Origin: Chloroflexota bacterium
GTDB lineage: Bacteria; Chloroflexota; Anaerolineae; JAAEKA01
DNA length: 43,034 bases
NCBI GenBank assembly: GCA_034717495.1
Contig: JAYELL010000113.1
Coordinates: 1-43,034 of the forward strand
Reading direction: 5' to 3'
The translations under genes and the position numbers were made by a program. Shown here in pieces: positions 1 through 43,034 of the stretch. The notes under the pieces are model-generated. The model was not told the DNA's origin. It did not search any database and saw only the letters and a list, made by a program, of their open reading frames with translations. Every line of letters starts with the position of its first letter. The first letter of the stretch is position 1.

Positions 1-164
1 ATCACGGTTTTTGCGTCGGTACGCAGTCGGTAGAACAGGGTGTCCTTGGTGGCACTGAAAGTGCGATCGCATTCATGACAAAGGATTGCCCGGAGAATCG
101 GGATTACAATTTTGGAGTGAATACCATATGTCGTCTTTCCCTCTGCCAATGGAACCAGATGGCT
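1..164 (-). pseudogene. Transposase fragment (N-terminal zinc-ribbon part), runs off the window edge
   Basis: Read on the minus strand, the first 164 bases give an open frame containing TTYGIHSK followed by CHECDRTFSATKDTLFYRLR. A short Cys-x2-Cys ribbon followed by TFSATKxTxFYRLRT is characteristic of the N-terminal segment of IS1-like or IS1595-like transposases. A stop codon lies in frame at 165-167, and the residues expected upstream (SGSIGRG) are found in another frame, so the 5' end looks frameshifted. The catalytic part would lie outside the window. What I see is the motif. That it is a dead element is inferred from the frame break and from the broken gene beside it. It could still be an intact element if the true start is a weak codon inside this frame. 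Confidence 0.45.
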
Positions 165-310
165 TTACTTTCAACTTGATTTGTCCTAACCGATGATGCC
201 TCCATTTGTCATGACGCATCTCGCAAGTCCTTGCATCACGTAACGGCATGAAACCGGACTCTTCCGGGAACTTTTGGCGCCAGATATGTTATAGACTTCG
301 AAACACCTGA

Positions 311-907
311 CAGCAGATCGAAACAGTTGTAGCGCAGAAATGGACTGGCTTGTTTTCGGACCTCGACCAGCGCGCTTTGACCTGTATCAACGACGGTACC
401 TATGGTTTCGACTATGCGAGCGGGGAGTTGCGACTCTCACTCCTACGCTCAGCGGCATACTCCGGCCTTCCCGTTTTCGATAGGCCAATCCTGCCCCAGG
501 ACCGCTTCTCGCCCAGGATCGACCAGGGAGAACGCCTGTTCACCTTCTGGATCAACGGCGGTTCCAGCACTGAGCGCCGGGAGCGTATCGACAGAGAAGC
601 GCTTTCGCACAACGAAAAACCCTTCACACTGTCATTTTTTCCTTCTGGTAGAGGTACGCCCCACCCACCTGCCGTAAACCTTTCCGACGCGGTCGTGCTG
701 ATGTCCGCTTTCAAGAAGGCGGAGCAGTCTGACGACTACATCATTCGCTTGTTCGAGCCCACCGGTCTGGCCCGCAGCACGGTGCTGGAGTTTCCTTCCC
801 TTGGTATGAGCCAAACGATCGATCTGGCAGGATTCGAAATAAGAACCTTACGGATCGATCCCCACAACAGGACTATCCAGGCGTACGATTTGCTGGAACA
901 GAATTGA
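311..907 (+). pseudogene. 3' fragment of a GH38 alpha-mannosidase
   Basis: The frame is open from 311 (after TGA at 308-310) to 907; the first usable start is TTG at 350, giving 185 residues. The segment INDGTYGFDY, then LRLSLLRSAAYSG, then a long all-beta tail resembles the C-terminal beta-sandwich of family 38 alpha-mannosidases, which trim alpha-linked mannose and are normally 800-1000 residues long. The catalytic (beta/alpha) domain with its Asp nucleophile is absent and nothing resembling it lies upstream, where a transposase fragment is found instead. I therefore call it a decayed gene that lost its 5' three-quarters, not an active enzyme. It ends about 350 bp from the sugar ABC transporter operon, so it may once have belonged to the same pathway; that link is only inferred. 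Confidence 0.65.
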
Positions 908-1252
908 GTTGTCCAGCAAGTGCAAGTAGACCAAATCTCCGGGTCGATTGTTAGCTGAAACCCTCGTGTCCAGTCTCTTGTCTGTGAGTGCTATAACAGA
1001 ACTCAACCATGATATTGAAACTTGTTGTGAGGTAATGGAAAGATTGCTGGAAGGCCATCACTGCGATAATCCCGAGCAGCACCAATACACCGCCCGAAAC
1101 CGATATCGGCAGCAGGCGCGCACCGTGTTAAAACTCTGTCAGTGACTTCGTTGTTGAACCAACCCGTAGGTATAAATTGACCATTCAATAAACTGCAATC
1201 CTGGCGGGTGACAGAAGTAGCCAGGACGGGCCCGATAGATGGGACCGCAGGT
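908..1252. other. Gene-poor spacer with no clear gene
   Basis: About 345 bp between the mannosidase fragment and the end of the permease gene. The only protein-like signal is a minus-strand frame open from 1127 to 951 (58 codons) with the hydrophobic stretch VSGGVLVLLGIIAVMAF. It has no good start or ribosome site and is preceded by a stop, so it is at best the remnant of a membrane protein. The plus-strand frame at 948-1145 is low-complexity and not convincing. Confidence 0.4.
1199..1226 (-). terminator. Possible terminator hairpin of the sugar ABC operon
   Basis: TCCTGGC at 1199-1205 pairs exactly with GCCAGGA at 1220-1226 around a 14-base loop, about 27 bp beyond the end of the leftmost permease gene. 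On the minus strand it is followed by TTGCAGTTTATT, not a clean T run, so the call is weak. Confidence 0.3.
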
Positions 1253-2089
1253 TTAGCCCTTCGTCGCGCCTGCGGTCAGCCCTGCCACAAACTGGCGTTG
1301 CAGGATGAAGAACACGACGACGATGGGAATCGAGAACATGACCGAGCTGGCCATGAGTTCCCCATAGCGAATGCCATATTGACCAATATAATCATTCATG
1401 CCCACAGACACAGTCCGCATCTCCCTGGTTTGGGTGAACGCCAGGGCAAACATGAATTCCTGCCAGGTCACGACGACGATCCACACTGCCGTGGCCACGA
1501 TGCCGGGACGGGCCAGTGGCACGACCACTTTCCAGAATGCCTGGAACCTACTGGCGCCGTCGATCATGGCCGATTCTTCAAGATCAGGGGGAATATTGCC
1601 GATGAATCCGAGCAGCATCCAGATGGAAACGGGTAATGTGATGGTAATGTAGGCGATTATCAGGCCAAAGTAGGTGTTGAGCAATCCTGCCTCTCGTACC
1701 ATCTTGAAGATAGGGATGATGATTGTCGCGACCGGGAACATTTGAGCGAGGATGATGGCGACAAGCAAGAAGCCAAAACCCCTGATTTGAAACCGGCTGA
1801 AGCTATAGGCAGCCAACAGCCCGACGCTGATCGAGATAACAATGGTCGCCAAAGAAATGATGGCGCTGTTCAGGAAGTAGCGCCGGAACTCTGGCTGAAA
1901 AGCAGTCTTGTAGTTCTCGATGGTCGGGTTATCGGGCCAAAGGCGGGCCGGGATAGCGAACGGTTCGTTGGCAGGCTTGAGCGACACACTGAACATCCAG
2001 AAGAAGGGGATGAGAACGATGATCAGGACCAACATCTGCAGCGCTATCAGCACAACCCGTCGCAGGCGCTGCCGGGACCTGGGCTTCAT
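1253..2089 (-). CDS. Carbohydrate ABC transporter permease, MalG type
   Basis: A 278-residue inner-membrane protein of the usual length for MalG-type permeases of the CUT1 family, which form a channel with a MalF-type partner to import oligosaccharides. A first membrane segment at about residues 12-33 is followed by the binding-protein-dependent permease domain. The coupling-loop region EESAMIDGASRFQAFWKVVV (around 170-190) matches the EAA motif that docks the ATPase. Its start overlaps the end of the upstream permease gene by 4 bp (2086-2089), so the two are translationally coupled. It is the last gene of a leftward operon that runs from the regulator at 8653. No ATPase gene follows it. Substrate cannot be read from the sequence. 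Confidence 0.93.
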   Translation of the reverse strand: MKPRSRQRLRRVVLIALQMLVLIIVLIPFFWMFSVSLKPANEPFAIPARLWPDNPTIENYKTAFQPEFRRYFLNSAIISLATIVISISVGLLAAYSFSRFQIRGFGFLLVAIILAQMFPVATIIIPIFKMVREAGLLNTYFGLIIAYITITLPVSIWMLLGFIGNIPPDLEESAMIDGASRFQAFWKVVVPLARPGIVATAVWIVVVTWQEFMFALAFTQTREMRTVSVGMNDYIGQYGIRYGELMASSVMFSIPIVVVFFILQRQFVAGLTAGATKG

Positions 2090-3024
2090 ATCCGATCATC
2101 TCCGGTCCGCAGCTGGAGAATATAAAGCACGGCAAGACCCGCCAAAAGCAAGACAGCCACGACGCCATAGGCTGCTGCCTCACCAAAACGAAATTCTCCG
2201 AATCCGATCTGGAAAATGGTAGTTGGGAAGATATGGGTGCGGTTTATGGGCCCACCCTTGGTTGTCACCCAGATCATGTCAAAATAATTGAAGGTGAAAA
2301 TGGTCGTTAGCAGCAAATTCAGGAAGATGATATGTACCATGGCCGGAATCGACACGTACCTGAAACGCTGCACGGCATTGGCCCCGTCGATCTGGGCGGC
2401 CTCCAACTGCTCTTCATCCACGATCTGAAGGGCGGCGAGATAGATAACGGTCGAGAATGGAAAGCCTTTCCAGACGGCGGCGATGATCACTGCCAACATC
2501 GCGGTCGAAGGCTGCGCTAGCCACGGGATGCTCTTATCAACCAAACCCAGACTAATCAGTATGGAGTTGATCAGGCCCAGTTGAGGATCGTACATAAATC
2601 GCCATAGAATCGCAGCGACGATGCCGGGGAGCACCCACGGTAAGAGCACCAGGGTCCGCGACAGACCTCGAAACGGCAGATCCTGATTGAACAGAATGGC
2701 CACGGCCATACCGATCACGTTCTGGAACAGAACGACTCCGATGGTCCAGAAAAGGGAATTCCTCACGACCTGCCAGAAGCCGCCGTCCTGGAGCATATCC
2801 CGGTAATTCTGCAGGCCGATGAATTCAGGCTCCGGGTTGAGAAAAGAGGTCTCATACAGGCTCTCGACGAACGCGAGGATCATTGGGTAATACATGAGCA
2901 GGCCGACAAGAATGACCGCCGGCACCAGAAAGGCCAATGCCAGCAGGGCCTCCCGGCCTGAGTATGCGCCGCGGCCCCAATGCCTTCTATCAGATCGTGT
3001 GGATTTCGCAGGTTGTGCAGTCAT
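2086..3024 (-). CDS. Sugar ABC transporter permease, MalF type
   Basis: A 312-residue membrane protein with the layout of CUT1 MalF-type permeases: a basic N-terminus, a first membrane helix at about residues 27-48 (LLALAFLVPAVILVGLLMYY), a periplasmic stretch including FIGLQNYRDM, then the permease domain. The EAA-type loop EEQLEAAQIDGANAVQRFRY is near residues 204-223. It pairs with the MalG-type protein encoded immediately downstream (4-bp overlap). A 28-bp gap separates it from the uroporphyrinogen-decarboxylase-like gene upstream. No strong ribosome site precedes its ATG. It would deliver substrate captured by the duplicated binding protein in the same operon. Confidence 0.93.
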   Translation of the reverse strand: MTAQPAKSTRSDRRHWGRGAYSGREALLALAFLVPAVILVGLLMYYPMILAFVESLYETSFLNPEPEFIGLQNYRDMLQDGGFWQVVRNSLFWTIGVVLFQNVIGMAVAILFNQDLPFRGLSRTLVLLPWVLPGIVAAILWRFMYDPQLGLINSILISLGLVDKSIPWLAQPSTAMLAVIIAAVWKGFPFSTVIYLAALQIVDEEQLEAAQIDGANAVQRFRYVSIPAMVHIIFLNLLLTTIFTFNYFDMIWVTTKGGPINRTHIFPTTIFQIGFGEFRFGEAAAYGVVAVLLLAGLAVLYILQLRTGDDRI

Positions 3025-3052
3025 CGTGCTTCGCTATTGAACAGGTCAAACA

Positions 3053-4228
3053 CTATACGTGCACTTGATACGTGCACTTGCGTGCCTCATCGGCAAAAGC
3101 GGCAATCAACTTGGGATCGGCGCTGAAGAAATGATCGGAAGGACTGAGTATGAACCCGCCGCCTTCGCCGGCAGCCTCAAAGTTTCGACGAACAGCAGCA
3201 CGGGTCGCTTCTTCCGAGCAATCCTCGAAATAGTGGTACTGATCGAAACTGCCGATCATACAGACTTTGTCACCGATACGAACTTTCGCCTCCGCCAGAC
3301 GGACATCACCGCCTATCTCAGGCGGTGTCAGGGTCTCCATAGCGTTGGGATTCATAGCCGCAATGGTTTCGAGAATTGGCATCATGCCGCCACACGTATG
3401 GTAGGCTATGCGCTGCCCTGCCTCGTGAGCGGCTTCGATCAGGTCAGCATCGTAGGGAGCGACGAAGTCCTCGAAGATACTGGGAGAGATGACTGTGGTA
3501 GAGGCATCGCCACCGCCCAGTTCGAGGATATCGTATCTTGCGCCTTTGAGTGACTCGACAAACGTTCTTTTGCGGCGATGCAATATTTTCAACAAGTCCT
3601 GAACCCAGCCAGGATCGTCGAAGGTCTCCATGATCATCTGCTGCGTGCCGACCAGACAGCATGCGTCCTGCCACGTGCCCGGCTGCCCGAAGAGATCGAA
3701 GCAGCAGATATGGCCTCTCACCAGCCCCCGTTCACCGAAAGCCTTCGCGGTCGCATTAACGGCATCAACGTCGCATTTCGGTGCCGTCACATACTCGCCG
3801 ATAAGGTCGATATCACTTTTCTCTTTGATCAGGTGTTCAGTCACCCATGTAGTATGCTCGTTGGATTGCAGAACGGTGGTGAGTTCTCCTTTTGGGGTGA
3901 CGATACGAAATCTTGTGGTGGCGTAACGGGGATGGGGCAACCCTTCAGATTCGATCCGCCAGTCATCAGTGGCTATACGCCTGCTTTCCAGGAAACCCGG
4001 TTCTCCCTGCGAGGGGTCGTAGTATTCGCCAGCATCGGGATCAGGGCGGTGGGGCACCGTCCAGACGATGGCGTCCATTTCAAAGTAGTCGAAAAACTCC
4101 TGATTGGATATCCCTCCCATAATGTTGTCGAGAAAATCGGTCATCAGGTGATGCGTTGTCACGGGAAGGCGGTCAGGGATACCTCGATCCAACGCGGTGA
4201 GCATTCTTTGTTTTGATGTCATACCCAT
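3053..4228 (-). CDS. Uroporphyrinogen decarboxylase (URO-D) family protein
   Basis: A 391-residue soluble protein. It opens with TSKQRMLTALDRGIPDRLPV, the usual N-terminus of URO-D-superfamily proteins, and carries FDLFGQPGTWQDACCLVG mid-protein, ILELGGGDAS, and HTCGGMMPIL around residue 280. HxCGG is the position where MtaA/MtbA-type corrinoid methyltransferases bind zinc; a later CMIGSFDQYH could supply another ligand. True haem-pathway HemE lacks this pattern, and no haem genes are nearby, so a methyl-transfer or unknown role is more likely. Proteins of this family recur in sugar ABC operons of Chloroflexota and related phyla, but I do not know their function there. The start could be either of two ATGs (residue 1 or 3); AGGAG about 10 bases upstream supports the first. 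Confidence 0.85.
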   Translation of the reverse strand: MGMTSKQRMLTALDRGIPDRLPVTTHHLMTDFLDNIMGGISNQEFFDYFEMDAIVWTVPHRPDPDAGEYYDPSQGEPGFLESRRIATDDWRIESEGLPHPRYATTRFRIVTPKGELTTVLQSNEHTTWVTEHLIKEKSDIDLIGEYVTAPKCDVDAVNATAKAFGERGLVRGHICCFDLFGQPGTWQDACCLVGTQQMIMETFDDPGWVQDLLKILHRRKRTFVESLKGARYDILELGGGDASTTVISPSIFEDFVAPYDADLIEAAHEAGQRIAYHTCGGMMPILETIAAMNPNAMETLTPPEIGGDVRLAEAKVRIGDKVCMIGSFDQYHYFEDCSEEATRAAVRRNFEAAGEGGGFILSPSDHFFSADPKLIAAFADEARKCTYQVHV

Positions 4229-4367
4229 TGGGCATACTCCTCGGCAATGGTGGCAGAGACCACAACATGGCTCCGATAGATCGAATCCGTGTTTTGAAAC
4301 AGCGCCGGACTATCAAGAGATGGTCGTCATGACGATCCGGCGCCGCACGATAGGTTGCCTGTCTTCG

Positions 4368-5516
4368 TTACTTCAAACCGTCGATCTCGGCACAAGCGAG
4401 GTCCACAGCATCCTGCACGGGCGTGCCACTGAATATCGCTTGCATCATTTCTTGCTCGATAGTCGCGACCTGCAGGTAGTTCGGTGAGAGCGGTCGGGGC
4501 CGGGCGTTATCGAGGTGCTCCATAATGCGATCGGGGCCCTTGCGATTCGCCTCCAGGAAGTTCTGAGCCGCCACTTTGTTGGCCGGGATCAGGTCAACGA
4601 CACGGCCGTTAACCTCAGGGTCGGTCATGAATTCGATGAACTTCCAGGCCGCTTCCTGGTTGGGCGAATTCGCGTACACGACCAGGTTCCAGCCGCCATA
4701 GGTGCCGACCGGGGTCTTACCTTCAGGCGCCGTACCATTTACGAATTCCCAGTTCAGATCGCTACCCTGCAAGGTGGGCTGCTCCAAGGCTGGCCACCAT
4801 TCAGTGGCCAGGGTACCATTGAGGAACAATTCGCGCATGTCACCACTGGACGCGTTTAGAATGCCCTCGGGGGCATAAGCTTGCAATCCAAGCAGATACT
4901 CCAGGGCTTCGATGGCTTCAGGGTCACCTAACGCGCAACTGCCATCCCCGTTCAAGACGGAGCCACCGTTGGAGTAGATGAAACTGTTCATTACGACGAC
5001 CGTATCCTCGCCCATTTGGCTGAACAGGCCCACGCCGTACTGGCCGTCGGTTGTCAACGCCTCGCCCGCAGCTTGGAGACCTTCCCAGGTGGCCAGGCTC
5101 TCAGGATCAACGCCGGCTGCACTCAGCATATCGGCGTTGTAAAACGTGAATTGCCAGACATCGACGTTGAAGGGAATACCCCAAACCTGTCCATCCCAGG
5201 TGGCGGAATCCCAGGCGCCGGGGAAGAAGTTCTCCTGGACGATGCTGTCCGAGTCGGCGACGAAATCATCCAAGGGAATGATCGCATTGGCCACCGCAAA
5301 GCCGGAGTTCCAGATCTGATCGACGGTCGAGACATCGGGCGGGTTACCGCTCTGTACTGCCAGCAACAGCTTCTGCTGGTATTCGGTATAGGGCACGGTC
5401 ACGACTTCCACCTCGATGTTGGGATTGGCAGCCTCGAATTCGTCTACAGCGATCTGCTGGAACTGGCTCAATCCCGATTCAGTCTGCTGATTATCCCAGA
5501 AGACCAATTTGATCGG
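4368..5516 (-). repeat. Internal tandem duplication, 3' copy (binding module 2)
   Basis: This segment repeats 5565-6713 at a constant offset of 1197 bp with no net insertions or deletions seen. Identity is patchy: 4441-4616 is identical to 5638-5813 (176 bp), 4773-4871 is identical to its partner (99 bp) and 4999-5069 likewise (71 bp). The stretches between, such as 4638-4772 and 5165-5516, carry many differences. Confidence 0.93.
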
Positions 5517-6857
5517 TTCACCGGCCGGCTCTTCCTCCTTGGCTAGCTCCATCGCCACCTCACCCACGCCAAGCGCATTGATCTCGTCACAGGCAGCCGC
5601 AGTGGCATCAGCCACCGGCGTTCCGCTGAATATCGCCTGCATCATTTCTTGCTCGATAGTCGCGACCTGCAGGTAGTTCGGTGAGAGCGGTCGGGGCCGG
5701 GCGTTATCGAGGTGCTCCATAATGCGATCGGGGCCCTTGCGATTCGCCTCCAGGAAGTTCTGAGCCGCCACTTTGTTGGCCGGGATCAGGTCAACGACAC
5801 GGCCGTTAACCTCGGGGTCGGTCATGAATTCGATGAATTTCCAGACCGCTTCCTGGTTGGGGGAGTCCTTGTACATGACCAGGTTCCAGCCGCCGTAGGT
5901 GCCGACAGGGGTCTTGCCCTCGGGTGCCGTGCCGTTCACAAAGTCCCAGTTCAAGTCACTACCTTGAAGGGTGGGCTGCTCCAAGGCTGGCCACCATTCA
6001 GTGGCCAGGGTACCATTGAGGAACAATTCGCGCATGTCACCACTGGACGCGTTTAGAATGCCCTCGGGAGCATAAGCCTGCAATCCAAGCAGATACTCCA
6101 ATGCTTCGACCGCCTCGGGGTCAGTCAGTGCGCAGGAACCATCTTCGTTGAGCACGGAGCCATCGTTGGAGTAGATGAAACTGTTCATGACGACAACCGT
6201 ATCCTCGCCCATTTGGCTGAACAGGCCCACGCCGTACTGGCCGTCGGTTGTCAACGCCTCGCCCGCGGCTTGGAGACCTTCCCAGGTGGCCAGGCTCTCA
6301 GGATCGACGCCGGCTGCACTCAGCATATCGGCGTTGTAAAACGTGAATTGCCAGACATCCACATTGAAGGGCACACCCCAGACGCCCCCATCCCAGGTCG
6401 CTGATTCCCAGGCGCCGGGGAAGAAGTTTTCCTGAGCGATGCTATCGGATGCAGCAACATAGGAGTCGAGCGGTTCAATGGCTCCCGCAACGGCAAAGCC
6501 GGAATTCCAGATCTGATCGACGGTGGAGACATCCGGGGGATCGTCGCTTTGCACAGCAAGCAGGAGTTTTTGCTGATATTCCGTATATGGCACGGTTACA
6601 ACTTCGACCTTGATATTGGGGTTTGCTGCCTCGAACTCATCCACGGCAATTTGTTGGAACTCACTGAGACCTGATTCTGTCTGCTGGTTGTCCCAAAAAG
6701 TGATGGTGACGACCTCATCCTCTGCCGGCTCAGACGCTTCCGGTGCTGTGGTTTCTGGTTCAGATGGTGCAGGGGCTGCGGGTTGGCTGCATGCTGCCAA
6801 CACCATCAGGGTTATCAGAAGCAAGCCCAAAATCATGAAAGAACGTTTGTGGTTCAC
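4368..6857 (-). CDS. Double-length extracellular sugar-binding lipoprotein (two fused, near-identical binding-protein modules)
   Basis: An 829-residue ABC solute-binding protein, about twice the family's usual 400-450. A GTG start at 6857 sits five bases after AAAGGAGG (6870-6863). Residues 1-23 are a lipoprotein signal ending in LAAC with Cys23 as the lipid anchor, followed by a Pro/Glu/Ala linker. Module 1 (about 49-430, beginning TITFWDNQQTESGLS) and module 2 (about 448-829, beginning KLVFWDNQQTESGLS) are copies offset by exactly 399 codons. Both look like complete extracellular solute-binding domains of the CUT1 type. The join carries a charged linker (AKEEEPAGEP) like the one after the lipid anchor; module 2 has no signal peptide of its own. 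The gene lies 59 bp after the regulator and upstream of the URO-D and permease genes. A tethered pair of binding modules on one anchor is the likely result. An assembly join of two neighbouring paralogues cannot be excluded by reading alone. Confidence 0.93.
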   Translation of the reverse strand: MNHKRSFMILGLLLITLMVLAACSQPAAPAPSEPETTAPEASEPAEDEVVTITFWDNQQTESGLSEFQQIAVDEFEAANPNIKVEVVTVPYTEYQQKLLLAVQSDDPPDVSTVDQIWNSGFAVAGAIEPLDSYVAASDSIAQENFFPGAWESATWDGGVWGVPFNVDVWQFTFYNADMLSAAGVDPESLATWEGLQAAGEALTTDGQYGVGLFSQMGEDTVVVMNSFIYSNDGSVLNEDGSCALTDPEAVEALEYLLGLQAYAPEGILNASSGDMRELFLNGTLATEWWPALEQPTLQGSDLNWDFVNGTAPEGKTPVGTYGGWNLVMYKDSPNQEAVWKFIEFMTDPEVNGRVVDLIPANKVAAQNFLEANRKGPDRIMEHLDNARPRPLSPNYLQVATIEQEMMQAIFSGTPVADATAAACDEINALGVGEVAMELAKEEEPAGEPIKLVFWDNQQTESGLSQFQQIAVDEFEAANPNIEVEVVTVPYTEYQQKLLLAVQSGNPPDVSTVDQIWNSGFAVANAIIPLDDFVADSDSIVQENFFPGAWDSATWDGQVWGIPFNVDVWQFTFYNADMLSAAGVDPESLATWEGLQAAGEALTTDGQYGVGLFSQMGEDTVVVMNSFIYSNGGSVLNGDGSCALGDPEAIEALEYLLGLQAYAPEGILNASSGDMRELFLNGTLATEWWPALEQPTLQGSDLNWEFVNGTAPEGKTPVGTYGGWNLVVYANSPNQEAAWKFIEFMTDPEVNGRVVDLIPANKVAAQNFLEANRKGPDRIMEHLDNARPRPLSPNYLQVATIEQEMMQAIFSGTPVQDAVDLACAEIDGLK
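5565..6713 (-). repeat. Internal tandem duplication, 5' copy (binding module 1)
   Basis: This is the partner of 4368-5516 at +1197 bp. Both copies stay in the same frame, so the duplicated unit is 399 codons. The differences cluster at the start of the module and in short internal islands. Confidence 0.93.
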
Positions 6858-6916
6858 CTTTTCCTCCTTTGCTGGAAATGGTCTTGGTTACAATAGGCGA
6901 GCAACAGGAATTTGGG

Positions 6917-8653
6917 TCAGATCTCGGCGATCACGACATCGACACCTCCTTGAGTAAATGTCTTGCGATCATGGGCGCTTATTGCAGCATCTGTAACTAA
7001 CGTGTGAATACTGCTCAGTGGTGCGATGTTCACCAGCGATTCCACGCCGATCTTCGTGTGATCTGCCAACATGATTACTTGCCGTGCGGCCTTGATCATT
7101 GCCTGCTTCACAGCTGCCTCGGTGATGTTTGAATTGGAGACCCCAAAGTCGAGACTGACTCCGGCACCGCTGATAAATGCTTTGTCTACCCGCAGTTCAG
7201 CCAATACGGACTGCGTGCCTGGCCCAACCATCGAATGGCTTTCATGCCTGTACATGCCTCCTGCCACAAACAACTCAATGCCAGACTCCCCATCAAGTTC
7301 AGTCAGCACGGGGAGTGAGTTGGTCATCACCTGTATCTGTTGCCTGCCCCGCAATGCCAGAGCGAGGTACGCCGTTGTGGTCCCGGCATCAAGGATGATT
7401 CTATCACCTGTATTCACAAAACGAGCGGCGGTAAAACCTATCGCCTTCTTGAGATCGTCCACCTCGGATGCCATATCCTGGCTGGCATCCACGACCTCCA
7501 ATGTGATACCCAACTCACGTGCCCGTGATAGCATGGCGTGTTCGATGTGCCGGTACCATGCATGGGAACTGAAAATCTGTACATAGCCAATGCGAGCGGG
7601 CATCGTCGTCAAGGCACAGCGACTGATCGTCGAAAGGGACGGGCTGGCGCTCAACATCTGGTCTGAGCGCGCCATGTTGATATGCCAAGTCCCGTTCTCT
7701 TCGGCACTGCGCGTGTAATACTGGTCAAGGTTTTCATCAGTAATCAGTACATGAGGCGTGTAGACACGATCGGGCAAGATATTGCCCTGATAGGCGCAGA
7801 TCGACGTGTCCACGCAGAAACGTCCCACCAATTCTGGAAACATGGCGATACCGGCCTTGTAGGGACCCCCGGAGACCATCAGGTCCTTGACGGTGCTGCC
7901 CTCAAAGCCAATGGAAACGACGATGACGCGACTCTCATCGAGACCGGCAGATCGATAAGCTTCCAGTGCGCCGAGTGCTGTGTCGTCATTGATGCCAAAG
8001 ATGACGTTGATATCTGGGTGAACAGAGAATGCGTCCTGAGCAATCCGGAAAGAAGTATCCCGTAACCCTTCGCCGTTCACTCGATGGATGATGTGATCAC
8101 CTGCCGGAAGATGACGCAGGCTATCGGCAAATCCTCTGCTGCGAGCGCGGGTATTGGCAAAGGGAGCCGATACATCCAGGACCCGCACGTTGCCGTTCAA
8201 ATTGGCGCGTGCATAATTGGCAACCCAATGCCCTAACTCAACACCGGCACTGTAATCGTCAATCGTAATGACCGTTGTGGCCCCATGATAATTGTGAGAT
8301 TCGGCGACAACAGGCACACTCATTCGAAGCGCCCGATCTACCAACAAACGGGTTGTTGCTGTTTCTGCCGGCGTTACGATCAGAACATCGGCGCGGTCCA
8401 CCAGCGCAGTCCTCGCCTCTATCAACCCAAGGTTTACCGAGCGCAGAGAGGTGTCGTGTCGACTGGAAACCCGCAACGCACCGCCATAGGTGCGATCGAG
8501 CAGCCCCTTCTCCTCTAGTCGCCTCAAATCGCGACGAGCAGTTTCGGCTGAACAGTTGCAACGCGCGCAGATCTCTGCAACCGTTACCATACTCTGCTGC
8601 TGCAGTAGATTGAGTATCACAACCTGGCGCTGGCCTGGAAGCATCTGGGGCAC
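6917..8653 (-). CDS. DeoR-type transcription regulator with an embedded sugar-binding-protein-like domain
   Basis: 578 residues, more than twice the 250-260 usual for DeoR regulators. Residues about 5-60 form the DeoR winged helix (VTVAEICARCNCSAETARRD, then LEEKGLLDRTYGGA). Residues about 75-330 resemble the periplasmic-binding-protein fold of LacI/RbsB proteins (ADVLIVTPAETATTRLLVD, ITIDDYSAGVELGHWV, VIFGINDDTALGALEAY). Around 355-395 a second binding-protein-like start appears (RIGYVQIFSS, ARELGITLEVVDASQD). From about 405 to the end is a full DeoR sensor domain with the sugar-phosphate pocket motif LDAGTTTAYLA, then VMTNSL, FVAGGMY and LADHTKIG. It could therefore sense both a free sugar and a phosphorylated one. 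It leads the operon with its own promoter and probably controls that operon. That the domains act together is inference. Confidence 0.88.
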   Translation of the reverse strand: MPQMLPGQRQVVILNLLQQQSMVTVAEICARCNCSAETARRDLRRLEEKGLLDRTYGGALRVSSRHDTSLRSVNLGLIEARTALVDRADVLIVTPAETATTRLLVDRALRMSVPVVAESHNYHGATTVITIDDYSAGVELGHWVANYARANLNGNVRVLDVSAPFANTRARSRGFADSLRHLPAGDHIIHRVNGEGLRDTSFRIAQDAFSVHPDINVIFGINDDTALGALEAYRSAGLDESRVIVVSIGFEGSTVKDLMVSGGPYKAGIAMFPELVGRFCVDTSICAYQGNILPDRVYTPHVLITDENLDQYYTRSAEENGTWHINMARSDQMLSASPSLSTISRCALTTMPARIGYVQIFSSHAWYRHIEHAMLSRARELGITLEVVDASQDMASEVDDLKKAIGFTAARFVNTGDRIILDAGTTTAYLALALRGRQQIQVMTNSLPVLTELDGESGIELFVAGGMYRHESHSMVGPGTQSVLAELRVDKAFISGAGVSLDFGVSNSNITEAAVKQAMIKAARQVIMLADHTKIGVESLVNIAPLSSIHTLVTDAAISAHDRKTFTQGGVDVVIAEI

Positions 8654-8706
8654 ACCATACCCTGACTGAGCGTGACCATTCCTGGGGTATTCTTGTAGCT
8701 GCCACT

Positions 8707-8735
8707 ATTATAACAGCTAAAACCATCGATTTCAA
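8707..8735 (-). promoter_or_regulatory. Sigma-70 promoter of the regulator/sugar ABC operon
   Basis: Minus strand: TTGAAA at 8735-8730, 17-bp spacer, TATAAT at 8712-8707. Transcription should start near 8700, about 47 bases before the regulator ATG at 8653. No comparably good promoter was found in the 59-bp gap before the binding-protein gene. Confidence 0.75.
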
Positions 8736-8740
8736 CCCAG

Positions 8741-8789
8741 AAAACGCCCACTATTGACCGATCATTCACGTACCGGTCAATAGTGGGCG
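8741..8789 (-). terminator. Rho-independent terminator after the cytidylate-kinase-like gene
   Basis: A perfect 16-bp inverted repeat: 8745-8760 (CGCCCACTATTGACCG) pairs with 8774-8789 around a 13-base loop. Read on the minus strand it is followed by TTTT (8744-8741), so it should stop transcripts from the gene ending at 8965, just ahead of the regulator promoter. The perfect symmetry also allows an operator role. Confidence 0.65.
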
Positions 8790-8964
8790 GCGCCAGGCGT
8801 GCTGAGCGGACTGCTTCACTCGCGCGTCCTCTCCTTCCTTACGTACAAAAACCTGCATCCACCCTCGTTTGCGAAGATTTCGGATGATACTACCGGCAAC
8901 CAGGCAAGCTCAGTACGTTCTCGGCAGTCAATTGGCGTGAGATGAGGTTTTTACACGGTACGGG

Positions 8965-9612
8965 CTATTGCCTTTCGACAGCACACACAATGATCTGGGC
9001 TGCCTCGTCCAGGTCAAGCTTTTCGGTGTTGATCACCAGGTGATACAATAAGGGGTCATCCCAGTCGATTTCGAAGACTTCCTCCAGGTAGTTTCCTGTC
9101 CGCCGGTCGTGTCGCTGGGCCTTGCGATAGGCGCTTTCCAGGTCAAGGTGGTCCTGTTCCTGGATAGTCAGCAACCGGGCAGGAAGCGGTGCGATGATGC
9201 GCACGTGAAATACTCCTGGCATGTCCTGAAGAACCCCCTGCCCCCCTCGTCCAAGAATGACGGTATTGCCCTCACTGTACACGGCATGGATCGCGCCTCG
9301 TATAAGCGCCTGGCACTCCGTTTTGTCCAACTCCTCGACGGTAATCGTCGTTCGCCCCTCTTCATCTTTCCCGTGAACTGCTACCTGAGCCACCGTGGGC
9401 GGTCCCGGAAAGAGCAACCGCTCCAAAAAACTGCGGACATCGGAGCCCTGCTCCCGGAACTCGACCTCACCCTCGATGCAGAGCCCCGATTCTGTTGCAG
9501 CGGCGGCGATGATCTCTTTGTCGACAAAACGATAGCCCAGCAGTTCACTCACTCTTATCGCGATCTCAGTGCCGCCACTTCCGTATTGGCGGGATATGGT
9601 GATGACTGTCAT
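8965..9612 (-). CDS. Cytidylate kinase-like P-loop protein
   Basis: A 215-residue protein of the cytidylate-kinase-like family (Cytidylate_kin2 type). It begins TVITISRQYGSGGTEIAIRV, where SRQYGSGGTEIA is the family's modified phosphate-binding loop, lacking the usual GKS/T lysine. YRFVDKEII, VILGRGGQGVL and HVRIIAPLPARLL follow in the usual order, and DRRTGNYLEEVFEIDWDDP resembles the lid region. The true CMP kinase (cmk) is at 26404, so this is a paralogue whose phosphate acceptor is unknown. A strong GGGAGG precedes the ATG. The gene diverges from the ParB/USP-fusion gene; the two promoters lie about 10 bp apart (9723 versus 9734), so they are probably regulated together. Confidence 0.85.
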   Translation of the reverse strand: MTVITISRQYGSGGTEIAIRVSELLGYRFVDKEIIAAAATESGLCIEGEVEFREQGSDVRSFLERLLFPGPPTVAQVAVHGKDEEGRTTITVEELDKTECQALIRGAIHAVYSEGNTVILGRGGQGVLQDMPGVFHVRIIAPLPARLLTIQEQDHLDLESAYRKAQRHDRRTGNYLEEVFEIDWDDPLLYHLVINTEKLDLDEAAQIIVCAVERQ

Positions 9613-9694
9613 TGTCTACCTCCCGTGGAATGTGACCCAGCGACCGGTATTGCGAGCGCGGCGGTTGGGCGCCGTCGATGCTCCATCTGATTCC

Positions 9695-9723
9695 AGTATA
9701 CCAAGAATCTCTCAGATTTTCAA
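9695..9723 (-). promoter_or_regulatory. Promoter of the cytidylate kinase-like gene
   Basis: Minus strand: TTGAAA at 9723-9718, 17-bp spacer, TATACT at 9700-9695. It is back to back with the plus-strand promoter at 9734-9762, so RNA polymerases at the two sites would be neighbours. Confidence 0.7.
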
Positions 9724-9733
9724 CCACTTCAAC

Positions 9734-9762
9734 TTGACCTGTTGCTTCAGGTCTGGGATAAT
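9734..9762 (+). promoter_or_regulatory. Promoter of the ParB-like/USP fusion gene
   Basis: TTGACC at 9734-9739, 17-bp spacer, GATAAT at 9757-9762. The expected start near 9769 leaves a leader of about 80 bases before the ATG at 9849. Confidence 0.7.
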
Positions 9763-9848
9763 GGCGGTTGTAGCTCGAAAAGCGCAGCGGCAATCCTGCA
9801 TGCATTTGTTCTCAGTGGTATGGACATCCGACGATCACTGGTGATGAC

Positions 9849-11594
9849 ATGACCCAACAGGCGAACGGGTTGATCTACACGGCGGCCATCCGGGACTTCC
9901 GCGAGGCCCGCCGTCAGGCTGTTCTGGAGGATTTGAAGGCGCGGGTAACCGGAAAGTCGGACGACCTTCTCTCGTATGAGGAGATCCGCCAGTTGCTGAG
10001 AGCTGAACCGGCGGCTCAGCGGAACCTGGAAGATATTCCCATCGATTCCATAGTCGGCAGCGTTGGGCGCTATTCCGATTTTACCCGGCGATTCATGCCC
10101 CGTCGCGACAGTGACGAGGAGCGATGGGCACGGGTAAAGCTAAAAATGCTCTACGGAGGTGGTTTGCCGCCGATCGAGGTCTTCAAGGTGGGCGATGTCT
10201 ACTTTGTCCTGGACGGCAATCACCGGGTCTCGGTGGCTCGCCAACAGGGCGCAACCACCATCGAGGCCTATGTCACCGAGGTGGATGTTCGCGTTCCCCT
10301 GGCCCCCAACGACAAGCCCGACAACCTGATAATTAAAGCCTCCTACGCCCATTTTCTGGAGACCACAGGTCTGGACGAGACTCGGCCTGCCGCGCAGCTC
10401 ACAGTTACTGCGGCCGGTCAGTACCGGGTACTGATAGGACAGATCAACCTGTACCGCCAACTGCTGTCATTGCAGGCAGGGCATGATGTGGATGGCAAGC
10501 GAGCGTCCGCCGAATGGTACGATAACGTCTACTTTCCTGTGATCGGGATCATCCGTGAGTTGGGCATACTCGACGACTTTCCAGGACGAACCGAAACCGA
10601 TCTTTATGTCTGGGTCTCGGAACGGCAGCAGAGGTTGGAGGATACTCTTGGATGGCAGGTGGGTGCGGAGGCGGCCGCTGTTGACCTGGCAAGTGGCCAC
10701 AGTCCCCGCTTGACGCGGATCATCCATCGCCTTGGTGAGCGATTGGCGGAGGCTGTTACTCCCACCGAACTGGATGCCGGTCCAGTCACCGGGCAGTGGC
10801 GTAAAACCCAGGTTGCGGTGCGGCGCGAGAACCGTCTGTTTCCAAGAATCCTGGTGTCTGTGAGCGGAACGGAACGGGGGTGGCAAGCCCTGGATCAGGC
10901 GCTGGTCGTCGCAGCAAAGGAAGGTTCGGCGCTCCAGGGGCTGCACGTGATTCGCTCATCATCCCAGACCAGTGCCCGTGACGAGGAACATGTACTGAAG
11001 ACATTTCAAGACCGTTGCCATGCCGCCGGTGTGCCAGGGAACCTGCGGATAGAGACAGGGCAACGGATCGCTCGCAATATCTGTAGCCGGGCTCGCTGGA
11101 CCGATCTGGTGGTAGCAAACCTGGCCTTTCCACCTGGACAAGGTCCGGTAGGCAAGCTTGGCTCCGGCTTTCATACCTTGATTGGCAGCTGTCCCCGTCC
11201 CGTCCTGGCGGTGCCGCAGGTCTCGAGGCTTTCCCGGGCGGTGCTTGCCTATGATGGCAGCCCCAAGTCGCGGGAAGCGCTGTATGTTGCCGCTTATCTT
11301 TCAGGCCATTGGCAGATGCCCTTGATCGTGTTGACCGTGATCGAGAAAGACCGGACCTCCCGCGCCACGCTTCGGGAAGCTCAGGCATACCTGGAATCCC
11401 GTGGTGTCCAGGCGACTCCGGTGGCAGCCGAGGGACCGGTTGGCGATTCCATTTTGCAAACGGTCGAGGCGCAGGCTGCTGACCTGGTCATCATCGGCGG
11501 GTACGGGCACTCGCCACTGTTGGAGGTTGTTCTCGGCAGCGCCGTCGACCAGCTATTGCAGCGTTGCCGGCAGCCGATGTTGGTCTGCCGCTGA
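9849..11594 (+). CDS. ParB-like domain fused to two universal stress protein domains
   Basis: 581 residues, predicted cytoplasmic. Residues about 60-145 look like a ParB/sulfiredoxin-type domain: IPIDSIVGSVGR, then PPIEVFKVGDVYFVLDGNHR and VSVARQQG (DGNHRVSVAR at 122-131 is the ParB-like signature). A helical middle of about 180 residues follows and I cannot assign it. From about 330 to 465 comes a degenerate UspA-like domain, and from about 470 to 581 a second, well-conserved one. The second has DLVIIGGYGHSPLLEVVLGS, which fits the G-2x-G-9x-G(S) ATP-binding pattern of nucleotide-binding stress proteins. A nucleotide-responsive protein acting on DNA or protein is possible. No helix-turn-helix of the plasmid-partition ParB type is visible, so chromosome segregation is unlikely. 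Confidence 0.8.
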   Translation: MTQQANGLIYTAAIRDFREARRQAVLEDLKARVTGKSDDLLSYEEIRQLLRAEPAAQRNLEDIPIDSIVGSVGRYSDFTRRFMPRRDSDEERWARVKLKMLYGGGLPPIEVFKVGDVYFVLDGNHRVSVARQQGATTIEAYVTEVDVRVPLAPNDKPDNLIIKASYAHFLETTGLDETRPAAQLTVTAAGQYRVLIGQINLYRQLLSLQAGHDVDGKRASAEWYDNVYFPVIGIIRELGILDDFPGRTETDLYVWVSERQQRLEDTLGWQVGAEAAAVDLASGHSPRLTRIIHRLGERLAEAVTPTELDAGPVTGQWRKTQVAVRRENRLFPRILVSVSGTERGWQALDQALVVAAKEGSALQGLHVIRSSSQTSARDEEHVLKTFQDRCHAAGVPGNLRIETGQRIARNICSRARWTDLVVANLAFPPGQGPVGKLGSGFHTLIGSCPRPVLAVPQVSRLSRAVLAYDGSPKSREALYVAAYLSGHWQMPLIVLTVIEKDRTSRATLREAQAYLESRGVQATPVAAEGPVGDSILQTVEAQAADLVIIGGYGHSPLLEVVLGSAVDQLLQRCRQPMLVCR

Positions 11595-11667
11595 TCCCCG
11601 ATTCTATCGTGCTTCTGAAACGACGCGTGAATCCGTGAGTTTTGAGTTTAACGAAGGAGATTGTGAC

Positions 11668-13101
11668 ATGACGAGGAAGAATGCCTGGCCTGGAATCGCA
11701 ACCCTGGTTCCGCTTCTGTTTCTTTTTGCTGTTATCGGGCTGGCTCTTGTACTGCCGGCGCCTGTGTTGGCCCAGGGTGAGCCGGGGAAACTCCAGCTCG
11801 GACCCACCGACACCATTTCCTTGACCCTGGTGGCAGACAACCTCAGCCGGCCCGTGGACATCACAGCCGCTCCGGGAGACCGCTCGCGGCTCTTTGTCGT
11901 AGAAAAACCTGGGCGGGTTCGTATCGTCACCATCCAGGGCGGCACCTACACCCTATTGCCTGCCCCATTTCTCGATATCACCAGCATTGTGAACGCCTCG
12001 GGCAATGAGCAGGGACTCCTGGGCATTGCTTTTCACCCCGACTACGACAGTAACGGCTATTTCTTTGTCAACTATACGGCTGTATCCCCCAGCGGAGACA
12101 CAGTTGTGGCACGTTACTCGGTCTCGCAGGAAAACGCCAACCTGGCGGATCCCAACAGCGCCACCATCCTGATGACCATCGACCAGCCCTACTCGAACCA
12201 CAACGGTGGTCAACTCAAGTTCGGGCCAGACGGCTATCTCTACATCGGCACGGGCGACGGCGGATCTGGCGGCGATCCCCTGGACAACGCCCAGGATCCT
12301 GCCGAATTACTCGGCAAGATGTTGCGCATCGACGTCGACAGCGGCACGCCCTACGGCATTCCACCGGACAATCCCTTTATCGGGGTTGCCGGGGCTCAGG
12401 AAGAGATATGGGCCCTCGGCCTGCGCAATCCCTGGCGTTTCAGCTTCGACCGGTTGACGGGTGACCAGTGGATCGGCGATGTGGGACAGGGGCAATGGGA
12501 GGAGATCGACCTGGAACCCGCGGGAAGTTCAGGCGGCTACAATTGGGGCTGGCGCTGCTATGAGGGCAATCATGTCTACAATTCCGCAGGCTGTGGCGAA
12601 GAAAGTGACTACGACTTCCCTGTCTACGAGTATTCTCACAGCGAGGGTCTGGCCATCACCGGTGGGTTCGTCTTTCGCGGCTCACCCAATAGCGCCTATT
12701 TCGGCGACTACTTCTTCTGCGACTACTATTTCGACTTTTTTGAAAGCCAGCTGCGAACATTGCAGCATAACGGGCTTGGCTGGGTACGCGTCAATCACAC
12801 CGTGCAGGCGCCCGCAGGCCGATCGTTGACCAGGCCTACCTCCTTTGGCGAGGACGCCATGGGCGACCTGTACATCGCCGACGATTCCGGAGGTGAAATC
12901 TTCAAGCTTGAGCTGCGACCCGCCACTTGCGTCAGCGGCAACTACGATGTGAACGGGGATGGTGGGCAGGACGTCATCGACATTCAGCTGGTGGCAGAGG
13001 ACTGGCTGCGCAGCGATTTTGTCCCCGATTTCGATGTGGACTGTAGCGGCGCGGTCGATGTCATCGACATTCAACTGGTAGCCGGCGCCTGGACCTCCTG
13101 A
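11668..13101 (+). CDS. Secreted PQQ-type sugar dehydrogenase with dockerin-like C-terminus
   Basis: I chose the ATG at 11668, preceded by AAGGAG, although the frame is open further back; this gives 477 residues. Residues 1 to about 36 are a signal peptide (LVPLLFLFAVIGLALVLPAP, then VLA). The main domain, about 50-415, is the six-bladed glucose/sorbosone dehydrogenase (GSDH) propeller: LFVVEKPGRVRIV, NEQGLLGIAFHPDY, NHNGGQLKFGPDGYLYIGTG, GDGGSGGDP, LGLRNPWRFSFD. These enzymes oxidise aldose sugars outside the cell with PQQ. The C-terminal 60 residues hold two calcium-loop repeats (DVNGDGGQDVIDIQLV and DVDCSGAVDVIDIQLV) typical of dockerin-like modules, suggesting attachment to another surface protein. 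No cohesin is seen here. A 73-bp gap after the stress-protein gene makes co-transcription possible. Confidence 0.88.
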   Translation: MTRKNAWPGIATLVPLLFLFAVIGLALVLPAPVLAQGEPGKLQLGPTDTISLTLVADNLSRPVDITAAPGDRSRLFVVEKPGRVRIVTIQGGTYTLLPAPFLDITSIVNASGNEQGLLGIAFHPDYDSNGYFFVNYTAVSPSGDTVVARYSVSQENANLADPNSATILMTIDQPYSNHNGGQLKFGPDGYLYIGTGDGGSGGDPLDNAQDPAELLGKMLRIDVDSGTPYGIPPDNPFIGVAGAQEEIWALGLRNPWRFSFDRLTGDQWIGDVGQGQWEEIDLEPAGSSGGYNWGWRCYEGNHVYNSAGCGEESDYDFPVYEYSHSEGLAITGGFVFRGSPNSAYFGDYFFCDYYFDFFESQLRTLQHNGLGWVRVNHTVQAPAGRSLTRPTSFGEDAMGDLYIADDSGGEIFKLELRPATCVSGNYDVNGDGGQDVIDIQLVAEDWLRSDFVPDFDVDCSGAVDVIDIQLVAGAWTS

Positions 13102-13130
13102 TGCGGCGATATTGAGCCTCGACTGGAATG

Positions 13131-13272
13131 TGCGTTAATCAGCGGTGAAATCAGAAAAAAACATGATCGCAGATAACGCTGATAGACGCAGATGAACGCA
13201 GATCAGACAAAAAAAGATCAGCGTGAATCTGCGCCGAAGGCCTGCGTTAATCAGCGGTGAAATCAGAAAAAA
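13131..13272. repeat. Intergenic repeat element: identical 30-bp direct repeats flanking CGCAGAT units
   Basis: 13131-13160 and 13243-13272 are identical over 30 bp (both start TGCGTTAATCAGCGGTGAAA). Between them CGCAGAT recurs at about 13168, 13187 and 13197, and an inverted form (ATCTGCG) occurs near 13227. The second copy ends about 14 bp from the stop codon of the site-2 protease gene. Such CGCAGAT-rich repeats are scattered between genes in many bacterial genomes; function unknown. They fill the 184-bp gap between two converging genes. Confidence 0.75.
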
Positions 13273-13285
13273 TAACAACCGCAGA

Positions 13286-14491
13286 TCAATCGCGGTCGGG
13301 GAGGAAGGGGTTGTTTTCTTCCTTGGCAGGAGCCGTCGTCGGATCCTCTTGGGGCGCCCGGGCTTTGGCGGAGGCGTTTCTTAGCTTGTAAGCCTGGTGG
13401 ATATCACCTGCGCTGATCAGGCCCAGGAAGATGGGGCCGTCAAACACCGCCGCCACATTGCGTCGCTGCTGTACCATTTTGGTGCGAACCAAATAAAGGC
13501 TGTCGCTCTGTTCGACGCGCAGATAGTCGCGATCCATGATTGTTCCAACCGTTGCCTCGCTCTGGTCACGGCGAAGTGCCTTGATGACCTGAACGGTGGT
13601 GATAACCCCTGCTAATTGGCTACCAACCAGGACAGCGAAGTTGGTCTGGTGTGAAGTCAGGATTGTATTCACAACCGCAGACAGCGGCTGGGCTGCGCCC
13701 AGGACAAGGCCGTGGCGATCGTAGACGTCACCGGCCTGCATGTCTTCCAGGGCATCCCTTACGCGGGTCTCGGCGTTTTCATCGCTGGCGCCCATGTAGA
13801 TGAAGATGGCGATCATGGTAAGGAAAATGTCGCGGTTGACCACGGCCCAGATTCCCATCATGACAGCCAGGGCCCGCCCGATGTTGGCCGCAAGTCTTGT
13901 GGCTGTGGTGAAGGGCAGAGCCAGCGAAAGCAGGCTGCGCAGTATGCGTCCGCCGTCCATGGGGAAAGCCGGCAGCAGGTTGAAAACGCCGAGGATCAGG
14001 TTGGTCAATACGAGAAATGTGACCAGTCCAAGCAGGCTGATGCTGGTGTAAGTGGAGAGCACCTGGCTCGCCGAATTCACATCCTGTACGGCCATCACGG
14101 CGAACAACAGGGGCAACAGGATTAGCATCAGGGCGAAATTGACTGCCGGCCCGGCGATGGCAACCAGCAGTTCCTGCCAGGGGGTATCTGGTTGTCGTTC
14201 CAGCCGGGCCACGCCGCCGAGCGGCAGCAAGGTGATATCGCGCACCGGGATATTGAAGTATTGGGCCGTGATGCCATGTCCTAACTCGTGAAAGACAACG
14301 ATCACGAAGAGCAGCAAGACCAGCAACACGCCATAGATAGCGCCGGTTACCAGAGAGGTCGTTTCCCCTGCGGCATCCTGGGAAGCAATCCTTCCCCAGG
14401 TGAACGCGCCATAGGCGAGAATCAGCACAAACGACCAGTGGACCTTGATCTCGATTCCCCGGACTGTGGCTATTGTAAGGGAGCGACCCAT
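13286..14491 (-). CDS. Site-2 protease family (M50) membrane metalloprotease with CBS domains
   Basis: 401 residues. Hydrophobic segments fill residues about 18-240. The zinc site HELGH is at 68-72, and the second motif NLLPAFPMDGGR at 171-182 supplies the third ligand (Asp179). Site-2 proteases cut substrates within the membrane, usually to release a regulator. After the membrane part, about 250-365 is a CBS pair (VVNTILTSHQTNFAVLV, LAGVITTVQVIKAL, VGTIMDRDYLRVEQ, LGLISAGDI), which commonly binds adenine nucleotides. The tail, about 375-401, is charged and likely disordered. AAGGAG precedes the ATG. It diverges from sucCD. The substrate is not evident; no anti-sigma factor is nearby. Confidence 0.9.
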   Translation of the reverse strand: MGRSLTIATVRGIEIKVHWSFVLILAYGAFTWGRIASQDAAGETTSLVTGAIYGVLLVLLLFVIVVFHELGHGITAQYFNIPVRDITLLPLGGVARLERQPDTPWQELLVAIAGPAVNFALMLILLPLLFAVMAVQDVNSASQVLSTYTSISLLGLVTFLVLTNLILGVFNLLPAFPMDGGRILRSLLSLALPFTTATRLAANIGRALAVMMGIWAVVNRDIFLTMIAIFIYMGASDENAETRVRDALEDMQAGDVYDRHGLVLGAAQPLSAVVNTILTSHQTNFAVLVGSQLAGVITTVQVIKALRRDQSEATVGTIMDRDYLRVEQSDSLYLVRTKMVQQRRNVAAVFDGPIFLGLISAGDIHQAYKLRNASAKARAPQEDPTTAPAKEENNPFLPDRD

Positions 14492-14537
14492 GTTCTCTCC
14501 TTAGACGGGCGGGTTGACTCCTTCCATACCATATCTC

Positions 14538-14566
14538 AGCATACGTCATGCCGTGCCCCGTGTCAA
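14538..14566 (-). promoter_or_regulatory. Promoter of the site-2 protease gene
   Basis: Minus strand: TTGACA at 14566-14561, 17-bp spacer, TATGCT at 14543-14538. The expected start near 14531 gives a leader of about 40 bases. Confidence 0.7.
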
Positions 14567-14623
14567 GGCATTTCGATTCCAAACAGCAATTCTCAATTCC
14601 CATCTGCGAATCCAGTCGAAACT

Positions 14624-14652
14624 TTGCTGGTGTTTCGACTGCGTGGTATAAT
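14624..14652 (+). promoter_or_regulatory. Promoter of sucCD
   Basis: TTGCTG at 14624-14629, 17-bp spacer, perfect TATAAT at 14647-14652. The expected start near 14659 leaves a leader of about 107 bases before the TTG start of sucC. The leader contains the small dyads GGGGCGCCCC and CTCCCC/GGGGAG. Confidence 0.7.
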
Positions 14653-14765
14653 TCGCAAGCATTTTTTGCATTTCTCGGCATGAAGCGCAACGGGGCGCCC
14701 CTGCCGTTTCAGATCGCTTTTCCCCGTCTCCCCGAACAGGGGAGCTTCCCATTGAGGAGGGCAAA

Positions 14766-15902
14766 TTGAATCTCCATGAATATCAGTCGAAACGGGAGTT
14801 CGCCCGTTTTGGCGTACCTATTCCTGCCGGTGACGTGGCCGAGACACCGGCCGAGGCCCGTGAAATTGCCGAAAAACTGGGCAGCAAGGTTGTCGTCAAA
14901 TCCCAGGTGCTGGTGGGCGGTCGCGGTAAAGCGGGTGGCATCAAACTGGCAGAGACTGCGCAGGAGGCTGAGGTAGCCGCAGAGGCGATCCTTGGCATGG
15001 ACATCAAAGGTTTGACCGTAAACAAGGTCCTGGTGGACGAGGCTGCTGAGATAGCGGACGAGATCTATCTGGGCCTGGTGATCGACCGCGCCGCGCGGCG
15101 GGTCGTAATGATGGGTTCCAGTGAGGGCGGTGTCGACATCGAAGAGGTGGCCGCCTCGACGCCGGAAAAGATCGTCAAGGTATTGATCGATCCCTTCATC
15201 GGTTTTCGATCCTATCAGGCCACCGAAATGGCGATCGCCCTGGGCATTCCCAGGGAACAGTGGCGCGCCTTTGCCAGGATCGCGGGTGGACTCTATCAGG
15301 TCTTCATTGCAAGCGATGCCTCGCTCGCGGAGATCAACCCCCTGGTGGTCACCGAAGATGGACAGCTGCTGGCTGTGGATGGCAAGATGTCTATCGACGA
15401 CAACGCGTTGTATCGCCATCCGGCCCTGGCCGAACGACGGGATCTTACTGAAGAGGATCGCTATGAGGCGGAGGCCAGGCAGCACGATTTGAGCTACGTC
15501 AAGCTGGATGGTCACATCGGCTGCATGGTCAATGGCGCCGGATTGGCCATGGCGACCATGGATATGACCAAGTTGTTCGGCGGCGCCCCAGCCAACTTCC
15601 TGGACATCGGTGGCGGCGCCACGTCGGAACGGGTGGCCGCGGCCCTGCGGATCATCCTGTCTGATGAGAATGTGCGCGCTGTGCTGATCAACATCTTCGG
15701 TGGCATTACCCGCTGCGACGAAGTGGCCCGAGGCATTCTGGAAGCGCTGGAGGTGGTACCTACCGATGTGCCGATGGTCGTGCGACTGGTTGGCACCAAT
15801 GAAGCCGAGGGCAGGGCAATCCTGGCGGATGCCGAAATGGAAACCGCAGCCACTTTGTCGGAAGCTGCCCGGAAGGCGGTCGCGGCGGCGGCCAACGGCT
15901 AG
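14766..15902 (+). CDS. sucC: Succinate-CoA ligase (ADP/GDP-forming), beta subunit
   Basis: 378 residues, the normal length for SucC. It starts with TTG at 14766, eight bases after a strong GAGGAGG; the first residues ([20 protein letters not shown]) match the family N-terminus, so the weak start codon is right. The ATP-grasp domain occupies about 1-235 ([40 protein letters not shown]). The CoA-ligase part follows, with [14 protein letters not shown] and [17 protein letters not shown]. It forms a complex with SucD and makes ATP or GTP from succinyl-CoA in the citric acid cycle. It leads the run that includes sucD and the downstream tRNA-processing and signalling genes. Confidence 0.97.
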
Positions 15903-15996
15903 CGGCAGAATTGAGATGGACCTTTTTCTTTCCCGGCTCCCTTGGCGGATATCCGGGAGGAACTGATAGTTAATTTGACATAAAGGAATCGTTTCC

Positions 15997-16863
15997 ATGA
16001 GTATTCTCGTCAATAAGAACACGCGTCTCATCGTGCAGGGGATCACCGGCCGAGAAGGCATGTTCCATACCGAGCAAATGGTTGCTTACGGCACCAACGT
16101 GGTTGGCGGCGTCACGCCAGGCAAAGGTGGACAGTGGTCTGCCGGTGTGCCGGTGTTCGATACGGTCAAGGAAGCGGTGCGCGCCACCGAGGCCAATGCC
16201 TCTATCATCTACGTGCCGGCCCGCTTTGCCCAGGATGCCATTCTGGAGGCTGTCGATGCCGCGGTTGAGCTGGTCGTCTGCATCACTGAGGGGATTCCAA
16301 CCCTGGACATGGTGCAGGTGCGGGCCTGTATCGACCAAACCGGCTCCCGGCTCATTGGCCCCAACTGCCCAGGCGTAATCACGCCCGGCGAGGCCAAGGT
16401 CGGTATCATGCCCGGACACATTCATATTCCGGGCAATGTGGGCATTGTTAGCCGCAGTGGCACCCTGACCTATGAGGTGGTTGCAGCCCTGAGCGCTCGG
16501 GGCATCGGCCAGTCGACCGCCGTAGGTATCGGTGGTGACCCGATCATCGGGTCCACCTTTATCGACATCCTGCAGCTGTTCGAAGAGGACCAGGATACCC
16601 ACCAGGTTGTATTGATCGGCGAAATTGGCGGCACCGATGAGGAGGCAGCCGCCGAGTTTATTCGCCAGTCCATGTCAAAGCCGGTGACCGCCTTCATTGC
16701 CGGTCAGACCGCACCTCCAGGGAAGCGGATGGGACATGCCGGCGCCATCATTTCCGGCGGAACTGGCACGGCTGCCGAAAAGATGAAGGCGCTCCAGGCT
16801 GTTGGCGTACAGGTGGCCAGGCAGCCCGATGAGATCGCCGAAATCGTTGCCGGACGAGCGTAA
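15997..16863 (+). CDS. sucD: Succinate-CoA ligase, alpha subunit
   Basis: 288 residues, the usual size. The CoA-binding Rossmann domain is at about 1-125 ([44 protein letters not shown]-like region) and the ligase domain follows. His247 in [18 protein letters not shown] is the residue phosphorylated during catalysis. It lies 94 bp downstream of sucC with AAAGGAA before its ATG, so it has its own ribosome site within the same transcript. The next gene starts 9 bp after its stop, which suggests that the operon continues. Confidence 0.97.
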
Positions 16864-16871
16864 TAAGTGCC

Positions 16872-18446
16872 ATGTCCAGCCCGCCCGAACCTGAATCAAT
16901 CCTTGATCCAGGCGGTTTCGACGGCACGCCAATCGGGCCTGCCTTGTTATGGCTTCGCCGCCAGCCCGAAGAAAGCCATCTTGTTGGCGGTTCGGTGCGG
17001 GATCTTTTGCTGGGCCGACCCATCGGGGATCTGGACGTTGTAGTGGAGACAGGTGGGCAGGAACTCGCCCGGCGTCTGGCTGACGTCATGGGCGGCGCCT
17101 ACGTTGGCCTGGACACGGAACGGGATATTGGGCGGGCGATTCTGAGGCAGCCTGCGCAGGGCCTTGTTCAGGTTGATGTCGCAGCATGGCGGGCCGACAC
17201 CCTGGTGGAAGATCTTTTGCTCAGGGATTTCACCGTCAACGCGATGGCGGTGTCGCTTGCCCATGGCCCCTCGGGGATCATTGATCCCTCCGGTGGGCTC
17301 GCTGACACGGCGCAGCGGTTTCTTCGACTGGTATCGGACACGGCCCTTGCCGATGATCCTCTCCGAAGTCTGCGGGCGATCAGGCTTGTTGCGGAACTCT
17401 CTTCCCTGGGATTCCGTCTAGAGAGCGAAACAGCCCGAAGGGTCCAGCGGGCGTCGCCCGCGCTCGCAACCTGTGCTGACGAACGAGTCCGGGATGAACT
17501 GGTGAAAATCCTGTCGGTGGATAGGCCGGGGCAGTGGGTTGCAGAGATGGGTGACTATGAGCAACTCGACGTGCTTTTGCCAGAGCTCGAACGTACCCAT
17601 GGTGTCCTTCAGTCGCCACCGCATCATCTGGACGTCTTTGACCACAGCTTGCTCGTGGTTGACATGGTTTCCTGGCACCAGGCATTGATCGATGGGTGTG
17701 AAGAACCCCGTGACGAATGGGATCTTGTCCTGATGGATGTGCTTGCAGAGCAGCTCGAACTGGTCCAGGAGCATTTCAGTCACGGCGAAGGTGCCGGTCT
17801 GCGTTCCAGAGGACACATGCTGCGGTGGGCCGCTCTGGGCCATGATCTTGGCAAGCCTACGACAGCTGCGGTCAAGGCAAGTTCATCCGGTGAAACACGG
17901 ATCCGCTTCTTGGGCCACGAACGGGTGGGTGCAGACCTGATTTCCGACGTATTGCGCCGGCTGCGTTTCAATGACGCGGAGGTACGCCGCGTAGCATCTG
18001 TCGTAGCACATCACCTGCGCCCATTGCAACTGGCTTCCGCTTCCGGGCCACCCAGCCGCAAGGCGGTTCACCGTTATTTCCGCGATCTTGGAGATGCGGG
18101 AATCGATGTGGCGATGTTAAGCCTGGCGGATTTTCGGGCCAAGAGGGATTCTGGCGCAACATTGGACGACTGGCTATCCCTGCTGGGTGTAGTAGAGGGT
18201 CTGTTGGATGATTTTTGGCAGCGACCGGAGCAGGTCGTTTCGCCGCCCGCCCTGGTCGATGGTAGAGATCTCATGGAGACTCTCAATCTGCCACCAGGCC
18301 CGCTGATCGGCCAACTTCTGGAGAAGATCGCCGAGCAACAGGCCGTGGGCACGATCCAGACAGGGCGGCAGGCGCTGGATTACGCACTGAGACAACAAGA
18401 GGAACATGGAATCACAGGTTTGCCCCCTGTTGGGGCTGGTGGATGA
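16872..18446 (+). CDS. cca: tRNA nucleotidyltransferase/poly(A) polymerase family protein with HD domain (CCA-adding type)
   Basis: 524 residues. The N-terminal nucleotidyltransferase domain has [20 protein letters not shown], with metal-binding Asp53 and Asp55, then [14 protein letters not shown] and the neck region [16 protein letters not shown] that selects C and A. An HD domain follows: [14 protein letters not shown] near 255 and GHDLGKP with His324/Asp325, plus VVAHHLRP. Such enzymes build or repair the 3' CCA end of tRNA; some relatives add only A, so the exact product is not certain. An insertion of about 40 residues (260-310) separates the two HD parts. It begins 9 bp after sucD and its 3' end overlaps the next gene by 41 bp, which implies coupled translation. 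Confidence 0.88.
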
Positions 18447-20016
18447 GCAAGGCGCTTATCTGACCTATCCCAGCTACGAAAACCGATGTTACGCATCAAG
18501 CCCGCACCAGTCGATTCCCCTGAATGAGCAGACATTTTTCTGCCTTGGGGGTAATCGGGATCGTTGCCCGCGGCTGATGGCGCGCGATGCTGCGGCCAGT
18601 GGCGAGTCCGCGGCTGTCGATGACGAAGCAGCCTTTGCCGGCGCAACCGCGGCAGCGTTCGCTGTAACATCCGAGCTGGATGAGGATTTTTCGTCCGCGT
18701 CCGGTATTGGGGACAACTACGATTGGGAGGAGAGCTCGCAGGATATTGGCGAGCAGTTCGAAGCTGATTACGCCGTTCCGCCACCGCCACCGCCGGTCTA
18801 CCCGCCGCAATCTGGCGGTCCCTCCAGGCGACCTGTGTGGCCCCTCTTGCTGGCAGCCGGCACCCTGGTGACTGTGCTCATGTTGTGTGCATTTGCCAGT
18901 GCCAGTTGGGTCGGATGGCAATCTTTGTCGAATCGATTGGCGCTTAATCCCTCAGTCACCGCAATTGTCGAGGGGGGCGGTCCCCAGGGGGTGGTACCAA
19001 TCACCAAAACGACCGAGTCGGGGACCATCGTTCTCATTGTTACCCCGACCCCTTTGCCCGGCACAGGCGAAACGCCGGTCGAGCCGACGCCGGCGGAATC
19101 GACGACCATGGTCGTCATCCCGACGCTGCCTCCAACCTTGACGCCCTTTCGGCCGACGCCTACTTTTACCTGGACGCCGATAGTGCCTCCTACGCAGCGG
19201 CCTTCGGCCACGCCATTCCCGACCAATACGCGTGTTCCCCCGGCAACGGCCACACCCATACCGCCGCCAACGGCGACCTGGCAAGCGACCCACGAGGCCT
19301 TCTCCATGTCCTTCACGGCCAACCCCACCACCATCAATCAGGGGCAGGAATCGACCCTTTCCTGGAACGTTCGCGGCGTACAGGCGATTTATCTGGATGG
19401 CGAAGGTGTATCCGGTCCTACCGGTTCCAAGCGGGTGAAGCCCAGCTCGACAAAGACCTACACGTTGAGGGTCATCAAGCACAATGGATCGGTGCAGGAA
19501 GAATCGCAGACGGTTACTGTCAACCGGCCAACACCTACCCTGACGCCGACCACGACACCCACTTTCACCCCCACGCCCTTCTACGAGATTAGCTTTGCCG
19601 AGGATCTCGACATCACGGTGATCGACGGCACCGAAAATTCTTGCCGCACCGGCAACGGCTGCCCGCTGTTCTTGATCCAGGTTCGCAACCATGGCAATCG
19701 AACCCTCGATTACCAGCTCACCAAGTCAAGTCCCGACTTGCCGGCGGGGTGGGGAGTTTTCTTCTGCTGGGCCAGCGACTGCGAATTCGGCGATGAATCG
19801 CCCATCAAAAACCTGGATGTGGGCGCCAGGGATACGGTTTCATTGAACTACCGCGTCCCTGCCAATCTGGTGGATGGCAATTATCTGACAACCGTACTTG
19901 GCACGTGTATTCAGTGCTCCCAGCCCGATTTCCAACAGACGTTCAATGTTCAGGTGCGGCTTCCCACACCCACACCCACTCGCACGGCCACGCCAACACC
20001 GACCCCCAACCCCTGA
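18406..20016 (+). CDS. Single-pass membrane protein with Cys-rich N-terminal domain and Thr-Pro-rich exterior
   Basis: 536 residues. The start at 18406 lies inside the previous gene; the conserved N-terminus [20 protein letters not shown] begins at residue 6, which supports that start. The first 55 residues hold four cysteines (CPLLG, NRCYA, FFCLGG, RCPRL) in a pattern I recall from many Chloroflexota surface proteins, often paired with LysM domains; here no LysM is seen. An acidic linker, a Pro run (PPPPPPVYPP, about 125-135) and one membrane helix (about 142-165, LLLAAGTLVTVLMLCAFASA) follow. Outside are Thr-Pro linkers, an Ig-like domain (about 305-370, SFTANPTTINQGQESTLSWN), another TP linker and a Cys-containing beta domain (about 395-520). 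The cytoplasmic Cys domain could link to the phosphatase encoded next. Function unknown. Confidence 0.75.
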   Translation: MESQVCPLLGLVDEQGAYLTYPSYENRCYASSPHQSIPLNEQTFFCLGGNRDRCPRLMARDAAASGESAAVDDEAAFAGATAAAFAVTSELDEDFSSASGIGDNYDWEESSQDIGEQFEADYAVPPPPPPVYPPQSGGPSRRPVWPLLLAAGTLVTVLMLCAFASASWVGWQSLSNRLALNPSVTAIVEGGGPQGVVPITKTTESGTIVLIVTPTPLPGTGETPVEPTPAESTTMVVIPTLPPTLTPFRPTPTFTWTPIVPPTQRPSATPFPTNTRVPPATATPIPPPTATWQATHEAFSMSFTANPTTINQGQESTLSWNVRGVQAIYLDGEGVSGPTGSKRVKPSSTKTYTLRVIKHNGSVQEESQTVTVNRPTPTLTPTTTPTFTPTPFYEISFAEDLDITVIDGTENSCRTGNGCPLFLIQVRNHGNRTLDYQLTKSSPDLPAGWGVFFCWASDCEFGDESPIKNLDVGARDTVSLNYRVPANLVDGNYLTTVLGTCIQCSQPDFQQTFNVQVRLPTPTPTRTATPTPTPNP

Positions 20017-20035
20017 CGCCGGCAGGACAGTACCC

Positions 20036-20785
20036 TTGAAGGCACTTGACCTTGACCTCGAAATCTATCTGGCGATTGCCAAGATAGGGAAATACGCGAC
20101 CAGCGAAAGCGGCGATACCGTCGAGGTGATTGAGCGACCCCACGGCGGCATTTCAGCGGTGATTGCCGATGGCCAGCGCAGCGGAAAAGCAGCCAAGACT
20201 ATCAGCAATATCGTCGTAAGAAAGGCAGTGTCCCTGTTGGCAGATGGCGTTCGCGATGGTGCCGCGGCCCGGGCTTCCCATGACTACCTTCGTACCCATC
20301 GCCGGGGACAGGTATCGGCGACGTTGAATATCGTCTCCGTGGACCTTGCCAGCAAAACCCTCTTGATCTCCCGCAATTCCCATTGCCCGGTTCTTGTTTA
20401 CAATCCAGCCTGGGCTGGCAAGCGGTCTCCTGATGGCTGGCTCTTTCTCAACGATCCCAGTGATGCGATTGGAATCGCAACGCTGGTCAAGCCGGTGATT
20501 TCTGAAATGGCTCTGGAAGTGGGCACGACTGTCCTGGTTTTCACCGATGGTCTCTGGACAGCTGGCGAGCGCTCGGGTGATCGCATCGCCATCGCTGCGC
20601 TGGTGCAATCCTTGATCCAGAAGGGTGTGGATGACCCTGAGGACCTGGCCGAGGTCGTTCTTGAGGAAGCCATCAGGCTTGATCAGGGTCGTCCCAGGGA
20701 CGACATGAGCTTGCTGGTTTTGGGCGTGAGGCGGAGGGAGAGAGAAGACCGGGTGCGACGTCTGTCGGTTAGCTTGCCAGTTTAG
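20036..20785 (+). CDS. SpoIIE/PP2C-type serine phosphatase
   Basis: The frame is open from 19898, but the part before 20036 is the shadow of the previous gene's TP-rich tail, so I take the TTG at 20036 (249 residues); no strong ribosome site fixes it. The protein has the PP2C signature order: GGISAVIADGQRSGKAAKTI (metal-binding Asp in ADGQRSG), ATLNIVSVDLASKTLLISRN, TTVLVFTDGLWTAGER, and RPRDDMSLLVLGV (second metal site DDMS). SpoIIE-type phosphatases dephosphorylate anti-anti-sigma factors or similar proteins. No sensor domain is attached, so input probably comes from a partner, perhaps the membrane protein just upstream. The gap to that gene is 19 bp and to the next gene 15 bp. Confidence 0.85.
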   Translation: MKALDLDLEIYLAIAKIGKYATSESGDTVEVIERPHGGISAVIADGQRSGKAAKTISNIVVRKAVSLLADGVRDGAAARASHDYLRTHRRGQVSATLNIVSVDLASKTLLISRNSHCPVLVYNPAWAGKRSPDGWLFLNDPSDAIGIATLVKPVISEMALEVGTTVLVFTDGLWTAGERSGDRIAIAALVQSLIQKGVDDPEDLAEVVLEEAIRLDQGRPRDDMSLLVLGVRRREREDRVRRLSVSLPV

Positions 20786-20800
20786 CACAGGCTCGGGATC

Positions 20801-21184
20801 ATGTCGATTACTGCTGCCGGGGGCAATCGCGGCGAGGTAGGCCCCATCAAGGTTGTTGGTCCCTGCAAGTCGGGAAAGACAAGCCTTGTTGCGGCCCTGC
20901 TTGGGTTGGGATTTCAGGCTCGTGGCTGTTCGCAGGAACACTCGCAGGTACCTGACATGTGGCGCAGGATTGCGCCTCCACGGTGGCTTATTTTCCTCGA
21001 CGTTTCGACCCAGGTAATGCGGGAACGTTCGGCACGCGATGACTGGACCGATGATATCCTCGCTGTTCAGCAGGCGCGGTTGAGAAATGCCCGCGGTCAC
21101 GCACATCTGTACATCCATACCGATGGGTTAAACGCCAGCCAGGTGCTTGAACAGGTCCTGGCGTTTTTTGCCAGTCGTGAGTAA
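20801..21184 (+). CDS. Small P-loop NTPase
   Basis: 127 residues. The Walker A loop VVGPCKSGKTSLVAALLGLG is at about 19-38. WLIFLDVSTQVMRERS (about 67-82) resembles the Walker B and base-binding strand of nucleoside-monophosphate kinases. The rest of a kinase lid is missing, so it is shorter than any adenylate-type kinase I know. The gene begins 15 bp after the phosphatase and closes the operon that starts at sucC. Oddly, a terminator-like hairpin with a T run (21131-21169) lies inside its last 18 codons, ahead of the stop. It may be a small regulatory GTPase-like or kinase-like protein; I do not know its substrate. Confidence 0.75.
   Translation: MSITAAGGNRGEVGPIKVVGPCKSGKTSLVAALLGLGFQARGCSQEHSQVPDMWRRIAPPRWLIFLDVSTQVMRERSARDDWTDDILAVQQARLRNARGHAHLYIHTDGLNASQVLEQVLAFFASRE
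21131..21169 (+). terminator. Rho-independent terminator-like hairpin inside the 3' end of a gene
   Basis: AACGCCAG (21131-21138) pairs perfectly with CTGGCGTT (21158-21165) around a 19-base loop, followed at once by T residues through 21169. The stop codon of the P-loop gene is at 21182-21184, so a transcript ending here would lack it. The next gene has its own promoter 48 bp beyond. Confidence 0.6.
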
Positions 21185-21216
21185 TCGTTATTGAAGCCGA
21201 ATTCGCCCCCCGATAT

Positions 21217-21245
21217 TTGACAGTGTAGTGGGGCTGCGCTATAAT
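21217..21245 (+). promoter_or_regulatory. Consensus promoter of secDF
   Basis: TTGACA at 21217-21222, exactly 17 bp, TATAAT at 21240-21245: a perfect match to the sigma-70 consensus. Transcription should start near 21252, leaving a 250-base leader before the secD ATG at 21504. Confidence 0.85.
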
Positions 21246-21255
21246 CCGCAAAGCG

Positions 21256-21283
21256 ACCGGTGGAAGTCCGTTTCACCGGTTTT
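21256..21283 (+). terminator. Terminator-like hairpin at the start of the secDF leader (possible attenuator)
   Basis: ACCGGTGGAA (21256-21265) pairs with TTTCACCGGT (21271-21280) over 10 bp with one G-T pair and a 5-base loop, followed by TTTTC. It begins only about 4 bases after the predicted transcription start. As a simple terminator it would block secDF, so conditional readthrough, or protection of the 5' end of the transcript, is more likely. Confidence 0.5.
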
Positions 21284-21348
21284 CTTACGTAACGATTAAA
21301 TGTCGTTGCCGGGTGCTTTGCCTGACCAGTTCGATCCGCATAACCGCA

Positions 21349-21375
21349 AGCAACCAGTCGCCGCGGCTGGTTGCT
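21349..21375 (+). other. Second stable hairpin in the secDF leader
   Basis: AGCAACCAG (21349-21357) pairs perfectly with CTGGTTGCT (21367-21375) around a 9-base loop. No T run follows. The frame open from 21300 through this leader does not look like protein, so the whole stretch 21252-21503 is best read as an untranslated leader. Confidence 0.5.
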
Positions 21376-21503
21376 CTTCTGCAGGCAGGTGGTCACAGGC
21401 AAGAGTCTCAAGAGTCTATTGTGCCGGTTACTTCTGGTTGACAGATGAAACTGTCTGTTCCAGAACGCCGACGTTAGCACCGGGCGATGGCCAGGAGCAT
21501 GAG

Positions 21504-22901
21504 ATGAAAGATCGCAGTTTCGGGGCCCTCCTTCTCGTCATCATTGTGGCTTCTCTGGCACTGCTCATTGCATTGCCAGTTGACCATCCGGACTGGGCGT
21601 CCAACCTTCTTTTTTGGCAACCTGAAGGGTTTCGAGACCTGGAACTGAAGCAGGGCCTTGATCTACAGGGTGGCCTGCAGGTGTTGCTGCAAGCAGACAG
21701 CGTGGGAGAAGTCAACCCCGATGCCCTTGAATCAGCAATGCTGGTTGTAGAAAACCGCGTCAATGGCCTGGGTGTCAGCGAGCCGCTGGTCCAGCGCCAG
21801 GGTGAGAATCGTATCATCGTCGAATTGCCTGGTGTTGACGATCCAGACCAGGCCATCAGCACCTTGAAGGGTACCGGGCTGCTCGAATTTGTTGCAGCCG
21901 GCCGGCAGGCGCCACCCGCCGGGATGATTCTCGAAACCGACCATGTCGGAGGCAGCGTAGCTGTCGGCACGGGGGGAGTTGAAACCGGGGCTGCCACTCT
22001 CAATCCGGAAACCGGTGAGCCATGGCACACGATAATGACCGGCGCGGATCTGAAATCGGCTCAGGTGGGTTTTGACAACCTGACCTCAGCTCCCATTATC
22101 CTCTTTGAACTCGGCGACAGCGGCACTGAGATCTTCCGGGATTTCACCCGGCAACATATTGGCGAGGTCGTTTCCATTGTCATGGATAAGCAGGTGCTGT
22201 CCTCTCCGGTGATCCAGAACGTGATCGATGGTGGTGGACAGATTTCCGGGCAGTTCACGCAGGAGGAGGCAAAAGGATTGGCCGTCCAGATGCAATATGG
22301 TGCCTTGCCGGTGCCACTTGCGGTGATCGACACCCGCGCCGTGGGTGCGACGTTGGGTGCTGACTCGGTGCGAAGCAGTATTACCGCGGGTGTCATTGGC
22401 CTGTTTGTCGTACTACTCTTCATGGCCGTCTACTACCGGGTGCCCGGCCTCATGGCTGATGTGGCGCTGATCATCTTTGTGTTGATCAACCTGTCGATCT
22501 TTAAGTTGATACCAATCACATTGACATTGCCAGGTATTGCAGGATTTCTCCTGGCTACCGGTACAGCTGTCGACGCCAACATCCTCATTTTTGAGCGTAT
22601 GAAGGAGGAGTTGCGAGCGGGCAAACCACTGCGCGTGGCCGTGGATGCCGGTTTCGATCGTGCATGGACCTCGATTCTCGACTCGAATCTGTCGACGCTG
22701 ATCACGGCAGGGATTCTCTTCTACTTTGGAGGCACTTTTGGCGCCAGCAGTGTTCGCGGTTTCGCTGTGACCCTCATTATCGGTATCCTCGTCAGTATGT
22801 TCACCGCAGTGTTCGTCACCAGGGTACTCATGAAGCTGGTTTTCGGTAGGCGCAAGTCGGAAGAACAGTTTGCCGGTAAAGCCTGGCTGCTGGGAGTCTA
22901 A
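21504..22901 (+). CDS. secD: Protein translocase subunit SecD
   Basis: The start at 21504 (MKDRSFGALL) follows CCAGGAG and gives 465 residues; the frame extends back to 21300 but that part is leader. There is a first membrane helix at about 7-26, then the conserved D1 motif (LKQGLDLQGGLQVLLQAD), the large outer domain, and five membrane helices from about 290 on. These include the D4 region AGFLLATGTAVDANILIFER and the D6-like WTSILDSNLSTLITAGILFY. SecD with SecF uses the proton gradient to help pull exported proteins across the membrane. secF starts 2 bp after its stop. No yajC gene is present upstream, where it is often found. Confidence 0.96.
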   Translation: MKDRSFGALLLVIIVASLALLIALPVDHPDWASNLLFWQPEGFRDLELKQGLDLQGGLQVLLQADSVGEVNPDALESAMLVVENRVNGLGVSEPLVQRQGENRIIVELPGVDDPDQAISTLKGTGLLEFVAAGRQAPPAGMILETDHVGGSVAVGTGGVETGAATLNPETGEPWHTIMTGADLKSAQVGFDNLTSAPIILFELGDSGTEIFRDFTRQHIGEVVSIVMDKQVLSSPVIQNVIDGGGQISGQFTQEEAKGLAVQMQYGALPVPLAVIDTRAVGATLGADSVRSSITAGVIGLFVVLLFMAVYYRVPGLMADVALIIFVLINLSIFKLIPITLTLPGIAGFLLATGTAVDANILIFERMKEELRAGKPLRVAVDAGFDRAWTSILDSNLSTLITAGILFYFGGTFGASSVRGFAVTLIIGILVSMFTAVFVTRVLMKLVFGRRKSEEQFAGKAWLLGV

Positions 22902-22903
22902 GC

Positions 22904-23848
22904 ATGTACAACATCGTCCAACACCGCAAATGGTACTATCTGTTCTCCGGTATTCTGATTCTGATCAGCCTACTCGCGATGGGCTACTCCTGGGTGACCA
23001 CCTCGTCGCCTCTTCAACTCAGTATTGACTTCACCGGCGGCGCCTACTGGGAGTTCGATCTCGCCGATGCTGCTGCTCCCGGGGATATCCGTGATGTCTT
23101 CGTGGAATTTGGGTTGAGCGATACATCGCTGACTACATTGGGCTCAGAAGGCAACCGATATCAAGCGCGTTTGAAGAGCATTGACGATGAGACCAAGGCG
23201 TCCATCGAGGACGAACTGGGTGCACGTTTTGGCGGCATCGACACTCGTCAATTCAGGAATGTCGGACCATCGGTAGGCGAAGAGGTAACCCGGGCTGCGT
23301 TCATGGCGGTCCTGGTGGCTTCCCTGGCTATTCTGGCCTTTATCGCATTCGCATTTCGCAATGTTCCCCACCCGGCCCGTTACGGCTTCGCCGCGATTGC
23401 GGCAATGGTTCATGACATCCTGATCACCCTGGGTTTCGTGTCCATCATGGGCCTGGTGGCAGGTTGGGAGGTGGATGCTCTCTTCCTGACAGCGCTGTTG
23501 ACCGTCATTGGATACAGTGTGCAGGACTCTATCGTTGTGTTCGACCGCATTCGGGAGAATACCTCGCGTTATCGGGGTGAGGATTTCGAGACCATCGCCA
23601 ACCGCAGTCTGCTGGAGACGGTCCACCGGTCGGTGGCTACCCAGCTTAACGCCTTCTTTATCATGATTGCGATCCTGATGTTTGGCGGCGATACGATAAA
23701 GCCCTTCATCGCCACCATGCTTGTGGGCTTGCTGAGCGGTACCTACTCGTCGATCTTTATTGCCGTTCCTTTGCTGGTTTCCTGGGAGATGGGGGATCTG
23801 CGAAGGTTGTTTGGCGGTGAAAAACGAAGTCAGCCGGCAACGGCCTGA
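22904..23848 (+). CDS. secF: Protein translocase subunit SecF
   Basis: 314 residues, normal for SecF. It has a membrane helix at about 12-32, an outer domain with the D1-like motif LSIDFTGGAYWEF, and then five helices holding MVHDILITLGFVSIMGL, LTVIGYSVQDSIVVFDRIRE and the signature NRSLLETVHRSVATQLNAFF. It partners with SecD; the two genes are separated by 2 bp. A strong terminator about 60 bp after the stop closes the transcript. Confidence 0.96.
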   Translation: MYNIVQHRKWYYLFSGILILISLLAMGYSWVTTSSPLQLSIDFTGGAYWEFDLADAAAPGDIRDVFVEFGLSDTSLTTLGSEGNRYQARLKSIDDETKASIEDELGARFGGIDTRQFRNVGPSVGEEVTRAAFMAVLVASLAILAFIAFAFRNVPHPARYGFAAIAAMVHDILITLGFVSIMGLVAGWEVDALFLTALLTVIGYSVQDSIVVFDRIRENTSRYRGEDFETIANRSLLETVHRSVATQLNAFFIMIAILMFGGDTIKPFIATMLVGLLSGTYSSIFIAVPLLVSWEMGDLRRLFGGEKRSQPATA

Positions 23849-23909
23849 ACTTACGTGATGGAAGATGGATGTCGTTTGATGTGGCGGTACCAGGCCCTTT
23901 AGGCAAGAC

Positions 23910-23939
23910 GCGGGGTGAGCGCAGGCTCGCCCCGCTTTT
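23910..23939 (+). terminator. Rho-independent terminator of secDF
   Basis: GCGGGGTGAGC (23910-23920) pairs with GCTCGCCCCGC (23925-23935) over 11 bp with one G-T pair and a GCAG loop, followed by TTTT. Confidence 0.85.
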
Positions 23940-23960
23940 CGATTCAACTGGCATGACAGG

Positions 23961-24272
23961 GTGATGCGCGCATTAATCTCGTCTCCGCAAGGCTTGTTAC
24001 CCGACGATCAGTTGGTTCGGCCTGCAGGAACGGTGGTGCTCAAGAGCACCTACGGGCAGCCTGTAGAAGCGGACTTGAGCCAGGTGGTGGTGGACGAAAT
24101 CTGCCTGGTCGGTTCTCGATGCGGTCCCTTTCCCCCGGCGCTGCGGATGCTTGCCGGAGGACTGGTTGATCCTGCTGCCCTTTTGGACGCTGTCTATTCG
24201 CTGGAGCAGGCCGAGGCTGCGTTCGAACTGGCAGCACGCCCTGGCATTCTTAAGGTTTTGTTGAAACCATAA
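23961..24272 (+). pseudogene. C-terminal fragment of a zinc-type alcohol dehydrogenase (MDR family)
   Basis: About 100 residues starting at GTG 23961 or ATG 23964. SSPQGLLPDDQLVRPAGTVV, LKSTYGQPVEADLSQVVVDE, VGSRCGPFPPALRML and LKVLLKP follow the end of the NAD-binding and C-terminal catalytic lobes of medium-chain dehydrogenases. The N-terminal two-thirds, with the catalytic zinc site and the GxGxxG dinucleotide loop, are missing, and secF plus a terminator occupy the space upstream. It has no convincing ribosome site. I read it as a gene remnant left by a deletion. It is a different lineage from the complete dehydrogenase at 27139. Confidence 0.7.
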
Positions 24273-24361
24273 CTGATTTTGTTAGAAGGATGTGGCCAGG
24301 GAAAAATTGCCTGGTTTCCTTCGGAGACGATCCCCGGTGGTCTGATTTGTCTCGTTTGGTG

Positions 24362-25525
24362 ATGTGTTCCGGTATGATGAGCTGCGCAATATCGGGTGGG
24401 ATTCAACAGAGAGAACCATCTCGTCCAAAACGGTTGGTTGTGTTGGTATTGTCGGCGGTGCTGGCTCTCGTTTCGATGGGTGCAGGTCCGCCGGTTCTGA
24501 CGGGCAGTAGACCTGGCTCGTTGCCTCTGTATGCCAGGCAGATTGACGCCTACCAGGCCGGCCAGCGGGCACCTGTGCTCTCTGCACCTTCAGCCACGCT
24601 GGTTGATGTGGACACCGGCAATGTGCTGCTTTCCATTAACCCCGACCTTTCCAGACCGATGGCCAGCACGACCAAGATCATGACGGCTTTGCTGGCTCTT
24701 GAACGCGCCGATCTGGCCGACAGGGTTGTAGTGCCTGCCAGCGCGTTGATTGGCGAAGCTTCCATGGGGCTTTTTGCTGGCGAGATCCTGACGGTCGAGG
24801 ATCTGCTTTGGGGTCTGTTGCTCAATTCAGGGAACGATGCTGCCATGGTCCTGGCAGAGCATGTGGCTGGATCCGAAGAAGCCTTTGTTGTACTTATGAA
24901 CGAACGGGCGGCCAGCCTTGGAATGTTCAACACCAGGTTTGCCAATCCCCATGGTCTCGACGAGCCGGGACATTTCAGCAGTGCAGAGGATCTCTGGCGC
25001 ATGACCCAGGCGGCTCTTAGGTATCCCAAGTTTCGCGAGATCGTCGCTACCCAATTCCACACGGTTGCGGGACACTCCCTTTGGAGTCGCAATGAAATGC
25101 TGGGCAATGTCGAGGGTGCGGACGGCGTGAAAACAGGCACGACCGATCTGGCCGGACAGTGTCTGGTCGGTTCCGTCACGGGTCCAGGCGGACATCAGGC
25201 CGTCTCTGTCGTACTGGGAAGCGGCGATCGTTACGCCGATGCCCAGGCTCTGTTCAGTCACTACGATCGGTTTTACCGTTGGGCACCCCTGCCGCAGATT
25301 CAGGGCCAGGCCGCCTGGCAGCGCGGTGCCGATGACCGGCCTTACCGGTTGGTCGCCACTGAAACGCCCGAGTTGTTCCTGCCCGATTGGCAGTGGGATC
25401 GCGTCAGGGCACAGGCGGTGATCGATGGCAACGAACCTGCCGGGCAGCAATCGGCCGGCGCCGTGCGCTGGTATCTTGGCGCGCAGCTCCTTGCCGAAGC
25501 GCCTGCCATCTGGTCGGCATATTGA
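24362..25525 (+). CDS. D-alanyl-D-alanine carboxypeptidase (PBP5/S11 family)
   Basis: The frame opens at 24290, but I prefer an ATG at 24362 or 24374, because the segment before it is not family-like. From 24362 there are 387 residues. A signal or membrane segment (LVVLVLSAVLALVSMGAG) comes first. The three penicillin-binding motifs follow: Ser102-Thr-Thr-Lys105 in MASTTKIMTAL (nucleophile Ser102), Ser156-Gly-Asn158 in LLNSGNDAAM, and Lys257-Thr-Gly259 in GVKTGTTD. These enzymes trim the last D-alanine from peptidoglycan stems outside the membrane. The C-terminal 100 residues differ from the usual PBP5 beta domain and have no clear amphipathic anchor. The next gene begins 8 bp after its stop. 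Confidence 0.9.
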   Translation: MCSGMMSCAISGGIQQREPSRPKRLVVLVLSAVLALVSMGAGPPVLTGSRPGSLPLYARQIDAYQAGQRAPVLSAPSATLVDVDTGNVLLSINPDLSRPMASTTKIMTALLALERADLADRVVVPASALIGEASMGLFAGEILTVEDLLWGLLLNSGNDAAMVLAEHVAGSEEAFVVLMNERAASLGMFNTRFANPHGLDEPGHFSSAEDLWRMTQAALRYPKFREIVATQFHTVAGHSLWSRNEMLGNVEGADGVKTGTTDLAGQCLVGSVTGPGGHQAVSVVLGSGDRYADAQALFSHYDRFYRWAPLPQIQGQAAWQRGADDRPYRLVATETPELFLPDWQWDRVRAQAVIDGNEPAGQQSAGAVRWYLGAQLLAEAPAIWSAY

Positions 25526-25533
25526 GGTGATGG

Positions 25534-26370
25534 ATGACAACTGAACGGTTACAGAAAGTTATGGCCCGGGCAGGCATTGCCTCCAGACGGGCCTGTGAAG
25601 AAATCATCGCCGCCGGGCGGGTTAGCGTCAACGGGCGGCAGGTGACTGAAATGGGTGTTAAGGTCGATCCCCGGCAGGATCAGATCATGGTCGATGGTGA
25701 GTTGTTGAATGCCCATGGCCGGCCGAAACTGCAACATCTGATGCTTTATAAGCCGCGGGGATATCTTTCCGTCTTCAACGATGATCGCGGGCGTGCGGGA
25801 TTGGAAGCCCTGGTGGACTCCGACGATCGGCTCTTTCCGGTCGGGAGGTTGGATCAGGATAGCGAGGGGTTAATACTGCTGACCAACGACGGAGAATTGT
25901 CACAGCGTTTAAGTCACCCTCGCTATGAGCACCGCAAGTCCTATCTTGTCAAGGTGCATCGGCTGCCGAGTACCGCATCAATGGCACGGTTGCGCAAGGG
26001 AATCCAACTCCCTGACGGGTTGACCGCGCCATCACGCTGGCGCCTCCTGGAGGAAGCTCCTTCCTCCTATGAAGATGATGACGAGGACGATGACAGTGTC
26101 TGGCTGCACGTTGTCCTCGGGGAAGGTCGCAAACGGCAGATACGGCGCATGGCAAGGGAAGAGAACTTGAGAGTCCTGCGGCTCGTCCGGGTTGGCCTGG
26201 GACCCCTGAGGCTGGACCGGGGTCTGGAACCGGGTGATAGCCGCCCTCTTAACGCGACGGAAAAAAAGATCCTGAGAACGACAGTTTTCACGGAACGCCG
26301 GCGCCCGCGTTCGCGAGCCAGCGGGTCCTATCCCCATCATCGCAGAGGACGGCCGCGATCCAGGCGCTGA
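25534..26370 (+). CDS. rRNA pseudouridine synthase, RsuA/RluB family
   Basis: 278 residues. An N-terminal S4 RNA-binding domain (about 3-50, ERLQKVMARAGIASRRACEE) is followed by the synthase domain with the catalytic motif GRLDQDSEGLILLTNDG; Asp107 is the nucleophile. Also present are YLVKVHRLPS and VVLGEGRKRQIRRMARE. RluB and RsuA convert specific uridines of 23S or 16S rRNA; which site is used cannot be told from sequence alone. There is an acidic insert (EDDDEDDD, about 184-191), and the last 25 residues are Arg-rich and probably contact RNA. It lies 8 bp after the carboxypeptidase gene and 33 bp before cmk, a pairing common in bacteria. Confidence 0.93.
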   Translation: MTTERLQKVMARAGIASRRACEEIIAAGRVSVNGRQVTEMGVKVDPRQDQIMVDGELLNAHGRPKLQHLMLYKPRGYLSVFNDDRGRAGLEALVDSDDRLFPVGRLDQDSEGLILLTNDGELSQRLSHPRYEHRKSYLVKVHRLPSTASMARLRKGIQLPDGLTAPSRWRLLEEAPSSYEDDDEDDDSVWLHVVLGEGRKRQIRRMAREENLRVLRLVRVGLGPLRLDRGLEPGDSRPLNATEKKILRTTVFTERRRPRSRASGSYPHHRRGRPRSRR

Positions 26371-26403
26371 AGCAGCCGTTTTCTGACACGAATCGAGCAT
26401 GGC

Positions 26404-27132
26404 ATGAGACCGGATGACAAAAAAGAGGTCGCACCCGAGGCGATTCCATCCACCATCGCAATCGATGGACCGGCCGGGTCCGGCAAGAGCACCGTGGGCC
26501 AAAGGTTGGCTCAGGCGCTCGGTTATCTTTACTTCGATACGGGCGTGATGTATCGTGCCGTGACCTGGCTTGCCCTCAATCGGGGGGTGTCGGTGGGCGA
26601 CGAGCGGGTGGTTTCGGAATTGGCAGAACGGATTCCAATCGACGTCGAGCCGCTCACAGAGGATGACGGCCGGCAATTCACCGTCAAGGCTGACGGTGAA
26701 GACATCACGTGGTCGATCCGAGAGCCTGATGTTGAAGCCAATGTGTCCCGGGTATCGGCCTATCCTGCGGTGCGGGCGGCGCTGTCGGCCCAGCAACGGC
26801 GGATTGCCGGCCGGGGTCGAATTGTCATGGTCGGGCGCGACATCGGCACTGTTGTCATCCCTGGCGCAGACATGAAGATATTCCTGGATGCCTCGGTGGA
26901 GGTGAGGGCGCGACGCCGCTGGTCGGAGGAGCAGGCACGCGGCACCCAGCGTCCGTTCCAGGAGGTGCTGGAAGATATACGTTATCGTGACAGAATCGAT
27001 TCGACCAGGGAGGTGGCTCCCTTGCGTCCTGCTGCTGACGCCTGGGTAATCGATAGTACGGGCCTTTCCGTCGACGAGGTGCTTCGAATAGTGCTCGACG
27101 GATTGACAGAAGCACAACCAGACTCAAACTAA
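26404..27132 (+). CDS. cmk: (d)CMP kinase
   Basis: 242 residues, close to the family's 220-230, with a short N-terminal extension. The P-loop IAIDGPAGSGKSTVGQRLAQ is at about 20-39. YFDTGVMYRAVTWLALNRGV is the CMP-binding region, and GRDIGTVVIPGADMKIFLDA and RIDSTREVAPLRPAADAW complete the fingerprint. It phosphorylates CMP and dCMP. The gene is 6 bp upstream of the dehydrogenase gene, so the two are co-transcribed. The cytidylate-kinase-like gene at 8965 is only a distant relative. Confidence 0.95.
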   Translation: MRPDDKKEVAPEAIPSTIAIDGPAGSGKSTVGQRLAQALGYLYFDTGVMYRAVTWLALNRGVSVGDERVVSELAERIPIDVEPLTEDDGRQFTVKADGEDITWSIREPDVEANVSRVSAYPAVRAALSAQQRRIAGRGRIVMVGRDIGTVVIPGADMKIFLDASVEVRARRRWSEEQARGTQRPFQEVLEDIRYRDRIDSTREVAPLRPAADAWVIDSTGLSVDEVLRIVLDGLTEAQPDSN

Positions 27133-27138
27133 GGTACT

Positions 27139-28368
27139 ATGAAGGCTGTACGGTTTAACGGCACGATTCCTCGCTATCTCCTGGGCAAAACCCTCGGCAA
27201 GGCTGCGCCGTCAACATTGTGGGGCGGCGCCTCTTGCACCTATTTGGCTGACCTGCCGGAGGAGACACTGCCGGGACCCGAGTGGGTTCGTGTCCGAACA
27301 GGATACGGCGGCATTTGTGGCTCCGATCTTGGCGCTATTACCCTGAGTAGCAGTCTCTATTTTGTGTCCTTCACCTCGTTTCCTTTTACACTGGGCCATG
27401 AAAATGCAGGCGCACTGGTCGAACTTGGCCCAAACGTGAAAGGTTGGCGAACCGGTGAGCGGGTGATTGTTGAACCGATCTTGTGGTGCCGGCCCCGTGG
27501 CTTCGGGGACCTGTGTCCTTTCTGCGAACGAGGCGAAATCAATCTCTGTCAACGCACCGGCGATGGACAACTGGCTGCCGGCGTGCTGATCGGCAATTGC
27601 CGCGATACGGGCGGTAGCTGGGGCGAGACCTTTGTGGCTCACGAGTCCCAGCTTTATCGTGTGCCGCCGTCGGTGAGCGACGAAAATGCCCTGATGGTAG
27701 AACCTTTCAGTTGTGCCTTGCACGCGGCGCTTTCAGCGCCTCCGGACGACAACGAGACGGTATTGATCGTTGGAGCCGGCACCATTGGGCTGTGTTTGGT
27801 AGCCGCGCTCCGGGCCATCGGTTCCAGAGCCCGGATACTGGTACTGGCACGGTATCAATACCAGGCTGACAGCGCGCTGCGCCTGGGCGCCAGTGAAGTC
27901 GTCACTTCCGTGCAGGATCAGGACTATCGCTCCACGCTGGCGCAAAAAACCGGCGCCAGGGAGGTAAAACCGTTCATTGGAAAAAACGTCTATATTGGCG
28001 GCGCGGATCTTACGTTCGAGTGCGTTGGAAGCGATCAGGCTCTGGACGACGCAATGCGCCTGACAAGGACCGGTGGCCGGGTCATCCTGGTGGGCGCGCC
28101 GGGGATCACGAAAGGTGTGGACTGGGCCGTTATCTTTGCCAATGAGCTCAAGGTAAGTTCGGCATTTACCTACAACCATGCGGAAGCATTTGCGGGACGC
28201 CAGTGGACGACCTTCGGGCTATCCCTCGATCTGATGGTGCGGGGCATGGTTGATCTTGGCTGGATGATTACCCACCGATTTCAGGTGGATGATTATCGCA
28301 GCGCTTTGAAAACATTGAGCGAGCGGTCTCGTAACCAGGTGATCAAAGCTGTGTTTGACTTTAGATAG
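27139..28368 (+). CDS. Zinc-dependent alcohol dehydrogenase family protein (MDR)
   Basis: 409 residues, longer than the usual 340-350. The catalytic zinc region GICGSDLGAI is near 58-67, GHENAGALVELGPNVKGWRT follows at about 89-108, and a three-Cys cluster (LCPFCERGEINLC) sits where the structural zinc of MDR enzymes binds. The dinucleotide loop VLIVGAGTIGLCLVAALRA is at about 209-227. The extra length comes from an N-terminal extension and inserts such as PILWCRPRGFG. The substrate (alcohol, polyol or other) cannot be read. It is co-transcribed with cmk (6-bp gap) and precedes the unrecognised 500-residue protein. Confidence 0.88.
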   Translation: MKAVRFNGTIPRYLLGKTLGKAAPSTLWGGASCTYLADLPEETLPGPEWVRVRTGYGGICGSDLGAITLSSSLYFVSFTSFPFTLGHENAGALVELGPNVKGWRTGERVIVEPILWCRPRGFGDLCPFCERGEINLCQRTGDGQLAAGVLIGNCRDTGGSWGETFVAHESQLYRVPPSVSDENALMVEPFSCALHAALSAPPDDNETVLIVGAGTIGLCLVAALRAIGSRARILVLARYQYQADSALRLGASEVVTSVQDQDYRSTLAQKTGAREVKPFIGKNVYIGGADLTFECVGSDQALDDAMRLTRTGGRVILVGAPGITKGVDWAVIFANELKVSSAFTYNHAEAFAGRQWTTFGLSLDLMVRGMVDLGWMITHRFQVDDYRSALKTLSERSRNQVIKAVFDFR

Positions 28369-28438
28369 GGGTATTGAAAAAAAGAACGTTGTTCGATTAC
28401 TTCACCTTGAACTGTCGAAAACTGTTATGGAGGAAATC

Positions 28439-29941
28439 ATGAATTCAGACTCGTCGTTTGCATTATTGAGCGGGAAACCGGTACACCCATGGCTGCGGCA
28501 GTTGCAGGTTGCTTATGTACCCGGTTCCGGTGATGAACTGTCGATCGCAGCGGTGGAGGGAATGCTCAATGAGTTTCAGGCGCAGGGCCACAAGCTACAG
28601 TCTAAACCGGATAGGAATACCAGTCTACTCCTGACAACTGTGCCGTTCGGCAAGGTCGTCAATTGGCGACGTTGTCTCACGGTTACCGCTCGAGTCAAAT
28701 ATAGGTTGACGCAGAATCCCACCATAATTACCGTGATTCATGCCACGGAGGACCAGTTTTCAACGCTCCTGGCCCAGTTGGACGAGGCGATTGCCAAACA
28801 GCCAGTTGATCCAGCCGATTTTCAATTTCCCGGCCTGGCGTCAACGGCCTGGCAGGTGCTTCTCGAGCAAGGCCAGCGCGGCGGGCCAATTCTGGCTCTG
28901 GAACGGGTTGTGCAGGCACAGGCAAAAGGCATTCGAGTGATACTTGTTGTTGGTGATGAGCGACCCCGGACCGCCTACCATTTTGATCTGGTCGGCGCTC
29001 ATCCGCAGAGTATGGCCGACGATCCGGATCGCTTTTACGAGGATATTGTACTGCGCGTAGTGACCTCTCTCAGTTCCCTTGCGATCAACAAGCATCAGGT
29101 GGTTGGCGAACCGCTGTCGCAGAAAACCTGGCTTGAACTGGATACACCAGCGGCGATGATTGCGGCCTCCAGCGAGCTGGGAAAACGTAACTTTTTTACC
29201 GACACGGTACACATTTCCGACCTCGTGGACGTGCCCGCGATCGGGGATACCCTGGCAAGCCAGTACAGCGAGGGTTGTTTCGCCACCTGGGATCCCAGGG
29301 TTAATGCGCTGGTGGCTACTGTCACGGGCAGCGCACGCCCCGTGGCGAAGGGCGGTATCGGCGATGATGACCTGATCCTTATTGTCGGCGTACGCGAGGA
29401 CGGCCAGGGCGCATTGGTCAGGAACGTGAAGGGCAAACGCAACGACCCACCCTCAACCGAGGCAGTCGAATTGTATGACCTGGATAATTCATTACCGAGA
29501 ATAGCGCTCGACGAGTCCTTCGTTTCAGAAGCAGATGTTCCGGTGGTACGTTCGAAGCTCCACGGTCATCGCGGGGTGGCTTCCTTCGATCCCCGTGTGG
29601 TCGAGTATGTACCGGTATCTCCCACCTATCAGAACTATCTGGTGACCTGTGGTACAGATACCCAGGCCTGGGCAGTGCGAGATGCTTTTGCAGAATCACA
29701 AGCTTTGCTCAATCCGGACGATCCCCGGGATGTGGTGTTTACTATTCTGCCCGGCCACGGCGTTATCTTTGCCGAGAAATGGGTGCCAGGATTCAATCCA
29801 TTCGAGAGAATTCTCGATTATATGGACGGTGGTCAAATCGCAATCGAGAGTTTGGTTCCGCAGGGCCCGGTTCACTACGAAGCGGACGCCGATGGTCGGA
29901 TGGTTCTCCAGGACGAATCGCTGATGGTACCGGTAGTTTGA
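28439..29941 (+). CDS. Protein of unknown function, 500 residues
   Basis: I chose ATG 28439, five bases after GGAGG; the frame runs back to 28355 but overlaps the dehydrogenase's last codons. I do not recognise the family. The protein has no signal peptide or membrane segment and looks like a globular alpha/beta protein. The stretches TSLLLTTVPFGKVVNWRRCL, PTIITVIHAT, GIRVILVVGDERPRTAYHFD and EDIVLRVVTSLSSLAINKHQ suggest nucleotide- or cofactor-binding folds but match no motif I can name. Near the end are RSKLHGHRGVASFDPRVVEY and FTILPGHGVIFAEKWVPGFN, rich in His, Gly and acidic residues, which could bind metal. It follows the zinc dehydrogenase by 70 bp and may act with it. Confidence 0.7.
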   Translation: MNSDSSFALLSGKPVHPWLRQLQVAYVPGSGDELSIAAVEGMLNEFQAQGHKLQSKPDRNTSLLLTTVPFGKVVNWRRCLTVTARVKYRLTQNPTIITVIHATEDQFSTLLAQLDEAIAKQPVDPADFQFPGLASTAWQVLLEQGQRGGPILALERVVQAQAKGIRVILVVGDERPRTAYHFDLVGAHPQSMADDPDRFYEDIVLRVVTSLSSLAINKHQVVGEPLSQKTWLELDTPAAMIAASSELGKRNFFTDTVHISDLVDVPAIGDTLASQYSEGCFATWDPRVNALVATVTGSARPVAKGGIGDDDLILIVGVREDGQGALVRNVKGKRNDPPSTEAVELYDLDNSLPRIALDESFVSEADVPVVRSKLHGHRGVASFDPRVVEYVPVSPTYQNYLVTCGTDTQAWAVRDAFAESQALLNPDDPRDVVFTILPGHGVIFAEKWVPGFNPFERILDYMDGGQIAIESLVPQGPVHYEADADGRMVLQDESLMVPVV

Positions 29942-30146
29942 TACATCTTCTTTTTGAGTTGATAAGGGTTTGATACTGCCACGGAGATCGTCGGGAAGAC
30001 GAGAGTTGCATTTTTTGGTGATTTGCGGCACACTAGCCGGGAAATATTTCTTTTCCCCTTCGTTTTCTTCTTCCAGACTCTATACTGCAAACTGCTTGAT
30101 TCTACGCTTGATGACCTGTAAACGATCAACAAGGAGGTTGGTAACA

Positions 30147-33100
30147 GTGAAACAGCATCGAACTATCACGATTTTTCTGGCGTTGATGATGATTCTGTCC
30201 GGAGTCGTGCCGGTAGTGGCTCTTGCTGCGCCTGCATCAGCGATTTCGCCACAAGCTCAGGTTGAATCGATCCAGATCGATGGCAACAAGGAGGCGGAAT
30301 GGGGAGAGCCTCTGGCGGAAGATCCCCTTGGTGATATCAGCGAACCTAACCTGGATATGGTGGGGCTCTATGTGGTCGAAGACGCCGACAACCTCTTCGT
30401 CGGCCTGGATGCCCTGGCATCGAGCTGGGGCATGGCCTACGGCATCTATCTCGATACCGACAACGCACTGGCGAGCGGTGGCACATCGGATCCGTGGGGA
30501 CGTGACGTATCGGCGGTGGAGGAGAACCTGCCCGAATTTGCCCTGTATGTCTGGCATCGGGAGGATGATACCATCGAGGATGCCCAGCTTACCACATGGA
30601 ACGGGTCCGGTTGGGATTATCCCACCTTGACCAGCCTGGGAGGCGAACAGGCCTATGGCGCGGAAAACGACTGGCTGGAGTACAGGATTCCCAAGGCGGC
30701 CCTTGGCATTGCTCCTGGCGAGTCCAGCCCTGAGCTCTTTATCGAGGCCTTTAGCACCGGTGGCGGCGGACACGCCCAGGATTCCGTGCCAAGCGATGCC
30801 AATGTAAACTTTCCCGACCCCGATTGGGGCCCCGACGTTACTCAGCTTTCAGCCTTCGTTGGTTTTCCTGCAGCTGACGGCGACCTGATGGTCACCTTCC
30901 CGGGCAGCTGGCCGTCGGCGGCCGGATTGGGCAACGACTGGGATCCTGCCAATCCCAATATCGTGGGCAGCGACGACAACGGCGATGGTGTCTGGAAATT
31001 TGTGACAGACGCCATTCCAGCGGGAGACTATGCTTTCAAGGCCACGATCGGTGGGTCGTGGGACGAAAACTACGGGCTCAACGGCGAACCCAGTGGACCT
31101 GATGTGCCCTTCACCGTGGAAGCTGGCGATACGGTTCACTTCTATTACGATCGCAGCGACAACTACGTGGCAAGCCGGCCAGACTACATCATCCCGGCGG
31201 TGGCCGGCAACTTCGCCTCGGAAATCGGCGGCCAGGATTGGTCGCCCGATCATCTGATGACCTGGATGAAAGACCCGGACGGCGATGGTGTCTACACGTA
31301 CACAGCAGAGGATGTTCCCGAAGGCACCTGGAACTACAAGGTGGCTCTCAACGAATCATGGGACGTGTCTTACCCTGCCGGCGACCAGGCTTTCACGGTT
31401 CCGGCGGGCGGTGCCGACGTGGTCTTCAGCTATGACAGTGCCACGAACGAAGTAAGTGAGGTTGTGCTGGGCGATGTGCCGGATGGGGACCTGGTCCGGC
31501 CGGCGGTCCAGGCACCCATCCAGGACGAAGTGTTCTATTTCACTCTCCCCGACCGTTTCGACAATGGCGATTCCAGTAACGATGAGGGAGATATGCCGGG
31601 TGGTACGCTGGCGCAAACGGGCTTCAAGGTGGATGACAAGGCCTTTTTCCATGGCGGCGATCTGGCCGGCCTGAGCGGAAAACTTGACTATATTGCCGGC
31701 CTGGGCGCGACTGCTATCTGGATCACACCCGTTTTCCGCAACCAGGCGACTCAGCCCGATAGCACGAGCGCTTTCGGGATTAGCGCGGGCTACCATGGCT
31801 ATTGGATCCTTGACCAGGAGAACAGCGATCCCCATCTGGGGACCAATGCTGAGCTGCAGGCCTTCATCGATGATGCCCACAGTCGAGGGATCGACGTCTT
31901 TTTCGATATCGTCGTCAATCACACGGCCGATGTCATCGATTACGCTGAGGGAGAGAACAGTTATCGCAACAAGACCGACTATCCCTACATGGATGCCGAC
32001 GGCAATGAATTCGATGATCGCGATTACGCAGGCGGCGATACCTTCCCACCCCTGGATCCAGCCACCAGTTTTCCCTATACGCCGGTCTTTCCCGACCCGG
32101 GCGACGACTCGGCCAAAAACCCTGACTGGCTGAACAACCCAATCTACTACCATAACCGCGGCAACTCAACCTTTGCCGGTGAAAGCTCCGAATACGGCGA
32201 TTTCTTCGGTCTGGATGATCTCTTTACCGAACACCACGACGTAGTGAACGGCTTTCTCGACGTTTTCAAGATGTGGATCGCCGACTATGATGTCGATGGG
32301 TTCCGTCTTGATACCGCCAAACATGTCAATATCGAGTTCTGGCAACAGTTTGCGCCGGAGATTCTGGCCTATGCCGAGTCGCTTGGCAAAAGTGATTTCA
32401 CCATGTTCGGCGAGGTCTTTGATGGCAACGCTGAGAAGATGAGCCGCTATACCACGGAGGGCCAACTGCCGGCCGTGGTGGATTTCGGGCTGCATGGCGC
32501 GTCGAATAACTTCGCTGTGCACAGCGGTCCCACCGATAACCTGCGCAACCTCTTTGCCAACGACGACTACTTCACAGATGCCGACAGCAATGCCTATCAA
32601 CTGGGCAATTTCATCAGCAATCACGACCTGGGTCGTGTGGGCAACGGGCTGCGTTCGGCCCATCCTGGCGCATCCGACGAGGAACTGGTGGATCGGGCTG
32701 CGCTCGGATATGGCTTGCTCTACTTCGCCCGGGGATTCCCCATTGTCTATTACGGCGACGAGCAGGGATTTGTGGGCGGCAACGACAAGCTTGGCCGCGA
32801 GGACATGATGCCCAGCCAGGTGCCTGAGTACAATGCGTACGACCTGATCGGCACCGATGCCACTACCGCCGATGCCAACTTCGATCCCGGGCATCCAGTT
32901 CACCAGGCTTTGGTCGACTACGCTGCGCTGCTCGAGGATAACCTGGCCCTGCGCCGCGGCGCCCAGATCCATCGGTACAGCACCGACAGCGATGGAATCT
33001 ACGCCTTCTCCCGCATCGAGCGCGGGGAGAAGGTCGAATACATCCTCGCCTTCAACAACGCTGCAGCTGACAGGCAGGCTACCTTTGCCACCTTCACCCC

Positions 33101-36100
33101 CGACGGTGAGTTCGCTTCCGTCTTCCCCGGCGGCGCTCCGCCGATCAGCAGTAACGGGGCTGGTGAGGTTACGGTGGATGTTCCCGGTCTCTCGTTCGTG
33201 ATCTACCGGGCTGGACAGGCAGTGCCCGCCAGCGCTGTCGCTCCCGATCCGACCTTCACATCGCCTGAGGCGGGCGCTGAGATCTACGGGCGCAGCGAGA
33301 TTGCTGTCGATCTTGATGAGGAGAAGTTCGTTGAGGTCACCTTCGCCGTCAAGCAGGGTGATAACGACTGGCAGATCATTGGCACCGATACCAATGCACC
33401 CTTCAGGGTCTTTTTTGACGTGAGCGGAATCCCAACGGGCACCGGATTGACTTTCCGGGCGATAAGTAACGACCTGTCGGGGAACCTGAGTTCAATCAGC
33501 CTGAACGCTGTGGTCGGGGAAGAGCCGCCAGGCCCCACCGAAGGTGCCGGGTATGCCATCATGCACTACTACCGGTCGGATGGCGATTACGGTGACCATA
33601 CCACTGGCGACTACAACGATTACTGGGGCTTGCATCTGTGGGGCGATGCCATCGATCCTTCGGAGGCGACCGAGTGGACTTCCCCCAAACCTTTCCTGGG
33701 TGAGGATGCCTATGGTCGCTTCGCCTGGATCAAGCTGACTGATCCGACGCAGCCGATCAACTTCATCATCCACCGGGGCGATGTCAAGGACGGCACCGAC
33801 CAGGACCGCAGCTTCCATCCGATTCAGGATGGTCCGGAGATCTGGTTGCAGCAGGATGATGGCAGTTTCTACACCCTTCAGGCGGATGCCCAGGGATTTG
33901 CCACGATTCATTACCACCGGCCCGGTGGCGACTACGGTGACTATGGAAGCAACGACTACAACGACTTCTGGGGCCTGCACCTGTGGGGCGATGCCATCGA
34001 TCCCTCGGAAGCCACGGGTTGGACCAGCCCGCGCAAGCCCGACTCGACCGATGATTACGGCGTGCGTTTCGATATCCTGCTGCAGGACAGCTCCCAATCG
34101 CTGAACTTCATCATCCACAAAGGGGATGTCAAGGACCCGGCAGACAGCCCGGACCGCTCGTTTGTGCCGGCAGAGCTGGCCACGGTCTGGCTGCAACAGG
34201 ATGAACTGGAAAATTACCCGCAACGAGGCGCTGCTGAGGGTTTCGCCCTCCTGCACTATCGCCGCGATGCAGGCGACTACGGCGATTACACCAGTAACGA
34301 CTACAACGATTTCTGGGGCATGCACACCTGGGGCGATACCAATGACCCAGGCTGGACCACGCCGCGGAAACCGGTGGCCCAGGATCTCTTTGGCGTGATC
34401 TTCCAGGTCGAACTCTTTGAGGATGCCCAGCAGATCGGCTACATCCTGCACCGGGGCGACGAAAAGGATCCGGGCCCTGACCAAACCTGGGTTTTCGCCG
34501 ACAGCGGATACGAGGCCTGGCAGCTGCAAGGTGCTGATCCCGAGAATCCCTATATCCTACCCGTGCCCGACGTGGGTGGTGCCAGCCCGGGTAATATCGA
34601 CGAACAGCAGGCCTATTGGGTAAACGAGGAGACGATTGCCTGGTCTGCCGGCGATCAGACCGCCAATACCTTCACCCTGCATTATGCGCCCGAGGGTGGC
34701 CTTGAGGCGACAGACCAGGGCATCACGGGTGGCATGTTTGTCACCCTGATCCCCGACCCGGCGGGTCTGCCCACCGAGGTTCGGGAGAAATTCCCGCATC
34801 TGGCCGGGCTTCCGGCTCTCAAGATCGCACCTGAGGACCTGCCAATGGTGCCGGATATCCTGAAGGGACAGATCGCCGTATCGGCAGTCAATGCCGATGG
34901 TCTTTCCCAGAACGCCACCGGGCTGCAGATACCGGGCGTCCTGGACGATCTGTACACCTATGATGGTGAGCTGGGAGTCAGTTGGGATGCGGGCGTGCCC
35001 ACCGTGGGTCTCTGGGCGCCTACCGCCAGGTCGGTGACGCTGCACCTCTATGGCGATTCCGATCCGGCAACGGTCGGCACCGCCTACCCGATGACATGGG
35101 ATGGCGCCAACGGTGTCTGGACGGTGGCTGGCGATCCCGGTTGGATGGGCCAGTTCTACCTGTTCGAGGTTGAGGTATATGTCCACAGCACCCAGCAGGT
35201 GGAACACAACATGGTGAGCGATCCCTACTCGCTGAACCTGTCGATGAACAGTGCGCGCAGTCAACTGGTGGATCTTTCCGATCCGGCGCTGGCGCCCGAG
35301 GGTTGGGACAGCCATGAAAAGCCGCCGCTGGCAGCGCCCGAGGATATCAGTATCTACGAGATCCACATGCGGGATTTCAGTGTCAACGATCAAACGGTGC
35401 CGGAAGAACTCCGTGGCACCTTCAAGGCGTTCACCCTGGCGGATACCAACGGCATCAATCATCTGAAAGCCCTGGAGCGCGCGGGCTTGACCCATCTCCA
35501 CTTGTTGCCGGTCTTTGATATCGCAACGATCAATGAAAACAAGGCCGAGTGGCAGGAACCGGACTGGGACGAACTGGCTACCTACCCACCCGACTCCGAA
35601 CAACAGCAGGCACTGGTAACTGCCACTGAGAACGACGATGGCTTCAACTGGGGCTACGATCCGTGGCATTACACCACACCCGAAGGCAGCTATGCGACCG
35701 ATCCGGAAGGTGTGACGCGCATCATCGAGTACCGGGAGATGGTCAAGGCGCTCAATGACATGGGCCTGCGGGTGGTGATGGATGTGGTCTATAACCATAC
35801 CAATTCTGCCGGTCAGGCGGAAAAATCAGTCCTCGACCGCATCGTGCCCGGCTACTATCATCGCCTGAACGATAAAGGCCAGGTGGAGACCAGCACCTGC
35901 TGCCCGAACACGGCCACCGAGTACAACATGATGGAAAAACTCATGATCGACTCGCTGGTCATCTGGGCCGCCGAATATCAGATCGACGCCTTCCGCTTCG
36001 ATCTGATGGGCCATCATATGAAACGCAATATGCTCAACGTCCGGGATGCCCTGGATAGTCTGACCATAGCAGATGATGGCGTCGACGGTCAGTCAATCTA

Positions 36101-38225
36101 CATCTACGGCGAGGGCTGGAACTTCGGCGAAGTGGCAGACGACGCCCGCGGTGAGAATGCAACCCAACTCAACATGGCAGGAACGGGCATCGGTACCTTC
36201 AGTGATCGTTTGCGCGATGCCGTGCGCGGCGGCGGTCCCTTCGATGGCGGCGACGACCTGGTCCGCCGGCAGGGCTTCGCCAATGGTCTTTTCTACGATC
36301 CGAATGCCATGAACAGTGGATCGCAGGAGGAATTGGATACGCTCTTGCTGAATTCTGACCAGATTCGAGTTGGCATGGCGGGCAATCTGGCGGGATACGA
36401 GTTCGTCGACCGCTATGGTAATCTGGTCACCGGTGCCGATGTCGATTACAACGGTTCCCCGGCCGGCTACACGGAAGATCCCCAGGAGGACATTACCTAC
36501 ATCAGCAAACACGACAACCAGACCCTGTACGACATCAACACCTACAAGGTTCCGATCGGTGTGTCGATGGCCGACCGTGTACGTGTTCAGAATGTGGGCC
36601 TGGCAACAGTCTTGCTGGGCCAGGGTGTACCCTTCATGCATGCCGGCAGTGACCTGCTGCGTTCCAAGTCGCTGGACCGGGATAGCTACAACTCAGGCGA
36701 CTGGTTCAACAAACTGGACTTCACTTACGCCGATAACAACTTTGGTGTGGGCCTGCCGGTGGCTGGCAAGAACCAGGACAACTGGCCTCTCATGCAGCCG
36801 CTACTGGCCGATCCGGCCCTGAAGCCCGCCATGGGTAATATCGAGTTTGGCGCGGCGCTTTACCAGGAACTGTTGAAGATTCGCTACAGCTCGCCCCTGT
36901 TCCGCCTGCAGACAGCGCAGGACATCCAGGAGCGGGTCCTCTTCCACAACACCGGACCTGACCAGCAGCCAGGCCTGATTGTCGCGACGCTCTCTGATGC
37001 GCCCGAGCCAGATGTGGACCCAGGACGAGAGCTGATCGTTGTGCTGATCAATGCCAACGATGAACCTCAGACATTCAGTGCTGACTCGCTGATCGGTCAG
37101 GAACTGCGTCTGCATCCTGTGCAGCAAAACTCGGTGGACGAGGTAGTGAAATCCACGACCTTTGACGGCACTGCTGGCATGTTTGCGGTGCCAGGTCGTA
37201 CGGCCGCCGTTTTCACCGACGGTGATCTGATAGCAGGTGAGATCATCCAGACGTCCAGCACGAGTCCTGTGGTTCAGGGCACGTTTATCGATATCGACGT
37301 GACACTGACCAATAATACCGGCGAGGACATCGACGATATGTTCGCCATTGTACCGATCGATCCTGCTACCGAGTATGTCATGGGCAGCGCCTACGGTGGC
37401 GCCACGCCGCTGACCTCCGCCGCTGCCATGCAGATGGGCATGGAGCGAGGCCTGCAAAGCCTGATCGACCTGGCTGGCGACGGCGATCCCGACGAGGTGG
37501 TTGCCGTAGCTTTCATGGGCGATGTCGGGTCCGGCGAAACGGTCGACTTCGGCTTCACCGTCCAGGTCGTCAGCGAAACCGGCAGCGTGCAGCACTCGGT
37601 CGCCATCTTCGACGGCGCCACCTTCCTCCAGGAGTTCACCAGCGACGAGATCGAGATCGTCGACAACGGCGACTACACCATCAACCGCTCCAGGCGCTTC
37701 GACATCGTGCGGGACACCTTCATCGATGGCGATCGCCCCACCACCTGGTTCGGCACCAGCGTCACCATGTGGGTCGGCTTTTACGACGAGATGCGGCCGA
37801 TCATGCACGCCCCCATCAGTGGCATCCCGGGCGATGCAGCCATCGACGTCGGCTATCTCTACACCTACATTACCGAGGGACGGGGCTTCTACATGTGGCC
37901 CGGCTCGGTGATCAACGCCAGTGTCCATGCCCTCAGCACCGAGTGGCTACCCTACCCGGCCAACTGGGTCATGCCCTGGTCGGCGCCCGGCGGCGACTTC
38001 GGTCCCGTCGTCGATACCAACCACATCGGCTCGGGCAAGATCGGCACCTGGCTACGTCTTGACATCACCGAGATCGCCGAGGACATCGTGCGCGGCGCTC
38101 CTAACTACGGCTTCATCCTGACGTCCGACGACGACCATGGCGTGCGCTATGGTCTGGCAACTCAGGACTACTGGGACCCGAGCAAGGTTGGTTACGTCCG
38201 GGTTTTGTATCGCACCGCGGACTGA
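30147..38225 (+). CDS. Giant secreted two-catalytic-domain GH13 enzyme (alpha-amylase plus pullulanase modules)
   Basis: The frame is open from 29970, but GTG 30147 follows AAGGAGG and starts a signal peptide ([20 protein letters not shown]), giving 2692 residues. In order: a CBM9-like domain (about 40-230); two starch-binding/X25-like domains (245-455); GH13 module 1 (460-1020) with Asp722 in FRLDTAKH, Glu756 in FGEVFDG and Asp827 in NHDLGR; an Ig-like domain (1030-1128); three CBM41-like repeats (1132-1248, 1248-1361, 1365-1465, each with DYNDxWGxHxWGD); pullulanase N-terminal and CBM48-like domains (1472-1731); GH13 module 2 (1732-2300) with YNHTN, Asp1952 in FRFDLMGH, Glu1989 in YGEGWN and Asp2123 in KHDNQ; a pullulanase C-terminal part; a beta domain (2365-2510); and a DNRLRE-type domain (2517-2692). 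It should cut both alpha-1,4 and alpha-1,6 bonds outside the cell. There is no membrane anchor. Confidence 0.93.
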
Positions 38226-38267
38226 GAGATCTGAAGCGCGTGAAGTGAGGGGCCATCCGCGAATATT

Positions 38268-38303
38268 AGAAGTCCGACTTCTCCAGGAAGTCGGACTTCT
38301 TCT
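38268..38303 (+). terminator. Rho-independent terminator after the amylase/pullulanase gene
   Basis: AGAAGTCCGACTTC (38268-38281) pairs perfectly with GAAGTCGGACTTCT (38287-38300) around a 5-base loop, followed by TCT. The T run is short, but the 14-bp perfect stem lies only 43 bp after the stop codon. Confidence 0.7.
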
Positions 38304-38451
38304 GATGACGGATGCGCGGCGACATGGAGACAGAGGATCAGATTATCAGAGTGGCAGAGACTCAGGCTGATTACTGAAACTCCGAGACTCTGAGACTCCG
38401 ACTCCGGCCCTCCGAAACACGCCAACCAACTCAACTAAGGAGCATCCAACC

Positions 38452-39675
38452 ATGTGTGGAATCGTGGGGTACGTCGGACCGCGCGCGGCGACGCCGATTG
38501 TGATCAACGGCCTTCAGCGCCTGGAGTATCGCGGCTACGACTCGGCCGGCATCGCGGTCTACCAGGACGGTGTAATTGAGGTGCGCAAGGACGTCGGGAA
38601 ACTCTCCAACCTGATCGCATTACTGGCAGAACGGCCGACCAACGGACATCTGGCGGTGGGGCATACACGCTGGGCAACCCACGGCAAACCAAATGAGCAG
38701 AACGCCCATCCGCACAGTGATGACTCTGGCGAGATCGTCGTTGTTCAAAACGGCATTGTGGAAAACTTCCGGGAGTTGAGGGACGGGCTGGAGGCAGAGG
38801 GGGTGATCTTCCAATCCGACACGGACACCGAGGTAATCGTTCATCTGATTTCGCTGCATTACTCCCGGGATGGCGGTCTCGCCGAAGCTGTGGGCAAGGC
38901 GTTGGGCTACCTGAAGGGTCCCAGCGCCATTGTCGTCATGAGCAGTCGAGAACCCGACCGGCTGGTGGCGGCGCGGCTGGGAAACGCTGGTGGGATCGCG
39001 ATTGGTCTCGGCCAGGGGGAAAACTTCGTGGCGTCTGACATCCCGGCCATCCTGGAGCATACCAGGCGAATGGTCTTCCTTGAAAGCCGTCAGATGGCCA
39101 CTGTCACCGGCGACGCTGTCGGGATCCAGACACTGGAAGGCGCTGCGGTCGACCCGGAGATTCATGACATTCCCTGGGACCCTGTGTCGGCTGCCAAGGG
39201 CGAATACCGCCATTTCATGCAGAAGGAGATATTTGAGCAGGCGCGATCTGTAACCGACACGATTCGAGGTCGAGTCGACTTTGCATCTGGTGAGGTTGTT
39301 CTGGAAGACCTGAATCTGAGTGCGGAACAGGCCTGCCGTTTCGATCGTATCGTGATTGTCGCCTGCGGCACCTCGGCCTATTCCGGGCTGGTTGGCAAGT
39401 TTCTCTTTGAAACGATCGCTGGATTGCCCACCGAAGTGGATTACGCGTCGGAATTCCGCTACCGCGATTCTATCATCGACGATCGGACCATGGTCCTTGC
39501 CATCACCCAATCGGGCGAGACGGTGGATACTCTGGCGGCCATGGAGGAGGGGCAGGAAAAGGGTGCCTGGCTCTGCAGCATTGTTAACGCGATCGGCAGC
39601 CAGGCGGCCAGGATGGCGTCTACGACAAGATGGTCAGCCAGATCGAGCAGGTCAAGGCTCGCAGCGGCATCGTGA
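38452..39675 (+). CDS. glmS: Glutamine-fructose-6-phosphate aminotransferase, truncated by internal deletion and frameshift
   Basis: AAGGAG precedes the ATG. The N-terminal glutaminase domain is whole: MCGIVGYVG with the catalytic Cys2, [20 protein letters not shown] and [12 protein letters not shown]. The first sugar-isomerase (SIS) half is present to about residue 388 ([43 protein letters not shown]). After that the frame continues with 18 unrelated residues and stops at 39675. The normal C-terminus is found in another frame from 39609. Compared with the E. coli enzyme (609 residues), about 140 residues are missing, including the region of the isomerase catalytic residues Lys485, Glu488 and His504. 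GlmS makes glucosamine-6-phosphate for the cell wall; this copy could at most release ammonia from glutamine. Either the gene is dead or the assembly lost a segment here. Confidence 0.9.
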
Positions 39676-39872
39676 TAGCCATCGCCAGCGAAGGGGACGA
39701 TTTCATCGCAAGCAAGGCCGATCATGTCGTCTATATTCCAAAGGCATCGCCGTTGCTAACCCCTGTCCTGTCGGTTGTGCCGCTCCAGCGCCTGGCGTAT
39801 GAGATCGCCGTCTGGCGCGGGGCTGATGTCGACCAGCCGCGCAATCTGGCAAAAAGCGTCACTGTGGAGTAA
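39609..39872 (+). pseudogene. glmS: Detached C-terminal end of glmS, out of frame
   Basis: From 39609 the frame reads [18 protein letters not shown], then [20 protein letters not shown] and the family's exact ending [12 protein letters not shown], about 87 residues. This is the C-terminal part of the second SIS domain, in a frame shifted by two bases from the upstream part. The join lies within CAGGATGGCG (39609-39618), which fits both reading frames: AARMA upstream and QDGV downstream. Confidence 0.88.
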
Positions 39873-39896
39873 GATTGGTACTGGAGTGTACCGATA

Positions 39897-41036
39897 GTGA
39901 CTCACCTACAACTGCAGGCGATTGATGTAACCCTGCGCAGCCGGCACGGCACTCGTCTGGTCGAAGTCAGGGCGCTCGACGATGCATGGTTGACTGTGCG
40001 GGCCGGCGAAACCATGGGCGTGATTGGTCCCACGGGCTGCGGAAAGTCGACCCTGCTTCGAGTCATTGCCGGTTTGATACAGCCGGATGCCGGAAAAGTT
40101 ATCATCGATGGGCAAGACCAGCGTGGCGTGCCGACTCGAGAGCGCGGAATCGGCATGGTGTTCCAGGATTACGCGCTCTACTCCCACTGGAATGTATGGA
40201 ACAACCTGGCCTTCTATTTCAGGTTGCGCCGCCGGGTCGACGAGGTGCCCGCCAGAGTTCACGAGGCGGCAGACATCCTCGGGGTCAACTTCGAGTACCT
40301 TCTCTGGCGAAAGCCAGGTCACCTCTCGGTAGGACAACGCCAGCAGGTTGCTATCGCACGCTGCCTGGTCCGCGATCCACGCCTGTTTCTAATGGACGAG
40401 CCCTTTGCCAACCTGGACGCGGCGCAGCGCCAGCGCGCCCGGTTGATGCTGAAGCGGATGCTGCTGCGTTTCAAGATTACGACGGTGCATGTGACCCACG
40501 ATCAACAGGAGGCCGCAGCCCTCTGTGACCGGGTGGCCTTCATGGAAGCGGGTCACATCAGGCAGGTTGACACCTTCCGTAATCTGCTGAACTGGCCTAT
40601 CGCTCTTGACACTGCCCAGTTTGTCACCGAACCTGGGTCCACATTCATCGAAGGCGCTTGTCTTGAGGGGCATTTTGCCTGCCCCGCCTTCAGCGTTCCA
40701 TTGCCCTCGCACGTGCTTGTGAGAACGAGCCGGGGACAAGGCATGACCCTTCGAGTCCGTCCCGGTGCCGTGAGCCCTGCACCATATTCTGATGCCGCAG
40801 CACAGCCATTTATCCCGGTGCGGGCTGAGGTGACCTGGATCGAACCACTGCCCATGCACCGTCTCCAGCGGGTTAGCTGCCAGGCGGGAAAGGTACCGCT
40901 GACGGTGGAACTGTCACAGGAGGTCCCAGTGCGGAATGGGGAAAAGATTCAGCTCGTCATAGACCCGGGCAAGGTCGATTTCTTCGACACGACAAGCGGC
41001 GCAAACCTGGCCTTGCGAGCCGCAGATGCCGCGTAG
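39897..41036 (+). CDS. ABC transporter ATP-binding protein, divergent MalK type
   Basis: 379 residues, GTG start with GGAG about 9 bases before. Walker A is GPTGCGKST (44-52), the Q-loop region is VFQDYALYSHWNVWNNLAFY, Walker B is RLFLMDEPFANLD and the H-loop is HVTHDQQEA. The signature reads LSVGQRQQVAIARCLVRDPR, with Val in place of the first Gly of LSGGQ. The C-terminal 130 residues are a TOBE-like regulatory part, as in MalK/UgpC proteins that energise CUT1 sugar importers. No permease or binding-protein gene is near. It follows the broken glmS by 24 bp. It could serve several importers, including the ATPase-less sugar operon at the left end, but that is inference. Confidence 0.88.
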   Translation: MTHLQLQAIDVTLRSRHGTRLVEVRALDDAWLTVRAGETMGVIGPTGCGKSTLLRVIAGLIQPDAGKVIIDGQDQRGVPTRERGIGMVFQDYALYSHWNVWNNLAFYFRLRRRVDEVPARVHEAADILGVNFEYLLWRKPGHLSVGQRQQVAIARCLVRDPRLFLMDEPFANLDAAQRQRARLMLKRMLLRFKITTVHVTHDQQEAAALCDRVAFMEAGHIRQVDTFRNLLNWPIALDTAQFVTEPGSTFIEGACLEGHFACPAFSVPLPSHVLVRTSRGQGMTLRVRPGAVSPAPYSDAAAQPFIPVRAEVTWIEPLPMHRLQRVSCQAGKVPLTVELSQEVPVRNGEKIQLVIDPGKVDFFDTTSGANLALRAADAA

Positions 41037-41057
41037 CCCGAGCTCATTCCCGTTTCC

Positions 41058-42269
41058 ATGGTAAATCGAGATTCTCGTCGCCCGTTGCGCATAGCCATCG
41101 CTGCACCTTTCGCAATTCATCCCAAGGGCACAACGCTGTGGCGGGTTTTACCTCTGGCTCGAGCCCTGGCAGAGGCAGGACATGCCGTCAGGGTTGTGAT
41201 TCCGCCCTACGATTGGCCCTGCCACGGGGGCACGAGGTGGTGGATGGATGGCGTCGATGTCTTCAATGTGCCGGTGCCAGGTCGCCTCGATCCATCGGGT
41301 ATTCAGCAGGTAACGCGACAGATCACCCGATCGGTGATGCAGTGGCAACCTGATCTGGTTCACCTCTTCAAACCAAAGGGATTTGGGGGGATTACAGCCG
41401 CGTTACTGGCTGTCCGGACATCCGTGCCCTGGGTAATGGACGCCGATGACTGGGAGGCAGGCTGGAACCAAAGGATGTCTTATCCTGCCATCTGGCGGCG
41501 CTTTTTCGCCTGGCAGGAGCGTTGGGGTCTGCGATCAGCTGGGGCGGTGACGGCAGCCAGCCATTGGCTCGTCGGGTTTGCCAGGGGGTTGCGAGGCGGC
41601 TCCGACGGGGTGTTGTACCTGCCGAATCGGGTCAGTCCGCAAATAGCCAGCAATTCGCATAGTCATAATGCTATGGCTCGGCAGCATGCACCCGCGATGA
41701 CGGCCGGCGGACGTCCTCCACGGGTGCTTCTTTTCACGCGCTTCGTGGAGCACACGCCTGATCTGGTCTGGCGTGTCTGGCGACGAGTTCTGGCAGAGCA
41801 ACCTGCTGCGGAACTGTTGGTGGGTGGTGCCGGAAGCAGTGGGGAGCAGCAGCAGCTTCTGGCGTTGGCCCGTAAGCACGGGGCGGAAAGCTCAATTCGA
41901 TTGCTGGGCTGGGTGCCGGCCTCTTCGCTCCCCGGGCTGTTTGGTGCGGTCGACGCAGGGCTATTGCCCGTGATCGATCAGCCTCTCAATCGCGCCAAGA
42001 GTCCCATGCGGCTGCTCGATCTGCTGGCTGCAGGCGTGCCGGTGGCAACGAATGGGGTCGGGGAATACGGTCGTTTCGTCAACGAGTCGGACGGTGGGCT
42101 GGTGGTGGCGCCGGCGGATTGGCAGGGCCTGGCAAATGGCGTTCTGCGGCTGCTAGGGGAGGTGGATCTGCGGCGGAGATTACGATCACAAGGCATTCAG
42201 TGGTCGCAGAGGAACGGATGGCCCAAGGCAGTTCCGGAGCTGGAGGAACTGTATTGGCAATTGTGTTGA
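41058..42269 (+). CDS. Glycosyltransferase, family 4 (GT-B fold)
   Basis: 403 residues. The N-terminal acceptor domain starts RIAIAAPFAIHPKGTTLWRV and continues with LARALAEAGHAVRVVIPPYD and QWQPDLVHLFKPKGFG. The C-terminal donor domain includes VLLFTRFVEHTPDLV, ELLVGGAGSSGE, IRLLGWVPASSLPGLFGAVD and SPMRLLDLLAAGVPVATNGV, the region that binds the nucleotide sugar in GT4 enzymes; the usual ExFGxxxxE has been replaced by NRAKSPMRLLD. It probably adds a sugar to a lipid or surface glycan on the inner face of the membrane. It lies 21 bp after the ATPase gene, so the two are likely co-transcribed. Confidence 0.88.
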   Translation: MVNRDSRRPLRIAIAAPFAIHPKGTTLWRVLPLARALAEAGHAVRVVIPPYDWPCHGGTRWWMDGVDVFNVPVPGRLDPSGIQQVTRQITRSVMQWQPDLVHLFKPKGFGGITAALLAVRTSVPWVMDADDWEAGWNQRMSYPAIWRRFFAWQERWGLRSAGAVTAASHWLVGFARGLRGGSDGVLYLPNRVSPQIASNSHSHNAMARQHAPAMTAGGRPPRVLLFTRFVEHTPDLVWRVWRRVLAEQPAAELLVGGAGSSGEQQQLLALARKHGAESSIRLLGWVPASSLPGLFGAVDAGLLPVIDQPLNRAKSPMRLLDLLAAGVPVATNGVGEYGRFVNESDGGLVVAPADWQGLANGVLRLLGEVDLRRRLRSQGIQWSQRNGWPKAVPELEELYWQLC

Positions 42270-42278
42270 ATTCAGGAA

Positions 42279-42307
42279 TTGCCTGCGGCATGGGTCGTCG
42301 GTATAAT
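42279..42307 (+). promoter_or_regulatory. Promoter of the vanZ-family gene, giving a leaderless transcript
   Basis: TTGCCT at 42279-42284, 17-bp spacer, perfect TATAAT at 42302-42307. The ATG of the next gene is at 42314, seven bases beyond the -10 box, so transcription would start at or next to the start codon. Confidence 0.65.
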
Positions 42308-42313
42308 CGTGCA

Positions 42314-42775
42314 ATGTCTCAGAAAAGCAGTGCATCTGCCACAAATGCCGTCGATGGGTCAGCCAGGACAGAGGGTAGCGGCGCCGGCTGGCGCTGGTGG
42401 TTTCTCCTCATCGGCTGGATGCTGGTGATTTTCTTCCTTTCGGCCCAGCCCGATTTCACTTTTTCGCCCGTGGCGCTGGAAGGCGAGATTCTCTCGCTGA
42501 TGGCCCACGGTATCGAGTTCGGCGTGCTGGCCGGGCTGACATGGCTCGCCGTCCAAAAAACGCCACGGCTGGCGGCCTACGCCGTCACCATTGCGATCGC
42601 CGCGGCGATTCTCTATGGCATGTCCGACGAACTGCATCAGGCTTTCGTGCCCGGCCGGGTGCCCGATGTCCGTGATCTGATCGCTGATGCAATGGGTGCC
42701 GGTCTGGCCGTGTTGTTGGTGACCTGGTACTCCCACCGCAGAGACTCCAGGACAGGGGGGTTGCCGCGCAAATGA
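42314..42775 (+). CDS. VanZ family membrane protein
   Basis: I chose ATG 42314 (153 residues); the frame is open from 42119, but that part is the shadow of the glycosyltransferase. After a 27-residue polar start come four membrane segments: about 29-43 (WWFLLIGWMLVIFFL), 62-82, 90-107 and 126-142. The VanZ signature FFLSAQP is at about 41-47 and DELHQAFVPGRVPDVRDLIA is near the third helix, the most conserved part of the family. VanZ-like proteins are linked to teicoplanin tolerance in enterococci, but their general function is unknown. There is no ribosome site because the start coincides with the predicted transcription start. Confidence 0.88.
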   Translation: MSQKSSASATNAVDGSARTEGSGAGWRWWFLLIGWMLVIFFLSAQPDFTFSPVALEGEILSLMAHGIEFGVLAGLTWLAVQKTPRLAAYAVTIAIAAAILYGMSDELHQAFVPGRVPDVRDLIADAMGAGLAVLLVTWYSHRRDSRTGGLPRK

Positions 42776-42820
42776 GCGTCTGGCTCACCTGGTCAAACGC
42801 CAATGGCCAGCAAGGCCCCT

Positions 42821-42849
42821 TTGCGATAACTGGGCGGAACTGGTAGAAT
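42821..42849 (+). promoter_or_regulatory. Promoter of ppk
   Basis: TTGCGA at 42821-42826, 17-bp spacer, TAGAAT at 42844-42849. The expected start near 42856 leaves a leader of about 34 bases before the ATG at 42890. Confidence 0.55.
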
Positions 42850-42889
42850 AACCGTAACCGAAGGCTCCCACCCACAGGAATGATATGTC

Positions 42890-43034
42890 ATGGCTTCAAC
42901 ACTCGATTCAAAGACCCTGCGCGCTCTGGTTGATCTGGAAAACGATCAATCGACTTCCGGAATCGTCGCCCCCCAGCTCTACATCAACCGCGAGTTGAGT
43001 TGGCTGGAGTTCAACCGTCGCGTGTTGGAGGAAG
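42890..43034 (+). CDS. ppk1: Polyphosphate kinase 1, N-terminal part (runs off the window)
   Basis: The first 48 residues are present. LYINRELSWLEFNRRVLEE is the strongly conserved N-terminal helix of PPK1, which polymerises ATP gamma-phosphate into polyphosphate. An AGGA lies about ten bases before the ATG. Residues 1-28 form a variable leader. The catalytic histidines lie beyond the window end. Confidence 0.9.
   Translation, partial: MASTLDSKTLRALVDLENDQSTSGIVAPQLYINRELSWLEFNRRVLEE

Follow-up and report, generated by a model that had tools for sequence, protein, structure and literature searches.

A tandem double CUT1 sugar-binding lipoprotein with locally homogenised modules in a Chloroflexota genome, and the recurrence of such doubles in its class

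We analysed a stretch of 43,034 nucleotides (hereafter the window) and found that one of its genes encodes a CUT1 sugar-binding lipoprotein in which two complete binding modules stand on a single lipid anchor. Both modules are under purifying selection, the two copies are old and have been locally homogenised, and the same architecture recurs across the class. On balance, we favour the reading that the protein is the receptor of a CUT1 importer, with two modules most likely of the same specificity on flexible linkers, kept alike by local homogenisation of the copies and recurrently selected.

Gene layout, operon and predicted fold

The sequence-only reading had described an in-frame tandem duplication of 399 codons at an offset of exactly 1197 bp, a lipid anchor on the first copy only, and a charged linker joining the copies, and all of these were confirmed. 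The gene is a single open reading frame of 829 codons with two SBP_bac_1 stretches (Table 1). A signal peptide with the lipobox VLAAC and a cysteine at +1 (Cys23) precedes copy 1, as read by eye rather than called by a signal-peptide program, and none precedes copy 2. The sequence ahead of copy 2 is the linker GVGEVAMELAKEEEPAGEP.

Table 1. Features of the double gene and its neighbours (positions in the window)
Feature	Position	Strand	Basis
Gene for the double CUT1 sugar-binding lipoprotein (tandem), 829 aa, starting with GTG	4368..6857	-	ORF; two SBP_bac_1 domains, E 9e-85
AAGGAGG ribosome-binding site, 5 nt ahead of GTG	6863..6869	-	direct sequence reading
Lipoprotein signal peptide, lipobox VLAAC, lipid-anchor Cys23	6789..6857	-	sequence; helix 6-15 in model
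Pro/Ala/Glu-rich N-terminal linker, aa 24-48	6714..6788	-	sequence; low pLDDT
Binding module 1, aa 49-429	5571..6713	-	self-alignment; pLDDT mostly >90
Inter-module linker, aa 430-447, charged, predicted disordered	5517..5570	-	pLDDT <50 at 433-445
Binding module 2, aa 448-829, without its own signal peptide	4371..5516	-	self-alignment; pLDDT mostly >90
176-bp block, identical to 4441-4616	5638..5813	-	sequence
99-bp block, identical to 4773-4871	5970..6068	-	sequence
71-bp block, identical to 4999-5069	6196..6266	-	sequence
Regulator upstream of the double gene (578 aa): DeoR HTH, periplasmic-binding-type domain, DeoRC	6917..8653	-	domains
Gene for a URO-D / MtaA-like protein, lying between those for the binding protein and the permeases	3053..4228	-	domains
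CUT1 permease, BPD_transp_1	2086..3024	-	Pfam
CUT1 permease, BPD_transp_1	1253..2089	-	Pfam

The two SBP_bac_1 domains and the best Foldseek matches, which are CUT1-type sugar-binding proteins, place the product among CUT1 solute-binding proteins (SBPs), and the two BPD_transp_1 permeases encoded downstream of it are those of a CUT1 importer. No MalK/MsmK-type ATPase was recognised by reading the open reading frames at positions 1-13500 of the window, where the contig begins at base 1. CUT1 systems often share an ATPase that is encoded elsewhere. In the upstream regulator, a DeoR helix-turn-helix is followed by most of an RbsB-like binding domain, then by the apparent start of such a domain, and then by DeoRC. 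Judged by domain order, it looks like a DeoR repressor with a putative circularly permuted binding domain inserted in it. The regulator of a sister MAG, JPNG_maxbin.037 (contig L142), apparently has the same layout, and an alphaproteobacterial regulator (L108) agrees with it in the domains at both ends.

AlphaFold2, run with 29 sequences, predicted a complete SBP fold for each module, pLDDT exceeding 90 at most residues, and a disordered linker at residues 433-445 (pLDDT <50). The pTM of the 829-aa model was 0.59, and the relative orientation of the modules is therefore not fixed. Foldseek matched each module to the single-module sugar-binding proteins Tlet_1705, Atu4361, MalE3 and TMBP, and the nearest solved relatives were maltose/oligosaccharide-binding proteins; none of the 50 PDB chains listed covered both modules. 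Two intact sites of one family on a flexible linker, with relatives that bind oligosaccharides, would suit a bivalent grip, in which a long oligo- or polysaccharide is held at two places, one by each module, with a gain in avidity. We consider this improbable: the nearest CUT1 proteins of solved structure hold short ligands inside a closed cleft, and one of the further doubles in the same genome (see below) is of the CUT2, monosaccharide-binding type, for which two-ended binding makes little sense.

Divergence, constraint and homogenisation of the two copies

Between the copies, DNA identity was 85.4% (aa 52-428) and protein identity was 91.8% (378 aligned residues). Runs of 176, 99, 71, 53 and 38 bp were identical and lay amid divergent stretches. 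We shuffled the inter-copy differences within codon positions 20,000 times, and no permutation (0/20,000) attained the observed value for the longest run, for the three longest runs added together or for the windowed variance, which rules out a chance repeat. The three longest identical blocks, which had been pointed out from the letters, thus exceed chance, and a sliding comparison of identical and different sites gave a windowed variance beyond every permutation.

In 20-codon blocks, dS ranged from none (0) to saturated (>1), with the two kinds of block alternating; overall, copy 1 against copy 2 gave a dS of 0.68 and a dN of 0.06. Both modules are under purifying selection, and the duplication itself looks old. 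Two origins had been offered for the patchwork, namely repeated gene conversion between the copies or a recent duplication with local replacement. The first gained support and the second fits less well, because the divergent blocks have dS >1, and a recent duplication would be expected to leave uniform similarity. The pattern fits an old duplication with purifying selection on both halves, followed by conversion tracts. Concerted evolution is recognised where copies within a genome are more alike than orthologues, in patches; for the window gene, the patch pattern alone was shown. The sister gene lies in two pieces on separate contigs.

This sister gene belongs to MAG JPNG_maxbin.037, in which contig L142 ends and contig L145 begins inside a module, with an exact overlap of 178 bp between the L142 end and the L145 start inside the gene. 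The MAG is from Chloroflexota, and named relatives of this kind are the basis on which the analysis places the window's genome in that phylum. A middle contig between the two was looked for in this MAG and not found. Because a repeat within the gene would cause such a contig split and overlap, the sister MAG probably carries the double too, as judged from the contig break.

A scan of genome contigs identified close orthologues (59-68% identical) in Alphaproteobacteria and Vibrio. All 43 were single-copy, and each of the 15 whose N-termini were inspected had an ordinary secretion signal with no visible lipobox. They share the fold of the window protein, as do the single-length CUT1 proteins MalE3, Atu4361 and TMBP, and differ from it in having one module and, where inspected, no lipobox. 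Where inspected, their cassette is similar: in the complete genome of Rhizobiales bacterium IMCC20636, a 618-aa regulator with DeoR-type end domains, the single-length gene and two permeases follow one another in the order seen in the window.

Among these 43 singles, 160 positions were at least 95% conserved; 148 of them are retained in module 1 and 151 in module 2, with 147 common to both. The 34 positions that differ between the copies are less conserved in the singles than average (0.63 vs. 0.79). Module 1 alone carries G105D, N106D and G232D at residues invariant in the 43 singles, and the two sites may therefore differ in affinity. The same three changes, in the module next to the anchor, together with the fewer copy-specific departures in module 2, are what would be seen if module 1 served mainly as a spacer that lifts module 2 off the membrane, past a wall or sheath, with its own binding lost or weakened. 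This role is unlikely given the number of conserved positions that module 1 retains and its equal closeness to the singles (63.1% identity, against 63.5% for module 2). Module 1 has moreover been homogenised with module 2, and a pure spacer should decay.

Recurrence in the genome and the class

The window double is not unique, as other genes of this genome, and other genomes of the class, show its layout. Three further in-frame doubles were found in this genome, and all are SBPs: a CUT1 protein of 895 aa on contig C1 (97% between copies), a CUT1 protein of 836 aa on contig C5 (97%) and a CUT2-type protein of 728 aa, also on C5 (98%). The region C5:5165-11403 holds the CUT1 double and the CUT2-type double (RhaS/LsrB-like) in two adjacent operons, both of which include one or more permease genes of their own. 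In 849 kb of the genome, direct repeats at an offset of at least 950 bp with more than 50 exact 40-mers were restricted to these four SBP genes, each of which has an offset divisible by 3; the remaining repeats at such offsets all lay in one short-unit array near C1:220 kb. A general repeat-proneness of the genome was rejected because the gene-length direct repeats were these four SBPs, in a sample that had itself been selected in part to cover them.

We then surveyed 396 genomes of the class by a double-profile search followed by self-alignment of the candidate ORFs, with the best two to four candidates per genome scored. Verified CUT1-type doubles occurred in at least 22 of the 396, their copies being between 32% and 98% identical, and doubles with 69-94% identity between copies were present in many genomes. 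Among the matches listed, there were none in 289 Alphaproteobacteria, 220 Bacilli or 217 Actinomycetia (0/726 in total). The difference between class and controls was significant by Fisher's test for all doubles (p 8e-11) and for the 15 genomes with young doubles (p 1e-7); these comparisons are to be read with the E cut-offs being unequal between searches and with the profile, built from the class itself, also being used on the controls. Several candidates fell away: one in Bacilli (G999) proved to be two separate genes, and the long ORFs L044-L046, L048 and L095-L097, which resemble doubles, were ruled out on the self-alignment test.

An assembly artefact is a very remote explanation for the window gene. 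The genome is a draft of 120 contigs, and short reads have difficulty with identical stretches of over 1 kb such as those in the C1 and C5 doubles, where bubble-merging could also inflate identity. Against this, the longest identical run in the window gene is 176 bp, every double keeps its frame and has a linker free of any signal sequence, many genomes hold doubles whose copies are 69-94% identical, and none appeared among the matches listed in the 726 control genomes. As a general cause, misassembly is very unlikely because two old doubles are present in G837, a closed, single-contig genome of 5.8 Mb.

A tree built by a quick method from 137 sequences, modules and singles together, required at least 15 changes between single and double. 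For most young doubles, their own two modules were sisters in the tree, and the old doubles formed one clade of 18 modules. Some near-identical doubles have very close single relatives (L002 vs. L061, L101 vs. L028). One single-length member (L078, G345:C93) was nested in the double clade of the G193/G377 family; it is possibly a reversion by recombination between the repeats, and conversion can distort such trees.

In the double family shared by G193, G243 and G377, the sites at which copy 1 of one genome groups with copy 1 of another numbered 37, 74 and 36 per genome pair, those grouping both copies within a genome numbered 68, 42 and 59, and a third, homoplasy-type pattern was rarer (18, 14 and 17). 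The sites clustered along the gene to a degree reached in 139, 0 and 1 of 20,000 permutations. The duplication therefore predates the split of these genomes and is older than the genera; that segments have been converted since is shown statistically. Here, copies within a genome are more alike than orthologues, and in patches, as in concerted evolution.

Close singles beside near-identical doubles, and a nested single that may mark reversion, would also be left if tandem duplications of SBP genes formed often and persisted for a time without benefit. We find such a neutral by-product improbable, given that dS >1 in the diverged blocks means long persistence, that one double family is common to several genera, and that in-frame SBPs make up the repeats of gene length in the 849 kb sampled. 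From the recurrence and its SBP-specificity, we infer that doubling was selected rather than frequent and tolerated.

The old doubles of other genomes have halves diverged to 33-39%. At two such loci, L198:7835-16619 (in G837) and L041:1474-5757, double SBPs with 34% identity between copies adjoin HlyD-family genes, and an FtsX permease also adjoins in G837. These surroundings suggest a MacAB-like system rather than a CUT1 importer. Because genes of these kinds adjoin in the two cases inspected, the old doubles are probably not importer receptors.

Comparison with known systems and a proposed role

That a two-module layout lies outside the standard CUT1 importer holds against the literature searched, which yielded no description of CUT1 binding lipoproteins in tandem; subscription papers lay outside it, and this is not proof of absence. 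The closest parallel is GlnPQ of Lactococcus lactis, in which two tandem binding domains on one polypeptide, connected through a short, flexible linker, bind independently, a neighbour not notably affecting substrate binding (PMC8025302). The window protein likewise has two tandem domains, each predicted to fold on its own; working largely independently is a feature of GlnPQ (PMC8025302). GlnPQ differs in belonging to an amino-acid SBP class (sub-cluster F-IV), in the fusion of its domains to the transmembrane subunit and in their different specificities, whereas the window gene encodes a free lipoprotein with two near-identical CUT1 sugar modules, which ends after module 2, the permeases being separate genes. 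It is analogous to the GlnPQ tandem-domain importers and not a member of them. OpuA also has two binding domains per transporter near the membrane, which act cooperatively (PMC11065425); it differs in being a homodimeric SBD-TMD fusion with one SBD per chain and glycine betaine as the ligand (PMC11065425).

The tandem domains of GlnPQ differ in their ligands (PMC8025302), and with old doubles elsewhere diverged to 33-39%, two specificities on one anchor might be proposed here. This is quite improbable for the window protein, whose modules have both retained the family-invariant positions and lose their differences through conversion.

Concerted evolution of prokaryotic paralogues through gene conversion has been reported for 26 genes (PMC6053082). 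The likeness to those cases is that same-genome copies are more alike than orthologues, and the difference is that here the copies are halves of one gene; the terms 'ABC transporter' and 'binding protein' are absent from the main text of that paper (PMC6053082).

In the mechanism that we propose for a same-specificity tandem receptor, each module would bind the same sugar independently, and the modules would dock in turn on a single permease pair. The tandem would roughly double the loaded receptor per anchor close to the transporter, and selection would favour it where the receptor is tethered and unable to roam the periplasm; conversion between the direct repeats would keep both sites alike. 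That the single orthologues are, by contrast, non-lipoproteins suggests a tandem is favoured by tethering. Bacilli SBPs are also lipoproteins, and because no doubles were found among the matches listed in 220 Bacilli genomes, tethering is not sufficient.

More broadly, we give about even chances to the view that Chloroflexota repeatedly evolve tandem receptors, through many independent in-frame doublings (CUT1 and at least one CUT2) whose equivalence is kept by conversion, as a general adaptation to scarce sugars with tethering. In some lineages, the halves would later have diverged and been recruited elsewhere, as in the doubles of 33-39% identity beside HlyD genes and, in one case, FtsX. The question of why some ABC importers have multiple binding sites per transporter is still open and has been studied mostly in GlnPQ and OpuA, and one bacterial class seems to have repeated the doubling experiment many times. 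The single orthologues are natural controls, with the same type of regulator and permeases, one module and no lipid anchor, so that the advantage of a second tethered site becomes directly testable. The doubles also offer an unusually clear case of concerted evolution within one protein-coding gene.
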